64,000 nt of DNA from Saccharopolyspora rosea (lineage in GTDB: Bacteria > Actinomycetota > Actinomycetes > Mycobacteriales > Pseudonocardiaceae): assembly GCF_025643595.1 (NCBI RefSeq), contig NZ_CP102826.1, forward strand, positions 4,588,001 through 4,652,000. Reading direction: 5' to 3'. A program made the position numbers and the translations under genes. The notes under the pieces are model-generated. The model made no database searches and was not told the DNA's origin. It saw only the letters and a program-made list of their open reading frames with translations. Shown here in pieces: positions 1 to 64,000 of this stretch; position 1 is the stretch's first letter, and each line of letters starts with the position of its first letter.

Positions 1-1114
1 TGACCAACAGCAAACCCGCGAGGCCGACCAGCCCGGCGCCGAGCGAGGTCGCGGCGGCCAGCGAACCGACGACCAGCGGTCCCCCGGCGTCGCCGAGCTC
101 GCGACCGACCTCCGCGGCCCCCATCGTCCGGCCGAGCCGTTCGGCCGGGGTGGCCGCGGCCAGGTGGGCGAAGGCGATCGGCGTCGCCAGCCCGGTCCCG
201 GCCCCGACCGCGACGGCCGCGATCACCAGGCCCACCGCGGCGGGCAGCAGCGCCGCCGCGGCGATCCCGGCCGCGGCCAGCACCAGCCCGGCGGTCATGC
301 CCGCGCGGTCGGTGACGCGGCCGCGGTCGCGGGCCCGCCCGGCCCACGGCTGCACCAGCGCCCCCACCGCGGCCAGCAGCGACACGATCGCGCCGGTCAC
401 CAGCGGTCCAAGCCCGAGCCCCACCACGGGCAGGAAGCCGACCCCGGCCGCCAGTGCGGCGGTCGCCCCGGCCAGCGTCGCCGTCGGGCGCAGGAAGCCG
501 CCGTCGGTCAGCCGGCGCAGCAGGCCCAGCACGGTCTCGCGGCTGCGCGGCAGCGGCGCGAGCGCCGGGACGACCAGCACCGCCCAGCCGGCCACCGCGA
601 GCGCCAGCGCGGCGAGCACCGCGAACAGCGCCGAGTACCCGCCGACGGTGATCAGCGCTCCGCCGAGGACCGGGCCGAGCGCGTAGCCGAGCCCCTTCCA
701 CGCGCCGTAGCCGCCGAACGCCCGCCCGTGCCGGGAGCCGGGCGACAACCGCGCGACCAGGGCGCTCGCCGCCGGCGAGAACGCCGCCGCGGCCGCGCCC
801 TGCCCCAGGCGCGCCGCGCCGACCGCAGCGGGGTCACCGGCCGCGACGAAGGCGGCCGAGGCGCCGCAGAACGCCAGCAGCCCGCCCAGCAGCACGGGTC
901 GCGCCCCGACGCGGTCGGCCAGCGCCCCGAACACGGGCTTGAGCAGGACCTCCGCGCCGTCGTAGACGGCCAGCAGCACGCCGACGGCCAGCAGCGAGCC
1001 GTGCTCGCGCGCCACGAGACCGCCCAGCCCGGCGGCGATGCTGTGGGCGCCGAACGCGGTGACGAACCCCGCCGCGTACAGCGGCAGCAGCCGGATCCGC
1101 GAGCCCTCGGTCAC
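1..1114 (-). CDS. MFS transporter, 3' end cut by window edge
   Basis: Reading leftward from a GTG at 1114, the frame stays open to base 1, giving at least 371 residues with alternating hydrophobic segments rich in Gly, Ala, Leu and Val. It starts VTEGSRIRLLPLYAAGFVTA and has an MFS-style loop (LLKPVFGALADRV) after the second predicted helix. The GTG overlaps the stop of the MarR gene (GTGA), so translation is probably coupled. It is the last visible gene of the leftward operon of DHA2 exporter, MarR and this MFS protein. Major facilitator proteins are single-chain inner-membrane transporters. The substrate cannot be read; drug or small-molecule efflux is inferred from the MarR neighbour. The C-terminus lies outside the window. 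Confidence 0.85.
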   Translation of the reverse strand, partial: MTEGSRIRLLPLYAAGFVTAFGAHSIAAGLGGLVAREHGSLLAVGVLLAVYDGAEVLLKPVFGALADRVGARPVLLGGLLAFCGASAAFVAAGDPAAVGAARLGQGAAAAAFSPAASALVARLSPGSRHGRAFGGYGAWKGLGYALGPVLGGALITVGGYSALFAVLAALALAVAGWAVLVVPALAPLPRSRETVLGLLRRLTDGGFLRPTATLAGATAALAAGVGFLPVVGLGLGPLVTGAIVSLLAAVGALVQPWAGRARDRGRVTDRAGMTAGLVLAAAGIAAAALLPAAVGLVIAAVAVGAGTGLATPIAFAHLAAATPAERLGRTMGAAEVGRELGDAGGPLVVGSLAAATSLGAGLVGLAGLLLV

Positions 1115-1569
1115 GGTTGCGCGCCCTGCTCCGCGAGCTCGTCGATGGCGTCGACGAGCTGCTCCAGAGCCGGTAGCGACGCGGTGAGCAGGTGCTGCCA
1201 ACCGGGGTGCAGCCCGCCGGCCGCCGCGCGCAGGATCGCCGCGTTCGTGGCCTGCCAGTGCTCGACGGCCTCCCGGCCCGCCCCGGTGAGCTCCAGGGCC
1301 GCGGTCCGCCGGTCGTCGCCACCCGCGGTGCGGGTCACCAGACCGCGGGTGCGCAGGCCGTTGACCAGCGTGGTCACCGAGTTCGGCGCCAGCCGCAGCA
1401 GCCTGGCCACCTGGCTGGGCCGAGCGCCGGGGTTCTCCGCCAGGCAGGACATCAGTTCCAGCTGGGCGACCGACAGCGTGTTGCCGGGGTCGGCGGTACG
1501 CGCGGCCCGCCGCATCGCGCGGCGCAGCCGGGCGACGACGTCCGCGAGCGGAGTGGCGGTCTCGGTCAC
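1111..1569 (-). CDS. MarR-family transcriptional regulator
   Basis: A 152-residue protein with the winged helix-turn-helix of the MarR family: LSVAQLELMSCLAENPG, then the recognition region RPSQVARLLRLAPNSVTTLVNGL and a wing around TRTAGGDDRRTAALELT. The GTG start overlaps the stop of the upstream exporter (GTGA), and its own stop overlaps the GTG of the next MFS gene, so three genes are translationally chained. MarR proteins are dimers that usually repress their own efflux operon and release DNA when they bind a phenolic or drug ligand. The palindrome at 2968-2986 upstream of the operon is the likely target. Ligand unknown. Confidence 0.92.
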   Translation of the reverse strand: MTETATPLADVVARLRRAMRRAARTADPGNTLSVAQLELMSCLAENPGARPSQVARLLRLAPNSVTTLVNGLRTRGLVTRTAGGDDRRTAALELTGAGREAVEHWQATNAAILRAAAGGLHPGWQHLLTASLPALEQLVDAIDELAEQGAQP

Positions 1570-2933
1570 GCCGACTCCCGCGCGCACGAGACCGCCCCGG
1601 CGACCGCCAGGACGCCGCACACCGCCAGCGCGGCCACCGCCACCTGCGGCCCGGTGGCACCGCCGAGGTGCAGGGACAGCGTCACCAGCGCGATCCCGAG
1701 GGCGCTTCCCAGGCCCCGTGCCATGTTCACCATGCCGCCTCCGGTCGCCGACATCTGCGAAGGGATACCACCCATGATCGACGAATTGTTCGCCGGAATG
1801 AACACCCCCAGCCCGAGACCGAGCAGGAACAGCATCGCCGCGACCCACGGCGCCGAGCCCGGGGCGAGCAGCAGCAGCCCGCAACCGAGGGCGGACACCA
1901 CCGCGCCGAGCACGGTGCGGCCGTGCACCCCGAGGCGCGCGGGCAGCAGCCGGTCGACGAGCACCGCGGACACCGCGAACCCGGCGGGCAGGCAGGTCAG
2001 CACCGGCCCCATGCCATCGTGCGTGCCCAGGACCTGCGGGAACAACGTCAACGGCCCGAACAGCACGAGGTAGCCGCACAGCGCTCCGAGCAGGCCCAGG
2101 GACACCACCCTGGGCCGCAGCAGCCGGAGGTCGACCAGCGGGTGGGCGGCCCGGCGCTCCCAGCGGACCAGCCCGGTCAGCGCCGCCACCGCCACCGCGG
2201 CGGGCACGGCGGCGACCCAGGCGGGCAACCCGAGCCCGGACACGCCGGACAACGCCAGCAGCAGGGCCGCGGACCCGCCCGCGAGCAGCACGAGCCCGGG
2301 GAAGTCGAACCGCGCGAGCGGCGCCCGTTCCCGGGTGCGCGGCAGCAGGTACCGGCCCGCGGCCAGACCGAGCACCCCCACCGGCAGGTTCACCAGGAAG
2401 ACCCACCGCCAGCCCGCGGTGTCCACCAGCAGCCCGCCGAGCGCGGGGCCCAGCGCCAGCCCCAGCGCCTGGGCCGCGGCCTGCACGCCCAGCGCGGCCC
2501 GCATCCGCGACCGGGGCACGCTGCCGACGACCAGGGCCACGCTGTTGGCCTGCAACATCGCCGCCCCGACGGCCTGGACCAACCGGAAGACGACCAACCA
2601 GCCGAGCCCGGGCGCGAGCCCGCACGCCACCGACGCCGCGGTGAACACGCCGAAGCCCCAGACGTACATCAGCTTCCGGCCGGTGGCGTCGGCCAGCCGT
2701 CCGGCGACCACGAGCAGTCCGACCAGCGCCAGCAGGTAGGACAGCGACACCCACTGCACGGCGGCCAGCGGCGCCCGGAACTCCTGCTGCAACGCGGGGA
2801 AGGTCAACGTCACGATGCTGGCGTCCAGCTGCCCCATGAACGCCCCGAAGCACACCGTCGCGACCGCGAACCAGCCCGCGCGCGGGTGCTCGCGCACCCG
2901 TCGCGGCCGTGGCCGCTCCGCCAACACCGCCAT
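1566..2933 (-). CDS. MFS efflux transporter, DHA2 (EmrB/QacA-like)
   Basis: A 455-residue membrane protein with about 14 hydrophobic segments. It shows the DHA2 signatures FMGQLDASIVTLTFPALQ in helix 1, GRLADATGRK in the loop after helix 2, and GPALGGLLVDTAGWRWVFLVN (motif C region) near residue 165. These proton-driven exporters pump drugs or metabolites out of the cell. An excellent ribosome site (GGGAGGAGG) precedes the ATG at 2933. It is the first gene of the operon with the MarR regulator, which fits a ligand-inducible export system. The substrate is not predictable from sequence. Confidence 0.92.
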   Translation of the reverse strand: MAVLAERPRPRRVREHPRAGWFAVATVCFGAFMGQLDASIVTLTFPALQQEFRAPLAAVQWVSLSYLLALVGLLVVAGRLADATGRKLMYVWGFGVFTAASVACGLAPGLGWLVVFRLVQAVGAAMLQANSVALVVGSVPRSRMRAALGVQAAAQALGLALGPALGGLLVDTAGWRWVFLVNLPVGVLGLAAGRYLLPRTRERAPLARFDFPGLVLLAGGSAALLLALSGVSGLGLPAWVAAVPAAVAVAALTGLVRWERRAAHPLVDLRLLRPRVVSLGLLGALCGYLVLFGPLTLFPQVLGTHDGMGPVLTCLPAGFAVSAVLVDRLLPARLGVHGRTVLGAVVSALGCGLLLLAPGSAPWVAAMLFLLGLGLGVFIPANNSSIMGGIPSQMSATGGGMVNMARGLGSALGIALVTLSLHLGGATGPQVAVAALAVCGVLAVAGAVSCARESA

Positions 2934-2967
2934 CGAACCTCCTCCCGGATACCGGGATTTGATTCTA

Positions 2968-2986
2968 TGGCAGAACTAGTTTGCCA
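2968..2986. promoter_or_regulatory. Candidate MarR operator
   Basis: TGGCAGAACTAGTTTGCCA is an imperfect palindrome: outer arms TGGCA/TGCCA flank the perfect 8-mer AACTAGTT, offset by one base. It lies 35 bases upstream of the exporter ATG, in an AT-richer stretch where the promoter should be. MarR proteins bind pseudo-palindromes of about 16-20 bp over their own promoter, so autorepression by the operon's MarR gene is the natural reading (inference). Confidence 0.5.
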
Positions 2987-3153
2987 CTCAGAAGCAGAGA
3001 TGGACTTCACAAGATCAGTTGAACTACGCGTGAATCGAACGTCTCCGTCGATCAACCTCATTCTGTTGCAGAGTCATAACGGGGACGCACACCCCGATGG
3101 CGGGCAACCACCACCCGCGTCGGACGGCGCACGGGACCCGCCGCGCGGATCCG

Positions 3154-3885
3154 CTACGCGCCGGCCGAGCGGTCGTCGACGACGACCTTGACACCCACTC
3201 CGTCCACTTCGGACTGGGGCGCGGGACTTCCGGCGGGGTGGGGGATGCGGCCGTCGGTGGCCAGGCCCGCCGCGTCCAGCGCGGCCGAGCAACTGCTGAT
3301 CCGCTCGGCCAGCGTGTGCAGCGCGGTGCGGGTTTCCTGCTCGCGCTGTTCGAGTTCGGCGTGCCTGCGGTCGATCTCGGCGAGCACGCGGCAGCGCAGT
3401 TCCTCGGTCTGCGCGTCCCGCTGCTCGCAGCGCTGCTTCGTGCGCTCCAGCATGGCCTCGGCGTGCTGCTGCGCGACCGAGGTGATCCGCTTGTACTCCT
3501 GGCTGATCCGGCGCCGCAGCCGGTGTTCGCGGTGGTGCTGGGCGGCGCGCGAGGACGACTGCTCGTGCTCCAGCCGCGCCCGGCGGGTCTCCAGCTCCCC
3601 GGCCAGCTCGGCGCAGTCGGCGCGGGTCTCGGCGGCGACCCGCTCGGCCTCGGTGATCAGGTCGGCCGCTTGCTCCTGGGCGTGGTCGAGGATGGCCTCG
3701 GCGCGCTGCTCGGCGAACTCCACCGCCTCGGGATCGCGCCACGTCTCGTCGGTCGCGCGTTCCAGCGCATCCTGGAGTTCGCGGATGCGGGTTTCCAGCG
3801 CGTCCAGGTGCCCGGCCACCTGCTTGCGATCGAAACCCCGGAACCGCGTGCCGAATTCGGGCCGGGCCGGAACCACGTCGTCCAT
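3154..3885 (-). CDS. DivIVA-like coiled-coil protein
   Basis: A 243-residue, highly charged protein. Near its N-terminus it has a DivIVA-type membrane-targeting segment (FGTRFRGFDRKQVAGHLDALETRI), then a long heptad-rich coiled coil from about residue 30 to 205 with many Glu, Arg and Ala, and a short Pro-rich tail. The ATG at 3885 follows GAGGGGGATGGAG; a GTG directly before it is an alternative start. DivIVA/Wag31-like proteins bind curved membrane and organise polar growth or septation in actinobacteria. This one lacks the length and tail of Wag31, so it is a paralogue of unknown job. It stands 132 bases after the ABC ATPase gene on the same strand and could be read through from it. Confidence 0.75.
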   Translation of the reverse strand: MDDVVPARPEFGTRFRGFDRKQVAGHLDALETRIRELQDALERATDETWRDPEAVEFAEQRAEAILDHAQEQAADLITEAERVAAETRADCAELAGELETRRARLEHEQSSSRAAQHHREHRLRRRISQEYKRITSVAQQHAEAMLERTKQRCEQRDAQTEELRCRVLAEIDRRHAELEQREQETRTALHTLAERISSCSAALDAAGLATDGRIPHPAGSPAPQSEVDGVGVKVVVDDRSAGA

Positions 3886-4017
3886 CACGACTCCATCCCC
3901 CTCACCGGAGCACGTGCGCGGAAGATTCTTTCGGCGCCCCAAGCGGTTTCGCGTCGAGGGCCGACTCCGACCATCATTCGCGGGCTGCCGGGAGCGAGCG
4001 AGATCGAGTCGTGTTCA

Positions 4018-5337
4018 TCACTCGTCGGAGTGACCGGAGTGGAGTTCGGCGGCCGGGTCGGCGCTGATCTGCTCGGTGTCGGTGTCGTAGTCGTAGAGCT
4101 CGGCGTAGCGGCCCCAGTCGACCGCGATGTCGAGCTGTTCCCGAGCGGCGGCGGCCGAGAAGCTCTGCCGCAGCAGGTCGAGGAAGAAACCGGCGCGCAG
4201 GCTGCCGCGCGAGCTGGCGGCCAGCGCGGTGCAGATGGTGCGCACCAGGGGCGCGCGGTGCCGGACCTGCTCGGCGAAGATCTCCTTGCTGCGCTGGATG
4301 TCCGCGGTGGTGAACTCCTTGCCGACCGGCGTGATCACCAGGTCCCCGCCGGAGACGACCAGCAGGTCGAGCATGGCCGCCGCGTCCACCAGCGGCAGCA
4401 GGTCGTCGACCTGGAAGTTCAGGTCCGCGGCCGTGTCGGGCAGGTCGGCCCGGCCGCCCTTGGCGTGCACGATCTCCACCAGGCCGGCGAGACCGCCGAC
4501 CGAGGCGTTGGGCAGCGGCCGGGCCTTGGGGGTCGCCTCGGTCGGCTCCGGCACCGCCTCCCCGGGCTCGCGGCCGGTGAGCAGGTCGTAGAGCCGGTCG
4601 ACGAGCGCGGAGAACGCGGGCCCCTTGCGGTCCCGGGGCCTCGGCAGCTCGACGGCGATCTCGGCCCGCACGTGACCCGGGTTGGCGCCCAGCACCACCA
4701 CCCGGTCGGCCAGCAGCACGGCCTCCTCGATGTTGTGGGTGACCACGCACACCGACCGGGTGGGGAAGTTCTCCCCCTCCCACAGCGCCATCAGCTCGCT
4801 GCGCAGGTTCTCGGCGGTGAGCACGTCCAGCGCGGAGAACGGTTCGTCCATCAGCAGCACGTCGGGTTCCAGGACCAGGGCGCGGGCGAACCCGACGCGC
4901 TGGCGCATGCCGCCGGACAGCTCCTTGGGGTAGGCCGACTCGAACCCGTCCAGGCCGATCAGGTCGATGGCCGCCAGCGCGCGGCGGTGCCGCTCGTCGG
5001 GCCGGACCCCGCGCGCGGCCAGCCCCAGCTCCACGTTGTCCTGCACGGTCAACCACGGCATGAGCGCGAAGGACTGGAAGACCATCGCCGCGCCCGGGTT
5101 GGCGCCGTTGAGCTCCCGGCCCCGGTAGCGGACGGTGCCGCGGGTGGGCGGGATCAGCCCGGCGATGGTGCGCAGCAGCGTCGACTTGCCCGAGCCCGAA
5201 CGGCCGAGCAGCGCCACCACCTCACCGGCGCGCAGGTCGAGGGTGATCTCGTCGAGCACGTGCAGCTCCTCGCCGGTGGAACCGGGGAAGCTCTTGCTGA
5301 CGTCCTCGACGCTGACGAGAACTTCGGGGCGGGACAT
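4018..5337 (-). CDS. ABC transporter ATP-binding protein, NitT/TauT type with C-terminal AAA-associated domain
   Basis: A 439-residue protein. Residues 1-260 form an ABC ATPase: Walker A GRSGSGKS at about 45-52, signature LSGGMRQRVGFAR, Walker B VLLMDEPFSALD and an H-loop in VVTHNIEEA. The C-terminal part of about 150 residues (from GGLAGLVEIVHAKGG) resembles the AAA-associated domain found on nitrate/taurine-type ATPases. The ATG at 5337 has GGAAGGATC upstream and lies 14 bases after the permease stop. It powers the double permease encoded just before it. No periplasmic binding protein is encoded nearby, so the substrate is open; the MgtA neighbour and metal-sensor repressor suggest an ion-related role (inference). 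Confidence 0.92.
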   Translation of the reverse strand: MSRPEVLVSVEDVSKSFPGSTGEELHVLDEITLDLRAGEVVALLGRSGSGKSTLLRTIAGLIPPTRGTVRYRGRELNGANPGAAMVFQSFALMPWLTVQDNVELGLAARGVRPDERHRRALAAIDLIGLDGFESAYPKELSGGMRQRVGFARALVLEPDVLLMDEPFSALDVLTAENLRSELMALWEGENFPTRSVCVVTHNIEEAVLLADRVVVLGANPGHVRAEIAVELPRPRDRKGPAFSALVDRLYDLLTGREPGEAVPEPTEATPKARPLPNASVGGLAGLVEIVHAKGGRADLPDTAADLNFQVDDLLPLVDAAAMLDLLVVSGGDLVITPVGKEFTTADIQRSKEIFAEQVRHRAPLVRTICTALAASSRGSLRAGFFLDLLRQSFSAAAAREQLDIAVDWGRYAELYDYDTDTEQISADPAAELHSGHSDE

Positions 5338-5351
5338 CGGGGATCCTTCCG

Positions 5352-7091
5352 TCAGGACAACGAGAAGCGGCGCTCGGCCAGCCGGTGCAGACGCCGCCAG
5401 AACAACCGGTTGAGGCCGACGACGTAGCAGCTCATCACCGCCACGCCGATGAGGATCCGACCGGCGTCGCCGACCGAGGTGGCCTCCGAGATGTAGGCGC
5501 CGAGGCCGGTCGCGGTGAGCGTGGTGCCGTGGTAGCTGACCACCTCGGCGACGATCGAGGCGTTCCACGCCCCGCCCGCCGCGGTGATGCCGCCGGTGAC
5601 GTAGCTCGGGAAGATCGCGGGCAGCACCAGCCGCCGCCACCACAACCGCCGGGGCAACCGCATATCGGCGGCGGCCTCGCGCAGGTCGTGCGGGATCGCC
5701 GAGGCCCCGGCGATGGTGTTGAACAGGATGTACCACTGCGCGCCGAGCGCCATCAGCAGGATGCCGCCCCAGTCCAGGCTGATCCCGGTCAGCTCCAACC
5801 CGGCGGTGACCAGCGGGAACAGGAAGTTCGCCGGGAAGCTCGCGAGCACCTGCACCACCGGCTGGGCCAGCCGGGAGACCTTCGGGTTCAGCCCGATCCA
5901 CACCCCGATCGGCACCCACACGAGGGTGGCGACCACCAGCAGCGCCACGACGCGGCCGAAGGTGATCAGCCCGAGCAGCAGCGCGTGCCCGACCTCGCCG
6001 AAACCCGCGGTGCCCGCGATGAAACCGAGCATCCGGCTCAGCCCGTAGGCGATGACCAGCAGCACCGCCCCGGTGAACACGACGTCGCCGACCCGCCGCC
6101 GCGCGAGCGGCGTCCGCAACGGGTGCTCGGCGAGCCCGAACACGCCCATGATCCGGTCCAGCGGGAACACCAGCGGCCCCAGCACCCGCCCCAGCAGCTC
6201 CGGGACGCGCGACCGCCGCAGCACGCCGAGCACCAGGCTGCGGGGCGTCTCGGCGGCCTCGGACTGCTCGACGCGGAACCGCTCGGCCCAGGCCGTCAGC
6301 GGCCGCCAGAACACCACGTTCACCCCGACGACCAGAACGATCATGACGCCGATCGCCAGCAGCACCCGGTCGATCCGGCCGTGCTCACTCGCGGCGGCGA
6401 CGTAGGAGCCGACGCCGGGCAGCGCGTACTGCTGGTTGTTCACGCTCAGCGCCTCGGACGCGGTGAGGAAGAACCAGCCGCCGCCGAAGCTCATCATCGC
6501 GTTCCAGACCAGCGGGATCATGCCGCTGGGCACGTCGACGCGCCAGAACCGCTGCCACCGCGACAGCCGCAGCAACCGGGACGCCTCGTCCAGCTCGCGC
6601 GGCTGGGAGACCAGCGAGTGGTAGAAGGCGAAGGTCATGTTCCACGCCTGGGAGGTGAAGATCGCGAAGATCGACGCGCACTCCAGGCCCAGCTCCGAGC
6701 CCGGGAACAGGGCGATGAACCCGGTGATCGTCACCGACAGGAAACCCAGGATCGGCACCGACTGGAGCACGTCCAGCGCCGGGATGAGCACCTTCTCGGC
6801 CCGCCGCAGCCGCGCCGCGGCCGTGGCGTAGACGAACGTGAACAGCACCGCCAGCACCAGCGCGACGAACATCCGCAGCAGCGACCGCCCCGCGTAGTAC
6901 GGCAGTTCGGCCGGGTCGGTGGACACCTCCGCCGGCGCGGTCGCCGGGTTCCACGGCACGGCGACGCCGTGCGCGAGCCGCACCACGAGCCACAGCAGCG
7001 CGGCGGCTCCGGCGAACACGACCACGTCGGCGGCCGTGCGGCCGGGTCGCACGAGCGCCCCGCGGCTGGGGAAGGTCCGCAGCAACGACAC
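5352..7091 (-). CDS. ABC transporter permease with two fused BPD_transp_1 domains
   Basis: A 579-residue membrane protein with an internal duplication: each half has about six hydrophobic helices and an EAA-like coupling loop (ELDEASRLLRLSRWQRFWRV in the first half, DLREAAADMRLPRRLWWRRL in the second). It therefore supplies both membrane domains of a NitT/TauT-type importer in one chain. It lies between the MgtA-like ATPase (24-base gap) and the ABC ATPase (14-base gap), so the three are surely one transcript. Such fused permeases often lack a known substrate-binding partner, as here. Substrate unknown. Confidence 0.9.
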   Translation of the reverse strand: MSLLRTFPSRGALVRPGRTAADVVVFAGAAALLWLVVRLAHGVAVPWNPATAPAEVSTDPAELPYYAGRSLLRMFVALVLAVLFTFVYATAAARLRRAEKVLIPALDVLQSVPILGFLSVTITGFIALFPGSELGLECASIFAIFTSQAWNMTFAFYHSLVSQPRELDEASRLLRLSRWQRFWRVDVPSGMIPLVWNAMMSFGGGWFFLTASEALSVNNQQYALPGVGSYVAAASEHGRIDRVLLAIGVMIVLVVGVNVVFWRPLTAWAERFRVEQSEAAETPRSLVLGVLRRSRVPELLGRVLGPLVFPLDRIMGVFGLAEHPLRTPLARRRVGDVVFTGAVLLVIAYGLSRMLGFIAGTAGFGEVGHALLLGLITFGRVVALLVVATLVWVPIGVWIGLNPKVSRLAQPVVQVLASFPANFLFPLVTAGLELTGISLDWGGILLMALGAQWYILFNTIAGASAIPHDLREAAADMRLPRRLWWRRLVLPAIFPSYVTGGITAAGGAWNASIVAEVVSYHGTTLTATGLGAYISEATSVGDAGRILIGVAVMSCYVVGLNRLFWRRLHRLAERRFSLS

Positions 7092-7115
7092 GCTTCACCT
7101 CCTTCCTCGCGCCGA

Positions 7116-9746
7116 TCACGGCCAGACGACGCGACGACGCGCGGCACGGGTCTTGACCAGCTGCGCCGCCACGCCGTACGCGGTCAGCGCCACCACCAGC
7201 CAGATCAGGTACGAAGCCGGCAGCGGTCGCAGGTGCAGCAGCCCGGCCGGCGGAGTGAACGGCAGCAGCAGCCCGACGGCGGCCACCGCCGCGGCGGCGA
7301 GCACCACCGGCCGCGCCGGCGGGTTGCCGCGCAGCGGCGCGCCCCTGGTCCGCAGCACCAGCACGACGAGCACCTGGGACAGCAGCCCCTCCACGAACCA
7401 CCCCGTCTGGAACAGCGCCGGATCGCCGCCCGCGCCGAAAGGCCACCACAGCACGGCGAAGGTCGCCAGATCGAACACCGAGCTCAGCGGTCCGAACAGG
7501 AGCATGAACCCGGCCAGTCCCGCGGTGTCCCACCGGCGGGGCGCGCGCAGGTAGTCGGCGTCCACGCGGTCGTGCGGCAGCACCAGCTGGGCGGCGTCGT
7601 AGAGCAGGTTCTGCACCACCAGCTGGATCGGCAGCATCGGCAGGAAGGGCAGGAAGACGCTGGCGGCCAGCACGGTCAGCACGTTGCCGAAGTTCGACGC
7701 GGCGGTGATCTTGACGTACTTGAGCGTGTTGCCCAGCGTGCGCCGCCCCTCGACGACGCCGCGGGCCACCACCGCCAGGTCGGAGTCGGTCAGCAGCAGG
7801 TCGGCCGCCCGCTTGGCCGCACCGGTCGCTCGCTCGGCGGCGATGCCGACGTCGGCGACCCGCAGCGCCGGGGCGTCGTTGACGCCATCCCCGATCACGC
7901 CGACGACGTGCCCGCGGGCGCGCAGCGCGGCCACGATCCGCGTCTTGTGGGCCGGGGTGACCTCGGCGAAGACCGTGGTGCGCGCGACCATGCGGCGCAG
8001 CGCGGCGTCGTCGGCGGCCTCGACGTCCCGGCCGGGCACCACCTCCCCCGGCGGCACGCCGACCTGCTGCGCCACCCGGGCGGCGGCGTGCTCGTTGTCG
8101 CCGGTCACGATCGTCACCGCGACGCCGTGCCGGGACAGGGCGCGCACCGCCTCCGCCGCGCTCTCCCGCACCGGGTCGACGAACCCGACGAACCCGACCA
8201 GCGTCAGCGCGAGCTCGTCGGTCTCGTCGTAGGGGCCGGGGCGCGCGGGCAGCCGCCTGGCGGCCACCGCGAGCACCCGCATGCCGCGCTGGGCGTGCGC
8301 GCGCACCACGTCGCGGCTGCGCAGCCGCCCGGTCCGGTCCAGCTCGACCGCGTCCTCGCCGCGGCGCAGGTGCGTGCACCGCCGCAGGACCTCGTCCGGA
8401 TCCCCCTTGGTGATCAGCAGGTGCTCGTCCTCCCGCTGAAAGACCACTGTGGACAGTCGGCGGGCCGGGTCGAAACCGATCTCGTCGACCTTGCCGTACA
8501 GCGCGTCGGCGAGCAGTTCGGCACCGGGTTCGGCCAGCTGCGCCGCGACCGCCTCGTCGAGCCGGTTGTGCGGCGCGTCCTGGAAGCGCACCGCCAGCCA
8601 GGCGTACTCGGCGGCGTCCTCGCAGACCCGCCCGTCGGCGTCGACGCTGTGCGCGAACACCGCGCGGTCCTCGGTGAGCGTGCCCGTCTTGTCCACGCAC
8701 AGCACGTCCATCGCGCCGAGGTCCTGGATCGCGTTCAGCCGGGTGACCACGACCTGGCGGCGCGCCAGCCGGCTCGCGCCGCGGACCAGGTTGCCGGTGA
8801 CCACCACCGGCAGCATCTCCGGCGTGAGCCCGACCGCGACCGCGGCGGCGAACAGCGCCGCCTGCGCCCAGTCGCCGGTCACCGCGCCGTTGACCGCGAG
8901 CACGATCGGCACCATCACCAGCGTGAACCGCATGAGCGTCCAGCCGACGGCGCGGACGCCGCGGTCGAAGCTGGACTCCGGCCGCGTCCGGTCGGCCTCG
9001 GCGGCCAGCGCCCCGAAGCAGGTTTCGCGCCCGGTGAAGACCACCACGGCGGTGGCGGTACCCGCGACGACCGAGGTGCCGGTGAAGCACAGCGACGGCG
9101 CCCCGAACAGCCCGGCCCGCGCCGCCCGGCGCCGCCGGGGCTCCGACGCGGACGGGGGGCGCTTGTCCACCGGCAACGACTCGCCGGACAGCCCCGCCTG
9201 GTCGACCTTGAGGCCGTGGCTGCTCACCACCCGCACGTCGGCGGGGACCACGTCCCCGGGCCCGAGCACCACGACGTCGCCGGGGACGAGGTCCTCGACG
9301 GGCACCTCCCGGTCCAGCGGTGCGTGCCCGGCCTCGGCCCGGCGGCGCACCGACGCGGTGGTGCGCACCCTGCTCTGCAACGCGCGCGCCGCGCGGTCCG
9401 AACGCAGGTGCTGCCAGGAGCGCAGCGCGATGGACAGCACGACCACGACCGCGACGGTCACCGCACCCCGCGCGTCACCGACGACGACGAACACCCCGGC
9501 CAGCGCGCTCAGCAGCGCCACGAACGGGCTGCGCACCGCGGCAGCGGCGCGAGCGGCGAAGCCGGCCTCCGGCCGGGTCTCGACGACGTTGTCGCCGTGG
9601 CGCCGCAACCGGTCGGCGGCTTCGGCTTCGGTGAGCCCCTTCGGCGAACTCGCCAGCGACCGGTAGACCGTGAGCGCGGGGGCGTCGGTCAGCTCGCGCA
9701 GCAGTGCGCCCCCGTCGTCGCGGGAGATGGGCGCGGTCGTGGTCAT
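7116..9746 (-). CDS. mgtA: P-type ATPase, magnesium-translocating type (MgtA/P3B)
   Basis: An 876-residue cation pump. Visible motifs: actuator LSGESLPVDK, the phosphorylation site VDKTGTLTEDR near residue 350, the hinge GDGVNDAPALR near residue 617, and the MgtA-typical membrane motif GLTPEMLPVVVTGNLVRGA. An N-terminal cation-ATPase domain (GLTEAEAADRLRRHGDNVV) precedes the first helix pair. In enterobacteria this family imports Mg2+. Here it heads an operon with an ABC permease and ATPase, and an ArsR/SmtB-type metal sensor is transcribed away from it, which is unlike the PhoP-driven mgtA genes. The upstream ribosome site is AGGAGGGACC. The true cation could be another divalent metal. Confidence 0.9.
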   Translation of the reverse strand: MTTTAPISRDDGGALLRELTDAPALTVYRSLASSPKGLTEAEAADRLRRHGDNVVETRPEAGFAARAAAAVRSPFVALLSALAGVFVVVGDARGAVTVAVVVVLSIALRSWQHLRSDRAARALQSRVRTTASVRRRAEAGHAPLDREVPVEDLVPGDVVVLGPGDVVPADVRVVSSHGLKVDQAGLSGESLPVDKRPPSASEPRRRRAARAGLFGAPSLCFTGTSVVAGTATAVVVFTGRETCFGALAAEADRTRPESSFDRGVRAVGWTLMRFTLVMVPIVLAVNGAVTGDWAQAALFAAAVAVGLTPEMLPVVVTGNLVRGASRLARRQVVVTRLNAIQDLGAMDVLCVDKTGTLTEDRAVFAHSVDADGRVCEDAAEYAWLAVRFQDAPHNRLDEAVAAQLAEPGAELLADALYGKVDEIGFDPARRLSTVVFQREDEHLLITKGDPDEVLRRCTHLRRGEDAVELDRTGRLRSRDVVRAHAQRGMRVLAVAARRLPARPGPYDETDELALTLVGFVGFVDPVRESAAEAVRALSRHGVAVTIVTGDNEHAAARVAQQVGVPPGEVVPGRDVEAADDAALRRMVARTTVFAEVTPAHKTRIVAALRARGHVVGVIGDGVNDAPALRVADVGIAAERATGAAKRAADLLLTDSDLAVVARGVVEGRRTLGNTLKYVKITAASNFGNVLTVLAASVFLPFLPMLPIQLVVQNLLYDAAQLVLPHDRVDADYLRAPRRWDTAGLAGFMLLFGPLSSVFDLATFAVLWWPFGAGGDPALFQTGWFVEGLLSQVLVVLVLRTRGAPLRGNPPARPVVLAAAAVAAVGLLLPFTPPAGLLHLRPLPASYLIWLVVALTAYGVAAQLVKTRAARRRVVWP

Positions 9747-9958
9747 GCGGGCGGTCCCTCCTGGTGGTTTCGGTGGACGTCGAACGCCACGCGGAACCGC
9801 CCGGACTGCCTACCCGGCCGCGCTGGGTCCCGCGTGCTGGTGGTGGCTACTACTTCCCTCGCCGGTCACCCCGGCACACCTCCTTCCGCACGCGGGTTGG
9901 CGCCCACCCACTCGGGCGACGGCCGCCGCCCAGTACACCGGACGAGGCCGAAACAGTC

Positions 9959-9979
9959 AAACGCTTGTAAGAATGTTTT
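9959..9979. promoter_or_regulatory. Possible ArsR/SmtB operator in divergent promoter region
   Basis: In the 276-base gap between mgtA and the ArsR gene, an AT-rich patch holds AAACGCTT, a short centre, and GAATGTTTT, an imperfect inverted repeat. It ends about 43 bases before the ArsR start. SmtB-type repressors bind AT-rich imperfect inverted repeats of this kind. The rest of the gap (about 9747-9955) is GC-rich with nothing I recognise apart from the mgtA ribosome site. Confidence 0.3.
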
Positions 9980-10022
9980 CCTGTCAGTCACGCTGGGACC
10001 ACCGCGCGAAAGGACGACGCCC

Positions 10023-10358
10023 GTGCAGGCAGACCCGCCACCTGCGACGCCCGAGGTGCTGCAGGACACCGCAGCCATGTTCGGCATGCTCTCGGCGACG
10101 GTACGCCTGCACATCCTCTGGCTGCTGGCCGCGGGCGAGCGGGACGTCGGCGGCCTGGCCGCCGAGCTCGGCCAGTCGGTGGCCACCGTCAGCCACCACC
10201 TCGGCAAGCTCAAGCTCGCCGGACTGGTCCGCGCCCGCCGCTCGGGCAAGCACCAGATCTACCTCGTCGACGACCCGCACGTCGTCGAGATCGTCCGCCT
10301 CGCCCTCGCCCACCAGAGCGGCCTGCGCGAAGCCCCGCGCCGCCGCACCGGCACCTGA
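10023..10358 (+). CDS. ArsR/SmtB-family metal-responsive repressor
   Basis: A 111-residue winged-helix protein: AAMFGMLSATVRLHILWLLAAG, the recognition helix region QSVATVSHHLGKLKLAGLV, and a wing ARRSGKHQIYLV. Its C-terminal helix reads DDPHVVEIVRLALAHQSG, which fits the first three ligands of the SmtB alpha-5 site (D-x-H-x10-H); the fourth ligand position (x2-E/H) is Gly. This suggests a Zn/Ni/Co-type sensor rather than a thiol arsenic sensor, because the alpha-3 Cys motif is absent. GTG start at 10023 after AAAGGACG. It is divergent from the mgtA-ABC operon and probably represses it. Confidence 0.88.
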   Translation: MQADPPPATPEVLQDTAAMFGMLSATVRLHILWLLAAGERDVGGLAAELGQSVATVSHHLGKLKLAGLVRARRSGKHQIYLVDDPHVVEIVRLALAHQSGLREAPRRRTGT

Positions 10359-10409
10359 CGGGCGCGGCGGTCAACGCCTGTTCCCCAAGCGCTCGAAGAA
10401 TCCCTGGTC

Positions 10410-10946
10410 CTAGTCGTTCTCGACCGAGAAGACCCACATCGCCACGACGTGACCGTCCTGCCGCCAGGCGATGCGCGCCTGGCCGTCGCGGAACGTGCCG
10501 ACCAGGCGCAGCGCGCCCGGCCGTCCGGTGGTGGCCTCGGCGTCGGCCGGACCGTCCGGGACCAGCGGGACGTTCGCGCCGGAGTCGTCGCGCACGTCGA
10601 AATCGGCCGCGTCCAGCCGCACCTCCCCGGAGCCGGGAGCCGCGGTGATCTCGATCGCGCCCCGCGCCGGACCGCCCGGCCGCTGCCCGCCCGGCGCATC
10701 CGGCCCGGTGGTCGTGACCACGGCCTCGCCGCCGGGCAGGGACACCCGCACCGGCGCACCCATGGCGATCAGCTGCGGCTTCCCGAGCGAGGCGGCGACG
10801 GGTGCGGGCGGCCCCGGTTCGGCGCTCGGGACCGGCACGCGGCCCAGCCGCCGCACAGTGTCGGCGGCGTCCTCGCCCGCCGGACCGCCCGCGCACCCGG
10901 CGAGCAGTCCGGCCACCAGCAGCAGGCCCGCGACGATCCGGCGCAC
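10410..10946 (-). CDS. Secreted lipoprotein, unknown function
   Basis: A 178-residue protein with a clear lipoprotein signal: MRRIVAGLLLVAGLLAGCAG, lipobox LLAGC with Cys18. The mature part is Pro/Gly/Ala-rich at first, then a beta-rich domain (IEITAAPGSGEVRLDAADFDVRDDSG through IAWRQDGHVVAMWVFSVEND) of the kind seen in DUF4352-like extracellular proteins. It starts 3 bases after the stop of the phosphoesterase gene, so the two are co-transcribed and probably act together outside the membrane. I do not recognise a specific family. Confidence 0.8.
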   Translation of the reverse strand: MRRIVAGLLLVAGLLAGCAGGPAGEDAADTVRRLGRVPVPSAEPGPPAPVAASLGKPQLIAMGAPVRVSLPGGEAVVTTTGPDAPGGQRPGGPARGAIEITAAPGSGEVRLDAADFDVRDDSGANVPLVPDGPADAEATTGRPGALRLVGTFRDGQARIAWRQDGHVVAMWVFSVEND

Positions 10947-10949
10947 GCC

Positions 10950-12395
10950 TCAACGCCCCTGGACGGTCTCGTAGGTCGGTCGCGTCGGCCGGTCCACGCC
11001 GCCGGCCGTCGCCGGGTACACCTCGCGCTGGTCCCCCGGCCGGGCCGGCGGCAGCGCGCGTCCCGACGGGTTGTTGTAGACGTCGTTGCCGAACGGGCGC
11101 AGCCCGTCGGCCCCGGCGTAGCCGAGGTGGCCCCGCCCGTCCGCGCCGCCGGAGCGGATGCCGAACAGGTCCTCCATGCTGCGCAGCCAGCTGTAGTGGT
11201 TGTACGGCTGGTCGGTGACCGAGCCGGGCTTGGTGAACCTGCTGATGACGACCGAGCCGGTGATCCCGCCGCCCGGCGTGGTGTCCTGGCCGAACGCCTG
11301 GTGCCCCGGCTGCGCGGTGTTCGGCCCGGGCAGCTCGTTGCAGCAGGCCACCACGGACTGCGCGGTGTCGGTCGGGGTGTTCAGCGCCGGGTCGGCGTTG
11401 CCCCGGTAGTCGGCGATCGAGTTGCCGTACATCCGGTAGGGCGGGAACCCTTCGTCGAAGACGATCTGGATCATGCCGTCGTGCTGGAACGCGGGCGAGG
11501 ACATGATCATCGGGATGTACTTCTTCAGGAACAGGTCCGCCGCGTACAGCCCGCCCTGGTGGTTGTTCGGGTCGCCGGAGAGGTTGTCGCCCTTGCACGT
11601 CGAGTCGTGGGCGTCGGAGCAGTTGTTCGGCGTGATCCAGGAGAACCGCGGCGTCGTGGCCTCGCTCCTGAGGTCCTGCGCCAGGCCGCTGAGGGCGGGG
11701 TGCCCACCCCCGGCCGGCCGTCCGTCGAGCGGCACGACGGCGCGGCAGTCGGCCGGATCGTCGATCAGCGAGTGGAACCACGCCGTCGGGTTGTGCTTGG
11801 CCACGTACTGGTCGGTGGCCGTGGCGCTGCCCGGCGCGGGAGTCCCGCCGCCTGCCGGGCTGCCGGGAATGCCGCACTGGTACGGGTTTTCGCGCCCGGG
11901 GTCGTTGCCCATGTCCTGCATGTACGCCTTCCACGGCACGCCGGCCGCGTCCAGCTGGTCGAACAGGGTCGGGACCTGCTTCGGGTAGACGCAACCGGAC
12001 GAGGCGTGGACCTGGCCGTCGGCGGCCGGCGTTCCCGGCGAGACGTCCTTGTACTGCGGGCAGTCGTCCTGCGTGTCGGGCGTCGGCGCCTGCCCGGAGA
12101 CCGCGCTGATGTAGTTGTCCTGGCTGTAGTGCCCGGTTCCGTGGTACTGCCGCATCAACAGCCCGTAGGACGGCAGGGTCTTCCAGAGGTAGTCGTTCTG
12201 GTTCAGCCCGGTGAACGTCGACTCGTAGGACTTGTTCTCCAGCATGATCGTCCACACGTGACCGATCCGCGGCGGGGCGAACCCGCCGCTGTCCGCCGCG
12301 GCCGACCCGGCGCCGACGAACACCGCGACGAGCGCCGCGACAGTGCCGAACACCTCCACGCGCCGCGCGATCCGGCGCCCCGCTCTCCTCAACAC
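10950..12395 (-). CDS. Secreted phosphoesterase (phospholipase C/acid phosphatase superfamily)
   Basis: A 481-residue exported protein from a GTG at 12395 with GGAGG seven bases upstream. The N-terminus VLRRAGRRIARRVEVFGTV...AGSAAA is a signal peptide with a basic start and an Ala-X-Ala cleavage region. The mature enzyme opens with IGHVWTIMLENKSYEST, the metal-binding start of the PF04185 phosphoesterase family, and later shows IQIVFDEGF and GSVVISRFTKPGS, which carry expected Asp/Glu ligands. A longer frame exists upstream but lacks a ribosome site. These enzymes hydrolyse phospholipids or phosphomonoesters outside the cell. The partner lipoprotein follows directly. Confidence 0.88.
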   Translation of the reverse strand: MLRRAGRRIARRVEVFGTVAALVAVFVGAGSAAADSGGFAPPRIGHVWTIMLENKSYESTFTGLNQNDYLWKTLPSYGLLMRQYHGTGHYSQDNYISAVSGQAPTPDTQDDCPQYKDVSPGTPAADGQVHASSGCVYPKQVPTLFDQLDAAGVPWKAYMQDMGNDPGRENPYQCGIPGSPAGGGTPAPGSATATDQYVAKHNPTAWFHSLIDDPADCRAVVPLDGRPAGGGHPALSGLAQDLRSEATTPRFSWITPNNCSDAHDSTCKGDNLSGDPNNHQGGLYAADLFLKKYIPMIMSSPAFQHDGMIQIVFDEGFPPYRMYGNSIADYRGNADPALNTPTDTAQSVVACCNELPGPNTAQPGHQAFGQDTTPGGGITGSVVISRFTKPGSVTDQPYNHYSWLRSMEDLFGIRSGGADGRGHLGYAGADGLRPFGNDVYNNPSGRALPPARPGDQREVYPATAGGVDRPTRPTYETVQGR

Positions 12396-12648
12396 CGCGC
12401 AACCTCCGCACGCACTCGCTGAACCGGTACCCACCGGCCGCGCAGCAGCGTAATCGCCGCGCACGAGGCGGCCCATCGCCCGAATCCGCCGCACAACAGC
12501 CCGCTGACCTGCGGTTTCACCGGGACGCGAGATCCAGTCCGCCGATCCGGCGCGCTGCGTCTTCGCCAAGAGTTCGCCTGCCGGTCACCTCCCTCCCGCA
12601 CGGTCCACTGAGGAGCACCGAGCCGGAAAACCGGCTCGACGCACCGAC

Positions 12649-12654
12649 TACCGT
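12649..12654 (+). promoter_or_regulatory. -10 box TACCGT of a leaderless GNAT gene
   Basis: TACCGT ends seven bases before the GTG at 12662, and no Shine-Dalgarno sequence precedes that codon. This spacing puts the transcription start on or beside the start codon, the usual signature of leaderless mRNA in actinobacteria. It decides the start over the in-frame GTG at 12653. Confidence 0.55.
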
Positions 12655-12661
12655 GGGACGG

Positions 12662-13165
12662 GTGATCAGACTCGCGCTCAGCACGGACCTGCCGACGCTG
12701 CGGGAGGTGGAGCGGGCCGCCGGTGCGGCGTTCCGGGAGATCGGCATGGCCGCGATCGCCGACGACGAGCCGCCGGACCTCGACGTCCTCGCCCGGTACC
12801 AGGCCGCCGGGCGTGCGTGGGTGTGCGCGGACGGCGACGACGTGCCGGTGGCCTACCTGCTCGTCGACCGCGTCGACGGCCGCGCCCACGTCGAGCAGGT
12901 CTCGGTGCACCCGGCGCACTCCCGCCGGGGCCTCGGCGCACGGCTGCTCGACACCGCGCAGCGGTGGGCGCGGCGCGAGGAGCTGGCCGGGCTCACGCTC
13001 ACCACCTTCGCCGAGGTGCCGTGGAACGCCCCGTACTACCGGCGGCTGGGCTTCCGCGAACTCGCCGACGCCGAGCTCACCCCGCAGCTGCGCGCGCTCC
13101 GGCGGCACGAGGCCGAGCAAGGGCTCGACAGGTGGCCGCGGGTGGCCATGTTCCGCGACCGGTGA
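12662..13165 (+). CDS. GNAT-family N-acetyltransferase
   Basis: A 167-residue acetyltransferase. The acetyl-CoA binding core is VEQVSVHPAHSRRGLGARLLDTAQRWA (motif A with R-R-G-L-G), followed by motif B in NAPYYRRLGFRELADAE. GNAT enzymes transfer the acetyl group of acetyl-CoA to an amine of a small molecule or protein. It stands alone on the plus strand and begins leaderlessly at the GTG. The substrate cannot be inferred. Confidence 0.88.
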   Translation: MIRLALSTDLPTLREVERAAGAAFREIGMAAIADDEPPDLDVLARYQAAGRAWVCADGDDVPVAYLLVDRVDGRAHVEQVSVHPAHSRRGLGARLLDTAQRWARREELAGLTLTTFAEVPWNAPYYRRLGFRELADAELTPQLRALRRHEAEQGLDRWPRVAMFRDR

Positions 13166-13469
13166 CGGTTCCGGGGAACAAAATGCTCGTTCGACTCCGC
13201 GCCGGTTCCGTGCACGGGGCGTGACCGACGACCGATCTCCGGTGGGCCGCGCGACTACCGCGCGTCGCCGGGTTACCCCATTTGCCGGAGAACACCGCGA
13301 ACCAATGTGGACCGCGGCCGAAATCGGTTGAAAAAACGTTGGGACGGAACGGGTTTGGCGCCCATCCGGTTGGGAAAGCCCAGGTTTGGGTCCAGTTCGA
13401 GCTTCACCCCGAACCCGGGGCTGGGGGTTGGACCCGTCGTAGTGGAACAACGATGTTCTAGGAGCGATC
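13166..13469. other. Intergenic region with palindrome and possible ECF-type promoter
   Basis: No gene is supported in these 304 bases. The stretch is less GC-rich than its surroundings. Just before the ribosome site of the 46-residue peptide lies GAACAACGATGTTC (13445-13458), a palindrome with 5-bp arms and a 4-base centre. Further up, GGAAC at 13346-13350 and GTT at 13369-13371 have the 18-base spacing of extracytoplasmic-function sigma promoters. Both are plausible control sites for the peptide gene, neither proven. Confidence 0.35.
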
Positions 13470-13610
13470 ATGGGTGTCTTCAACGGAATCGCGCCCGCCT
13501 GGGGCGGCTGCCGTCGTCGCTTCCGGAGCTGCAGCGGCTGGGGCGGCTGGGGCGGTTGGGGCGGCTGGGGCTGCCGCAGCCGTCGTCGCGTCTCCATCAG
13601 CATCCGCTGA
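13470..13610 (+). CDS. 46-residue Trp-Gly/Cys/Arg-rich peptide, unknown
   Basis: A short gene with AGGAG six bases before the ATG and a perfect terminator 15 bases after the stop, so it looks like a complete transcription unit. The product starts MGVFNGIAPAWGGCRRRFRS, then has four WGG/WG repeats (residues 24-34), three Cys (14, 21, 35) and nine Arg, ending RRRVSISIR. It has no signal peptide and no long hydrophobic helix. The spaced Trp and Cys and high charge resemble antimicrobial or ribosomally made modified peptides, but no modifying enzyme lies beside it. I do not recognise a family. Coding is supported by ribosome site, terminator and the ordered repeat, not by homology. Confidence 0.6.
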   Translation: MGVFNGIAPAWGGCRRRFRSCSGWGGWGGWGGWGCRSRRRVSISIR

Positions 13611-13625
13611 GCGTTGACGGGCAAC

Positions 13626-13654
13626 GGGCGGCGACCCTGCGCGGGTCGCCGCCC
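13626..13654 (+). terminator. Intrinsic-type terminator after the Trp-Gly peptide gene
   Basis: GGGCGGCGACCC (13626-13637) and GGGTCGCCGCCC (13643-13654) form a perfect 12-bp stem with a TGCGC loop, 15 bases after the peptide stop codon. There is no U-tract, as is common in high-GC actinobacteria. Confidence 0.75.
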
Positions 13655-14010
13655 ATTCCGTGTGCACACCCGGCCCGCCCAGCCGCGGGTCCGGCGACGA
13701 GCGCGCCGTCCGGACCGGGACGGGCGGGGCGAACGTGCCGACCACCACAACGATTCCGCCCGCCTCGCTGCCGCCCGCCCTCGAAGGCGCCCCGCCGCAG
13801 CGGCGCCGGTCCGGCTGCTCGGCCGAGCGGGGAGTTGCCCCCGCGCACCGCGCGCGGGTAGAAAGCCCGGAGATCACAGCCCGGGCACCGGGTCGTGAAC
13901 CCGGCGAAAGGTGCTGTTCACGCGGGATTGCCGCGGCGGTCGTCCGCCCCGGCCATCATCCGCTCGCGGCGCCACGCGCCGAAGCACCGCAGAACGAAAG
14001 GAAACTCCCC
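13655..14010. other. Intergenic region upstream of GDPD gene
   Basis: About 350 GC-rich bases with short shadow frames only. The ribosome site GAAAGGAAA for the next gene is at the right end. A GGGTAG at about 13856 after GTTG could be a stress-sigma promoter, but support is weak. Nothing else seen. Confidence 0.3.
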
Positions 14011-15070
14011 GTGTCCACAAGCGACTCCCGGCGGTCCGGCCCGAAACGCGCGCTGCGGGCCGCGGTCGCCGTGGCGGCGGTCACCGCCGCGCTGGTCGGT
14101 TCGCCGGCGATCGGCGCCGCCGCGCCCGCTCCACCGCACGCGCCCACCTTCGACGCCGAGGGTCACCGGGGCACCCGCGGGCTGCGGCCGGAGAACACCC
14201 TCCCGGCGTTCGACGAGGCGCTGCGCATCGGTGTCAGCACGCTGGAGATGGACACCGCGATCACCCGGGACGGCCAGGTCCTGGTCACCCACGAACCCGT
14301 GGTGACACCCCTGCTGTGCCGGGACACCGCTCCGGCGTTCCCCGGCGACCGGGCCTACCCGTACGTCGGCAAGGCGGTCCACGACCTCACGCTCGCCCAG
14401 ATCCGCACGCTCGACTGCGGCACCCGCCGCCCGGCCAACCCCGCTGACGACCCGTTCGCGGGCACGCAGCAGCCGGTCCCGGGCACGCGCATGCCCACGT
14501 TGGACGAGGTGTTCCGGCTCGCTGAGCGCGACCACGCCGACGGGGTGCGGTTCAACATCGAGACCAAGCTGGACCCCACGCAGCCGCAGCAGACGGCCGA
14601 CCCGCTCACCTTCACCAACAAGGTGATCCAGGTCATCCGCCGCCACCACGCGATCGACCGCAGCACGCTGCAGAGCTTCGACTGGCGCAGCCTGCGCATC
14701 GCCGAGCGCGTCGCGCCGTCGCTGCGCGCTCGTCGACGCTTCCACCGCGCAGGTCGGCAAGCCGGGCCCGTCTCCCTGGCTCGGCGGGATCGACGTCGAC
14801 GACCACCACGGCGACGTCGCCGCGGCGGCGCAGGCCGTGCACGCGCAGGTGCTGTCCCCGGACACGGCTCTGGTGAACCGCGACCTGGTGACCGACGCGC
14901 ACGGCCGCGGCCTGCCGGTGCTGCCGTGGACGCCGGACGACCTGCCGGAGATGAACCGGCTCATCGACGCCGGTGTGGACGGCATCATCACCGACTACCC
15001 GGACCGGCTGCGGCAGGTCATGGCCGAGCGCGGCATGCCGCTCCCGCGCCCCTACCCGGCCGGGCGCTGA
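14011..15070 (+). pseudogene. Secreted glycerophosphodiester phosphodiesterase, frameshifted
   Basis: The GTG at 14011 follows GAAAGGAAA. The product begins with a signal peptide (KRALRAAVAVAAVTAALVGSPAIGAAA), then GDPD motifs EGHRGTRGLRPENTLPAF (catalytic His and Arg), LEMDTAITRDGQVLVTHEP and FNIETKLDP. The frame is lost at about 14724-14731 (in SLRA): one base is missing relative to the continuing reading LVDASTAQVGKPGP, which runs in another frame to VDGIITDYPDRLRQVMAERG and stops at 15070. Both halves are intact, so this is either a recent single-base deletion or an assembly error in a CGCGC run. The family hydrolyses glycerophosphodiesters to glycerol-3-phosphate and an alcohol outside the cell. 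Confidence 0.75.
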
Positions 15071-15080
15071 CTTCCCGTGG

Positions 15081-15107
15081 CGGTGCGGGGTTCGACACCC
15101 CGCACCG
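15081..15107 (+). terminator. Terminator after GDPD gene
   Basis: CGGTGCGGGGT (15081-15091) and ACCCCGCACCG (15097-15107) make an 11-bp perfect stem with loop TCGAC, ten bases after the GDPD stop. Confidence 0.7.
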
Positions 15108-15200
15108 TCCACTGTGTCCACCCGTTGCGACGGCCGTCCCGGGATTCGGTGCTGTTACGATCCAGCCGTATCCGGCGCGAAACCAACGAGGGAGTGTGCG

Positions 15201-15533
15201 TTGATCTTCATCACGGCCAAGTTCCGGGTCCGTCCCGAGCACGCCGACCAGTGGCCCGAGATCAGCCGGGAGTTCACCGAGGCGACCCGCGCCGAGCCGG
15301 GCTGCCTGTGGTTCGACTGGTCCCGCAGCCTCGACGACCCCGCGGAGTACGTGCTCGTCGAGGCGTTCCGCGACGACCAGGCGGGCGCCGAGCACGTCCA
15401 GTCCGCCCACTTCCGGGCGGCGCAGGAGAAGCTGCCGCCCTACCTGGCGGAGACCCCGCGCATCGTCAACGCCAAGGTCGACCAGGACGACTGGTCCGAG
15501 CTCGGCGAGATGGCGGTCCGCCAGGACTCCTGA
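15201..15533 (+). CDS. Antibiotic biosynthesis monooxygenase-like (ABM/YgiN) protein
   Basis: A 110-residue protein from a TTG at 15201 with GAGGGAG six bases upstream. It reads LIFITAKFRVRPEHADQW, then REFTEATRAEPGCLWFDWSRSL and YVLVEAFRDDQAGAEHVQSAHF, the pattern of the dimeric alpha/beta-barrel ABM fold (PF03992) with the conserved HxxSxHF-like segment. Members act as cofactor-free quinone/polyketide monooxygenases or as haem/quinol-handling proteins. It is a single-gene unit with its own terminator. The substrate is unknown. Confidence 0.88.
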   Translation: MIFITAKFRVRPEHADQWPEISREFTEATRAEPGCLWFDWSRSLDDPAEYVLVEAFRDDQAGAEHVQSAHFRAAQEKLPPYLAETPRIVNAKVDQDDWSELGEMAVRQDS

Positions 15534-15547
15534 ACCGCACCGCCGGG

Positions 15548-15567
15548 GCTTCCCCGAGCGGGGAAGC
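15548..15567 (+). terminator. Terminator after ABM gene
   Basis: GCTTCCCC (15548-15555) and GGGGAAGC (15560-15567) form a perfect 8-bp stem with a 4-base loop, 14 bases after the stop codon. Confidence 0.7.
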
Positions 15568-15643
15568 TCCCGGCGTTGCCGGCGGGCGCGGTGGCGGGAT
15601 ACTCGGAGCCTCAGCTCCGAACGCCCCGCCGAGGTGTCGCCCG

Positions 15644-16909
15644 ATGCGAACGTCATTCCTCCTGGTCCTGCTGAGCGCACTCGTCCTCACCACGACGATG
15701 TGCGGGCGCCCGGCACCGCCGGGCGGTGAGATCTCCTACCACCAGTGGTCCGCCGGGGACTTCCGCACCGGCACCTCCGAGGGCGTGCGCGCCGTGGACG
15801 GCCGCCTGAGCATCGGCGACCCGGTGGGCGTGGCCGCCCACCCCGGCGTCTCCCCCGGCACCACCGAGGACTACGACTACGCCCGGTGGACCTCGCCGAC
15901 GCTGCCGCTGGACTTCGGGGCGACGCAGCTCGTGGCGTCCTGGAACGCGCGGACCCCGCCCGGGACGTGGCTGCGCGTCGAGATGCGCGGCCACACCAAC
16001 AGCGGCGAGCAGACCCGCTGGTACGGCATGGGCGACTGGGCCTCCGGCGACACCGACATCCTGCGCACCAGCACGTCCGGCCAGTCCGACGAGCACGGGC
16101 AGGTGAACGTGGACACCTTCGCCACCCGGCAGGGCGCAACGCTGGTCGACTACCAGCTGCGCGCGACGCTCTACCGCGCGGCGGGCACGTCCGCCACCCC
16201 CGAGGTCTCCATGCTCGGCGCCATGACCTCCGCGCTGCCGGACCGCTTCGACGTGCCCACCTCGGGTCCCGGCGGGGCGTGGGGAACCGAGCTGCCGGTG
16301 CCCCGCTACTCCCAAGACGTCCACAGAGGACACTTCCCGCAGTACGGCGGCGGCGGTGAGGCGTGGTGCAGCCCGAGTTCGACGGAAATGGTCGTCGAGT
16401 ACTGGGGCAAGCGGCCCACCGACGACCAGCTGGCCTGGGTCGGAGCGGGCCATCCGGACCCGGCCGTCGACAACGCCGCGCGGCAGACCTTCGACCACGC
16501 CTACGACGGCACCGGGAACTGGCCGTTCAACACCGCCTACGCGGCCACGTACGGGCTCGACGCGCACATCACCAGGCTGCGCTCGCTGGCCGACGCCGAA
16601 CGCTACGTCCGCCTGGGCATCCCGGTGATCACCTCGCAGTCCTTCAACGCCGGTGAGATCGACGGCGTCGACTACAGCACCGAAGGCCACATCATGGTCA
16701 TCGTCGGATTCACCCGCACCGGAGACGTCATCGTCAACGACCCGGCGTCCCCGGACGACGCCTCGGTGCGCCACGTCTACCCGCGCAAGCAGTTCGAGAA
16801 CGTCTGGCAGCGCACCAAGCGCCACGACAAGAAGGGCGAGGTGGCCGACGGCCCGGGCGGAATCGCCTACATCATCACGCCGCCCGGCCACCCGCGCCCG
16901 CAGTCCTGA
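15644..16909 (+). CDS. Secreted peptidase C39-like (Peptidase_C39_2) protein
   Basis: A 421-residue exported protein. The N-terminus MRTSFLLVLLSALVLTTTMC is a signal peptide, perhaps a lipoprotein with a non-standard lipobox (Cys20). Residues about 30-210 form a beta-sandwich-like region. The cysteine-peptidase part starts at LPVPRYSQDV: catalytic Cys in GGEAWCSPSSTEMVVEYWG, His in EGHIMVIVGF and Asp in VIVNDPASPDD. This architecture is widespread in actinomycetes. It is convergent with, and only 9 bases from, the last Gly-rich peptide gene. C39 peptidases are known to cut after double glycines, so a role on those peptides is thinkable but unproven. Confidence 0.82.
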   Translation: MRTSFLLVLLSALVLTTTMCGRPAPPGGEISYHQWSAGDFRTGTSEGVRAVDGRLSIGDPVGVAAHPGVSPGTTEDYDYARWTSPTLPLDFGATQLVASWNARTPPGTWLRVEMRGHTNSGEQTRWYGMGDWASGDTDILRTSTSGQSDEHGQVNVDTFATRQGATLVDYQLRATLYRAAGTSATPEVSMLGAMTSALPDRFDVPTSGPGGAWGTELPVPRYSQDVHRGHFPQYGGGGEAWCSPSSTEMVVEYWGKRPTDDQLAWVGAGHPDPAVDNAARQTFDHAYDGTGNWPFNTAYAATYGLDAHITRLRSLADAERYVRLGIPVITSQSFNAGEIDGVDYSTEGHIMVIVGFTRTGDVIVNDPASPDDASVRHVYPRKQFENVWQRTKRHDKKGEVADGPGGIAYIITPPGHPRPQS

Positions 16910-16918
16910 CGGGACGCC

Positions 16919-17128
16919 TCAGCCACCGATGACGGGACCGCCCGGGCCACCGACACCGTCGCCTCCGACGCCGTCGCCCCCGATCCCGTCGCCGCCGTCA
17001 CCGCCGTCACCACCGTCGGCACCGCCACCCGGGTGGTGCAGCGGGAAGGTCGTCAGCACGGTGCGCGCGGGCAGGAACTCCACGCGCTCGTCGCCGAGAT
17101 CGGCCGGTGGAAGCGGGATGTCGGACAT
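16919..17128 (-). CDS. Gly-rich peptide A (leader plus Gly-Gly-Asp core)
   Basis: A 69-residue product behind GAGGAGGGACCG. Residues 1-32 are a leader, MSDIPLPPADLGDE followed by RVEFLPARTVLTTFPLHH; the rest is almost only Gly with Asp, Ile, Val and Pro (GGDGGDGIGGDGVGGDG). It is the shortest of five paralogues in the window and lacks the Gly-Asn/Gln module of peptides B-D. It is separated from peptide B by a 15-bp hairpin, so it may have its own promoter. No signal peptide or membrane helix is visible. Precursor-peptide role is inferred from the leader/core layout. Confidence 0.8.
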   Translation of the reverse strand: MSDIPLPPADLGDERVEFLPARTVLTTFPLHHPGGGADGGDGGDGGDGIGGDGVGGDGVGGPGGPVIGG

Positions 17129-17222
17129 CGGTCCCTCCTCGATGAGCCCTCGTGCCGAGATTCCGCGGCACCGGCCCGGAGCGTAGGGGCGCGCGCTCCT
17201 CGGCGCAGCGCAACGGTTTTGG

Positions 17223-17264
17223 CGGACGGGAGCGGCGGGTGGGTGAACGCGCCGCTCCCGTCCG
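17223..17264 (-). terminator. Strong hairpin after Gly-rich peptide B
   Basis: CGGACGGGAGCGGCG (17223-17237) and CGCCGCTCCCGTCCG (17250-17264) are perfectly complementary over 15 bp with a 12-base loop. It starts 8 bases after the stop of peptide B (leftward), so it should end the D-C-B transcript or strongly lower reading into peptide A. Confidence 0.75.
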
Positions 17265-17271
17265 GGCGGGC

Positions 17272-17586
17272 TCAGCGGCCGTAGACCGGACCACCGGGGC
17301 CGCCGATGCCACCGCTGCCCCCGATGCCGTTGCCCCCGATGCCGTCACCGCCGTCGCCACCGTTGGCGCTGTGCAACGCCCAGCCGCCGCTGACGCCCCC
17401 CAGGCCGCCGTAACCGCCGCCGGTACCGCCACCCTGGCCTCCGCCGTTCCCGCCGGCCCCACCGGCGATGCCGGACAGACCCCCGTGGTGGAGCGGGAAC
17501 GCCGTCATCACGGTCCTGGCAGGCAGGAACTCCACTCGCTGGTCCCCCAGCTCGGCCGAGCTGACCGTCTCGAAGATGTCGGACAT
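17272..17586 (-). CDS. Gly-rich peptide B
   Basis: A 104-residue member of the family with ribosome site GAGGGGGG. Leader: MSDIFETVSSAELGDQ, then RVEFLPARTVMTAFPLHH. Core: GGAGGNGGGQGGGTGGGYGG, a spacer (VSGGWALHSANGG), then GGDGIGGNGIGGSGGIGGPG. The in-frame ATG eight codons upstream lacks a ribosome site. It follows peptide C by 39 bases and ends just before the 15-bp hairpin. The core's X residues (N, Q, T, Y, D, I) vary between paralogues while the leader is fixed, the pattern expected of a precursor family. Confidence 0.82.
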   Translation of the reverse strand: MSDIFETVSSAELGDQRVEFLPARTVMTAFPLHHGGLSGIAGGAGGNGGGQGGGTGGGYGGLGGVSGGWALHSANGGDGGDGIGGNGIGGSGGIGGPGGPVYGR

Positions 17587-17625
17587 GTACCCCCCTCGTG
17601 TCGAATGCATCTCCGTCGGTGGAGG

Positions 17626-17943
17626 TCAGTGGAAGATGGGCCCGCCGGCCCCACCGATGCCGCCGTTGCCGCCGTGGCCGTCGCCGCCGTGGCCGGGGCC
17701 ACCGTTGCCGCCATTACCGCTGTTGATGGCGTTGGTGACGACGCCACCCACGCCGCCGTAACTGCCGCCGTAACCACCACCCTGGCCGGATCCGTTACCG
17801 CCGGCGCCGCCGCTGATGCCGTTCACCGGGGCGAAACCCGCGTGGTGCAACGGGAAGGTCGTCATCACGGTGCGCGCGGGCAGCAGCTCCACGCGCTCCT
17901 CGGCCAGCTCGGACAGGGCCAGTGATTCACGGAATTCGAACAT
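17626..17943 (-). CDS. Gly-rich peptide C
   Basis: A 105-residue paralogue starting MFEFRESLALSELAEE with ribosome site GAGGAGGGACGC. The leader core is RVELLPARTVMTTFPLHH (Leu in place of Phe). The Gly-rich part has GGAGGNGSGQGGGYGG, a spacer VVTNAINSGNGG, and a His-containing module GGPGHGGDGHGGNGG. It lies 28 bases after peptide D and 39 before B in the same operon. Confidence 0.82.
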   Translation of the reverse strand: MFEFRESLALSELAEERVELLPARTVMTTFPLHHAGFAPVNGISGGAGGNGSGQGGGYGGSYGGVGGVVTNAINSGNGGNGGPGHGGDGHGGNGGIGGAGGPIFH

Positions 17944-17971
17944 GCGTCCCTCCTCGGTCGAATGGATGTGT

Positions 17972-18298
17972 TCAGCTCCAGTGCACTTCGGGCCCGCCGG
18001 ATCCGCCGACGCCGTTGTTGCCGCCGACGCCGTACCCACCGACGCCGTACCCGCCGTTGCCACCGTTGCCGCTGTCGACGCCGTTGGTGACGGTGCCGCC
18101 GGCGCCGCCGTAGCCGCCGCCGGTGCCGCCGCCCTGGCCACTGCCGTTGCCCCCCGCACCGCCGGCGATGCCACCGCCGTGCACGGGAAAGTCGGCGAAG
18201 TGCAATGGGAACGTCGTCAGCACGGTGCGCGCAGGCAGGAACTCGACGTTCTCGTCCGCCAGTTCGGCCGAAGTCAACGGCCGTGAGATCTCGGACAT
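17972..18298 (-). CDS. Gly-rich peptide D, first gene of the leftward peptide operon
   Basis: A 108-residue paralogue, MSEISRPLTSAELADE then NVEFLPARTVLTTFPLHF, with ribosome site GAGGAGGAACC. The core has GGAGGNGSGQGGGTGGGYGG, a spacer TVTNGVDSGNGG and a Gly-Tyr-Gly-Val module (GGYGVGGYGVGG), ending GGPEVHWS. The similar order of modules in B, C and D (GGAGGNG..., N/D-rich spacer, second Gly module, GGxGGP end) shows they arose by tandem duplication. The N-terminus MSEI..PL..AELADE is nearest to peptide E on the other strand. Confidence 0.83.
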   Translation of the reverse strand: MSEISRPLTSAELADENVEFLPARTVLTTFPLHFADFPVHGGGIAGGAGGNGSGQGGGTGGGYGGAGGTVTNGVDSGNGGNGGYGVGGYGVGGNNGVGGSGGPEVHWS

Positions 18299-18744
18299 TG
18301 GTTCCTCCTCGATCGAACGCGCCGGAAACCCGACGCGAAGATCGTTGTTGCCGACCAGAGGCCGAAGCCCCTCGAAGTCCCCATTCCACCCAGTACGTCG
18401 GCGTCAACTCAGAGGCTAAGTGCCCCCCAATGCCGATGCAGTCCGGATCGCCGGTGGAAAAGAAATCCGCCGCGATTTCGACGTCGCCGTTCTTGTTCCG
18501 GTGAATTTTTCGCGAAGACGGTGAATCACCAACCGCGCGGACAATCCGCGACCGATTCCGCCGACGCGATTCCGCGGGCCCGGCGACCGCGCCCGGCCGG
18601 ACGCCGGGGAAACACGTCGGAGTGCATTCGCGCTCCGGTTCCGACACGACACCCCGCGAATACCGCTGTTCGCTGGTCCACCTGGCCTAGACTCCCCGGC
18701 TGTTTGGCCCAACCATGATCACGCTCAGCGAGGGAGTTGTGTCG
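18299..18744. other. Divergent control region between peptide operon and Gly-rich secreted protein
   Basis: No gene is seen in these 446 bases. The centre is AT-richer than the surroundings and carries two GGTGAAT direct repeats at 18500 and 18520, exactly 20 bases (two helical turns) apart; the second is part of the palindrome GGTGAATCACC (18520-18530). TAGACT at 18687-18692 could be a -10 box for the rightward gene. These are candidate control elements for both transcription units. Confidence 0.4.
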
Positions 18745-20031
18745 ATGAGTGATCTTCGGGACTCATCCGGATCGCGGCGGCGCCGTCCGCGGTGGCCGCT
18801 GCCCAGTGCCGGAATGCTCGCCGTCACCTTCAGCCTGGTCTCGTTCCACCCGGCTCACGCCGCCACCCCACCGACCTGCACCCGCGAATCGCACGGCTCC
18901 GGGGACACGATCACCTGCAACCGGGGGGTGCCCGCCGGGCAGGTGGTCGAGGGCACGGCCGGTGACGACACGTTCATCATCAACGGAGCCGTCGCGGGCA
19001 CCGTCCGGGCGCTCGGTGGCGACGACACGATCGTCATCAACGGTCGCGCCGGCGGTGACGGCGGCCGGGGTGGCAACGGCTACCTCGGCGGCGACCGCAG
19101 CGGCGGCCGGGACGGCGGCGCCCCGGGCGGGGCGCACGGCAAGGACGGCAAGAACGGTGCCGACGCACCCGGCGCCGCACCCGCATCGCGCAGCGCGCAG
19201 CCGACTCCCCGGTCCGGCGGCAGCGCCGGCCGGGGCGGCACCGGCGGGTTCGGCGCCGCCGGGGTCACCAGCACCGGAGTGATCGACGCCGGCCCCGGTG
19301 ACAACACGATCCGCATCACCGGCGGCCGGGGCGGCAGCGGCGGTCGCGGCGGCGACGGCGGACCGGGCAGCCCCAACCCCGCCGACTCGCGCGGCGGCAA
19401 CGGCGGCAACGGCGGTGACGGCGGAGCGGGCAACCTGGGCCGCATCTACGCGGGCGACGGCCACAACGAGATCACCGTGGTCGGCGGCGACAGCGGTGCC
19501 GGCGGGACCGGCGGCACCGGCGGCCAGGGCACCCCGACCAGCCGCAGCGGTACCGGCGGCAGCGGCGGCAACGGCGGTGGCGGCATCCGGGCCGCCAACG
19601 GCCGCGGCGGGGACGGCAACGGCCCGACCGGCACCATCATCAACGACGGCAGCGGGTTCATCAGCATCCGCGGCGGCAACGGCGGCAGCGGCGGCCAGGG
19701 CGGTTCGGGCGGCAGCGGCAGCCCGGCGGCCCTGTCGAGCCGGGACGACGACCAGGAGGGCTCCGGTGGGACCGGCGGCACCGGCGGCACCGGCGGCGTC
19801 GCCAGCACCGGCAACATCGTCGCCAAGTCCGAGACCCGGATCGACCTCACCGACGGCACCGGCGGCGCCGGGGGCACCGGCGGGACCGGCGGTACCGGCC
19901 GCGGAATCGGCAGCACCGCGGGAATGCCGGGGCTGCGCGGCATGAACGCCATCGGCGCGACCCCGGGCGTGGGCGGCAACGGCGGCGACGGCGGGCACAT
20001 CGGCGTCGCCGACGCCCGACGCGACGACTGA
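18745..20031 (+). CDS. Secreted Gly-rich protein with RTX-like GDDT/GDNT repeats
   Basis: A 428-residue protein; ATG 18745 follows AGGGAG. Residues 1-38 are a signal peptide (SRRRRPRWPLPS, hydrophobic AGMLAVTFSLVSF, cleavage near AHA). The mature start has a Cys pair (CTRESHGSGDTITC), then EGTAGDDTFIING and ALGGDDTIVING, which resemble RTX calcium-binding turns. The remaining 330 residues alternate beta-like strands (GDNTIRITGG, HNEITVVGG, GFISIRGG, ETRIDLTDG) with Gly-Gly-X stretches like those of PE_PGRS proteins. It probably folds as a repetitive Gly-rich solenoid on the cell surface. It lies between the peptide genes and shares their Gly-Gly-X style. Function unknown. Confidence 0.85.
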   Translation: MSDLRDSSGSRRRRPRWPLPSAGMLAVTFSLVSFHPAHAATPPTCTRESHGSGDTITCNRGVPAGQVVEGTAGDDTFIINGAVAGTVRALGGDDTIVINGRAGGDGGRGGNGYLGGDRSGGRDGGAPGGAHGKDGKNGADAPGAAPASRSAQPTPRSGGSAGRGGTGGFGAAGVTSTGVIDAGPGDNTIRITGGRGGSGGRGGDGGPGSPNPADSRGGNGGNGGDGGAGNLGRIYAGDGHNEITVVGGDSGAGGTGGTGGQGTPTSRSGTGGSGGNGGGGIRAANGRGGDGNGPTGTIINDGSGFISIRGGNGGSGGQGGSGGSGSPAALSSRDDDQEGSGGTGGTGGTGGVASTGNIVAKSETRIDLTDGTGGAGGTGGTGGTGRGIGSTAGMPGLRGMNAIGATPGVGGNGGDGGHIGVADARRDD

Positions 20032-20042
20032 CCCGGGCGGCA

Positions 20043-20082
20043 CCTCCGGTGGTACGCCGGGGACCCCGGCTACCACCGGAGG
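20043..20082 (+). terminator. Terminator after the Gly-rich secreted protein
   Basis: CCTCCGGTGGTA (20043-20054) pairs with TACCACCGGAGG (20071-20082), and the inside continues as GCCGGGG/CCCCGGC with one bulged base. This makes nearly 20 bp of stem, 11 bases after the stop. Confidence 0.8.
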
Positions 20083-20310
20083 CGTCCACGAGAACGGGCG
20101 ACCCGTTGGTGCTACGGCGGAAGTCCCCTCTTCGGGGCGTTCCGGAAGGGTGAACGGCACCGCCGCCCGCGCCCTGCCCGGCAGACCGGGAGCCACGCCC
20201 ACACCACGCGCGGAATCCGCCCACCACCTGGTGGAAAGCACACCCTTCCGGGGGAGCGAGTCGCGCTGCACGAAGGTCAACTCGCTCCTAGCGTGCTGGC
20301 TGGTCCGCCC
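20083..20310. other. Upstream region of peptide E
   Basis: About 230 bases without a gene. TAGCGT at 20289-20294 could be a -10 box for the peptide E transcript; no good -35 hexamer is seen at the usual distance. Confidence 0.3.
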
Positions 20311-20343
20311 GGAACGAACCGCTCGGGCCCCCTGGTTCGTTCC
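20311..20343. repeat. 10-bp perfect inverted repeat in the leader of peptide E
   Basis: GGAACGAACC (20311-20320) and GGTTCGTTCC (20334-20343) are perfect inverted copies with a 13-base centre, ending 36 bases before the ATG of peptide E. It could be an operator or a structured 5' leader; if transcription starts near the TAGCGT box at 20289 the repeat would be in the RNA. Confidence 0.55.
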
Positions 20344-20379
20344 GTTTCTTCCCTGTCATCGATGCGAAGGAGCGACCAC

Positions 20380-20757
20380 ATGTCCGAAATCCCCCGACCC
20401 CTCGGACCCGCCGAGCTGGCCGACGAGCGCGTCGAGTTCCTGCCGGCGCGGACGGTGCTGACCACCGTCTGGTTCCCCATCCACACCCCGAACGACCTCA
20501 CCGTGCTGCACCAGGTGCACCACACCCACGCGGACCCCGACACCGACGACAACATCTCCACCGGCGACGTGACCGGTGGCAACGGCGGCACCGGTGGCGG
20601 CCAGGGCGGCGGCCAGGGCGGCGGCAACGGTGGTAACGGTGGCGACGGCGGCAGCGGCGGCGACGGTGGCGACGGCGGTGACGGCGGCAACGGCATCGGC
20701 GGCGACGGCATCGGCGGCGCCGGTATCGGCGGCGACGGCGGCGGCAACATCGGCTGA
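20380..20757 (+). CDS. Gly-rich peptide E, divergent member next to the M50 gene
   Basis: A 125-residue paralogue with AAGGAG before its ATG. The leader MSEIPRPLGPAELADE and RVEFLPARTVLTT match peptide D almost exactly, but FPLHH is replaced by VWFPIHTPNDLTVLHQVHH, then an Asp/His insert (THADPDTDDN). The core is GGNGGTGGGQGGGQGGGNGG, a run of GGD units, and GGDGIGGAGIGGDG. It is on the plus strand, 124 bases upstream of the M50 protease gene and separated from it by a hairpin, so precursor and protease are probably one transcript with reduced read-through. Confidence 0.85.
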   Translation: MSEIPRPLGPAELADERVEFLPARTVLTTVWFPIHTPNDLTVLHQVHHTHADPDTDDNISTGDVTGGNGGTGGGQGGGQGGGNGGNGGDGGSGGDGGDGGDGGNGIGGDGIGGAGIGGDGGGNIG

Positions 20758-20824
20758 GGCGCCGGTGCGGCGTTCACGGCCGATCGGTGGCATGGTTCTT
20801 GTCTGACCGCCACCGCCAGACGGC

Positions 20825-20857
20825 GGGCGGCGTCTTCCCGCGGGGGAGACGCCGCCC
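20825..20857 (+). terminator. Hairpin between peptide E and the M50 protease gene
   Basis: GGGCGGCGTCT (20825-20835) and AGACGCCGCCC (20847-20857) form a perfect 11-bp stem, extendable inside by CCC/GGG. It lies between the two genes and 24 bases before the M50 start. Partial termination here would make much more peptide than protease mRNA, as is common for precursor/enzyme operons. Confidence 0.7.
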
Positions 20858-20881
20858 GTCCTTTGCGGAGATGGGGGTGTC

Positions 20882-22210
20882 ATGGTCGCTGGTCCCGAGG
20901 CGGGAACACCGCCGGCGGACGACGAGGTCGCGGACCTGACGGTGCCGGCGCTCGCGACCGGTACCGAGCTGATCGGCCAGTACCGGGGGTCGGGGCACCG
21001 CGAACCGCCGTACCTGGTGCGTCGCGCCGACGGCCAGGTCGTGCAGTTGACGCGGCTGCTGTACCTGCTGGCCGCGAGGCTCGACGGCCACAGCTCGTAC
21101 CGCCACCTGGCCGAGGTCCTCAGCGGACGGATCGAGCGCGCGATCACCCCGGGCCAGGTCTCCTTCCTCATCGAGAACCGGCTGCGGCCGGCCGGGATCG
21201 TGGCCGCCGACCCGGACGGCGGCGAGCCCGCGGGGCCCCCTCCGAAGACCCGGGACCGGTTGCTGGCGCTGCGGTTCCGCGTCGCGCTGGTGCCCGAGCA
21301 CGTCGTCGGGGTGATCGCCCGGGTGTTCCAGCCGTTGTTCTGGCCGCCGGTGGTGGTCGCCGTGCTGGCCGGTTTCGTCGCCGCCGACGTGTGGCTGGCC
21401 CGGCACGGCGGGGCCGAGCGGATCCTCGCCAGCGCGCAGGGGATCATCAGCCGCCCGGAGCAGATCCTGCTGGTGCTCGGCGTGCTCATGCTCGCCGGGA
21501 TCTTCCACGAGTGCGGGCACGTGGCGGCCTGCCGGTACGGCGGGGCGCGCCCGGGGGCGATGGGCGTGGGGATCTACCTGGTGTGGCCCGCGATGTACAG
21601 CACCGTGACCGACTCCTACCGGCTCAGCCGGGGCGGGCGGCTGCGCACCGACCTCGGCGGCGTCTACTTCAACGTGCTGGCCATGCTCGTCATGATCGCG
21701 CTGTACGCGCAGACCGGCGCCCCGTGGCTGCTCGCCGCGTTCGTGGCGTGGCAGGCCGCGACCGTCTGGCAGTTCCTGCCGTCGATCCGGCTGGACGGTT
21801 ACTACATCCTCAGCGACCTCGTCGGCGTCCCGGACCTGTTCGACCGGATGGGTCCGACGCTGCGGAGCATGCTGCCGGGACGTCCGGCGCACCCGCGCGT
21901 GCGGGAGCTCAAGCCGTGGGCGCGGCGGGTGATCGCGGTCTGGGTCGTGCTGGTGATCCCCTGCCTGGCCTACTGGCTCATCGCGTTCCTCGCGCTGGCG
22001 CCGTACGTGCTGCCCTACCTCTGGGAGGCGCTGCTGGTCCAGGGCACCGCCGTGGGGCGGTCCGCCCAGGCCGGGGACGGCGCCGCCGCGGCGGTCGGAG
22101 TGCTGCGGATGGTGCTGCTGGTGCTGCCCTGGGCGGGGGCCGCGCTGATCCTCACCAACCTGAGCCGCCGGGTGGTGCGGCTAGTCCGCGCCCGGCGCGC
22201 CCGGCGGTGA
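20882..22210 (+). CDS. M50-family intramembrane metalloprotease with PqqD/RRE-like N-terminal domain
   Basis: A 442-residue protein. Residues about 40-110 (from LVRRADGQVVQLTRLLYLLA to NRLRPAGIVA) look like a PqqD-type winged-helix, the fold that binds leader peptides in RiPP systems. The rest is a membrane protein of about seven helices with the zinc site HECGH at 209-213 and a third-ligand motif IRLDGYYIL (Asp near 305), as in site-2 proteases and YydH-like peptide proteases. It sits next to five leader-bearing Gly-rich peptides, so cleavage or export of those peptides is the likely role (inference). Its last 30 bases overlap the convergent response-regulator gene. Confidence 0.85.
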   Translation: MVAGPEAGTPPADDEVADLTVPALATGTELIGQYRGSGHREPPYLVRRADGQVVQLTRLLYLLAARLDGHSSYRHLAEVLSGRIERAITPGQVSFLIENRLRPAGIVAADPDGGEPAGPPPKTRDRLLALRFRVALVPEHVVGVIARVFQPLFWPPVVVAVLAGFVAADVWLARHGGAERILASAQGIISRPEQILLVLGVLMLAGIFHECGHVAACRYGGARPGAMGVGIYLVWPAMYSTVTDSYRLSRGGRLRTDLGGVYFNVLAMLVMIALYAQTGAPWLLAAFVAWQAATVWQFLPSIRLDGYYILSDLVGVPDLFDRMGPTLRSMLPGRPAHPRVRELKPWARRVIAVWVVLVIPCLAYWLIAFLALAPYVLPYLWEALLVQGTAVGRSAQAGDGAAAAVGVLRMVLLVLPWAGAALILTNLSRRVVRLVRARRARR

Positions 22211-22864
22211 CGACCACCGGTACAGGTGCTCGGGACGTCCGGCCGCGCCGTAGCGCAGTTGCACGCGCACCGCGCCCTCGGAGGACAGGTCGGCCAGGTA
22301 GCGCTGGGCGGTCGTGCGCGACAGCCCGAGGCGGGTGGCGATCTCGCTGGCCGTGACCGGTTCCCCGGCGTCGCGGACGGCCTCGGTGATCAGGTGCAGG
22401 GTGGGCGAGCTCCGGCCCTTGCGGGGACTCGCGGCGCGGTCGGCGCCGTGCAGCGCGCGCAGCGCCCGGTCCACCTGCTCCTGGTCCACGGTGCGGTCGC
22501 CGACGAGCTGGGCCCGGTAGCGGGCGTACGCCCGCAGCCGCGCGGCCAACGCGGGCGGCTCGAAGGGTTTGATCAGGTATCCGACGGCGCCGCGGCCCAC
22601 CGCCGCGCGGACCTGCACGGCGTCGGCGGCCGCCGTCACCATGATCACGTCGGCGGCCAGCTCCGGCAGCACCTCGCTGCCGGGTTCGTCCGGGAGGTAC
22701 TGGTCGAGCAGGACCAGGTCGGGCCGCAGCCGGGCGGCGGCCTCGACCGCCTCGCGGGCGCTGCGGGCCACGCCCGCGACGTCGAAGTCCGGCACGTCGC
22801 GGACGTAGCGGGCGTGCAGTTCGGCGACTCGGTAGTCGTCGTCGACGACGAGAACGCGGATCAT
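22181..22864 (-). CDS. CitB/DcuR-type response regulator
   Basis: A 227-residue regulator. The receiver domain has the acidic pocket VVDDDYR, phospho-acceptor Asp54 in LVLLDQYLP, Thr in MVTAAAD and Lys in YLIKPF. The C-terminal half is a helix-turn-helix of the CitB type (VTASEIATRLGLSRTTAQRYLADL). Its ATG overlaps the stop of the sensor kinase (ATGA). Such pairs control di/tricarboxylate or sugar-acid uptake; the divergent GntP permease is the obvious target. Confidence 0.92.
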   Translation of the reverse strand: MIRVLVVDDDYRVAELHARYVRDVPDFDVAGVARSAREAVEAAARLRPDLVLLDQYLPDEPGSEVLPELAADVIMVTAAADAVQVRAAVGRGAVGYLIKPFEPPALAARLRAYARYRAQLVGDRTVDQEQVDRALRALHGADRAASPRKGRSSPTLHLITEAVRDAGEPVTASEIATRLGLSRTTAQRYLADLSSEGAVRVQLRYGAAGRPEHLYRWSSPPGAPGAD

Positions 22865-24528
22865 GCTTCGGCTCCTGCCAGGGTCGCGTCGCGGGTCGTT
22901 CCGGGCGGTTCGACCACTCCCGGAGCGCGGGCGAGGAACACCGCGCCGTGGTCGGCGCCCCCGGCCCGTTCCAGCCACAGCGCGCCGCCGTGCTTGACCA
23001 CCAGTTGCCGGGCCAGCGGCAGTCCGATGCCGTGCCCCCGCCCCGTCGAGGCGGCGCGCGCGGCGGTGTCGCCGTCCGCGCGGGCCCGGGTGGTGAAGCC
23101 GCGGGTGAACAGCTGGTCCACGGCGTCGGGTGGCACGCCGTCGCCGCTGTCGGTGACGGCGACGTGCAGGGCGTCGCCCTCGGCGAGCACGCTGATCTCC
23201 ACCCAGGCCGGGCGGCGGGCCCCTTCGGCCGCCGCCCGTATCGCGTTGTCCAGCAGATTGCCGACGACGCCGACCACGTCGAGCGGGTCGGTCAGCGGGC
23301 GCGGCAGGTGCGAATCGGCGAGCAGCCGCAGCGCGATGCCCCGCTCCGAAGCGGTCGCGGTCTTCGCGGCGAGCAGGCCGCGCAGATAGGGATCGGCGAT
23401 GCGCGCGCCGTCGCGGCCCTCGGTGGCCAGCGGCGCCTCGGCCAGTTCGCGCAGGTACGTCTGGGCCTCCTCGCGGGTGCCGGTCGCCAGCAGCCCGGAC
23501 AGGGTGTGCAGCCGGTTGGTGTACTCGTGGGCCTGGGCGCGCAGCGCGTCGGACAGCGCGCGCAGCGCCGACAGCTCGCGTTCCAGCTCGTCGAGCTGGG
23601 TCCGGTCGCGCAGGGTCAGCACGTGGCCGAGGTCCTGCTCACCGCGGCGGACCGCCTGCGCGGTGACCACGAGCAGGTGGTCGCCGCAGACCAGCAGGCT
23701 CTGGCGCAGTTCCCGCCGGTCGACCAGCGCGCGCTCCAGCACGGCGGGCAGCCCGGCGCGCGAGACCGGGGTGCCGCGGGGCGGTTCGCCGCCGAGCAGC
23801 CGGGCCGCCTCGGCGTTGCAGACGGTGATCCGGTCCCGGCGGTCGATGGCCAGCACGCCGTCCCCGACCCCGCCGAGCACCGCTTGCTGCTCGCGCAGCA
23901 GGTCGGCGAGGTCGGCCGGTTCCAGCCCGAGCGTCTGCCGCTTGAGCCGCCGGGTCAGCAGCGCCGCCGCGACCGTGCCGACCAGCAGGGCGGCCGCGGC
24001 GAAGCCCGCGGCGACCCGGACCAGCGGGGCCGCCGCGGCATCGGCGGTGCGCACCCGGACCCCGGTGCTCACCTCGCCGACCACGCGGCCCGCGGCGTCC
24101 CGCAGCGGCACCTTGGCGCGGGCCGAGGTGCCGAGGGTGCCGCGCTGCACCGACACCGACTCGGCGCCGCCGAGCGCGGTCGGATCGGTGCTCACCGGCT
24201 GCCCGATGCGGGCCGGGTCGGGGTGCGAGCGGCGGATGCCCCGCGCGTCGGTGACCACGACGAACGCCATCCCCGTGCCGCGCCGCACCCGCTCGGCCAG
24301 GCGCGCGACCGCACCGCCCGGGTCGTCCCCGGAGGCGATCCGGTCGACGATCACCGGGTTCTCGGCGGTGGTGCGCGCGACCGCCAACGCCCGCTCGGCG
24401 TACTGGTGCTCCGACTGCTCGCGGACCAGCGCGGCGGTGATCAGGAAACCGGCCCCCAGCACCAGCAGCAGCACCGACACCTGGGCGAGCAGCGCCTGGG
24501 TCGCGATGCGGGGTCTGCGCCGGAACAT
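22861..24528 (-). CDS. CitA/DcuS-type sensor histidine kinase
   Basis: A 555-residue kinase: transmembrane helix at about 12-35 (LLAQVSVLLLVLGAGFLITAAL), an extracytoplasmic PDC/Cache-like sensor to about 175, a second helix (LVRVAAGFAAAALLVGTVAAAL), a PAS domain (AVLGGVGDGVLAIDRRDRIT), the SpoOB-type His box AHEYTNRLHTLSGLL near residue 335, and an HATPase domain with NLLDNAIRAA and GRGHGIGLPL. TAGGCT lies seven bases before the ATG and no ribosome site is present, so the mRNA is probably leaderless. The extracellular ligand is likely a carboxylate or sugar acid. Confidence 0.92.
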   Translation of the reverse strand: MFRRRPRIATQALLAQVSVLLLVLGAGFLITAALVREQSEHQYAERALAVARTTAENPVIVDRIASGDDPGGAVARLAERVRRGTGMAFVVVTDARGIRRSHPDPARIGQPVSTDPTALGGAESVSVQRGTLGTSARAKVPLRDAAGRVVGEVSTGVRVRTADAAAAPLVRVAAGFAAAALLVGTVAAALLTRRLKRQTLGLEPADLADLLREQQAVLGGVGDGVLAIDRRDRITVCNAEAARLLGGEPPRGTPVSRAGLPAVLERALVDRRELRQSLLVCGDHLLVVTAQAVRRGEQDLGHVLTLRDRTQLDELERELSALRALSDALRAQAHEYTNRLHTLSGLLATGTREEAQTYLRELAEAPLATEGRDGARIADPYLRGLLAAKTATASERGIALRLLADSHLPRPLTDPLDVVGVVGNLLDNAIRAAAEGARRPAWVEISVLAEGDALHVAVTDSGDGVPPDAVDQLFTRGFTTRARADGDTAARAASTGRGHGIGLPLARQLVVKHGGALWLERAGGADHGAVFLARAPGVVEPPGTTRDATLAGAEA

Positions 24529-24705
24529 GGCCGCCAGCCTACGAGACCGCCCGCCCCCGCTCGTCTTGCACGAAACGAGCAGAAAGGGCGCAACGCTTTC
24601 TACTCCCGCAACCGGAAGATCCCTGGTGCCGGTGCGGCGAACGGACCTACGGTTCCCCGACGTTCGAAAACCCGCTTCCGGCATGAGAGACGAAGGAGTC
24701 CCTCC

Positions 24706-26100
24706 GTGACCGCCACACACGCCGCCGCGACCGCCGGGTGGACTCCGCACGACACGTGGTTGCTCGCGGTCGTGGGGATTTCCATCGTGGTCGTCATCGT
24801 GCTCATCAGCTGGCTGAAGGTGCACGCGTTCCTCGGGCTGATGGTCGGCTCGTTCGCCGTGTCCGTGCTCTCCGGGCGGCCGATCGGCGAGGCGGCGCAT
24901 TCGTTCACCAGCGGGCTGGGCGACACCACCGGCAAGGTCGGCATCCTCATCGTCCTCGGCGCCGTGCTGGGCCGGATGCTGGCCGACTCCGGCGGCATCG
25001 ACCAGATCGTGCGGACGCTGACCCGGCTGGTCGGTCGCGACCGGCTGCCGTGGGCGCTGACGCTGGTCGCGGCCATCGTGGGACTGCCGATGTTCTTCGA
25101 GGTCGGGTTCGTCATGCTGGTGCCGCTCGTGCTGCAGCTGGCCCGCCGCGACGACCACCCGGTGCTGCGCGTCGGCGTGCCCGCGATGGCCGGGCTGGCG
25201 ACCGTGCACGCGCTGGTGCCGCCGCACCCCGGGCCGCTGATCGCCATCCAGGCGGTGCACGCGTCGATCGGCCTCACCCTGGCGTTCGGGCTGGTCGTGG
25301 CCGTGCCCTGCGCCATCGTGGCCGGTCCGCTGTTCACCGGCTACATCTGGCCGCGGGTCGCCGCGCGGGTGCCGGAGTCGACGCTGGCGGCGTTCACCAC
25401 CGCCGAGGCCACCGGCGAGGAGGACGGCCGGAAGCTGCCGCGGTTCTCGGTGACCCTGGGCACCATCCTGCTGCCGATCGTGCTGATGCTGGTCAAGGCG
25501 GTCTGCGACACCGCGCACCTGCCGCACGGCCCGCTGCGCACCGCGCTGGAGTTCCTCGGGACGCCGGTGATCGCGTTGCTGCTGACCGTGCTGCTGTCGC
25601 TGTTCACCCTCGGGTACGCGGTCGGCGCCGACCGGCAGCGCGTGCACGAGTCGCTGGTGCGCAGCTTCCCGCCGATCGCCGGGGTGCTGGTGATCGTCGG
25701 TGCGGGCGGCGGCTACTCGCAGGCGCTGGAGGACTCCGGGGTCAACGACGCCATCGGCGCGGCCGCGCAGCACCTGCACATCCCGTTGCTGCTGCTGGCG
25801 TGGCTGGTGGCGGCGCTGATGCGGACCGCGGCCGGTTCCGGAACCGTCGCGACCGTCGCCGCGGCGGGGATCATCGGTCCGCTCGCGCACGGCCTCGACG
25901 CGCCGCACGCCGCCCTGCTGGCCCTGGCCCTGGGGTCCGGCGCCGCGTTCCTCGGGCACGTCAACGACGCCGCGTTCTGGATGTTCAAGGAGTACTTCGG
26001 GCTGTCGGTGGGCGGCACCCTCCGGACGTGGACCGCCGCCCACACGCTGCTTTCGGTGACCTCGTTGGCCTGCGTGCTCGCGCTGGGCGCGGTGGTCTGA
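24706..26100 (+). CDS. GntP-family gluconate/carboxylate:H+ symporter
   Basis: A 464-residue membrane protein with about 12-14 helices, GTG start after GAAGGAG. Family signatures include GKVGILIVLGAVLGRMLADSGG near the N-terminus, GLPMFFEVGFVMLVPLV, HALVPPHPGP and GSGAAFLGHVNDAAFWMFKEYFG. GntP proteins import gluconate or related sugar acids with protons. It is transcribed away from the CitA/CitB pair across a 177-base gap, which should hold the CitB-binding site. Confidence 0.92.
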   Translation: MTATHAAATAGWTPHDTWLLAVVGISIVVVIVLISWLKVHAFLGLMVGSFAVSVLSGRPIGEAAHSFTSGLGDTTGKVGILIVLGAVLGRMLADSGGIDQIVRTLTRLVGRDRLPWALTLVAAIVGLPMFFEVGFVMLVPLVLQLARRDDHPVLRVGVPAMAGLATVHALVPPHPGPLIAIQAVHASIGLTLAFGLVVAVPCAIVAGPLFTGYIWPRVAARVPESTLAAFTTAEATGEEDGRKLPRFSVTLGTILLPIVLMLVKAVCDTAHLPHGPLRTALEFLGTPVIALLLTVLLSLFTLGYAVGADRQRVHESLVRSFPPIAGVLVIVGAGGGYSQALEDSGVNDAIGAAAQHLHIPLLLLAWLVAALMRTAAGSGTVATVAAAGIIGPLAHGLDAPHAALLALALGSGAAFLGHVNDAAFWMFKEYFGLSVGGTLRTWTAAHTLLSVTSLACVLALGAVV

Positions 26101-26144
26101 AACCCGATGCGGCGCGCGGCGTCGGCGCGCTATCCTCGCGAACC

Positions 26145-26168
26145 GTGTCGACCCCCCGGATTTCCTAG
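26145..26168 (+). CDS. Seven-codon leader peptide MSTPRIS upstream of the ABC-F gene
   Basis: A GTG eight bases after a good -10 box (TATCCT, 26131-26136) opens a frame for Met-Ser-Thr-Pro-Arg-Ile-Ser ending TAG at 26166. No ribosome site precedes it, so it would be read leaderlessly. Codons 5-7 (CCGGATT, 26156-26162) are complementary to the ribosome site of the downstream ABC-F gene. Regulatory leader peptides of this kind control many ABC-F and erm resistance genes. Confidence 0.5.
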   Translation: MSTPRIS

Positions 26169-26217
26169 CCAGAGGACCCGCTTCCCGCACCACCCGTGTG
26201 TCCTCTTGCGAATCCGG
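26156..26217 (+). promoter_or_regulatory. Putative translational attenuator of the ABC-F gene
   Basis: Two nested stems are possible: CCGGATT (26156-26162) with AATCCGG (26211-26217), which covers the first GG of the GGAG ribosome site, and AGAGGAC (26171-26177) with GTCCTCT (26200-26206). The left strands lie in and just after the 7-codon leader. A ribosome stalled on the leader by an antibiotic would break both left strands and free the ribosome site. Pairing is seen in the sequence; the mechanism is inferred from known ABC-F/erm attenuators. Confidence 0.5.
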
Positions 26218-26228
26218 AGTGTTCCCAC

Positions 26229-27830
26229 GTGCTCACCGTTCGTGACGTCGACGTGCGCGTCGGCGCCCGCCTGCTGCTGTCGGGTCTGTCCTTCCACGTC
26301 TCCCCCGGCGACCGCGTCGGTCTCGTCGGCCGCAACGGCGCAGGCAAGACCACGCTGCTGAACGTCCTCGCCGGACGGGTCGAACCGGCCGCCGGAACCG
26401 TCACCCGCACCGGCCCGGTCGGTCACCTGCCGCAGGACTCGCGCGCCGCCGATCCGGCGATCACCGCCACCGCCCGCGTGCTGTCCGCGCGCGGACTGGA
26501 CGGAGCGGTCCGCGCGATGCGCGAAGCCGAGGCCGCGATGGCCGAGGCATCGGACCCGGCCGCGCTGCGGCGGGCGATGGCCGCCTACTCCCGCGCCGAG
26601 GCCGAGTTCCAGTCGCGCGGCGGCTACGCCGCCGAAGCCGAGGCGGCGCGCATCGCCGCGGGAGTCGGCCTGCCGACGCGGGTGCTGGACCAGCCGGTGG
26701 GTGCGCTGTCCGGCGGACAGCGGCGCCGGGTGGAACTGGCGCGGATCCTGTTCGGCGGCCACGGCATGTTGCTGCTGGACGAACCGACGAACCACCTCGA
26801 CGCCGAATCGGTGTCCTGGCTGCGGGACTTCCTCGCCCAGCACCGCGGCGGGCTGGTGCTGATCAGCCACGACACCGCGCTGCTGGCGGACACCGTCAAC
26901 CGGGTGTTCCACCTGGACCCCCGGCGCGGCGCGGTCGACGTGCACAACACCGGCTGGCACGCCCACCTCGCGCAGCGCGAGGCCGACGAGCGCCGCCGCG
27001 CCCGCGAACGCGCCAACGCCGAACGCAAGGCCGCCGCGCTGCACGCGCAGGCGGACCGGATGCGCTCGCACGTGGCCACGGCCGTCGCCGCGAAGAACAT
27101 GGCCCGCCGGGCGGACCGCCTGCTGGCGGAGTCGCAACCGCGGCGGCGCGCCGAGAAGGTGGCCCGCATCCGGCTGCCCGAACCCGCCCCGTGCGGGCGG
27201 ATCCCGCTCGGGGCGGTCAGCCTGGTCAAGGACTACGGCGGGCACCGGGTGCTGTCCGGGGTCGACCTGGCCGTGGACCGCGGCGAGCGGCTGGTGGTGC
27301 TCGGCCCCAACGGCGCGGGCAAGACCACGCTGCTGCGCCTGCTCGCGGGGCGCGAAACCCCGGACTCCGGGCGGGTGGTGCGCGGTCACGGGCTGCGGCT
27401 GGGGTACTTCGGCCAGGAGCACGACACCCTCGACGGAACCCGCTCGGTGCGGGAGAACCTGGCCTCCGCCGCGCCGCACCTCACCGACGGCGAGGTGCGC
27501 GGCGTGCTCGGGTCCTTCCTGTTCTCCGGCGACGAGGCGGACGAACCGGCCGAGGTGCTCTCCGGCGGGGAGAAGACCCGGCTCGCCCTGGCGTGCCTGG
27601 TCCACTCCGGAGCGAACGTGCTGCTGCTGGACGAACCGACCAACAACCTCGACCCGGCCTCCCGGGCCGAGGTGCTGTCCGCGGTCGCCACGTACCCGGG
27701 AGCGATCCTGCTGGTCAGCCACGACGTGGGCGCGGTGGACGCGCTCCGCCCCCAGCGGGTCCTGCTGCTGCCCGACGCGGACGAGGACCTGTGGGACCAG
27801 GGGTACCGGGAGCTGGTGGCGCTGACGTGA
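26229..27830 (+). CDS. ABC-F family ATPase (ribosome protection/translation factor type)
   Basis: A 533-residue protein with two ABC domains and no membrane helices. Domain 1: Walker A GRNGAGKT, signature [16 protein letters not shown], Walker [14 protein letters not shown] charged linker follows (about 235-315, rich in Arg/Ala/Glu: [20 protein letters not shown]). Domain 2: [39 protein letters not shown] proteins act on the ribosomal E site, either as housekeeping factors or to displace antibiotics such as macrolides, lincosamides or pleuromutilins. GTG 26229 with GGAG nine bases upstream is preferred over the in-frame GTG at 26196. The leader peptide and attenuator favour an antibiotic-resistance role. 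Confidence 0.9.
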
Positions 27831-27832
27831 CT

Positions 27833-27869
27833 GCCCGCCTTTTCGCCTGGCCGGGGCGAAAAGGCGGGC
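27833..27869. terminator. Bidirectional terminator between ABC-F and RHH genes
   Basis: GCCCGCCTTTTCGCC (27833-27847) and GGCGAAAAGGCGGGC (27855-27869) form a perfect 15-bp stem with a 7-base loop, filling nearly the whole 39-base gap between two convergent genes. Confidence 0.85.
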
Positions 27870-28079
27870 TCAGTCCTCTTCGGACCGCTTCTTGCGGGGC
27901 CGTCCCCGGCGGGGCGGCCCACCCGCGTCGCGGGGCAGCCGTCCCGCGTCGGCCAGGGCTCGGCGCAGCAGGAACTCGATCTGGGCGTTGGTGCTGCGCA
28001 GTTCGTCGTGCGCCCACCGGGTCAGCGCGTCGTGCACCGCCGGGTCGAGGCGGAGCAGGACGCCCTTGCGCTCGGCCAA
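27870..28079 (-). CDS. Small ribbon-helix-helix (Arc-like) DNA-binding protein
   Basis: From a TTG at 28079, a 69-residue protein: [23 protein letters not shown], then [21 protein letters not shown], matching the strand-helix-helix of Arc/MetJ-type repressors; the tail [11 protein letters not shown] is basic then acidic. A longer reading from GTG 28139 would overlap the SPFH gene. It follows the SPFH gene by 10 bases, so the two form an operon, and it may bind the palindrome upstream of that operon to repress it. Confidence 0.7.
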
Positions 28080-28089
28080 GGTCCGGCTC

Positions 28090-29004
28090 TCAGGAGTACA
28101 GCGAACCGGTGTTGACCACCGGTTGCGTCGAGCGGTCACCGCAGAGCACGACCAGCAGGTTGCTCACCATCGCCGCCTTGCGCTCCTCGTCGAGTTCGAC
28201 GACGTCCTGCTCGTCGAGCTGTTCCAGCGCGAGGTGCACCATGCCGACCGCGCCCTCGACGATCCGCTGCCGGGCCGCCACGATCGCCCCGGCCTGCTGG
28301 CGTTGCAGCATCGCCTGGGCGATCTCCGGCGCGTAGGCCAGGTGGGTCAGCCGGGACTCGACGACGCGCACGCCCGCCGCCTGGACCCGTGCGGTGATCT
28401 CCACCGACAGCTTCTCGGTGATCTCGTCGGCGTTCTCCCGCAACGACAGCCCCCGGGCGCCGTGGTTGTCGTACGGGTAGCTGGTGGCGATGTGCCGGAC
28501 CGCCGTCTCGGTCTGGGTGAGCACGAACCGCACGAAGTCGTCGACCGCGAACACCGCCTGCGCGGTGTCCTCGACCTGCCACACCACGACGCAGGCGATC
28601 TCCACCGGGTTGCCGTCGGCGTCGTTGACCTTCATGACCTCGGTCTCGTGGTTGCGGATCCGGGTGGACACCTTCGTCCGCGTGGTCAGCGGGTTCACCC
28701 ACCGCATGCCGGGGGCGCGCACGGTCGAGGTGTACCGGCCGAACAGCTGCAGCACCCGCGCCTCACCGGGCGCGACCGTGATCAGCCCGCGCAGCAGCAG
28801 CACCCCCAGCACCAGCAGCACGACCACCAGCGGCGCCAGCGCAGCGACCTCCAGTACCGCCAGGAACGCCCCGGCGAGCACCGCGAGCAGACCCAGGACC
28901 AGCATGAGCGGCCCGCTGATCGGGGTCGAGGTCCGTTCCCGGATGGCCGGGTCCGGCATCTTCACCTCCGCCGACGACCCCGTCGGCGATTGCACCGTCG
29001 TCAT
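28090..29004 (-). CDS. SPFH (stomatin/prohibitin)-domain membrane protein
   Basis: A 304-residue protein; ATG 29004 follows GGAGGGGAAG. Two hydrophobic segments at about 30-75 form a membrane hairpin, then the SPFH domain: [58 protein letters not shown], and a flotillin/HflK-like helix rich in Ala/Glu ([20 protein letters not shown]). SPFH proteins form large membrane rings that organise microdomains and often control proteases. It is paired with the RHH regulator gene. Confidence 0.9.
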
Positions 29005-29048
29005 CTTCCCCTCCATCCCGGTCGGCGAGGACCGGCTCGACGTCTAGC

Positions 29049-29064
29049 AAAGTGATATCACTTT
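29049..29064. promoter_or_regulatory. Perfect 16-bp palindrome upstream of the SPFH-RHH operon
   Basis: AAAGTGATATCACTTT is a perfect palindrome followed by a T-run, a striking AT-rich island in very GC-rich DNA. It lies 45 bases upstream of the SPFH start, beside a possible -10 (TAGACG read leftward). It is a likely operator, probably for the RHH protein encoded in the same operon (inference). Confidence 0.65.
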
Positions 29065-29263
29065 TTTGGTGCTCGGCGCCAGAGGGGGTGCGCTCGCGGG
29101 ACGCCGTCCGTCCGCTGTGGACGCGACGCCGGTGGAAGCCCGGACACGCGCGGGCGCGACGTGCGCCGCATGGTTCGGCCCCGGTCGGGTTACCCCCGGG
29201 GCGGTAGGTCGCTCGGGTGAACCGCTCGGGCGACGTGGACTGCCTGGTATGGGGAGGCAGGCG

Positions 29264-30037
29264 ATGTCACAGGAGCACACCCACTCCACCGGACCGACCG
29301 CCGAGACGACCGACACCGGTGGTTGGACCACCGCTCCCGGCCCCGCCTTCTGGCGGGAACACACCCAGATCTCGCTGTCGCCGGTGGCCCCGCCGTCGAT
29401 CCTCGGGCTGTTCGGGCTCGCCGCGGCCACCTTCATGGTGTCGGCCAACCTCGCCGGCTGGTTCGGCACCAACGGATCACCGCTGGTGCTGTTCCCCTTC
29501 GCGATGCTGTTCGGCGGGCTCGCCCAGTTCCTGGCCGGGATGTGGGCGTTCCGCGCCCGCGACGGGCTGGCCACCGCCCTCCACGGCACCTGGGGCTCGT
29601 TCTGGCTCGCTTACGGGACGTACATGCTGCTGGTGGTCACCGTGGGACTGCCCGCGCCGACCGCGTCGCCGATCGCCCAGGTGGCGTTCGGCTACTGGTT
29701 CATCGTGCTCGCCGCGATCACGTGGGCCGGGGCGGCCGCGGCCGTCGCCGAGAACATGGCGCTGACCGCCGTGCTCACCACGCTGGCCGCCGGATCGACG
29801 CTGCTGGCCATCGGGTGGGTCGCGTCGCTGACGGTGCTCGTGCCGATCGGCGCGATCGTGCTCGTCGCCTCCGCGGTGATCGCCTACTACACCGCGGCCG
29901 CGATGATGCTGCACGGCACCTTCGGTCGGACCGTCCTGCCGCTCGGCAAGCCCCGGCGGTTGGCCGGCGCGGGCGCGGAGACCGAGCAGGCGCTCGGCCG
30001 CGAGTTCGAGGAACCCGGCGTCAAGCACGGTCAGTGA
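29264..30037 (+). CDS. GPR1/FUN34/YaaH (SatP-like) acetate/succinate:H+ transporter
   Basis: A 257-residue membrane protein with six helices; ATG 29264 has GGGGAGG upstream. The family signature appears at PPSILGLFGLAAATFMVSANLAGWFG (NPAPLGL-like first helix) and in GGLAQFLAGMWAFRARDGLATALHGTWGSFWLAYG. SatP-type proteins are hexameric channels/transporters for acetate and succinate. The last 17 bases overlap the convergent oxidoreductase gene. Confidence 0.9.
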   Translation: MSQEHTHSTGPTAETTDTGGWTTAPGPAFWREHTQISLSPVAPPSILGLFGLAAATFMVSANLAGWFGTNGSPLVLFPFAMLFGGLAQFLAGMWAFRARDGLATALHGTWGSFWLAYGTYMLLVVTVGLPAPTASPIAQVAFGYWFIVLAAITWAGAAAAVAENMALTAVLTTLAAGSTLLAIGWVASLTVLVPIGAIVLVASAVIAYYTAAAMMLHGTFGRTVLPLGKPRRLAGAGAETEQALGREFEEPGVKHGQ

Positions 30038-31034
30038 CCCGGACCTCCGCCAGCTCGACCGGGCGGTTCTCGGCGCGGGAGAGCTCGCACGCCTCGGCCA
30101 CGTAGAGCGCCTCCAGGGCCTCGGCCGGGCCGCACGGGCTCTGCCCGCGACCGCGGGCCACCTCGGCGAAGCAGGTCAGCTCCGCGACGTAGGCGTCCCG
30201 GAACCGCTGCATGAAGTCGGCGTAGGGGTCGTCGCGGCGCCATGACACGTGCGCCTCGGCGGTGGGCAGCGGAGCGCGGTCGTCGAGACCGACGATGCGC
30301 GCACCGGCCGACCCGCACACCTCCAGCCGGACGTCGTGGCCCGCGCCGTTGTAGCGGGTGGCGGACGCGGTGGCCAGCGTGCCGTCGTCGAAGCGCAGCA
30401 GGGCCGCGCAGGTGTCGACGTCCCCGGCCTCGCCGAAGAACGACTCGCCCCGGTTGGCGCCCGCGGCGAACACCGAGACCACCTCGCGGCCGGTCAGCCA
30501 GCGCAGGACGTCGAAGTCGTGGATGCCGCAGTCGCGGAACAGCCCGCCGGAGGTGGGGATGTACGCGGCCGGGGGCGGTGTGGCGTCGGCGGTCACCGCG
30601 CGCAGCGTGTGGATCCACCCCAGCTCGCCGCTGCGCACCGCCTCGCGCGCGGCGCGGTAACCGGCGTCGAAGCGCCGCTGGAACCCGATCTGCACCGGGA
30701 CCGGGCTCGCCTCGGCCCGGGCCACCACCTCCCGCGTGCCGGGAACGTCCAGCGCGACCGGTTTCTCGCAGAACACCGGCACTTCCGCGTCCAGCGCCCG
30801 GTGGATCAGCTCGGCGTGCGCGCTGGTCGCCGCCGCGATCACGACCCCGTCGACACCGGAGGCCAGCAGCGCCTCGACGCCGTCCGCGGCCCGCAGGCCG
30901 AGTTCGTCGGCCAGCTGCCGCGCGCGGTCCGGCACGGCGTCGGCGACCACGATCTGCTCGACCCCGGGCACGTCGCGCAGCGTCGCGGCGTGGAACGCGC
31001 CGATCCGCCCGGTGCCGATCAGTCCCATCCTCAT
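30021..31034 (-). CDS. Gfo/Idh/MocA oxidoreductase, inositol 2-dehydrogenase-like
   Basis: A 337-residue NAD(P)-dependent enzyme. Rossmann start MGLIGTGRIGAFHAATL; the EKP catalytic motif in VPVFCEKPVALD; then the C-terminal alpha/beta domain with GLFRDCGIHDFDVLRWLTGREV, carrying the Asp/His pair of inositol dehydrogenases. GAGGAG precedes the ATG. It lies 5 kb from the iol cluster and is a second IolG-type enzyme; iolG proper is at 44.7 kb. Oxidation of myo-, scyllo- or chiro-inositol, or another polyol, is likely. Confidence 0.85.
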   Translation of the reverse strand: MRMGLIGTGRIGAFHAATLRDVPGVEQIVVADAVPDRARQLADELGLRAADGVEALLASGVDGVVIAAATSAHAELIHRALDAEVPVFCEKPVALDVPGTREVVARAEASPVPVQIGFQRRFDAGYRAAREAVRSGELGWIHTLRAVTADATPPPAAYIPTSGGLFRDCGIHDFDVLRWLTGREVVSVFAAGANRGESFFGEAGDVDTCAALLRFDDGTLATASATRYNGAGHDVRLEVCGSAGARIVGLDDRAPLPTAEAHVSWRRDDPYADFMQRFRDAYVAELTCFAEVARGRGQSPCGPAEALEALYVAEACELSRAENRPVELAEVRVTDRA

Positions 31035-31063
31035 GTGCGGCTCCTCCCCGGCCGTTCGCACTC

Positions 31064-31077
31064 TTGGAACGGTCCAA
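31064..31077. promoter_or_regulatory. Candidate LacI-type operator upstream of the inositol dehydrogenase-like gene
   Basis: TTGGAACGGTCCAA has perfect 5-bp arms (TTGGA/TCCAA) around a 4-base centre with a CG step, the layout of LacI/GalR-family operators. It lies 30 bases upstream of the ATG at 31034. No LacI gene is present in the window, so the regulator would be elsewhere. Confidence 0.4.
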
Positions 31078-31422
31078 TACCGCCTTACGATGAGGCTTCG
31101 CGGTCCGCGTGTCAACACCCGGGAACCGCGCTCCGGCGCGGAAGTTCGCGCCACTGCTGACCGAACGGCCCGGAACCAGCCTCGGGCGCCGCCGCCCCGG
31201 CACGTCCCCGCCCCGCCCGAGCGCCGCGCCCGCGTTGGACCGATCCAGAAGAGTGCGGGAACGCCCCACCGGTCGCTTTTCCGCGCACGCGACCCCCGGG
31301 GCGATGCCGATTCCTGCGCGGCATGGCGCGTTGTGGACGAATTCCTGCGGATCGTGGGGTTCGGGCGCGCGGCGAGCGATGATGACCTCCGTCGGAGATC
31401 GAGTCGACCACGGGAGGCGCTC

Positions 31423-32622
31423 GTGTCGGTGCGTGAGGATGCCCGGAGCCTGCACGGTGATCTCGTCGAACTGCGGCACGCGCTGCACACCGAACCGGAG
31501 ATCGGCCTGGACCTGCCGCGCACGCAGGAGAAGGTGCTGGCGGCGTTGGACGGGCTGGGACTGGAGATCTCGACCGGTGACCGGCTCAGCTCGGTGACCG
31601 GTGTGCTGCGCGGCGACCGCCCCGGCCCCACCGTGCTGCTGCGCGGCGACATGGACGCCCTGCCCGTCGGCGAACGCACCGGGCTGGACTTCGCCTCGCG
31701 GGCCGAGGACCGGATGCACGCGTGCGGCCACGACCTGCACACCGCGATGCTCGTCGGGGCCGCCCGGCTGCTGTCGGCCCGGCGCGCCGAACTCGCCGGG
31801 ACCGTGGTCCTGATGTTCCAGCCCGGTGAGGAGGGCTACGACGGTGCCGGGCACATGATCGGCGAAGGCGTGCTGGAGGCGGCCGGGGAACGCCCGGTGG
31901 CCGCGTACGCGCTGCACGTCTCCTCCGCCATGCACCGCTGCGGGACGTTCACGACCCGGCGCGGACCCGCCCTGGCGGCCTCGGACGTGCTGCGGGTGAC
32001 CGTGCGGGGAGCCGGTGGGCACGGTTCCGCGCCGTACCGGGCCAAGGACCCGATCCCGGCCGCCTGCGAGATGGTCACGGCGCTGCAGACCTTCGTGACC
32101 CGCTCCATCGACCCGTTCGATCCCGTGGTGATCAGCGTCGGCACCTTCCACGCGGGCACCATCTGCAACGTGATCCCCGACGAGGCGCACTTCGAGGCGA
32201 CGGTGCGGTCGTTCTCGGCCGGCTCGCACGCGCGCGTCAAGGACGGCGCGGTCCGCGTCTGCCGGGACATCGCCTCCGCGCACGGTCTGACCGCCGACGT
32301 CGAGTTCGTCGAGCAGTACCCGGTGACCGTCAACCACGACGCGGAGGCCGAGTTCCTCGCCGACGTGGTGGCCGAGGTGCACGGCGAGGAACGCTTCCAG
32401 TGGGCGCCGCGTCCGGTCGCCGGTGCCGAGGACTTCTCCCGGGTCCTGGAGGAGGTGCCCGGCGCGTTCGCCTTCCTCGGGGCCTGCCCGCCGGACCGGG
32501 ACTTCGAGCAGGCGCCGTACAACCACTCGCCGCTGGCGGTGTTCGACGATTCGGTCCTCGGCGACGGCGCCGCGCTGCACGCCGAACTCGCGCTGCGCCG
32601 ACTGGCCGCCGAAACCGCCTGA
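31423..32622 (+). CDS. M20-family amidohydrolase/peptidase
   Basis: A 399-residue metalloenzyme; GTG 31423 follows GGGAGG. Motifs: GDMDALPVGE, HACGHDLHTAMLVGAA (metal ligands, residues 99-107), FQPGEEGYDGAGHMI (catalytic Glu pair), and a dimerisation domain from about 185 (ASDVLRVTVRGAGGHGSAPY). The family hydrolyses N-acyl amino acids such as hippurate or IAA conjugates. It is upstream of the Pup operon on the same strand with a 142-base gap that holds its own promoter candidate, so functional linkage is possible but not shown. Confidence 0.9.
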   Translation: MSVREDARSLHGDLVELRHALHTEPEIGLDLPRTQEKVLAALDGLGLEISTGDRLSSVTGVLRGDRPGPTVLLRGDMDALPVGERTGLDFASRAEDRMHACGHDLHTAMLVGAARLLSARRAELAGTVVLMFQPGEEGYDGAGHMIGEGVLEAAGERPVAAYALHVSSAMHRCGTFTTRRGPALAASDVLRVTVRGAGGHGSAPYRAKDPIPAACEMVTALQTFVTRSIDPFDPVVISVGTFHAGTICNVIPDEAHFEATVRSFSAGSHARVKDGAVRVCRDIASAHGLTADVEFVEQYPVTVNHDAEAEFLADVVAEVHGEERFQWAPRPVAGAEDFSRVLEEVPGAFAFLGACPPDRDFEQAPYNHSPLAVFDDSVLGDGAALHAELALRRLAAETA

Positions 32623-32698
32623 ACGCGCCGCCGCGGCCGTCGTCGAAACGCCCGGACCTCGCGCGCGGCGGCGCTCCTGGGGTGCCCGCGCCGATCGG

Positions 32699-32724
32699 GT
32701 TTCCCCGCCCCCACCGGCGGGGTA
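32699..32724 (+). promoter_or_regulatory. Candidate general-stress (SigB/SigF-type) promoter for the Pup operon
   Basis: GTTT (32699-32702) and GGGTA (32720-32724) are separated by 17 bases, close to the GTTT-N14-17-GGGTA pattern of actinobacterial SigB/SigF promoters. A 7-bp CCCCGCC/GGCGGGG repeat overlaps it, so part of the match could be a weak terminator of the M20 gene instead. It ends 41 bases before pup. Confidence 0.4.
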
Positions 32725-32764
32725 GGGCCCGGGGGACGCACAACCGATCGGCAGGAGTGCCCAC

Positions 32765-32956
32765 ATGCGCCAGGACAGGACGCAACGGCCACCGGACCAC
32801 GACGAGGACGAGCAGGGCGCACCAGGAACCGGTGGCCAGGACCGCCGGGCGAAGCTCAACGAGGACACCGAAGCCACCCTGGACGAGATCGACGACGTCC
32901 TGGAGGACAACGCTGCGGACTTCGTCCGCGCCTACGTCCAGAAGGGCGGCCAGTGA
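32765..32956 (+). CDS. pup: Prokaryotic ubiquitin-like protein Pup
   Basis: A 63-residue protein with the full Pup signature: a disordered acidic N-terminus (PPDHDEDEQGAPGTGGQ), the central segment RRAKLNEDTEATLDEIDDVLED, and the strictly conserved C-terminus NAADFVRAYVQKGGQ. Canonical Pup ends GGQ or GGE; the Gln must be deamidated by Dop before PafA links it to lysines. GGCAGGAG precedes the ATG. Unusually, dop, prcBA and pafA are not beside it; instead an ATP-grasp gene starts 6 bases later. It is either a relocated sole Pup or, more likely, a second copy with its own ligase-like partner. Confidence 0.93.
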   Translation: MRQDRTQRPPDHDEDEQGAPGTGGQDRRAKLNEDTEATLDEIDDVLEDNAADFVRAYVQKGGQ

Positions 32957-32962
32957 GGCACG

Positions 32963-34240
32963 GTGACCGGCCGGACCGCGAACGTGTTCGTGCTGGGGCT
33001 CGATGACCGCAACCTCGGGCTCCTGCGCTCGTTGCGGCACGCCCCCGAGTACCGGTTCCACCGCCTGCTGACGCGTGCGGAGCTCATGCACGGCGAGGTG
33101 GACCTGCCGCGCCTGGTGGACGCGGCGGAGCGGGAGCTGGCCGACTTCACCGGAGCGGTCGACGCGATCGTCGGCTACTGGGACTTCCCGGTCAGCTCCA
33201 TGGTTCCGCTGCTGTGCGAGCGGCGCGGGCTGCCCTCGCCCGGGCTGCGGGCGGTCGTGACGTGCGAGCACAAGTACTGGTCCCGGCTCGAACAGCAGCG
33301 GGTCACCGACGCGCACCCGGCGTTCGCGCTGGTCGACCTGGACGCCACCGGACCGCCGCCGGGAGTGGGGTTCCCGATGTGGCTCAAGCCGGTCAAGTCC
33401 TACTCCTCGGCGCTGGCGTTCCGGGTGGGCACGCCCGAGGAGTTCGACCGGGCCGTGGCGGACATCCGCGAGGGCGTCGGCGCGGTCGCGAGCGCCTTCG
33501 ACTTCCTGCTCTCGCTGGTCGACGTGCCGCCCGAGGTCGCCGAAGCGGGAGGCCGGTCCTGCCTGGCCGAGGAGGCGGTCGCGGGCAGGCAGATCACCGC
33601 CGAGGGCTACTGCCACCGGGGCGAACCGGAGGTGTACGGCCTGGTCGACTCGGTCTGCTACCCCGATTCCCCGAGCTTCCTGCGCTACCAGTACCCGTCC
33701 GCGCTGCCCGCCGGGGTCGACGAGCGGATCGGTGACATCGCCACCCGCGTGATCCGCCGGATCGGGTTGCGGGACTGCACCTTCGACATCGAGTTCTTCT
33801 GGGACGACGAGCACGACGTGCTCAACGTCCTGGAGATCAATCCCCGGCTGTCCCAGTCGCACGCCCCGCTGTTCGACTTCGTCGACGGCACCCCGCACCA
33901 CGAGTGCATGGTCCGGCTGGCGCTGGGCGAACGTCCGGACATGCCGCACCGCCGGGGTCCGCACCGGGTCGCGGCGAAGTGGTTCCTGCGGACGTTCACC
34001 GACGCGGTCGTGCGCGGCGTGCCCGCCGAGGCCGACATCGCCCGGGTCGAGCGGGAGGTGCCCGGCGCCATCGTGGACGTCGTCGCCGAGCCGGGCCGCC
34101 GCCTGTCCGACCTGCCGGGCCAGGACAGCTACAGCTACGAACTGGCCGCCGTCTACCTGGGCGGCCGCGACGAGGAGGACCTCACCGCGAAGTACCGCAG
34201 GTGCGTCGAGCTGCTGCCGTTCGACCTGGAGGCCCGCTGA
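32963..34240 (+). CDS. ATP-grasp domain protein coupled to Pup
   Basis: A 425-residue protein. The N-terminal domain (VFVLGLDDRNLGLLRSLRHA) is Rossmann-like. The ATP-grasp part has the lysine motif PMWLKPVKSYSSALAFRV, the adenine region SCLAEEAVAGRQITAEGY and the Mg-binding strand DIEFFWDDEHDVLNVLEINPR (Glu/Asn near 289-292). ATP-grasp enzymes activate a carboxylate as acyl-phosphate and join it to an amine or thiol. The GAGG ribosome site overlaps the pup stop codon, so both are translationally coupled. A ligase acting on Pup or on a small amino-acid substrate is plausible. It is unrelated in sequence to PafA (glutamine-synthetase fold). Confidence 0.85.
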   Translation: MTGRTANVFVLGLDDRNLGLLRSLRHAPEYRFHRLLTRAELMHGEVDLPRLVDAAERELADFTGAVDAIVGYWDFPVSSMVPLLCERRGLPSPGLRAVVTCEHKYWSRLEQQRVTDAHPAFALVDLDATGPPPGVGFPMWLKPVKSYSSALAFRVGTPEEFDRAVADIREGVGAVASAFDFLLSLVDVPPEVAEAGGRSCLAEEAVAGRQITAEGYCHRGEPEVYGLVDSVCYPDSPSFLRYQYPSALPAGVDERIGDIATRVIRRIGLRDCTFDIEFFWDDEHDVLNVLEINPRLSQSHAPLFDFVDGTPHHECMVRLALGERPDMPHRRGPHRVAAKWFLRTFTDAVVRGVPAEADIARVEREVPGAIVDVVAEPGRRLSDLPGQDSYSYELAAVYLGGRDEEDLTAKYRRCVELLPFDLEAR

Positions 34241-36258
34241 TGCGCACCCGCAACTCGCTGCCGCACGGCGTGAAGGAGGAGCAGCAGGTCTGGATCCCGC
34301 TCGGCGACGGCACCCGCCTGGCGGCGCGGGTGTGGCGGCCCACCTCCTCGGACACCGAACCGGTCCCGGCGATCGTCGAGTACCTCCCGTACCGCAAGCG
34401 CGACCTGACCGCGCTGCGCGACTCGATCAACCACCCCTACCTGGCCGGGCACGGGTACGGCTGCGTGCGCGTCGACCTGCGCGGCAGCGGCGACTCCGAC
34501 GGGCTGCTCACCGACGAGTACCTGGACCAGGAACTCGACGACGGCGTGGCGGTCCTGGAATGGCTGGCACGGCAGCCCTGGTGCACCGGTCGCACCGGGA
34601 TGATGGGCATCTCCTGGGGCGGTTTCAACGCGCTGCAGATCGCCGCGCGCCGCCCGCCGAGCCTCGGCGCGGTCGCGGTGCTCAGCTGCAGCGACGACCG
34701 CTACGCCGACGACGTGCACTACATGGGCGGCTGCCTGCTCAGCGACAACCTGTCGTGGGCGTCGACGATGTTCGCCTACAACACCTGTCCGCCGGACCCC
34801 GAGATCACCGGGGACGACTGGCGGGAGCGGTGGCGGCACCGGCTGGCGGGCAGCGGCCTGTGGCTGGAGACCTGGTTGCGCCACCAGCGGCGCGACGACT
34901 ACTGGCAGCACGGCTCGGTCTGCGAGGACTACCGGGACGTCGGCTGCCCGGTGCTCGCGGTCAGCGGCTGGGCGGACGGTTACTCGAACGCGGTGTTCCG
35001 CCTGATGCAGCACCTGGAGGTGCCGCGGCGCGGGCTGATCGGGCCGTGGTCGCACAAGTACCCGCACCTGGGTCGGCCGGGACCGGCGATCGGGTTCCTG
35101 CAGGAACTCGTGCGCTGGTGGGACCACTGGCTCAAGGACGTCGACAACGGGGTCATGGACGCGCCGATGCTGTGCACCTGGATGCAGGAGAGCGTGCCGC
35201 CGTCGACGGCCTACGACGAACGGCCGGGCCGGTGGGTCGGCGAGCCGTCGTGGCCCTCACCGCACGTCGAACGGGTGCGGCACCCGTTGGGCACCAACCG
35301 GATCGGCCGTGCGGACGAGCGGCCCGAGTCGCGCCCGCTGTCGGTGAAGTCGCCGCTGTCGGTCGGCCAGTTCGCGGGCAAGTGGTGCTCCTACAACGCC
35401 CCGCCCGACCTGCCCTACGACCAACGCGAGGAGGACGGCGGCTCGCTGGTGTTCAACACGGCACCGCTGACCGAGCGCTGCGAGATCCTGGGCTCACCGG
35501 TCGCGGAGATCTGCCTGGAGGCGGACCGCCCGGTGGCGATGCTCGCCGCCCGACTGTCCGATGTGGACGGCGATGGGCGGGCCACCCGGGTCACCTACGG
35601 CCTGCTCAACCTGACGCACCGCGACGGGCACGCCGAACCCCGCCCGCTGGAACCCGGCAGGCGGTACGCGGTGCGCGTGCAGCTCAACGGCGTGGCGCAG
35701 GCTTTCCCGGCCGGGCACCAGATCCGACTGGCACTGTCCACTTCGTACTGGCCGCTGGCCTGGCCACCCCCGGAACCGGTGCGCCTGACGGTGCACCCGG
35801 ACGCCAGCGCGCTGATCCTGCCGGTGCGCTCCCCGGACGTTCGGCAGGAGCCGATCACCTTCGCCGAGCCGGAGGGCACCGCCCCGGTGCGCAGCAGCCA
35901 ACTCCGCCCCGGTGACCAGCGGTGGACCGTCAGCCGGGACCTCGTCGACTACGAGTCCGCCCTGGAGGTGATCAAGGACCTGGGCGTGGTGCGCCTCGAC
36001 GACATCGATCTGGCCGTCTCCCGCCACGCCCACGAGCGCTACTCGTGGGTCGCCGACGACTTCGACTCGGTCCGCGGCGCGATCACCTGGCACATGCGCT
36101 TCAGCCGCGGCGACTGGTCGGTGCACACCGTCACCCGCACCACGCTGACGTCGACGCCCACCGACTTCGTGCTGCACGCCGAACTCGACGCCTACGAATC
36201 CGGGGAACGCGTCTACTCCCGCAACTGGAACCACACCATCCCGCGCGACCACGTGTGA
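34240..36258 (+). CDS. CocE/NonD (S15) alpha/beta-hydrolase
   Basis: A 672-residue hydrolase whose ATG overlaps the ATP-grasp stop (TGATG). Catalytic residues are visible: Ser near 124 in GISWGGFNAL, Asp near 245 in SGWADGYSNAV and His near 271 in GPWSHKYPH. The C-terminal X-Pro-dipeptidyl-peptidase beta domain (SLVFNTAPLTERCEILG to the LALSTSYWPLAWP region) is complete. An additional tail of about 100 residues (WTVSRDLVDYESALEV onward, ending YSRNWNHTIP) is not part of classical S15 enzymes. The family cleaves esters or X-Pro amides. In this operon it could reverse or follow the ATP-grasp reaction. Confidence 0.88.
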   Translation: MRTRNSLPHGVKEEQQVWIPLGDGTRLAARVWRPTSSDTEPVPAIVEYLPYRKRDLTALRDSINHPYLAGHGYGCVRVDLRGSGDSDGLLTDEYLDQELDDGVAVLEWLARQPWCTGRTGMMGISWGGFNALQIAARRPPSLGAVAVLSCSDDRYADDVHYMGGCLLSDNLSWASTMFAYNTCPPDPEITGDDWRERWRHRLAGSGLWLETWLRHQRRDDYWQHGSVCEDYRDVGCPVLAVSGWADGYSNAVFRLMQHLEVPRRGLIGPWSHKYPHLGRPGPAIGFLQELVRWWDHWLKDVDNGVMDAPMLCTWMQESVPPSTAYDERPGRWVGEPSWPSPHVERVRHPLGTNRIGRADERPESRPLSVKSPLSVGQFAGKWCSYNAPPDLPYDQREEDGGSLVFNTAPLTERCEILGSPVAEICLEADRPVAMLAARLSDVDGDGRATRVTYGLLNLTHRDGHAEPRPLEPGRRYAVRVQLNGVAQAFPAGHQIRLALSTSYWPLAWPPPEPVRLTVHPDASALILPVRSPDVRQEPITFAEPEGTAPVRSSQLRPGDQRWTVSRDLVDYESALEVIKDLGVVRLDDIDLAVSRHAHERYSWVADDFDSVRGAITWHMRFSRGDWSVHTVTRTTLTSTPTDFVLHAELDAYESGERVYSRNWNHTIPRDHV

Positions 36259-36280
36259 GGCCGCTCGGCGCCGGATGCGC

Positions 36281-36311
36281 GGGGTCCCGGTTTCGCCGGA
36301 ACCGGGACCCC
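36281..36311. terminator. Bidirectional terminator between CocE-like gene and iolA
   Basis: GGGGTCCCGGTT (36281-36292) and AACCGGGACCCC (36300-36311) form a perfect 12-bp stem in the 59-base gap between convergent genes. Confidence 0.8.
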
Positions 36312-36317
36312 TTCCGG

Positions 36318-37811
<1,494 letters not shown>

Positions 37812-37852
37812 GGTAAACGCCCTTCGCGCTCGATGGTCCGAAGTAGACGGTG

Positions 37853-39715
37853 TCACAGGTGGTGCCGCTGCCCTCGCGCGTGTTCCTCGTACTGCTCGCG
37901 GGCTCGACGGGTGCTCTCCCGCGTCGAGACCTCGGCGACCGGCACGTCCCACCACGCCTCGGGCGGGAGCTGGGTCTTGGCCGGGTCGGTCTCGACGTAC
38001 ACCGCGGTGGGCCGTTCCGCGGCCCGGGCGGTGCGCAGCGCCTCTCGCAGTTCGCCGACGGTGTCGGCGCGCAGGACCTGCACGCCGAGGCTGCGCGCGT
38101 TGGCCGCCAGGTCCACCGGCAGCGGTTCGCCGGTGAACGTGCCGTCGGCCGCGCGGAACCGGTAGGCGGTGCCGAACCGCTCGCCGCCCACCTTCTCCGA
38201 CAGCCCGCCGATGGAGGCGTAGCCGTGGTTCTGCACCACGACCACGGTGATCTTGACGCCTTCCTGGGCCGCGGTGACCAGCTCGGTCGGCATCATCAGG
38301 TAGGTGCCGTCGCCGACCAGCGCGAACACCTCGCGCGACGGGTCGGCCAACCGGGCGCCGATGGCGGCCGGGATCTCGTAGCCCATGCACGAGTAGCCGT
38401 ACTCGACGTGGTACTGCCGGGCCTCCTTGGCCCGCCACAGCTTGTTGAGGTCCTCCGGCATCGACCCGGCCGCGTTGATGATCACGTCCCGGTCGTCGAG
38501 CACGTCGTCCAGCGCGCCGAGCACCTCGGCCTGCCCGGGGCGTTCCGCGGGGTCGGCGGGACGGGTCACGCGGTCGATCACCGCGGCCCACTCGCGCGCC
38601 CCGGCGCGGTACTCGGCGACGTAGTCCTCGGCCACCCGGTGCCCGGCCAGTTCGCGGTGCAGCGCGGTGAGCGCGGTGCGGGCGTCGCCGACCACCGCGG
38701 TGGCGGCCTGCTTGTGCGCGTCCGCCGAGGTGATGTTGACGTTGACGAACCGCACGTCCGGGTTCGCGAACAACGTGCCGGACGCGGTGGTGAAGTCCGA
38801 GTACCGGGTGCCGACGCCGATGACGAGGTCGGCGGTGCGGGCGATGTCGTCGGACACGGCGGTGCCGGTGTGCCCGATCGACCCCAGCTCGCCGGGGTGG
38901 TCGAAGCGCAGCGAACCGCGCCCGGCCTGCGTCTCGGACACCGGGATGCCGGTGGCCTCGACGAGTTCCCGCAGCGCCTGCTCGGCACCGCTGTGGTGCA
39001 CACCGCCACCGGCGATGATCAGCGGCCGTTCGGCGGCGCGGATGCGCTGCGCGGCCTCGGCGACCGACCGCGGGTCGGGGCCGGGCCGGTGCACGTGCCA
39101 GACGCGTTCGGCGAAGAACTCCGCCGGCCAGTCGTGGGCCTCGGCCTGCACGTCCTGCGGCAGCGCGAGGGTGACCGCCCCGGTCTCCACCGGGTCGGTG
39201 AGCACCCGCATCGCCTCCAGCGCCGACGGGATCAGCGCCTCGGGCCGCCAGATCCGGTCGAAGTACCGCGACACCGGGCGCAGGCAGTCGTTGACCGACA
39301 CGTCCCGCCCGTGCTGGGACTCCAGCTGTTGCAGCACCGGATCGGCCCGCCGGGTGGCGAAGACGTCGCCGGGGAGCAGCAGCACCGGCAGGTGGTTGAT
39401 GGTCGCCAGCGCCGCACCGGTGACCAGGTTCGTCGCTCCCGGTCCGATCGACGTGGTGCACGCGTAGGTCGACAGCCGGTTGCTCTGCCGGGCGTAGCCG
39501 ACGGCGGCGTGCACCATGGCCTGCTCGTTGCGGCCCTGGATGTAGGGCATCTCGCCGTGCTCCAGCAACGCCTGGCCGATCCCGGCGACGTTGCCGTGCC
39601 CGAAGATCCCCCAGCACCCGGCGACCAGCCGTCGCCGCTCCCCGTCTCGTTCGGTGTACTGGTTGGCCAGGAACCGCAGCAGCGCCTGCGCAACGGTCAA
39701 CCGCAACGTGGTCAT
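37853..39715 (-). CDS. iolD: 3D-(3,5/4)-trihydroxycyclohexane-1,2-dione acylhydrolase (IolD)
   Basis: A 620-residue thiamine-diphosphate enzyme with AGGAGGGACG before the ATG. N-terminal PYR domain with catalytic Glu in YIQGRNEQAMVHAAVGYARQ; central Rossmann-like domain (ERPLIIAGGGVHHSGAE); C-terminal TPP domain with the Mg/TPP motif VGDGTYLMMPTELVTAAQEG and QNHGYASIGGLSE. It opens the inositol ring to 5-deoxy-glucuronate. Located between iolB and iolA. Confidence 0.94.
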   Translation of the reverse strand: MTTLRLTVAQALLRFLANQYTERDGERRRLVAGCWGIFGHGNVAGIGQALLEHGEMPYIQGRNEQAMVHAAVGYARQSNRLSTYACTTSIGPGATNLVTGAALATINHLPVLLLPGDVFATRRADPVLQQLESQHGRDVSVNDCLRPVSRYFDRIWRPEALIPSALEAMRVLTDPVETGAVTLALPQDVQAEAHDWPAEFFAERVWHVHRPGPDPRSVAEAAQRIRAAERPLIIAGGGVHHSGAEQALRELVEATGIPVSETQAGRGSLRFDHPGELGSIGHTGTAVSDDIARTADLVIGVGTRYSDFTTASGTLFANPDVRFVNVNITSADAHKQAATAVVGDARTALTALHRELAGHRVAEDYVAEYRAGAREWAAVIDRVTRPADPAERPGQAEVLGALDDVLDDRDVIINAAGSMPEDLNKLWRAKEARQYHVEYGYSCMGYEIPAAIGARLADPSREVFALVGDGTYLMMPTELVTAAQEGVKITVVVVQNHGYASIGGLSEKVGGERFGTAYRFRAADGTFTGEPLPVDLAANARSLGVQVLRADTVGELREALRTARAAERPTAVYVETDPAKTQLPPEAWWDVPVAEVSTRESTRRAREQYEEHARGQRHHL

Positions 39716-39785
39716 CGTCCCTCCTGCTGTGCCGTGCGGGACACCCGCACCCGGTGGGCCCGCGCGGGCGGGCCGGAAGTGCCGT

Positions 39786-40682
39786 TCACCGCGCCTGCGC
39801 GGTGGATTCGCCTGCGGTGTAGAACGGCAGCCTCGGGTCGACCTCCTGCTCGTCCCAGGTCCCGCGCACCCACGCGTGCGCGGGGTCGTCGCAGATCAGC
39901 CACGCGCGGTCGGGCGACGGACCGGCCATCACGTTCAGGTAGTACATGTCGTAGCCGGGCACGGCCATCGAGGGCCCGTGCCAGCCGTCCGGGATCAGCA
40001 CCACGTCACCGCTGCGGACCTCGGCGAGCACGTCGGTGGTCCGGTCCGGGCCGGACGGGTAGACGCGCTGGTAGCCGATGCCGGGCGTGCCGTGCGAGTC
40101 GGCGATCTCGAAGTAGTAGATCTCCTCCAGCTGGGACTCGCCCTCGCGTTCCACGTCGTGCTTGTGCGGCGGGAACGACGACCAGTTGCCCGCCGGGGTG
40201 AGCACCTCGACGGCGATCAGCCGGTCCGCCTCGAAGACGTGCGCCGCACCGAAGTTGTTCACCTGGCGGCTGGCCTGCCCCGCACCGCGCAGCTCCACCG
40301 GCACGCCGGAGGCCGGGCCGTACCGCGCGGGCAGCCGGTTCTCGCACCTCGCGCCGGTCAGCGCGAACCGGCCGCCCGACTCGCTGGAGATCCGCACCTG
40401 CGCGTCCCGGGGCACGTAGGCGAAGTCGGTGACCCCGGAGAACACGTTCCGGCGCCCGGTCAGCTCGAACGTGCTGCCGTCGCACTCGACCGCGCAGCCG
40501 CCGGACAGCGGCAGCACGATCCATTCGCTGTCCTGAGTGGACATCCGGTGGTCCTGCCCGGCGGCGAGTTCGAGCACCCGCAGCGACGAGTAGCCCCACC
40601 CCGCCGACTCCGGGTCGACGTGGGTCGAGTACCCGTCGCGCGCCGTCGTCCCCGCGGGGCGGTACAAGCGCTTGTCCGTCAA
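39786..40682 (-). CDS. iolB: 5-deoxy-glucuronate isomerase (IolB)
   Basis: A cupin-fold isomerase of 298 residues from a TTG at 40682, which has AAGGAG six bases upstream; a GTG at 40703 that overlaps the previous stop (GTGA) is the alternative and adds seven residues. Cupin metal-binding residues are visible in NWSSFPPHKHDVEREGESQLEEIYYFE and in GDVVLIPDGWHGP. It converts 5-deoxy-glucuronate to 2-deoxy-5-keto-gluconate. Confidence 0.92.
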   Translation of the reverse strand: MTDKRLYRPAGTTARDGYSTHVDPESAGWGYSSLRVLELAAGQDHRMSTQDSEWIVLPLSGGCAVECDGSTFELTGRRNVFSGVTDFAYVPRDAQVRISSESGGRFALTGARCENRLPARYGPASGVPVELRGAGQASRQVNNFGAAHVFEADRLIAVEVLTPAGNWSSFPPHKHDVEREGESQLEEIYYFEIADSHGTPGIGYQRVYPSGPDRTTDVLAEVRSGDVVLIPDGWHGPSMAVPGYDMYYLNVMAGPSPDRAWLICDDPAHAWVRGTWDEQEVDPRLPFYTAGESTAQAR

Positions 40683-40699
40683 CGCTGGCTCCTTCGCAC

Positions 40700-41590
40700 T
40701 CACAGCAGGCCGACCGCGGTGTCCACGGCCTTGGCCACATCACCGTCGTGGGGGTACAGCAACGTCCGGCCCACCATCAGGCCGCGGACGTTGGGCAGTT
40801 GCAGCGCCTTGCTCCACCGCTCGAAGGTGGCGTCCGGGTCGGTGGACACGTCACCGCCGAGCAGCACCGCGGGCAGCGTGGTCGCGGCCATCACCGAGCC
40901 GACCCGGTCGACGTCGTCGACCACCGGCACCTTCAGCCAGGTGTAGGCCGAGGTGCCGCCCAGCCCGGAGGCGATCGCGATGGAGCGGGTCACCGCCTCC
41001 ACCGACAGGTCGTTGCGCACCTTGCCGTCCACCCGCCGGGAGATGAACGGTTCGACCATGGTCATCAGACCCCGCGCGGCCATCTCGTTGATCGCGTCCG
41101 CGGTGCCCACCATGGTGTTCAGCGTGCCCGGATCGTCGGTGTCGATGCGCAGCAGCAGCTTGCCGCCGTCCAGGCGCAGCCGTTCGATGTCCTGCGGGCG
41201 GTGGCCGGTGAACCGGTCGTCGAGCTCGAACGACGCCCCGGCCAGCCCGCCGCGGTTCATCGAGCCGATCGCGACCTTGCCCTCCAGAGCACCCATGAGC
41301 AGCAGGTCCTCCAGGACGTCGGCGGTGCCGAGCACACCGTCGACGCCGGGGCGCTCCAGCGCGACGCACAGCCTGCGCAGCAGGTCGGCGCGGTCGGCCA
41401 TGGCCAGCGGGTCACCGCCGGCCGCCAGCGCGCCCCGGGCGGGGTGGTCGGCGGCGACGATCATCAGTTTGCCGCGGGCACCGAGCAGCGGGCGGCGGGC
41501 GCGCCGGGCAGCGGCCTCGGCGACCGCTTCCGGCCTGCTGGCCCGGACCTCGGTCAGGTCGGAGATGCTGAGAGCGGACACGGTTCTCAC
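40700..41590 (-). CDS. Class I-type aldolase (Cgl0158/DeoC-LacD family), IolJ-like role
   Basis: A 296-residue beta/alpha barrel protein: KLMIVAADHPARGAL at strand 1, DGVLGTADVLEDLLL, VAIGSMNRGGLAG, KLLLRIDTDDPGTL, and a C-terminal phosphate-type loop LMVGRTLLYPHDGDVAKAV. Its place between iolC and iolB suggests it cleaves 2-deoxy-5-keto-gluconate-6-phosphate to malonate semialdehyde and dihydroxyacetone phosphate, the IolJ step, since no other iolJ is present. Start: GTG 41590, or GTG 41581 with a weak ribosome site. The enzyme activity is inferred from context. Confidence 0.8.
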   Translation of the reverse strand: MRTVSALSISDLTEVRASRPEAVAEAAARRARRPLLGARGKLMIVAADHPARGALAAGGDPLAMADRADLLRRLCVALERPGVDGVLGTADVLEDLLLMGALEGKVAIGSMNRGGLAGASFELDDRFTGHRPQDIERLRLDGGKLLLRIDTDDPGTLNTMVGTADAINEMAARGLMTMVEPFISRRVDGKVRNDLSVEAVTRSIAIASGLGGTSAYTWLKVPVVDDVDRVGSVMAATTLPAVLLGGDVSTDPDATFERWSKALQLPNVRGLMVGRTLLYPHDGDVAKAVDTAVGLL

Positions 41591-41599
41591 TTTCGACGG

Positions 41600-42553
41600 T
41601 CAGGCCGACTGGTTCGGGCAGAGCATGCGTTCGACTTCCTCGGCGTGCGGCATCGCCGACGAGCACGCCAGCCGGGAGGCGACCAGCGCGCCCGCGGCGT
41701 TGGCGAACCGCATGGTCCGCTCGACACCCCAGCCGGACAGCAGTCCGTGGCACAGCGCGCCGCCGAACGCGTCCCCGGCGCCGAGGCCGTTGACGACCTC
41801 CACCGGCACCGGCGGCACGACGGTCGACTCCGCGCGGGTGCGGGCCAGCACGCCCCGGGGCCCCTGCTTGACGACGGCGAGCTCGACCCCGGCCTCCAGC
41901 AGCAGGTCGGCGGCCTTCTCCGGATCGCGCGAGCCGACAGCCCGCTCGACCTCGTCGAGGTTGCCGACCGCGACGGTGGCGTGCGCCAACGCCTCCCGGT
42001 ACCAGTGGCGGGCCTCGTCGTGGTCCGCCCAGAACATGGGGCGCCAGTCGAGGTCGAAGACCGTGGTGCCGCGCTTGCCCCGGTGGCGCAGCGCGGCCAG
42101 CGTCGCCGAGCGGCTCGGCTCCTCGCACAGCCCGGTGCCGGTCATCCAGAAGATGCGCGCCGCGGCGATGGCGTCGGTGTCCAGCTCGTCGGCGTGGATC
42201 TCCAGGTCCGGCGCCTTGGGGTAGCGGTAGAAGTGCAGCGGGAAGTCGTCCGGCGGGAACAGCTCGCAGAAGGTCACCGGCGTCGGGTACTGCGGCACGT
42301 CGGTGACCCAGCGGTCGTCGACCCCGAACTCGCGCAGCGCCTTGTGCACGAACTCGCCGAACGGGTCCGCACCGGTGCGGCTGATCACCGCGCTGCGGTG
42401 GCCGAGCCGGGCGGCGGCGACGGCGACGTTGGTCGCGGTGCCGCCGAGGTACTTGCCGAACGACTCGACGTCCGCGAGCCCGACGCCGACCTGCAGCGGG
42501 TAGATGTCCACACCGATCCGGCCGATCGTGACGACGTCGAACGGGGTGCTCAT
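41600..42553 (-). CDS. iolC: 5-dehydro-2-deoxygluconokinase (IolC)
   Basis: A 317-residue PfkB-family kinase with GGAGG before the ATG. Family motifs: FGKYLGGTATNVAVAAARLG (substrate-binding GG) and VVNGLGAGDAFGGALCHGLL (catalytic Asp in GAGD). It phosphorylates 2-deoxy-5-keto-gluconate, whose 6-phosphate is the pathway inducer in Bacillus. First gene of the leftward operon; promoter at 42590-42619. Confidence 0.93.
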   Translation of the reverse strand: MSTPFDVVTIGRIGVDIYPLQVGVGLADVESFGKYLGGTATNVAVAAARLGHRSAVISRTGADPFGEFVHKALREFGVDDRWVTDVPQYPTPVTFCELFPPDDFPLHFYRYPKAPDLEIHADELDTDAIAAARIFWMTGTGLCEEPSRSATLAALRHRGKRGTTVFDLDWRPMFWADHDEARHWYREALAHATVAVGNLDEVERAVGSRDPEKAADLLLEAGVELAVVKQGPRGVLARTRAESTVVPPVPVEVVNGLGAGDAFGGALCHGLLSGWGVERTMRFANAAGALVASRLACSSAMPHAEEVERMLCPNQSA

Positions 42554-42589
42554 GCCGGGACCTCCGGGGTCGGGGAGCGCGTTGTCCCC

Positions 42590-42619
42590 TGTCTACTCGC
42601 GGCGCCCGCGCACTGTCAA
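42590..42619 (-). promoter_or_regulatory. SigA-type promoter of the iolC operon
   Basis: Read leftward: TTGACA (complement of 42614-42619), 18-base spacer, TAGACA (complement of 42590-42595), with the iolC start about 37 bases further. The -35 is a perfect consensus hexamer, rare in this window. The operator motif at 42625-42635 abuts it on the upstream side. Confidence 0.6.
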
Positions 42620-42624
42620 TACTT

Positions 42625-42635
42625 TGTCAGTACAT
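42625..42635. promoter_or_regulatory. Putative IolR (GntR) operator, iolC side
   Basis: The complement reads ATGTACTGACA; the same motif (ATGTNYTGACA) recurs at 43601 before the iolE-iolG operon. A nested palindrome AGTACATACT (42629-42638) overlaps. The site lies between the two divergent starts, 6 bases from the iolC -35 and 41 bases before gntR, so one repressor could control both. Confidence 0.5.
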
Positions 42636-42676
42636 ACTTACTTAAGGACGTCAGATAGACCTGTTACCGTGAACAC

Positions 42677-43465
42677 GTGACCAGCTCAGCGCGCCGCCGC
42701 CGGACCCCCGTGCACGACAGCTGGGACCCGGCGAGCAACATCACCGTGGACCACAGCAGCCCGGTCCCGCTGTACTACCAGGTCGCGACCCAGATCGAGG
42801 CCGCGATCGACTCCGGGGAGCTGCCGGTCGGCGCCCGGCTGGACAACGAGATCGAACTCGCCGGCCGGCTCGGGCTGTCCCGCCCGACGATCCGCCAGGC
42901 GATCGGCTCGCTGGTGGACAAGGGGCTCGTGGTCCGCAAGCGCGGCGCGGGCACCCAGGTCGCGTTCAACCGGGTCCGGCGCTCGCTGGAGCTGAGCAGC
43001 CTGTTCGACGACCTGTCCCGCATCGACCGCGAGCCCACCACGCGCGTGCTGGTCAACGAGGTCGAACCGGCCACCGAGGAGATCGCCCGCGAGCTGGGCG
43101 TCGCCGAGTCCGACCCGGTCGTGCACCTGGAACGGGTGCGCTACACGCAGGGCGAACCGCTGGCGCGCATGCGCAACCACCTCCCGGCCGACCTGCTGCG
43201 CCCCAGCACCGACCAGCTCACCGAACACGGTCTCTACCAACTGCTGCGCGCCGCCGGGGTCCGGATGCACGCCGCCGAGCAGAGCATCGGCGCCCGCGCC
43301 GCCACGGCCGAGGACGCCGACCTGCTCGACGAACCGGAAGGCGCCCCGCTGCTGACCATGACGCGCACCACCTACGACCAGTCCGGGCGCATCATCGAGT
43401 ACGGCTCGCACCTCTACCGCGCGTCCCGCTACACCTTCAACCTCTCCCTGCACGGCGAGTCCTGA
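42677..43465 (+). CDS. GntR/HutC-family repressor of inositol catabolism
   Basis: A 262-residue regulator. Winged helix at about 30-95 (PLYYQVATQIEAAIDSGELPVG, then LSRPTIRQAIGSLVDKGLVVRKRGAGTQV); UTRA ligand-binding domain at about 110-255 with DPVVHLERVRYTQGEPLA and IIEYGSHLYRASRYTFNLSL. TACCGT ends six bases before the GTG, so the transcript looks leaderless. Divergent from iolC and upstream of the iolE/H-iolG pair; likely the pathway repressor, lifted by an inositol intermediate. Confidence 0.9.
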   Translation: MTSSARRRRTPVHDSWDPASNITVDHSSPVPLYYQVATQIEAAIDSGELPVGARLDNEIELAGRLGLSRPTIRQAIGSLVDKGLVVRKRGAGTQVAFNRVRRSLELSSLFDDLSRIDREPTTRVLVNEVEPATEEIARELGVAESDPVVHLERVRYTQGEPLARMRNHLPADLLRPSTDQLTEHGLYQLLRAAGVRMHAAEQSIGARAATAEDADLLDEPEGAPLLTMTRTTYDQSGRIIEYGSHLYRASRYTFNLSLHGES

Positions 43466-43600
43466 CCGCGGCGGCCCGGCCGCGCCGACGTCGAGGCCGG
43501 CCCGCCGCACGGCACGACGGACGCGCGCCCGCAGGCCGTTCTCCGGCCCACACCACCGAACGTCGCCCCAGGTCGCCCCGCTTCGCGACAACTGGTCCTT

Positions 43601-43612
43601 ATGTCTTGACAT
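43601..43612. promoter_or_regulatory. Putative IolR operator, iolE side
   Basis: ATGTCTTGACAT is a palindrome (ATGTC/GACAT with TT centre) containing a TTGACA hexamer. Ten or so of its first eleven bases match the operator candidate at the iolC promoter (ATGTNYTGACA). It is 108 bases before the iolE-like start. The rest of 43466-43719 holds nothing else I recognise. Confidence 0.5.
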
Positions 43613-43719
43613 GAATCCCGGATCGGTGGAAGTGTTCCCCGCATCACCCGTTGAGGTCGATCTCAACATCCCTCGTGCACCCGGCCGGGCGTTCGCCGGA
43701 CGAGACAGAGAGGTCTTCC

Positions 43720-44634
43720 ATGAACACCAGCGAACACCACCGGCTCCGGGTGGGGTCGGCCCCGGACTCCTGGGGCGTGTGGTTCCCGCAGGACGACGAG
43801 CAGACCCCGTGGCACCGCTTCCTGGACGAGGTCGCCGAAGCGGGCTACGAGTGGATCGAGCTCGGTCCCTACGGCTACCTGCCCACCGATCCGCAGCAGC
43901 TGCGCGACGAGCTCGCCGCCCGGAACCTGACGCTGTCGGCGGGCACCTGCTTCACCGCTTTCCACCGCGGCGACGTCTGGCAGGAGACCTGGGAGCACGT
44001 CAGCCAGGTCGCCGGCCTGACCACCGCGCTGGGCGCCGAGCACCTGGTGGTGATCCCGGAGATGTGGCGCGACCCGGCCACCGGCGAGCAGCTGGAGGAC
44101 CGCGCCCTCGGCGACGGTTCCTGGCGGGCGCTGGGCACCGGCATCGACCGGCTCGCCAAGGCGCTGCACGAGGAGTACGGGGTGCGGATGCAGTTCCACC
44201 CGCACGCCGACAGCCACGTCGACACCCAGCAGCACGTCGAGCGCTTCCTGGAGATCACCGACCCCGACCTGGTCACCCTGTGCCTGGACACCGGGCACAT
44301 CGCCTACTGCGGCGGCGACAACCTCGCACTGATCGAGAAGTACCCCGAGCGCATCGGCTACCTGCACCTCAAGCAGGTCGACCCGCAGGTGCTCTCCGGG
44401 GTGCAGGACGAGGACCTGCCGTTCGGCCCGGCGGTGCGGCGCGGCGTGATGTGCGAGCCGCCGAACGGCGTCCCGGACCTCGCGCCGATCATCGCGGCCG
44501 CGGCCGTGCTCGACGCTGACATGTTCGCCATCGTCGAGCAGGACCTCTACCCGGTGCACCCGGACGTCCCGCTGCCCATCGCCCGCCGCACCCGCGACTA
44601 CCTCACCCGCTGCGGAACCGCACCGGCCCGCTGA
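43720..44634 (+). CDS. Sugar phosphate isomerase/epimerase, inosose dehydratase-like (IolE/IolH)
   Basis: A 304-residue TIM-barrel (AP-endonuclease-2 fold) protein; ATG 43720 follows AGAGAGG. Metal-site motifs: EWIELGPYGYLPTDP, MQFHPHADSHVDTQQHVERF, LDTGHIAYCGGDN and FAIVEQDLYPVHPDVP. IolE dehydrates scyllo-inosose to the dione used by IolD; IolH and IolI share the fold. As the only such gene in the cluster, it most simply fills the IolE step. Followed by iolG after 25 bases. Confidence 0.82.
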   Translation: MNTSEHHRLRVGSAPDSWGVWFPQDDEQTPWHRFLDEVAEAGYEWIELGPYGYLPTDPQQLRDELAARNLTLSAGTCFTAFHRGDVWQETWEHVSQVAGLTTALGAEHLVVIPEMWRDPATGEQLEDRALGDGSWRALGTGIDRLAKALHEEYGVRMQFHPHADSHVDTQQHVERFLEITDPDLVTLCLDTGHIAYCGGDNLALIEKYPERIGYLHLKQVDPQVLSGVQDEDLPFGPAVRRGVMCEPPNGVPDLAPIIAAAAVLDADMFAIVEQDLYPVHPDVPLPIARRTRDYLTRCGTAPAR

Positions 44635-44659
44635 CCACGACGCTGCACAGGAGGAACCG

Positions 44660-45679
44660 ATGAGCGAGCACGATCTGCGGATCGGCCTGGTCGGCGCCGG
44701 CCGGATGGGCGGCGACCACGCCCGGCGCATCCACGAGCGGATCAGCGGCGCCCGGCTGGTCGCCGTCGGCGATCCGGACGCCGACCGCGCCGAACAGGTG
44801 GCGGCCTCCGTTCCCGGCGCCCGCTCGCACGGCGACCCGTACGAGGTCATCTCGTCGTCCGATGTGGACGCCCTGGTGATCGCCTCGCCCGGCGTCGTCC
44901 ACGAACCGCTGCTGCTGGCGGCCATCGAACGCGGCATCCCGGTGCTGTGCGAGAAACCCCTCACGCCGGACTCGACGTCGTCGCTGCGCGTGCTGGAAGC
45001 CGAGCAGGCAGGCGGAAAACGCCTGGTGCAGGTCGGTTTCATGCGCCGCTTCGACCCCGAGCACGTCGAACTGCGCGAGCTGCTGCGGTCCGGCGCCCTG
45101 GGCAGGGCGCTGGTGCTGCACTGCGCGCACCGCAACCCGTCCTCCCCACCGGGGTTCACCTCGGAGATGATGATCTTCGACTCGGTGGTGCACGAGTTCG
45201 ACACCGTGCGCTGGCTGGTCGGTGAGGAGATCCGCGCGGTGTCGGTGCGCCGCCCGCGCACCACGTCCGCCGCACCCGCCGGCCTCGCCGACCCGCAGCT
45301 GGTCACCATCGAGACCACCGGCGGGGTCGTGGCCGACGTGGAGATCTTCGTCAACTGCGGGTTCGGCTACCAGGTGCGCTGCGAGGCGGTGTGCGAACAC
45401 GGCACCGCCCTGGCCGGGGCCGCCGGCGGTCTGCGGGTCCACGGCACCGCGGGTTGGGGCGGGCGGATCGACGCCGACTTCAGCGAGCGCTTCGCCACTG
45501 CCTTCGACCGGGAGTTCCAGCGCTGGGCCGACGCCGCCCGCACCGGCGGGGTCGACCCCGACGCGGCGAGCGCCTGGGACGGCTACGCCGCCGCGGCCGC
45601 CTGCGAAGCGGGCGTGCGCGCGCAGTCCGAGGGCACCACCGAGGTCCGACTCGTCGAACGTCCCGGCTTCTACGCCTGA
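44660..45679 (+). CDS. iolG: Inositol 2-dehydrogenase (IolG)
   Basis: A 339-residue Gfo/Idh/MocA enzyme with AGGAGG before the ATG. NAD site IGLVGAGRMGGDHARRI, catalytic EKP in IPVLCEKPLTPD, and the C-terminal Asp/His pair in EMMIFDSVVHEFDTVRWLVGEEI. It oxidises myo-inositol to scyllo-inosose, the first step of the pathway. Co-transcribed with the iolE/H-like gene. No inositol transporter is encoded in the cluster. Confidence 0.92.
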   Translation: MSEHDLRIGLVGAGRMGGDHARRIHERISGARLVAVGDPDADRAEQVAASVPGARSHGDPYEVISSSDVDALVIASPGVVHEPLLLAAIERGIPVLCEKPLTPDSTSSLRVLEAEQAGGKRLVQVGFMRRFDPEHVELRELLRSGALGRALVLHCAHRNPSSPPGFTSEMMIFDSVVHEFDTVRWLVGEEIRAVSVRRPRTTSAAPAGLADPQLVTIETTGGVVADVEIFVNCGFGYQVRCEAVCEHGTALAGAAGGLRVHGTAGWGGRIDADFSERFATAFDREFQRWADAARTGGVDPDAASAWDGYAAAAACEAGVRAQSEGTTEVRLVERPGFYA

Positions 45680-45709
45680 GTGCCTGTCTTCGAGCCCTGA
45701 GACCGTTCC

Positions 45710-45745
45710 GGCGCGGTGCGTTCGTCACGCCGGACGCACCGCGCC
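45710..45745. terminator. Hairpin between iolG and the VOC gene
   Basis: GGCGCGGTGCG (45710-45720) and CGCACCGCGCC (45735-45745) form an 11-bp perfect stem. Its right arm lies in the 3' end of the convergent VOC gene, so it serves best as iolG terminator. Confidence 0.65.
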
Positions 45746-46363
45746 GCCCCACGTCTCCCGTTCGGCGATGCCGACCACGGCTCCCTGCGGGTCGACGAGC
45801 ACCCGGGAGCCACCGAGCTCCGGGCGCTCCCCCGTCTCCGCACCGCGGACCGGAGCGGCCACGTCGCGCACCGCGAAGCAGCACAACCACCCGCGACCGC
45901 CGTCCGGCAGCGGGTCGGTCGTCCGCCCCGCCAGCGGTCGCCCGCGCACCAGGTACCGCCGCCGGCACACCGACCAGTCCAACGTGTCCGCCCAGAACGC
46001 GTCGGCCCGTTCCGGGTCGGCGGCGGACAGCTCGATCCAGCACAGTTCCCCGGGGCGCGGATCGGGGGCCCACGGTCCGTGCAGCGCCCGACCCCGCGCG
46101 ATCAGCGCGGTGGTGCCGTCCGGGCCGACCAGCACGCCGTTCTCGGTGCCGCCGGCGAACACCGGCCGCCACCCCGTCCGCTCCCCGGCGCGGGGCGTGC
46201 GCACCGTGGCGCAGCGACGCTCCCCCACCCAGCAGTCGAGCGTCGTTCCGGCCTGCACCACCTCCCACCCCAGCAGCCGCCGGTAGAAGGCGACCGAGGC
46301 CACCGGATCCGGGCTGAGCAGTTCGGCCCAGCGCAGACCCCGGGCCATGGGACGAGAGGGCAC
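45725..46363 (-). CDS. VOC-family (glyoxalase/bleomycin-resistance-like) protein
   Basis: About 212 residues with two vicinal-oxygen-chelate repeats: LRWAELLSPDPVASVAFYRRLLGWEVV in the first and LCWIELSAADPERADAFWADTLDWSV in the second, each followed by the beta hairpins of the fold. The GTG at 46363 has GAGG ten bases upstream; ATG 46348 is an alternative. Such proteins bind metal or small molecules (lyase, dioxygenase or resistance roles). No specific substrate can be assigned. Confidence 0.8.
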   Translation of the reverse strand: MPSRPMARGLRWAELLSPDPVASVAFYRRLLGWEVVQAGTTLDCWVGERRCATVRTPRAGERTGWRPVFAGGTENGVLVGPDGTTALIARGRALHGPWAPDPRPGELCWIELSAADPERADAFWADTLDWSVCRRRYLVRGRPLAGRTTDPLPDGGRGWLCCFAVRDVAAPVRGAETGERPELGGSRVLVDPQGAVVGIAERETWGGAVRPA

Positions 46364-46430
46364 GACGTCAGATCCTCGTTCGGGCTGGTTCACCCATGCT
46401 GTCGGCACCGCCTCGCGGCAGCAAGCACCG

Positions 46431-46778
46431 TCACCGCAGCCGTTCCAGCTCCACGGCCACGTCCACCACCTGCGCGGCGAGTTTGCGCAGCTCGGCGTGG
46501 TCGGCCGCGTCGTCGACGGCGGTGACGACGTCCTCGGCGGCGCACCGCAGCTGGAACAACCGGTCCTGCAGATCGGCCAGCTCGGCGGCGGAGAGCACCA
46601 CGGCGTCCTCCGGCAACCCGCCGCGCTGCACCGCGGCCCGCCGCTCGTACGCGCGCTGGCGGCAGGACTGCGCGCAGTACATCCGAGGACGCCCCTGCCT
46701 GCCGGATTCCGGGATGCGCCGCCCGCACCAGGCGCAGTGCCGGACGCGCCGCTGTCGGAGTTCGTGCGCGGTCTCCAC
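46431..46778 (-). CDS. Small zinc-ribbon protein, unknown function
   Basis: A 115-residue protein: RHCAWCGRRIPESGRQGRPRMYCAQSCRQRAYERR is a CxxC...CxxxC zinc ribbon close to those of conserved actinobacterial hypothetical proteins, followed by a mostly helical C-terminus (LSAAELADLQDRLFQLRC onward). The GTG at 46778 is preceded by TAGCGT (complement of 46787-46792) with eight bases between, so the mRNA looks leaderless. Role unknown; nucleic-acid binding is possible. Confidence 0.75.
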   Translation of the reverse strand: METAHELRQRRVRHCAWCGRRIPESGRQGRPRMYCAQSCRQRAYERRAAVQRGGLPEDAVVLSAAELADLQDRLFQLRCAAEDVVTAVDDAADHAELRKLAAQVVDVAVELERLR

Positions 46779-46848
46779 GGTCGATCACGCTATCGCCACG
46801 GCACCGGGTTCCGGGAGTGGCCACGCCGATCCGGCAGAGTGTCCCCTC

Positions 46849-47643
46849 GTGATGCACCCGTTCCTGTTCGGCCCCAAGCCCCGCGCGTTCGCGCACCGCG
46901 GCTGGCACCTGGGGGACCTGCACGACATGGAGAACTCGCTCAGCGCCTTCCGGCGCGCCGTGGAGGAGGGCTACCAGTACATCGAGACCGACGTGCGCGC
47001 GACCGCCGACGGCGTGGTCGTGGTGCACCACGACGCGACGCTGGAGCGCACCACCGACGGCCGCGGCGCGATCCGACGGCTGCCGTGGTCGGCGGTGTCC
47101 ACCGCGCTCATCGGCGGCCGCGAACCTGTGTCCACTTTGGACGAAGTGCTGGAGGAGCTGCCGGACGCCTTCTTCAACATCGACGTCAAGGAGGACTCCG
47201 CGATCGGCCCGGTGCTGCGCGTGATCCGCGCGCACCACGCCTGGAACCGGGTCTGCCTGGCGGCGTTCGACGAGCGCCGGGTGCGGACGATGGCGCGCGC
47301 GGCCGGTCCGCGCCTGTTCACGTCCATGGGCCAGGGCTCGGTGCTGGCGCTGTGGCTCGGTTCCCGCTGGGGCGGCTGGCCGATGCGCCACCTGGTGACC
47401 GGCGGCGCCGCCCAGGTCCCACCGCGGCACGGGCGGCTGACCGTGGTCGACGACCGGTTCGTGCGGCAGGCCCACCTGTGGGGCCGCGAGGTGCACGCCT
47501 GGACCGTCGACGACCCCGCCGAGATGCGCAGGTTGCTCGACCTCGGGGTCGACGGCCTGGTCACCGACCGCCCGGACGTGCTGCGCGAGGTGCTGCGGGA
47601 GCGCTTCGGCGAGCCGCGCGCCGACCTGCCGGGCGGCGGTTGA
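46849..47643 (+). CDS. Cytoplasmic glycerophosphodiester phosphodiesterase (UgpQ-like)
   Basis: A 264-residue enzyme without signal peptide. Motifs: AFAHRGWH (catalytic His-Arg), MENSLSAFRRAVEEGYQYIETDVRAT (metal-binding Glu/Asp), VVVHHDATLERTTDG, FFNIDVKED and VHAWTVDDPAEMRRLLDLGVDGLVTDRPD. It hydrolyses glycerophosphodiesters to glycerol-3-phosphate. Start GTG 46849 directly before ATG 46852. It is intact, unlike the secreted paralogue at 14.0 kb. Confidence 0.92.
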   Translation: MMHPFLFGPKPRAFAHRGWHLGDLHDMENSLSAFRRAVEEGYQYIETDVRATADGVVVVHHDATLERTTDGRGAIRRLPWSAVSTALIGGREPVSTLDEVLEELPDAFFNIDVKEDSAIGPVLRVIRAHHAWNRVCLAAFDERRVRTMARAAGPRLFTSMGQGSVLALWLGSRWGGWPMRHLVTGGAAQVPPRHGRLTVVDDRFVRQAHLWGREVHAWTVDDPAEMRRLLDLGVDGLVTDRPDVLREVLRERFGEPRADLPGGG

Positions 47644-47744
47644 GTGGAACTACGCATTGTTCCCGAGCGGCCCTTCCCAGTACTCGTGGACCAGTACAGT
47701 CCCGTTACCCCTAACAGGTGATCTCGGTTCGGAGGGCCGCACGG

Positions 47745-49154
47745 ATGAGCGTGATGGACAGTCGGCCGGCGCCGGACGCCGTGCGGCAACGGCGTCGCGA
47801 ACAGCGCGGCTGGTGCTGGTACGACTGGGCCAACTCGGTCTTCCCGACCTCGGTGACGACCGTCTTCCTCTCGCTCTACCTGACCTCGGTGGCCACCCAG
47901 GCGGCGCGGGTGGACACCGCGCTCAACGGCCCGCACCCGTGCCCGGCGGGGAACGCCCTGGTGCGCTGCGACATCTCGCTGCTCGGCCTGACCTTCCCGG
48001 CCGGGTCCCTGTGGGGTTACCTGCTCTCGGTGGCCACCGTGGTCCAGGTCCTCGTGCTGCCGATCACCGGCGCCATCGCCGACCGCACCCAGAACAAGCG
48101 CACGATGCTCGGCGGGTTCGCCTTCGGCGGCTCGGCCGCGACGGCGCTGCTGGCCCTGGTCGGCGGCGGGAACTGGCAGCTGGGCGTGGCGCTGTTCGTC
48201 GTCGCCAACATCTGCTTCGGCGCGTCGGTGGTCGTCTACTACTCGTTCCTGCCGGAGATCGCCGACACCGACGAGCGGGACGCGGTGTCCTCGCGCGGCT
48301 GGGCGGTCGGTTACCTCGGCGCCGGTCTCGCGCTGTTCCTGCACCTGCTGATCTACCTGTTCCACGACGCGATCGGGCTCGGCGCGGACGCCGCGGTCCG
48401 GCTGATCTTCTTCTCCTCCGGCGTCTGGTGGGCGGCGTTCACGCTGCTGCCGCTGGCGGCCCTGCGCCGCCACCACGCCCCCGAGGGCGACGAGCGCGGG
48501 GCCTCGGTGATCACCGCGGGTTTCCGGCAGCTGGCGGGCACGCTGCGCCAGGCCCGCCACTTCCCGCTGACGCTGGCGTTCCTGGGCGCCTACTGGGTGT
48601 TCACCGACGGCATCTCCACGGTCTCCCAGGTCTCGGCGCAGTACGGCAGCCTGGAGCTGAAGCTCCCGCAGACCTCGCTGATCATCACGCTGCTGATCGT
48701 GCAGTTCATCGCCTATGCGGGCGGCATGCTGCACGGCCTGGTGGCCCGCCACATCGGCGCCAAGAAGACGATCCTGATCAGCCTCTGCGTGTGGCTGCTC
48801 GTCCTGGTGGCGGCCTACTTCGTGCAGGCCGGACAGGACCTGCAGTTCTACGGCCTGGCGGTGGGCATCGGCCTGGTGCTGGGCGGCACGAACGCGCTGT
48901 CCCGGTCGCTGTTCAGCCAGATGGTCCCGGCGGGCCGGGAGGCGGAGTACTTCTCGCTGTACGAGGTCGGTGAACGCTCCACGTCGTGGCTGGGCCCGCT
49001 GGTGTTCGCCGGGGTCGGCCAGGCGACCGGGTCGTTCCGGCTGGCGATCGTCTCGCTGGTGGTGTTCTTCGCGGCCGGGTTGGTCCTGGTGTCGATGGTG
49101 CCGGTCCGGCGGGCCATCGAGGCCGTCGGCAACCGCCCTCCGGAACTCCTGTGA
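47745..49154 (+). CDS. UMF1-type MFS transporter
   Basis: A 469-residue membrane protein with about 12 helices; ATG 47745 follows GGAGGG. The family start WCWYDWANSVFPTSVTTVFLSLYL and the motif LPITGAIADRTQNKR are typical of UMF1 (ATG22-like) transporters, as is SRSLFSQMVPAGREAEYFSLYEVGERSTSWLGPLVF. Related eukaryotic proteins export amino acids from vacuoles. The bacterial substrate is unknown. Confidence 0.88.
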   Translation: MSVMDSRPAPDAVRQRRREQRGWCWYDWANSVFPTSVTTVFLSLYLTSVATQAARVDTALNGPHPCPAGNALVRCDISLLGLTFPAGSLWGYLLSVATVVQVLVLPITGAIADRTQNKRTMLGGFAFGGSAATALLALVGGGNWQLGVALFVVANICFGASVVVYYSFLPEIADTDERDAVSSRGWAVGYLGAGLALFLHLLIYLFHDAIGLGADAAVRLIFFSSGVWWAAFTLLPLAALRRHHAPEGDERGASVITAGFRQLAGTLRQARHFPLTLAFLGAYWVFTDGISTVSQVSAQYGSLELKLPQTSLIITLLIVQFIAYAGGMLHGLVARHIGAKKTILISLCVWLLVLVAAYFVQAGQDLQFYGLAVGIGLVLGGTNALSRSLFSQMVPAGREAEYFSLYEVGERSTSWLGPLVFAGVGQATGSFRLAIVSLVVFFAAGLVLVSMVPVRRAIEAVGNRPPELL

Positions 49155-49541
49155 TGCGCGCTGCGTAACCGCCGGTCCGCTGGTGACACCGCAGGCTCGT
49201 TGCTCCATGCTGGTGATGGGAACGTCGACGGTCATGTCGCGTCTCGGAATATGCCAGTACACAGCGTTGCGGTAATACTCGACAGGGAGTGACTACTTTC
49301 GGTTACCGGTTTTCACGTCAATCCTGCCGCCGAGGGGCGTGATCTGCATCCCACTCTCTCGGCCCACCTGGGACTCGTTTGGTCTTGGTGACGACTTATC
49401 TGGCACTATCACCCGTTCGGACCCACCTTGAGATTGCAGGAGGGAAAACGCGTCACGAACGCCGCCTGACTGCATCTCTAGGGGTGAACCCGTCGTTGAC
49501 GGGTGAACAACGTCACCGTCGGCAACCAAAAGCACCAAACC
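49155..49541. other. Intergenic region before rbpA
   Basis: About 390 bases, the least GC-rich stretch of this part of the window. Only shadow frames are present. I see no clear terminator for the MFS gene. It may hold additional rbpA promoters or a small RNA, but I cannot support one. Confidence 0.3.
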
Positions 49542-49569
49542 GGGAACAGACGACAGGCCAGCCCTCGTT
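49542..49569 (+). promoter_or_regulatory. Candidate SigR-type promoter of rbpA
   Basis: GGGAAC (49542-49547), a 19-base spacer, then GTT (49567-49569), close to the GGGAAT-N18/19-GTT consensus of the thiol-stress sigma factor SigR. In Streptomyces coelicolor rbpA is known to be SigR-driven, so the match is expected. It ends 57 bases before the rbpA ATG. Confidence 0.5.
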
Positions 49570-49626
49570 GCACTCGGTGAGCACAACCGCCCGGCTGCGG
49601 ACCGGGCCGAAGTGAAAGGAACCGTC

Positions 49627-49971
49627 ATGGCCGATCGCGTTCTGCGTGGCAGCCGGCTCGGAGCGGTCAGCTACGAGACCGACCGTAACCACGACCTCGC
49701 ACCGCGCCGGACGGTGCGCTACGCCTGCCCCAAGGGCCACGAGTTCGAGGTGCCGTTCTCCGACGACGCCGAGGTGCCGCCCACCTGGGAGTGCCGCCTG
49801 CACGGCACCGAGTCGAAGATCATCGACGGCAGCGAACCGGAGCAGAAGAAGGCCAAACCGCCGCGCACCCACTGGGACATGCTGCTGGAGCGGCGCACCA
49901 TTCCGGAACTGGAGGAGCTGCTCAACGAGCGGCTGCAACTGCTGCGCGAACGGCGCGGGCAGTCCGCCTGA
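49627..49971 (+). CDS. rbpA: RNA polymerase-binding protein RbpA
   Basis: A 114-residue protein, MADRVLRGSRLGAVSYETDR at the start, the zinc-ribbon-like core RRTVRYACPKGHEFEVPFSDDAEVPPTWEC, the basic linker (KKAKPPRTHWDMLLERRT) and the sigma-interaction helix IPELEELLNERLQLLRER. RbpA stabilises the open complex with principal sigma factors and is confined to actinobacteria. AAAGGA precedes the ATG. Its neighbour ppm1 is convergent, as in mycobacteria. Confidence 0.97.
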   Translation: MADRVLRGSRLGAVSYETDRNHDLAPRRTVRYACPKGHEFEVPFSDDAEVPPTWECRLHGTESKIIDGSEPEQKKAKPPRTHWDMLLERRTIPELEELLNERLQLLRERRGQSA

Positions 49972-49992
49972 TCGCACGTCCGGCACATCGTG

Positions 49993-50024
49993 AAGCGCCT
50001 GGGCCGAGGTGGTCCCAGGCGCTT
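49993..50024. terminator. Bidirectional terminator between rbpA and ppm1
   Basis: AAGCGCCTGGG (49993-50003) and CCCAGGCGCTT (50014-50024) form a perfect 11-bp stem followed by TT, and preceded by few A on the other strand, in the gap between convergent genes. Confidence 0.85.
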
Positions 50025-50037
50025 TTCGCGCAACCGC

Positions 50038-50826
50038 TCAGCGCCGGGCCGCGCGCAGCAGGTCGAGCACCTGGCCGCCGCGGCGGCGCACCCCCCACGT
50101 CGTCACCCGCAGCAGGGCCTCGCGCACCACGGCGCCGCTCATCTTCGACTGGCCCGCCTCGCGCTCGACGAACGTGATCGGGACCTCGACGACCACGAAG
50201 CCCGCCTCGACCGCCCGCCACGCCAGGTCCACCTGGAAGCAGTACCCCTGCGACGCCACGTCGTGCAGCCGCAGCGTGGCGAGCACCTCCCGCCGGTACA
50301 CGCGGAAACCGCCGGTGATGTCGTTGATCGGCACCCCGAGCGCCAGCTTGGAGTAGATGTTGGCCGCGCGCGACAACCACTCCCGGTACCAGGGCCAGTT
50401 CACCAGGCTCCCGCCCGGCACGTAGCGCGACCCGAGCACCACGTCGGCGCCCGTGCCGTCGTCCCCCAGCATCCCGAGCAGCCGCGGCAGGTCCTCGGGC
50501 GCGTGCGAGCCGTCGGCGTCCATCTCGACGATCGCGCCGTAGTCCCGCTCCAGCGCCCACTCGAACCCGGCGACGTAGGCCACGCCGAGTCCCGCCTTGC
50601 CCGCGCGGTGCAGCACGTGCACCCGCTCGTCAGCGGCGGCCAAGCGGTCCGCGAGCTCGCCGGTCCCGTCCGGGCTGGCGTCGTCGACGACCAGCACGTG
50701 CGCCGAAGGCAACGTGGCGAACAGCCGCTGCACGACCGGTTCGAGGTTGTCCCGCTCGTTGTAGGTGGGAATCACCACCAGCACGGGGCCGGTAGCGCCG
50801 TCCGCCGGTCCTTGCCGGTTCGCCAT
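50038..50826 (-). CDS. ppm1: Polyprenol monophosphomannose synthase (Ppm1/DPM1-like)
   Basis: A 262-residue GT2 glycosyltransferase: [46 protein letters not shown] (DxD-type metal site), [19 protein letters not shown] and the C-terminal [15 protein letters not shown]. It transfers mannose from GDP-mannose to polyprenyl phosphate for lipoglycan and protein mannosylation. GGGAGG precedes the ATG. In M. tuberculosis this domain is fused to Lnt; here lnt is a separate gene 56 bases upstream. Confidence 0.93.
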
Positions 50827-50882
50827 CCAACGTCCTCCCAGCCGACGCGTACCGCCGGCTCTCGCTTTCGATCAGGGCGCGT

Positions 50883-52457
50883 TCACAGCGTGCCGCCGCG
50901 CCGCGGCCGCCACCACGTGAACACCAGCGCCCCCGCCCCCAACAGCGACAGCACCCACATCGGGATGCTCCCCAGCTCCGTCGCGAGCGTCTGCGCCGAG
51001 CGCAGCGGAACCTCCGCGACGAGGTCCTGCGCGGTGAACTGGCGCGTTCGCTGGGTGACGGTGCCGTCGGGCTGCACGACGGCGCTGACACCGCTCGTGG
51101 CCGACACGAGCACCGCGCGCCCGTGCTCGACCGCCCGCAACCGGGCCATGGCCAGCTGCTGGTAGCTCATCTCCGAACGGCCGTACCAGGCGTTGTTCGT
51201 CGGCACCGCGAGCAGCGTCGCCCCCTGTCGCGCGGCGCCCTCGAACACGTCGTCGTAGGCGACGTCGTAGCACAGGCCCACGCCCAGCTTCGCCGGACCG
51301 ACGTCGAGCACGCCCGGCCGGTCCCCGGGCACCATGTCCTGCTGGAACCGGTCCGCGAAGGGGCTGAACAGCCGCGCGACCGACCGCATCGGGATGCGCT
51401 CGCCGAACGGCACGAGGTGCTGCTTGATGTACTCGGCGCCCGCCCCGGTCAGCGGATCCCACCGGACGACGCGGTTGCGCAGCTGGCCGTCGGCGTCCTC
51501 GCCCACGCCCCCGACCACCAGCGGCACGCCGATCCGCGCCGCCGCCACCGACAGGTCCGGATCGGACCGGGAGGGTCCCCAGCTGCCCACCTGCTCCGGC
51601 AGCACGACGAAGTCGGGGCGCGGCACCCGGCCCGCGTCGACCTCGTCGGCGAGCTTGTCCACCCCGCGCACGTGGTTGGCGTGCAGGACGGAGTCCTGGT
51701 ACAGCAGGCCGAGACCGACGTTCGGCGCATTGCCCTGCACGACGGCCACCCGGGCGGTGCCCGCGTCCGGGTCGGTGTGGATCAGCGGCGTCGCGGCCAG
51801 CCCGCCGAGCACCGGCACCAGGGTCGCGGCGAGGGGCCCGGTCCAGCGCCGCGGGGCGCGCAGCCGGTGCACCAGCTCGGCCAGTCCCGCCCCGGTGAGC
51901 GCGACGGCGAAGGTCACCAGCGCGGCACCGCCGACCGACGCCAGCGGCAGGAACATCCCCTCGTCCTGGGTGAACGCGAGCCTGCCCCAGGGAAACCCGC
52001 CGAACGGCACCGCGGAGCGCAGGTACTCGACGGCGACGAACACGCCCGCCGCCCACACCGGCCAGGCGGGCAGCCTGCTGATCGGCGCCATCGCCGCACC
52101 GGCGAGGCCGAAGAACAGCGCTTCCAGCCCGGCGACGCCGAGCCAGGGCCACGGTCCGAAGTCGGCGCCGAGGAAGTCCTGCAACCAGCCCAGCAGCGGC
52201 AGCAGGAACGCCAGGCCGAACACCACGCCGTAGCCGAACCCGGCCCGGGCGCGCCGCCGCCGCACCACTCCGGCCAGGGCGGCGAAGGCGAGGGGCGCCA
52301 CCCACCACAGGCTGCGCGGCGGCGAACTCCCGTACAGCGCGAAGCCCGCCGCGATCAGCAGGACGATCCGCAACGGCACCGCGAGGGCGGGCCACCCGGC
52401 GGTCCTGCGACGACCGGTCTGCTCACAGCGCTGCGAACTCGCCGTGGGGAGTGCCAC
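50883..52457 (-). CDS. lnt: Apolipoprotein N-acyltransferase (Lnt)
   Basis: A 524-residue protein: about six N-terminal helices (to residue 215), then a periplasmic nitrilase domain with the triad Glu (FVVLPEQVG, near 286), Lys (EYIKQHLVPFGE, near 343) and Cys (LGVGLCYDVAYDD, near 395), then a last helix. It N-acylates the Cys of lipoproteins. GTG start at 52457 with AAGG upstream. In operon with ppm1. Confidence 0.93.
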   Translation of the reverse strand: MALPTASSQRCEQTGRRRTAGWPALAVPLRIVLLIAAGFALYGSSPPRSLWWVAPLAFAALAGVVRRRRARAGFGYGVVFGLAFLLPLLGWLQDFLGADFGPWPWLGVAGLEALFFGLAGAAMAPISRLPAWPVWAAGVFVAVEYLRSAVPFGGFPWGRLAFTQDEGMFLPLASVGGAALVTFAVALTGAGLAELVHRLRAPRRWTGPLAATLVPVLGGLAATPLIHTDPDAGTARVAVVQGNAPNVGLGLLYQDSVLHANHVRGVDKLADEVDAGRVPRPDFVVLPEQVGSWGPSRSDPDLSVAAARIGVPLVVGGVGEDADGQLRNRVVRWDPLTGAGAEYIKQHLVPFGERIPMRSVARLFSPFADRFQQDMVPGDRPGVLDVGPAKLGVGLCYDVAYDDVFEGAARQGATLLAVPTNNAWYGRSEMSYQQLAMARLRAVEHGRAVLVSATSGVSAVVQPDGTVTQRTRQFTAQDLVAEVPLRSAQTLATELGSIPMWVLSLLGAGALVFTWWRPRRGGTL

Positions 52458-52902
52458 CCGACCAACCTTCTCGGTACCGCGGTCCCGGTGCCCCGACCAG
52501 GACGGAAACGTTCATTGCCAATGGCGCGACCGGTGCGCGCGCACTGAACAAATGTACGCCGATCCGGTGGTCGACGGCCGGTGCGGGCCGAGATCGGCTG
52601 CCCGGGACGATCGTTTCCGGACACTGCGCGGTCCGAATTGGTCGGTTCCACCCGGACGAGCGATGCGAACTGGGGTTCGACGCGGGAATCCTGAGGACAT
52701 GGCACAGCACAACCGCTTCCCAACTCCGGAACACCCCGCCGCGAACGGCACCCGGCCCGCGCGCGACGTCCGTCCACAGTCGAGTCGCACGCCGGGACGC
52801 CGATGTCCCCTGGAGGTGATCACGCCGCACGCCCACCCGATAGCCCGCCCACCGAGTCCGAAGTGGACACCGCGCGGCGCGCGACTCCCGGAGCGGGCGG
52901 GA
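52458..52902. other. Intergenic region between lnt and the amidohydrolase gene
   Basis: About 445 bases upstream of lnt and downstream of the amidohydrolase gene. Its composition is mixed and only overlapping short frames occur. One copy of the recurrent 13-mer (GTCCGAAGTGGAC) is at 52856-52868. I see no gene or clear terminator. Confidence 0.35.
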
Positions 52903-54522
52903 TCACATGATCTCGTCGTCGTCCGGGTCCCGGGTGTACAGCGTCTCGCCCCGCAGCACCGTGCGCAGGCAACGGGGCAGCTCGGCGCCGGGCCGCAGGT
53001 CCGGCAGGCCGGGTACGCCGGCACGCGGGTCGGTGGACCAGCGCTGCACCCGCGAGTCGGGAGCGGCGACGACCAGTTCGCCCGCGTCCCACACCGCGTA
53101 CGTCGCGGGGGCGCCGGGCACGAGAGCGCCGGTGAGGCCGTCGTCGACGCCCGCGGCACGCCAGCCACCCCGGGTGTGCGCCGCGAACGCGGCACGGGGG
53201 GAGATGCCGAAGCCTTCTGTGCGGTGGTGCACCGCCGCGCGCACCCCCGCCCACGGGTCGACCGGGGTCACCGGCGCGTCCGACCCGAACGCCAGCAACA
53301 CACCGTTGGCGGCCAGCTGGGAGAACGGGTTGAGCCGGGTTCCGCGGGGCACGCCGAGTCGGCGCGCGTACATGTCCGCCGGCCCACCCCACGTCGCGTC
53401 GAACGACGGCTGGACCGAGGCCGCCACGCCGTACCTGGCCAGCTGCGCGGCCTGTTCGGCGTCCACCATTTCCAGGTGCTCCAAGCGGTGGCGCATACCA
53501 GCCAGGGCGGGCGCGCCGACGGTCTCGGCGGCGCGCCGGAAACCCTCGCAGACCTCCGCCACCCCCGCGTCGCCGATGACGTGGAAGCCGGCCTGCAGAC
53601 CGGCGCGCGTGCAGGCCACCAGGTGCTCGGCGACCGCGCTCGCGTCGAGGTAGAGCACCCCGGAGGTGGCCGGGTCGTCGGTGTAGGGATGTCGCAGGGC
53701 CGCGGTGCGCGAGCCCACGGCCCCGTCCACGAACAGGTCCCCGGCCAGGCCGCGCACCCCGAGCTCGCGCGCGCGGTCCACCGCACCGAGTTCGCCCCAG
53801 TACCCCACCACGTCCGGAACTCCGCCGCGGGCGGACAGCTCCAGCAGGTCGGCGAGGTCGTCGGCACCGGAGATGTCCGGACCGGCGCACTCGTGCACGG
53901 AGGCCACCCCCTGCGCGGCGGCGTGGCGCAGGAACGCGAGCTGGGCATCGCGGCGCTGCGCGACGCCCAACGACTCCCGCGCCGCGCGGCGGGTGTGGTG
54001 GTGCGCGACCCTGGTCAACGGGCCGTTCTCGCTCCAGCCTTCCGAACCCCTGGCCAGCGGCGCCCGCTCCACGAGCGCGCTGGACACCAAGGCGGAGTGC
54101 ACGTCGATCCGGGACAGGTACACCGGCGCCCCACCGGCGGCGCGGTCGATCTCGGCGCGGGTCGGCGGGCGGCGTTCGGGCCACCACGTCTCGTCCCAGC
54201 CGTGTCCCCACACCAAGGCGCCCGGGTACTCCTCGACGTGGTCCCGCAGGGCGTGCAGGAACTCGGTCAAGGACGCGCAGCCGGTCAGGTCGAGTCCGTT
54301 GAGCAGCAGGCCCGTCGAGGTCGCGTGCACGTGCGAGTCGACGAAGGCAGGCGTCACCAACGCGCCCGCGAGGTCGACGACCTCGGCGTCCGGGTGCAGC
54401 GCGCGGCCGACCTCGTCGGTGCCGACCCACGCGACGACGCCGTCGGTGACGGCCATCGCGGTGGCGTCGGCGTCGGCGGGCGAATGGATCCGGCCGCCGA
54501 GCAACAACGTGGTGTCGGACAT
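52903..54522 (-). CDS. Amidohydrolase family 3 (YtcJ-like) metal-dependent hydrolase
   Basis: A 539-residue enzyme: N-terminal beta strand TTLLLGGRIHSPADAD, metal motif VTPAFVDSHVHATSTG (HxH), GAVGSRTAALRHPY, HVIGDAGVAEV, MRHRLEHLEMVDAEQ and the C-terminal Asp in LAFGSDAPVTPVDPW. These residues form the binuclear metal centre of the superfamily. YtcJ-like enzymes hydrolyse cyclic amides or N-substituted amides, with broad unknown physiology. ATG 54522 is chosen over the upstream ATG 54567 because the sequence homology begins there; the ribosome site is weak. Confidence 0.88.
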   Translation of the reverse strand: MSDTTLLLGGRIHSPADADATAMAVTDGVVAWVGTDEVGRALHPDAEVVDLAGALVTPAFVDSHVHATSTGLLLNGLDLTGCASLTEFLHALRDHVEEYPGALVWGHGWDETWWPERRPPTRAEIDRAAGGAPVYLSRIDVHSALVSSALVERAPLARGSEGWSENGPLTRVAHHHTRRAARESLGVAQRRDAQLAFLRHAAAQGVASVHECAGPDISGADDLADLLELSARGGVPDVVGYWGELGAVDRARELGVRGLAGDLFVDGAVGSRTAALRHPYTDDPATSGVLYLDASAVAEHLVACTRAGLQAGFHVIGDAGVAEVCEGFRRAAETVGAPALAGMRHRLEHLEMVDAEQAAQLARYGVAASVQPSFDATWGGPADMYARRLGVPRGTRLNPFSQLAANGVLLAFGSDAPVTPVDPWAGVRAAVHHRTEGFGISPRAAFAAHTRGGWRAAGVDDGLTGALVPGAPATYAVWDAGELVVAAPDSRVQRWSTDPRAGVPGLPDLRPGAELPRCLRTVLRGETLYTRDPDDDEIM

Positions 54523-55077
54523 GTTCTTCGTGTATCCCTGTTCCGGGTCTTCAACTGCGCAGTACATCGCCGGTGGCCGAGGGAGCGCCGCGCCCGGCCA
54601 CGATCGTCCTGGCGAGCTTACCCGGGCGGTCTCGGCTCCCGACGCGACGCCGACCGACGGGAAAACGCCCCTGTCGAAGCTCCACTGAACAGCCCGAACA
54701 GGCGAACGGCGGCACCGCCGACCGCCCCCTCCCGAGACCCCCGCACGGCGCCCCCACGAGCACGCGAGCCGAGCGAGCGTTCGGCCTGGAGGCGGAACCG
54801 GCCGCGCCTGAGCGCCGGTCTTCGAACCCGCTCCCGGAACAGGCGTGGCAAGCGGCGCCAGCCGTTTTCTCCTTCGGTGAGTGGTCTCGCAACCGGCACC
54901 GCCGCGGGTTCTCCGGTGATCACAGGGGCGCGTCAGCGCATCCGTGGGGGGCGGTGGTCGGGTGAGGGGCGGGCCGCCGAGGTTCCGCTACCGGCAGCGC
55001 CACCCACAACGAGTTCGAAGGCAGGCTCTGAGGTCGCACCACCGGCAGCGCCACGCCCGAAGAGTCGAGCACCGGCG
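54523..55077. other. Intergenic region between amidohydrolase and fxsA
   Basis: About 555 bases. A 130-codon frame at 54573-54965 (plus strand) exists but its product is Arg/Pro-rich with no ribosome site. Near the right end CACCGGCAGCGCCAC occurs twice with small changes (about 54991 and 55040). I see no supported gene. Confidence 0.35.
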
Positions 55078-55614
55078 CTAGGCGTGCGACGGCCCGCCGG
55101 GGCGCCTCGTGCGCGGCAGCTGGGGACCGGAGTGACCGGTCTCGTCATCCTCGGTGACCGAGACCACCTCGCCGTCGATGACGTCGTCACCCGGCGCGGT
55201 GGCGCCGTGTTCGCGGTACACCCGCTGTGTGTGCAGCCACACCTGGTCCTGCACGGCCTGCGACCGCTTCTCGGCCGCTCGAACCATGCGCTTGCGCAGC
55301 AGCGCGCGCGTGGGCGGGAACAGGCAGACGAGACCGCACACGTCGCTGATGAAGCCCGGGACGATGATCAGCAGTCCGCCGGCCGCGATGAGCACGCCGT
55401 CCGACATCTCATGCGCCGGCGGGCGCCGGGTGCGTGCCGCCTCGCGGAATTCACCCAGGGCACGACGGCCCTCGCGGCGCAGCAGCCACGAGCCGAGGAA
55501 CGCGGCGGCCACCAGCAGCCCGATGGTGGGGAGCACCCCGATCGCGTGGCCGACGGCGACCAGCACGGCGAGCTCGGCGACGACTGCGACGAGGAGCACA
55601 ACGAACAGCGGCAC
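55078..55614 (-). CDS. fxsA: FxsA-family membrane protein
   Basis: A 178-residue protein with hydrophobic segments VPLFVVLLVAVVAELAVLV, GVLPTIGLLVAAAFLGSWLL and ILIAAGGLLIIVPGFISDVCGLVCLF, the last being the FxsA hallmark (PGFISD). The C-terminus is soluble and charged. GTG 55614 with GGAGG 11 bases upstream. E. coli FxsA suppresses F-plasmid phage exclusion; the actinobacterial role is unknown. Also near rbpA/ppm1 in mycobacteria. Confidence 0.88.
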   Translation of the reverse strand: MPLFVVLLVAVVAELAVLVAVGHAIGVLPTIGLLVAAAFLGSWLLRREGRRALGEFREAARTRRPPAHEMSDGVLIAAGGLLIIVPGFISDVCGLVCLFPPTRALLRKRMVRAAEKRSQAVQDQVWLHTQRVYREHGATAPGDDVIDGEVVSVTEDDETGHSGPQLPRTRRPGGPSHA

Positions 55615-55732
55615 GACGTCGGAAACCTCCCTGAACGGTTTTCTGCTCAGTCCAACGTGCGAGCGTCCGATTTTGCTCCCGGACTGGCCGAGGTGATGCG
55701 AGGCCGTGCGCGGCCGCACCATAGACTTTCCG

Positions 55733-56815
55733 ATGATGCGGGCGCCCACCTCGAAAGCTCTGGTCCTCCTGCTGGTCTGCAGCGCGATCGCGCTCGCGTT
55801 CCTGATCAGCGACCAATACCTGCCGAGCCTGCCCCTGCAGCCGAAGCAGCTGCCCGCCGCGGTGGTGACCCTGGGCGACAGCACCCTGTCCGGCGAGGGC
55901 GGCGGCAACTACGAGACCGGCACCAACGGGGAGAACGGCGACTGGTGCCACCGTTCCCCGGCGGCCACGGTCAATCAGCTCCGGCTGCCGGCCGGGGTGA
56001 CGCGCATCAACCTCGCCTGCTCGGGCGCCCAGGCGGACCTGGTCGGTTCCGACCCGGACCCGGCGCATCCGGAGGGGTCGCAGTCGCAACGGCTCGCCGA
56101 CCTGGCCAAGCGCTACCGCATCACATCGGTGGTCGTGCAGGTCGGCGCGAACGACGATCCGGGCTTCACCGACACGGTCAACCGGTGCGTGGAGGCGTGG
56201 GCGCGCCACATCGACGGCGGCTGCGCCGCGACCCTGCGCACCGCGTGGCCGCAGCGGTTGGCGAGCATGAAACCGAAGGTGCTCGATGCGCTGCGGGCCG
56301 TCCGGGCGGCCATGGACGGTGCCGGGTACACGCCGAGCAGCTACTCGCTCGTGCTGCAGTCGTACGCCGCGCCGGTGGGCCCGGACATCCGACCCGAACT
56401 GCAGAACCTCTCGGGGTGCCCGTTCCTGACCGGCGATCTGCAGTGGATCCGCGACACCGCCGTGCCCCAGCTGTCGGAGGCGCTGCGCGAGGTCGCGCAG
56501 CAGGGCGACGCCCGGTTCCTCGACCTGTCCCGCGCGGGCATCGGCCACGAAGCCTGCACCGGCGACCCCCAGAGCGCCGACGGCGAGTGGTTCACGCGGC
56601 TGACCGTCGACTGGGACGGGCTGCGCGACGAGCAGCGCGCCCCGCACGCGATGCAGGAGTCCTTCCACGCCAACGCAACCGGCCAGGCAGCACTGGCGCA
56701 CTGCCTCAGCGAGTTCCTCGGGACCGGCGACCGGCACGCCGTCTGCCTCTCGGACGAGCGCGGGGTGCTGCACGCGATTCCCGCGCACGTGGCGGCACTT
56801 CCCGCCCACCCCTGA
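55733..56815 (+). CDS. SGNH/GDSL hydrolase-like membrane-anchored protein
   Basis: A 360-residue protein with an N-terminal signal-anchor (LVLLLVCSAIALAFLIS). The SGNH block I is VTLGDSTLSGEGGGNY (Ser50), the Asn block is in VVVQVGANDDPGF, and a late HANATGQAAL could carry the catalytic His. There are several Cys (GDWCHRSP, LACSGA, GHEACTGD) likely in extracellular disulfides. TAGACT (55722-55727) ends 5 bases before ATG 55733 and 8 before ATG 55736, so the message is leaderless. Esterase/lipase activity on a cell-wall or extracellular substrate is likely. Confidence 0.85.
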   Translation: MMRAPTSKALVLLLVCSAIALAFLISDQYLPSLPLQPKQLPAAVVTLGDSTLSGEGGGNYETGTNGENGDWCHRSPAATVNQLRLPAGVTRINLACSGAQADLVGSDPDPAHPEGSQSQRLADLAKRYRITSVVVQVGANDDPGFTDTVNRCVEAWARHIDGGCAATLRTAWPQRLASMKPKVLDALRAVRAAMDGAGYTPSSYSLVLQSYAAPVGPDIRPELQNLSGCPFLTGDLQWIRDTAVPQLSEALREVAQQGDARFLDLSRAGIGHEACTGDPQSADGEWFTRLTVDWDGLRDEQRAPHAMQESFHANATGQAALAHCLSEFLGTGDRHAVCLSDERGVLHAIPAHVAALPAHP

Positions 56816-56836
56816 CCGTCGGCCGGTCGACGGCAC

Positions 56837-56901
56837 GACGTCCGACGCCGCCGGTTGCGCATCGCGATGGACGGGCAACCGGCGGCTGCGCGCCGGACGT
56901 C
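56837..56901. terminator. Long two-part hairpin between SGNH and lrp genes
   Basis: Inner stem GCCGCCGGTTGC (56847-56858) with GCAACCGGCGGC (56875-56886), outer stem GACGTCCG (56837-56844) with CGGACGTC (56894-56901), all perfect. It fills the gap of two convergent genes. Confidence 0.8.
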
Positions 56902-56908
56902 GCCGGGC

Positions 56909-57382
56909 TCAGATCGCCGGCGGGCGGTTTTCGAAGGGGGTGGAGAGCACGACCGTGGTCCGGGTCGAGACCTTGGCGGCCTCGCGGATCTGCCGCAGCA
57001 GTTCCTCCAGACCGAGCGGCGACGCCACGCGGACCTGGAGGATGTAGGACTCGTCTCCCGCCACCGAGAAGCACGACTCGATCTGCGGCAGGTGCTCCAG
57101 TCGCTGCGGGTAGTCGTCGGGTGCGGCCGGGTCGATCGGGGTCAGCGAGATGAACGCGGTCAGCGGCAGACCGATCTGGTCACCGTCCACTTTGGCCGCA
57201 TAGCCCTGCAGCGCACCGCGCTGCTCCAAGCGGCGCACGCGCTGGTGCACCGCCGAGACGCTCAGCCCCACGCGCTCGGCGAGATCCGTGAAACTGCACC
57301 GCCCGTCCCGCACCAACTCGCGCAGGATGGCGCGGTCGGTGGCCTCCAGCTCACCCGGCGAGCTTGCCGATCTGTCGCTCAC
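56909..57382 (-). CDS. Lrp/AsnC-family regulator
   Basis: A 157-residue protein: HTH DRAILRELVRDGRCSFTDLAERVGLSVSAVHQRVRRLEQRGAL, then the AsnC ligand domain with SCFSVAGDESYILQVRV (G-D-ESY ligand motif). GTG 57382 overlaps the stop of the upstream pepE (GTGA), so it is translationally coupled to a proline peptidase gene, which suggests control by an amino acid. Confidence 0.92.
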   Translation of the reverse strand: MSDRSASSPGELEATDRAILRELVRDGRCSFTDLAERVGLSVSAVHQRVRRLEQRGALQGYAAKVDGDQIGLPLTAFISLTPIDPAAPDDYPQRLEHLPQIESCFSVAGDESYILQVRVASPLGLEELLRQIREAAKVSTRTTVVLSTPFENRPPAI

Positions 57383-58533
57383 GCCGGAAGCACCACCAAC
57401 TCGTGCGGCTGGTTGTTGACGCTCTCCACGCCGTCCTCGGTGACGATGACGATGTCCTCGATCCGCGCGCCCCAACGACCCTGGTGGTAGATGCCGGGTT
57501 CCACGCTGAACGCCATGCCCGGTTCCAGGACCAGCGAGTTGCCGCCCACGACGTAGGGCTCCTCGTGCACGTCGAGTCCGATGCCGTGGCCGGTGCGGTG
57601 CACGAAGTTCTCGCCGAACCCGGCGGCGGCGATCGGCTCGCGCGCGGCCGCGTCGATCGACTCGGCGGTCACGCCGGGACGCACCGCTTCCACGGCTGCG
57701 CGTTGCGCTTCCTGCAGCACCGCGTAGGTCTCGCGCACGTCCGACTGCGACGGCTCGCCGACGGCGTAGGTGCGGGTGCAGTCCGAGTTGTAGCCCTCGG
57801 GAATCGGGCCGCCGATGTCGATGACGACCACGTCGCCCTGCTCGATGACCCGGTCCGAGACCGCGTGGTGCGGGCTGGCGCCGTTGGGACCGGAACCGAC
57901 GATGACGAAGTCCGCCTCGACGTGCCCCTCTTCGACGATGGCGGCGGCGATGTCCGCGCCGACCTCGGCCTCGGTGCGACCGGCGCGGAGGAACTCGGCC
58001 ATGCGCGCGTGCACCCGGTCGATGGCGGCACCTGCCTTGCGCAGCGCGTCGATTTCGGCGGCGTCCTTGCGCATCCGCAGTTCGCGCAGGACCGGTCCGG
58101 CCAGCACTTGTTCGGCGCCGGGCAGCGCGGCGCGCAGCGGCAACGTGTGCAGCGCGGGCATCGCGTCGGCGACCGCGACGCGGGCGGGCGCCGCCCCGCC
58201 GCGGCGCAGCAGATCGGTCACCATGCCGTGCGGGTCCTGACCGTCCACCCAGGTCCTGACCTCGACGCCGAGCTCGTCAGCGGGCACGTCGGCGTACCCG
58301 AGCTCCTCCAGTTTCGGTACCAGCAGGACCGGCGGCGCGGTCCGGCCGGCGGCGGGCAGCACCAGGCAGCTCAACCGCTCGAACGACTCCCCGCCGGCGC
58401 CGAGGAGGTAGCGCAGATCGGAACCGGGGGAGATCAGCAGCGCGTCGATGTCGGCCGCGGCAGCGGTTTCGGCGGCCCGGGTCAGGCGGGCCGCGAGCAC
58501 GGTCGGATCCTGCTTCAACGAGACGGTGGCCAT
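57379..58533 (-). CDS. pepE: Xaa-Pro aminopeptidase/dipeptidase (M24, PepE/PepQ-like)
   Basis: A 384-residue peptidase. C-terminal pita-bread domain with metal ligands: VVVIDIGGPIPEGYNSDCTRTYAVG (two Asp), HRTGHGIGLDVHEEPYV (His), FSVEPGIYHQGRWGARIEDIVIV (two Glu). N-terminal creatinase-like domain to about 150. TAGGCT ends eight bases before the ATG with no ribosome site (leaderless). It cleaves X-Pro dipeptides. First member of a block that also has the exonuclease, DUF4333 and helY genes. Confidence 0.92.
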   Translation of the reverse strand: MATVSLKQDPTVLAARLTRAAETAAAADIDALLISPGSDLRYLLGAGGESFERLSCLVLPAAGRTAPPVLLVPKLEELGYADVPADELGVEVRTWVDGQDPHGMVTDLLRRGGAAPARVAVADAMPALHTLPLRAALPGAEQVLAGPVLRELRMRKDAAEIDALRKAGAAIDRVHARMAEFLRAGRTEAEVGADIAAAIVEEGHVEADFVIVGSGPNGASPHHAVSDRVIEQGDVVVIDIGGPIPEGYNSDCTRTYAVGEPSQSDVRETYAVLQEAQRAAVEAVRPGVTAESIDAAAREPIAAAGFGENFVHRTGHGIGLDVHEEPYVVGGNSLVLEPGMAFSVEPGIYHQGRWGARIEDIVIVTEDGVESVNNQPHELVVLPA

Positions 58534-58544
58534 AGCCACCAAGC

Positions 58545-59771
58545 CTAATCCGGGAGTGACCCCGCAACGTTCGCGCGGTCCAACTCCCGCCACCCGCCGA
58601 ACACCACCGGCGCGACGGCGGCCACCAGGTACAGCACCGCCACTGCCCACAGGGTGGCGACCAGACCGACGCCGTCGACCAGCGCACCACCGAGCAGCGC
58701 GCCCAGCGGAGTTCCGCCCATGCTCACCGCGGTCGTCAGACCGACAACCCGGCTGCGCATGGCCGGCTCGACCCGTTCGTAGACGACCACCGCCAGCAGC
58801 GGGTTGAGCGCGCCGGACAGCAACCCGGCCACCGCCAGCACCGCCAGCACCGCGGGCAGTCCCGGCCGCGCGGCCAGCGCGACGTACCGCGGGGCGCCGG
58901 AGGCCAGCAACGTCAGCACGAAGAGCGGGAACCGGCTGAGCCGATGGCCGAACCAGGAGTAGAGCAGGTTGCCCAGCAACGCGGCTCCGGTGAGCACCCC
59001 GGTGATCGCACCGAGGGCGACCGGGCTGCGCAGCACCTCGGCCGCGTAGACCGGGTGGAACACCTCGGTGGCCGCCATGTCCAGCGTGTTGACGAACAAC
59101 AGCAGCAGCGTCACGCGCAGCAGGAGCCGGTCCCGGACGACCCGCTCCAGACCGGCGCGCAGGTCGCCCAGGTAGGCGGCGCTGCCCGGCGTCGCCGTGG
59201 AGCCGGGCACCGAGACGGCGAGGGTTCCCGCGCCGACCAGGAAGAACACCGCGTCGCAGGCCAGCACGGCCGGGCCGGGGAGCACGGTCAGCAGGGCTCC
59301 GCCGACCGGCCCGCCGAGCAGCTGCGCCGTCCGCCCCGCAGCGTCGACCGCGCCGGAACCGCGTTCCAGCGGTACCCCCGCCAGCGCGACGAGTTCGGGC
59401 ACCAACGCCCGGCGCGCGGTCAGACCGGGCGCCCGGCAGGCGCCGACGAGCAGGGCGAACCAGACCAGCTGCCACCCGCGCAGCCCGGCCAGCGCGTGCA
59501 CCAGCGGGATGGCCACGACGACCGCGGCACCGGCCAGGTCCGAGACCATCGCCGTGCGGCGGCCCCCGAACCGGTCGGCCAGCGGACCGCCCGCCGCGGA
59601 CAGCAGCACCAGACCCGCCAGTTCGGCGGCGGCGACCACGCCGACCTGCGCCGCGCTCCCGGTCAGTTCGAGCACGAACCACGGGAGCACCAGCAGCGCG
59701 ATGGTCGTGCCGAGCACCGACAGACCCGTGGACACCCACAGGCCCAGCAACGGCCCGCCGCGGGCTAGCAC
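58545..59771 (-). CDS. MFS transporter
   Basis: A 408-residue membrane protein with about 12 helices, start GTG 59771 overlapping the ArsR stop (GTGCTAG). It shows LVLLSAAGGPLADRFGGRRTAMVSD after helix 2 (motif A) and a second-half equivalent near ARPGLPAVLAVLA. The exporter subfamily is enterobactin-exporter/MFS_3-like. It is under an ArsR-type regulator in the same operon, which implies inducible efflux. Substrate unknown. Not part of the conserved core block on either side, so probably inserted. Confidence 0.88.
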   Translation of the reverse strand: MLARGGPLLGLWVSTGLSVLGTTIALLVLPWFVLELTGSAAQVGVVAAAELAGLVLLSAAGGPLADRFGGRRTAMVSDLAGAAVVVAIPLVHALAGLRGWQLVWFALLVGACRAPGLTARRALVPELVALAGVPLERGSGAVDAAGRTAQLLGGPVGGALLTVLPGPAVLACDAVFFLVGAGTLAVSVPGSTATPGSAAYLGDLRAGLERVVRDRLLLRVTLLLLFVNTLDMAATEVFHPVYAAEVLRSPVALGAITGVLTGAALLGNLLYSWFGHRLSRFPLFVLTLLASGAPRYVALAARPGLPAVLAVLAVAGLLSGALNPLLAVVVYERVEPAMRSRVVGLTTAVSMGGTPLGALLGGALVDGVGLVATLWAVAVLYLVAAVAPVVFGGWRELDRANVAGSLPD

Positions 59772-60316
59772 CGGCCCGGCTCGGGGAAGGCATGGAACTG
59801 GACCGCGACCTGCTCGTCCCCGTCCCGCCTCTCGCGGCGGAACTCCGCGAGGAGTTCGTGCATCCGCCGCGTCAGCTCCTCAAGCTCGGCGACGGTCAGC
59901 GACAGGGTGGTGTCCGACAGCGCCGTCGCGGCGAGCCACTGCTTCGGCCACCGCTGCCACTCCGCGAGGAAGGCCGCGCTGCGGTGGTAATGCGTGGTGA
60001 CGACCTCGTGCAGGTAGCCGTCCAGCGGTGTCCGCATCTCTTCGTCCCCGGCGAGTTCGTCGAGTGGCAGCACGGTGTGCTCGTGGACCGCGCGCCACCA
60101 GCGTTCACGCCGGTTGCCCCGTGCGGTGTCCTCCTCGATGAAGCCGTGCGCGGCGAGCTGCCGCAGGTGCCAGCTGGTCGTGCCGCTGCGTTCGCCGACC
60201 CGGTCGGCCAACTGCGTCGCGGTCGCCGGGCCGTCGGTGCGCAGCAGGCCCAGCAGCCGGATGCGCAGCGGGTGCGCCAGCCCGCGCAGTGCCTTGGAGT
60301 CCAGAACCCGATCCAC
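59765..60316 (-). CDS. ArsR-like (HTH_20) regulator
   Basis: A 183-residue winged-helix protein: SKALRGLAHPLRIRLLGLLRTDGPATATQLADRVGERSGTTSWHLRQLAAHGFIEED, then a helical C-terminal part with His/Trp-rich segments (VHEHTVLPLDELAGDEEM, YHRSAAFLAEWQRWPKQW). TATTCT (complement of 60324-60329) lies exactly seven bases before GTG 60316, so the message is leaderless; this start is preferred over the upstream frame. It probably represses itself and the MFS gene via the palindrome at 60349. Confidence 0.88.
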   Translation of the reverse strand: MDRVLDSKALRGLAHPLRIRLLGLLRTDGPATATQLADRVGERSGTTSWHLRQLAAHGFIEEDTARGNRRERWWRAVHEHTVLPLDELAGDEEMRTPLDGYLHEVVTTHYHRSAAFLAEWQRWPKQWLAATALSDTTLSLTVAELEELTRRMHELLAEFRRERRDGDEQVAVQFHAFPEPGRC

Positions 60317-60333
60317 GGCACCGAGAATAGAAT

Positions 60334-60365
60334 CGCCAAGAACTCTCTGCCAAGATTTCTTGGCG
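60334..60365. promoter_or_regulatory. Operator of the ArsR-MFS operon
   Basis: GCCAAGATTTCTTGGC (60349-60364) is a perfect 16-bp palindrome (7-bp arms, TT centre); a further half-site CGCCAAGAA lies at 60334-60342, 15 bases away in the same orientation as the first arm. The set begins 5 bases upstream of the -10 of the ArsR gene, the position for a repressor to block RNA polymerase, and could also affect the divergent exonuclease gene. Confidence 0.75.
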
Positions 60366-60413
60366 GTCTGCCCCTTCGGCGCGGTGGGGGCGTCGGCGTG
60401 ACAGGCTGGCACC

Positions 60414-61352
60414 GTGACAGGACCACTCATGCTCATCGACGCCGCCGGTCTGTGGTTCCGCGCCTACTACGCCCTGCCGGACTCGCTGACCGCGCCGGAC
60501 GGCACGCCGGTGAACGCGGTGCGCGGCTTCTGCGACATGCTGGCCAGGCTGATCATCGACCGCCGCCCGGCCCGGCTGGTGGCCTGCCTGGACAACGACT
60601 GGCGCCCGGCGTTCCGGGTGGATGCGCTGCCGTCGTACAAGGCGCACCGGGTGGCCGAGGACGACGCCGAGGCCGAAGAGGTGCCCGACACCCTCTCCCC
60701 GCAGATCCCGGTGATCCTGGAGGTCCTGGAGGCGGCCGGGATCGCCACCGCGGAGGCCGAGGGTTACGAGGCCGACGACGTGATCGGGGTGCTCGCCGAC
60801 CGGGAACGCACCGCGCCGGTGCAGGTCGTGACCGGCGACCGCGACCTGTTCCAGCTGGTGCGCGTCGAGCCGACGCCGGTGCGGGTGGTCTACGTGGGCG
60901 GCGGCCTGGCCAAGGCCCAGGACTACGGCCCGGCTGAGCTGGCCGAGCGGTACGCGCTGACGGCCGACCGCGCGGGGGACGACTACGCCGACATGGCGGT
61001 GCTGCGCGGCGACCCGTCCGACGGCCTGCCCGGCGTGGCCGGGATCGGGGAGAAGACCGCGGCGAAGCTGATCCGCGAGTTCGGCTCGCTGGAGGCGCTG
61101 CTGGCCGCCGCGGAGACCGGCGACCGGCGGCTGACGCCCAGGGTGCGCACCAAGCTCACCGACGCGGCCGACTACCTGGCGGCGGCACCGTCGGTGGTCC
61201 GCGTGGTCCGCGACGCCCCGGTGGTGCTGGACCGCTCCGACGACGCGGTCCCCTCGGCGCCCGCCGCCCCCGCCCGCCTGTCCGAGCTCCGCGACGCGTG
61301 GGGGCTGGGTGCCAGCGTCGACCGCCTGGTCACCGCGATCACCGGCGGCTGA
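60414..61352 (+). CDS. 5'-3' exonuclease (PolI N-terminal-like)
   Basis: A 312-residue flap/5' nuclease: MLIDAAGLWFRAYYALP, EAEGYEADDVIGVLADRE, VQVVTGDRDLFQLV, DYADMAVLRGDPSDGLPGVAGIGEKTAAKLIREFGSLE (helix-hairpin-helix). All acidic metal ligands seem present (D, E-DD, D-D, D-D). It lacks the polymerase domain. GTG 60414 follows CAGGCT by six bases (leaderless); ATG 60429 is an alternative with AGGA. M. tuberculosis Rv2090 is the likely counterpart. Role in Okazaki or repair processing. Confidence 0.92.
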   Translation: MTGPLMLIDAAGLWFRAYYALPDSLTAPDGTPVNAVRGFCDMLARLIIDRRPARLVACLDNDWRPAFRVDALPSYKAHRVAEDDAEAEEVPDTLSPQIPVILEVLEAAGIATAEAEGYEADDVIGVLADRERTAPVQVVTGDRDLFQLVRVEPTPVRVVYVGGGLAKAQDYGPAELAERYALTADRAGDDYADMAVLRGDPSDGLPGVAGIGEKTAAKLIREFGSLEALLAAAETGDRRLTPRVRTKLTDAADYLAAAPSVVRVVRDAPVVLDRSDDAVPSAPAAPARLSELRDAWGLGASVDRLVTAITGG

Positions 61353-61359
61353 GCCGGGC

Positions 61360-61887
61360 TCACTTGGGGTGGCCCACCTCGTAGACGCCCTTGTCGTTCT
61401 TCACCGTGACGGTCACCGTCTTGTGCTCGGCACCGATCGACGCGGTGCAGTCGAAGTGGTGCCCCGGTACGACGGGCTGGTCGGGCGGGCAGCTGACCTG
61501 GCCGACTCCGCTGAGCCGGTAGGAGTGCTGGAGGATGTCGGTCACGCCTTTCTCGACGCTGCTCGCGTCGAACACCGACCGCACGAACCACCCGGGCGTG
61601 ACGAACCCGAGCACGAGCACGACGGCGGTCACGAGCACGGCGCCGAGGCCGCCCAGCAGCCAGGGCAGCGGCGACCGCTTCTTCGGCGGTGGTGGCGCGC
61701 CGAATCCGGGCGCGGTGGCGAACGGCGGCGGCTGATGCCCCAGGTAGGGGTTTCCGTGCGGCTGCGGAGGTTGCGGTGCGTAGTAGCCAGGCGGTGCCGC
61801 GGGATACCCGCCCGGGTGCATCCCGGCTCCCGGGGGTACCTGCCCCCACTGGGGGTAGCCCCCTGCCGGACCGTACGGGCTCGACAT
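61360..61887 (-). CDS. DUF4333-domain membrane protein
   Basis: A 175-residue protein with GGAGG before ATG 61887. A Pro/Gly/Tyr-rich cytosolic N-terminus (to about 85), one helix (LPWLLGGLGAVLVTAVVLVLGFV), then an extracytoplasmic DUF4333 domain (VEKGVTDILQHSYRLSGVGQVSCPPDQPVVPGHHFDCTAS) with the two conserved Cys likely in a disulfide. Convergent with the exonuclease gene (7-base gap). Function unknown; position matches Rv2091c. Confidence 0.88.
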   Translation of the reverse strand: MSSPYGPAGGYPQWGQVPPGAGMHPGGYPAAPPGYYAPQPPQPHGNPYLGHQPPPFATAPGFGAPPPPKKRSPLPWLLGGLGAVLVTAVVLVLGFVTPGWFVRSVFDASSVEKGVTDILQHSYRLSGVGQVSCPPDQPVVPGHHFDCTASIGAEHKTVTVTVKNDKGVYEVGHPK

Positions 61888-61968
61888 CTCAACCTCCGCA
61901 ACGACGTTCGGCACTGCGCGGTGATGATCCAACCACAGCGCCCACCGCCGCCGCGTCCGCCGGGACGG

Positions 61969-64000
61969 TCACACCACGCCGGCCGCCACCACACCGCGGC
62001 GCACGGCGGTGACCGCCTTGGCCGCCGCCGAACCCACCGGGTCGGCCACGCCGATGACCTCGCGGATCTGGTCGAGCAGGTCGATGACCTGGCGGCACCA
62101 GCGCACGAAGTCGCCCGCGGACAGTTCGTGCCCGCTGCTCTCCGCGGCGGTGAGGACCTTCTCCAGCGACTCGCCGCGCGCCCACCGGAACACCGGCCAG
62201 GCGAACCCGGGGTCGGGTTCGCGGGTGCGGTCGAGCTTGTGCCGCCGCTCGTCGTCCTCCAACTCCGACCACAGCCGCCACGTGGCCGCCAACGCCTCGC
62301 TGACCTGCCCGGACGGCACCTGCGGCGCCAGCGGTCCCTCCCGCCGCGACTCGTACACCAACGAGGACACGACCGCCGCCAGTTCGGCCGGGCCGAGGTC
62401 GCGCCACACGCCCACCCGCAGGCACTCGGCGGCCAGCAGGTCCGACTCGCTGTAGAGCCGGGAGAGCCGCCGACCGTGCTCGGTGACGGGTTCCTCGCCG
62501 TCGAGCAGCACGTAGTCCCGTTCGGCGAGCAGCGCGATGATCCGGTCGAACGACCGGGCCAGCGAGTGCGTGGTGGTGGCGACCTTGCGCCGCAGGTTCT
62601 CGGTCTCGGTGCGCAGGCGTTCGTAGCGCTCCGCCCAGCGGGCGTGGTTCTCCCGCTCGTCGCAGCCGTGGCAGGGGTGCGCGCGCAGCGCGCGCCGCAG
62701 GTTCGCCAGCTCGGCGTCGTCACCGGCGTCGGACCGCCGCCGGGAGCGGCCGCCCTGTGCGGTCAGCCCCGTGTTGCGCAGCGTCGACGCGAGGTCGCGC
62801 CGCGACTTCGGGGAGCGGGTGTCGACGTGCTTGGGCAGCCGGATCCTGCCCAGCGGCTCGACCGGCGAGGTGAAGTCGGCCACCGACACGCGTCCCGACC
62901 AGCGGTCCTCGGTCACGACCAGGGGCCGCGGCTCGCCCATCGGCTCCAGTCCCGGGTCGACCACCACGGCCAGGCCGGAACGCCGCCCCGCCGGGATGGC
63001 GATCACGTCGCCCTTGCGCAGCTTCTCCAGCGATCGGGCGGCTTCGGCGCGTCGTGCCGCCCGGTTCTGCCGGGCCAGGTACTTCTCCCGCTCGGCGATG
63101 CGGCGGCGCAGCTGGAAGTACTCGTCGAAGTCGCCGAGGTGGCACTGCATCGCCTCGGCGTAGCCCTCCAGCGCCTCGGTGTTGCGCTCCACCCGCCGCG
63201 ACTGGCCTACCACCGAGCGGTCCGCCTGGAACTGGGCGAACGACTGCTCCAGCAGGTCGCGGGCGGCGTCGCGCCCGACCCGCTGCACCAGGTTGACGGC
63301 CATGTTGTAGCCGGGGCGGAACGACGAGCGCAGCGGGTAGGTGCGGGTGGAGGCCAGGCCCGCGACCTGCTTGGGGTCGATGCCCGGCTGCCACACCACG
63401 ACCGCGTGGCCCTCCACGTCGATGCCGCGCCGCCCGGCCCGGCCGGTGAGCTGGGTGTACTCGCCGGGGCTGAGGTCGACGTGCGACTCGCCGTTGAACT
63501 TCACCAGCCGTTCCAGCACGACCGTGCGGGCGGGCATGTTGATGCCCAGGGCCAGCGTCTCGGTGGCGAAGACGGCCTTGACCAGACCGCGGACGAACAG
63601 CTCCTCGACGGTCTCCTTGAACGCGGGCAGCAGGCCGGCGTGGTGGGCGGCCAGGCCGTGCTCCAACGCGTCCCGCCACTCCCAGTAACCCAGCACCGCC
63701 AGGTCGGACTCGGGCAGGTTCGCGGTGTGCTCGTCGATCACCCGGCGGATCTCGTCCACCTCGGAGTCGGTGGTCAGCCGCAGCCCGGCGCGCATGCACT
63801 GGGCGACGGCGGCGTCGCACCCCGCGCGGCTGAAGATGAACACGATCGCCGGCAGCAACCCGGCGGCGTCCAGTCCGCTGAGGATGTCCACTCGGGACGG
63901 CGGGAAGAACCGCGGCGGACGCGGCCCCTTCCGCTTCCCGTTCGGCCCGCGGCGACCGTAGGGCAGGTGCACGCGGGACAACTGCTGGGTCTGGCGCACC
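61969..64000 (-). CDS. helY: HelY-type (Ski2/Mtr4-like) helicase, N-terminus outside the window
   Basis: At least 677 residues are visible, without start. The seen part covers the second RecA-like domain: VFIFSRAGCDAAVAQ, AAHHAGLLPAFKETVEELFVRGLVKAVFATETLALGINMPARTVV, motif VI EYTQLTGRAGRRGIDVEGHAVV, then an arch-like region with Arg-rich coiled coil, a HPCHGCDERENHARW Cys/His motif, and the C-terminal DSHCT domain. The DEVH box and Walker A lie beyond base 64000. Predicted RNA/DNA helicase. Completes the pepE to helY block known from mycobacteria. Confidence 0.92.
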   Translation of the reverse strand, partial: VRQTQQLSRVHLPYGRRGPNGKRKGPRPPRFFPPSRVDILSGLDAAGLLPAIVFIFSRAGCDAAVAQCMRAGLRLTTDSEVDEIRRVIDEHTANLPESDLAVLGYWEWRDALEHGLAAHHAGLLPAFKETVEELFVRGLVKAVFATETLALGINMPARTVVLERLVKFNGESHVDLSPGEYTQLTGRAGRRGIDVEGHAVVVWQPGIDPKQVAGLASTRTYPLRSSFRPGYNMAVNLVQRVGRDAARDLLEQSFAQFQADRSVVGQSRRVERNTEALEGYAEAMQCHLGDFDEYFQLRRRIAEREKYLARQNRAARRAEAARSLEKLRKGDVIAIPAGRRSGLAVVVDPGLEPMGEPRPLVVTEDRWSGRVSVADFTSPVEPLGRIRLPKHVDTRSPKSRRDLASTLRNTGLTAQGGRSRRRSDAGDDAELANLRRALRAHPCHGCDERENHARWAERYERLRTETENLRRKVATTTHSLARSFDRIIALLAERDYVLLDGEEPVTEHGRRLSRLYSESDLLAAECLRVGVWRDLGPAELAAVVSSLVYESRREGPLAPQVPSGQVSEALAATWRLWSELEDDERRHKLDRTREPDPGFAWPVFRWARGESLEKVLTAAESSGHELSAGDFVRWCRQVIDLLDQIREVIGVADPVGSAAAKAVTAVRRGVVAAGVV

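Follow-up and report, generated by a model that had tools for sequence, protein, structure and literature searches.

Pup is usually viewed as a single gene of the proteasome locus. The question raised here is why an intact pup gene, pup2, stands elsewhere, directly upstream of genes for an ATP-grasp enzyme and an S15 hydrolase. The window, i.e., the whole 64-kb stretch of DNA analysed, carries the three genes on its forward strand. The gene pup2 (32765–32956) encodes a 63-residue Pup ending in KGGQ. After a 6-base gap, and with a GAGG that overlaps the pup2 stop codon, the ATP-grasp ligase gene (32963–34240; 425 residues; Pfam ATP-grasp_4) begins with GTG. The ATG of the S15/CocE-type hydrolase gene (34240–36258; 672 residues; Pfam Peptidase_S15 and PepX_C) overlaps the TGA of the ATP-grasp gene. 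The hydrolase scores 213.4 bits with NCBIfam TIGR00976 (CocE/NonD hydrolases, which have a Ser-Asp-His triad; cut-off 66.3), and inspection of its translation by eye shows a GISWGG motif. These coordinates and overlaps agree with a preliminary description of the sequence, which had proposed a tight unit of an intact Pup, an ATP-grasp enzyme, and an S15/CocE hydrolase. Upstream of pup2 lies an M20 amidohydrolase gene, and 3' of the unit, on the opposite strand, lies an apparent inositol catabolism cluster (judged by eye). The gene maps used here and below come from a simple gene caller that misses some genes, e.g., the whole ATP-grasp gene in L085.

Pup2 scores 69.4 bits with the Pfam Pup profile (PF05639; cut-off 27) and is above the cut-off of NCBIfam TIGR03687. 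It aligns end to end with solved Pup chains, best in the C-terminal half, and its terminus is one of the two that characterize the Pup family, Gly-Gly-Gln and Gly-Gly-Glu. Pup is joined to lysines by PafA and recognized by Mpa/ARC, and likeness to the solved chains suggests that Pup2 would behave in the same way. The full-length match to solved Pup rules out a decayed gene. Uncorrected pN/pS is 0.18–0.83 over 18 chosen pup pairs, and 0.53–0.71, weakly below 1, for pup2 compared with four other pup genes. These values indicate purifying selection on the pup genes, weak for pup2.

The 6.56-Mb single-contig genome contains three pup genes. The canonical copy, about 40 kb from pup2, lies between dop and prcBA, with pafA and a proteasomal ATPase gene nearby (dop, prcBA, and pafA are named by reading of the genes, and the ligase family by its PF03136 match). 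The third copy, at 2179439, adjoins the gene of a CBS-domain protein. Pup2 belongs to the same family as the canonical Pup and shares with it the GGQ end and a conserved C-terminal half, but its gene has no adjoining ligase, depupylase, or proteasome gene, and has instead a SigF-type promoter and ATP-grasp and S15 genes of its own. The idea in the preliminary description of a second pup, located apart from the proteasome genes, is correct. It had also named a sole pup in the genome as a sign of chance adjacency; the two further pup genes rule out that pup2 is the only one.

Across the genus, the tag alone has multiplied, and the enzymes that attach and remove it have not. The 22 genus genomes (22 species) contain 51 pup matches, and each of them contains exactly two matches to the PafA/Dop family PF03136 (44 in total). 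By coordinate comparison, one pup lies beside a PF03136 gene in every genome, leaving 29 extra matches. Intact extra copies number 27 and occur in 17 of the 22 genomes, with up to five intact pup genes per genome and PafA/Dop unchanged; the other two (in G025 and G207) are partial and are left out of the promoter, end-residue, and tree counts. The 22 canonical genes reduce to 21 distinct ones once identical copies are removed. A GGE end, which should not need deamidation by Dop, is found in 13 of the 27 intact extra copies and in one of the 21 distinct canonical genes. In the Pup tree (63 columns), the canonical genes form one clade (100/99), and 12 of the 13 genes of what we call the second class of extra copies (see below) form another (96/99); the position of pup2 is not firm.

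More than one pup per genome has been described before. PMC3511204, in print in 2012, describes organisms with two pup genes, of which one encodes PupQ and the other PupE, and states that parts of the Pup system are duplicated in Saccharopolyspora erythraea. The present genomes differ from those in having up to five intact copies and a promoter class common to 12 of the 27 intact extra copies.

This promoter is of the general-stress type. The SigF consensus GTTT-N14–19-GGGTA is taken from PMC4694148, and SigB-type promoters of similar form appear in PMC8346170. The consensus has one match in the whole window (0.13 expected by chance), an exact GTTT-N17-GGGTA on the forward strand at 32699–32724, starting 66 bases 5' of the pup2 ATG, where it would direct transcription of the unit. 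For sigma factors of the SigB/F/G family, the genome has one gene whose product scores above the curated cut-off. A looser form, G[AGT]TT-N15–18-GGGTA, sought within 150 bases upstream of the pup genes of the genus, is found at 12 of the 27 intact extra copies and at none of the 21 distinct canonical genes. By surroundings, the extra copies fall into a SigB class, with the element at 12 of 14, and the second class, with the element at none of 13, although these lists were drawn by neighbourhood after a first promoter scan, and the class-free count is the former one; four loci placed in the second class (L005, L098, L099, and L104) show no neighbouring USP gene on the map. In shuffled sequences, the mean number of matches is 0.02 for the SigB class, 0.01 for the second class, and 0.12 for the 21 distinct canonical genes. 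The element also lies 35–38 bases upstream of 5 of 15 ATP-grasp genes in the genus and, among 576 other genes called in the regions examined, within 200 bases upstream of 31. Ten genes from the islands that harbour extra pup copies were compared with Pfam: they match WhiB, HATPase_c_2, STAS, hemerythrin, Usp, DUF2795 (twice), and DUF1206, and two have no match. The stress-type promoter of the preliminary description is thus an exact and sole match in the window, and its type recurs at other extra pup genes.

The steady partner of the ATP-grasp gene is the S15 hydrolase gene, not pup. At E 1e-150, S15 is found in all 14 genus genomes that have the ATP-grasp gene (14 of 22 at E 1e-40) and in one of the 8 others, there with 50% identity. 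Among 63 ATP-grasp loci scanned, at least 43 (10 of the 20 genus loci and 33 of the 43 others) contain an S15 gene and at least 2 have a pup, sought by sequence pattern, beside the ATP-grasp gene; these are lower bounds, as the flanks are mostly about 1.5 kb (up to 5 kb for seven loci) and some contigs end early. At E 1e-10, 88 of the 200 family genomes have a match to the ATP-grasp family, in some cases a weak one; at E 1e-60, 14 of 296 genomes from the phylum do. One family member has an ATP-grasp protein identical to that of Prauserella rugosa, which identifies the family as Pseudonocardiaceae; the genus may be Saccharopolyspora. In two genomes of another genus (G253 and G460; 99 and 96% complete), the ATP-grasp and S15 genes are neighbours, and neither Pup nor PafA/Dop gives a match. 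A third genome (G368; 90% complete) likewise has no Pup or PafA/Dop match; its ATP-grasp protein is about 34% identical, and no S15 gene is seen. A fourth (G474; 64% complete) has no Pup match and a ligase fragment, its incompleteness making the absence uninformative. Pup is present in the other 9 of the 13 genomes checked. The best solved match of the family profile is the L-amino acid ligase BL00235 (PDB 3vot), a distant one (positions 62–317, E 4e-11). Perhaps the pair makes and breaks a small peptide or amide.

As one joint judgement, we consider it probable that pup2 is a functional paralogue of Pup outside the proteasome operon, that it acts as a tag supply, induced by stress, for the ordinary Pup-proteasome system, and that it is co-transcribed with a separate, more widespread enzyme pair. 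A general-stress SigF/SigB-type promoter would drive pup2, and under stress the newly made Pup2 would join the common Pup pool. From there Pup2 would follow the usual route: deamidation of its terminal Gln by the ordinary Dop, and ligation by the ordinary PafA to proteins bound for the ordinary proteasome. In the window species, the ATP-grasp and S15 pair could share the pup2 promoter. The exact promoter match, the recurrence of its type at extra pup genes and ATP-grasp genes, the sigma factor, the excess of pup over PF03136 matches, the island neighbours, and the full-length Pup2 sequence, close to solved Pup, all argue for the tag supply. Further support comes from PMC9556782, which reports that Pup in its free form is highly unstable and that maintenance of the pupylome depends on recycling by Dop. 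Against it stand the absence of the element from 15 of the 27 intact extra copies in the genus, from all 13 genus S15 genes, and, within 200 bases, from all seven extra pup genes read in other genera (an eighth, L185, is missed by the pattern). The near surroundings of pup2 itself, the M20 amidohydrolase and probable inositol genes, are by eye not a stress island, and its pN/pS values also weigh against the tag supply.

Eukaryotes have stress-induced ubiquitin genes, such as UBI4 of yeast. The proposed role of pup2 is alike in that a separate tag gene would serve under stress; the proteins are unrelated, and the induction of pup2 is deduced from sequence alone. If the tag supply is true, multiplication of the tag alone, with many copies behind general-stress promoters, would be a bacterial counterpart of the stress-induced ubiquitin genes. 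It would also allow a test of whether protein turnover in stressed cells is limited by the supply of tag and not by that of ligase or protease. A search by titles of the openly searchable literature, mostly without subscription journals, returned no report of stress promoters on extra pup genes. A 2021 review of pupylation in stress (PMC8223512) makes no mention of a paralogous, second, or duplicated pup, nor of SigF, and PMC3610266 makes no mention of pup or the proteasome.

The preliminary description had gone further and read the unit as an alternative tagging system, with an ATP-grasp enzyme that activates Pup (or a tail residue) and a hydrolase that takes it off again. The linkage of pup to the pair is the evidence in favour. 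The distance from pup to the ATP-grasp gene is 6 bases in the window and 14 in G145, and a pup lies about 5.7–6.1 kb from the ATP-grasp gene in G186, G161, and G207. In G091, one pup is 12 kb from the ATP-grasp gene and another is 55 bases from the S15 gene. A SigB-class pup occurs in 11 of the 14 ATP-grasp genomes and in 2 of the 8 others (Fisher p 0.026, uncorrected for kinship). However, a ligase gene should occur with its tag gene, and this one does so in 2 of 63 loci and belongs to a family present in Pup-less genomes. The pair persists in G253 and G460 without Pup and PafA/Dop, an occurrence that the preliminary description had itself listed as a sign of chance adjacency; PafA/Dop stays at two in 22 of 22 genus genomes; and the best solved relative acts on free L-amino acids. 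These loci and genomes rule out an obligate Pup/ATP-grasp system. The ATP-grasp proteins of the window and G145, the two with pup directly upstream, do not group, so the pup-first arrangement arose twice or was often lost, and a special clade of pup-linked ATP-grasp genes is ruled out. On the ATP-grasp tree, the label "pup within 7 kb" needs three changes, and 3 of 500 shuffles need as few, but near-copies favour this outcome. LysW and LysX exemplify amino-group carrier proteins with ATP-grasp ligases, and the window is alike in encoding a small protein tag with an ATP-grasp ligase but differs in that its ATP-grasp family also occurs in Pup-less genomes. A second tagging or carrier system, with activation or extension of Pup2 by the ATP-grasp enzyme and removal of Pup2 by the hydrolase, is very unlikely. 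We give even less credence to a narrower form, in which an older pair became coupled to Pup2 within the genus, the ATP-grasp enzyme extending the Pup2 C-terminus by an amino acid or peptide and the hydrolase undoing this step, as a stress-only tag or carrier beside PafA and Dop. The openly searchable literature, mostly without subscription journals, yielded no title on an ATP-grasp enzyme acting on Pup. Of the preliminary reading, the second pup, the tight unit, and the stress-type promoter stand, and the action of the ATP-grasp enzyme and hydrolase on Pup is not supported, though they may have a side role on it.

The same evidence bears on two further explanations. Chance could have put pup2 and the pair together without functional or regulatory meaning, in agreement with the three-gene order being seen in the window only and with most ATP-grasp loci having no pup. 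The directly upstream pup in G145, the extra copies a few kilobases away in three more genomes and beside S15 in G091, and the promoter type in common make this unlikely. Alternatively, Pup2 might be made with the pair so as to pupylate and remove both enzymes, limiting their life time after stress. The tight spacing and the overlapping stop and start would suit such a role, yet there is no sign of selectivity and the pair mostly lacks a nearby pup across the 63 loci, leaving it a highly improbable one. A shared stress regulon together with clustering of stress genes could account for the linkage without new chemistry, and a functional tie is possible. On present evidence, the regulation of a known tag is arranged here in a genuine and moderately surprising way, and pup2 is not part of a new tagging system.

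Extra pup genes also occur outside the genus. Among 189 such genomes of the 200 sampled from the family, 4 have no pup match, 177 have one, and 8 have two, one match among these eight genomes being weak. By eye, three of these extra genes (L179, L181, and L182) adjoin the same small island gene, and another (L183) lies beside a CBS-domain-like gene. Within the genus, the second class of extra copies may carry a different upstream signal. A DosR-like box, GGGAC-N4-GTCCC with up to two mismatches, scored after the sequences had been looked at, is absent from the 21 canonical genes (shuffled mean 6.73). It is found at 2 of the 14 SigB-class genes and at 9 of the 13 in the second class, where shuffles give a mean of 3.93 and a maximum of 8, weakly suggesting such a box upstream of the second-class genes.

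Several pup genes carry a palindrome resembling the DosR box in their upstream region (loci L097, L098, L099, L102, L105, L106, L108, and L110). The palindrome is positioned approximately 109-128 bases from the pup start. This arrangement is at most suggestive of a second stress regulon for pup.

Three extra pup genes, which are copies other than the canonical one beside a PafA/Dop gene, end in NGQ in place of GGQ or GGE (L088:16694-16885, L094:8350-8538, and L113:6690-6878). A WhiB gene adjoins two of the three. In locus L086, a partial pup match at approximately 3830-3975 lacks the C-terminal end, as if the gene had decayed; it is flanked by a WhiB gene and a gene for an S15 hydrolase.

The third pup of the S. 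rosea genome, present besides the canonical copy and that of the window, is adjoined by a CBS-domain gene, and a gene for a fusion protein of a right-handed beta-helix and an AAA domain lies nearby (L005:6760-10128). By eye, a CBS-like gene is again found beside pup in genome G120 (L183). In genome G071, two genes of the window's ATP-grasp family are arranged in tandem (L035:1504-4068).

Visual inspection of window positions 20380-22210 reveals a gene whose small protein product has a long tail rich in glycine; immediately after this gene comes one for a membrane-metalloprotease-like protein. The two may represent a peptide and its processing enzyme.
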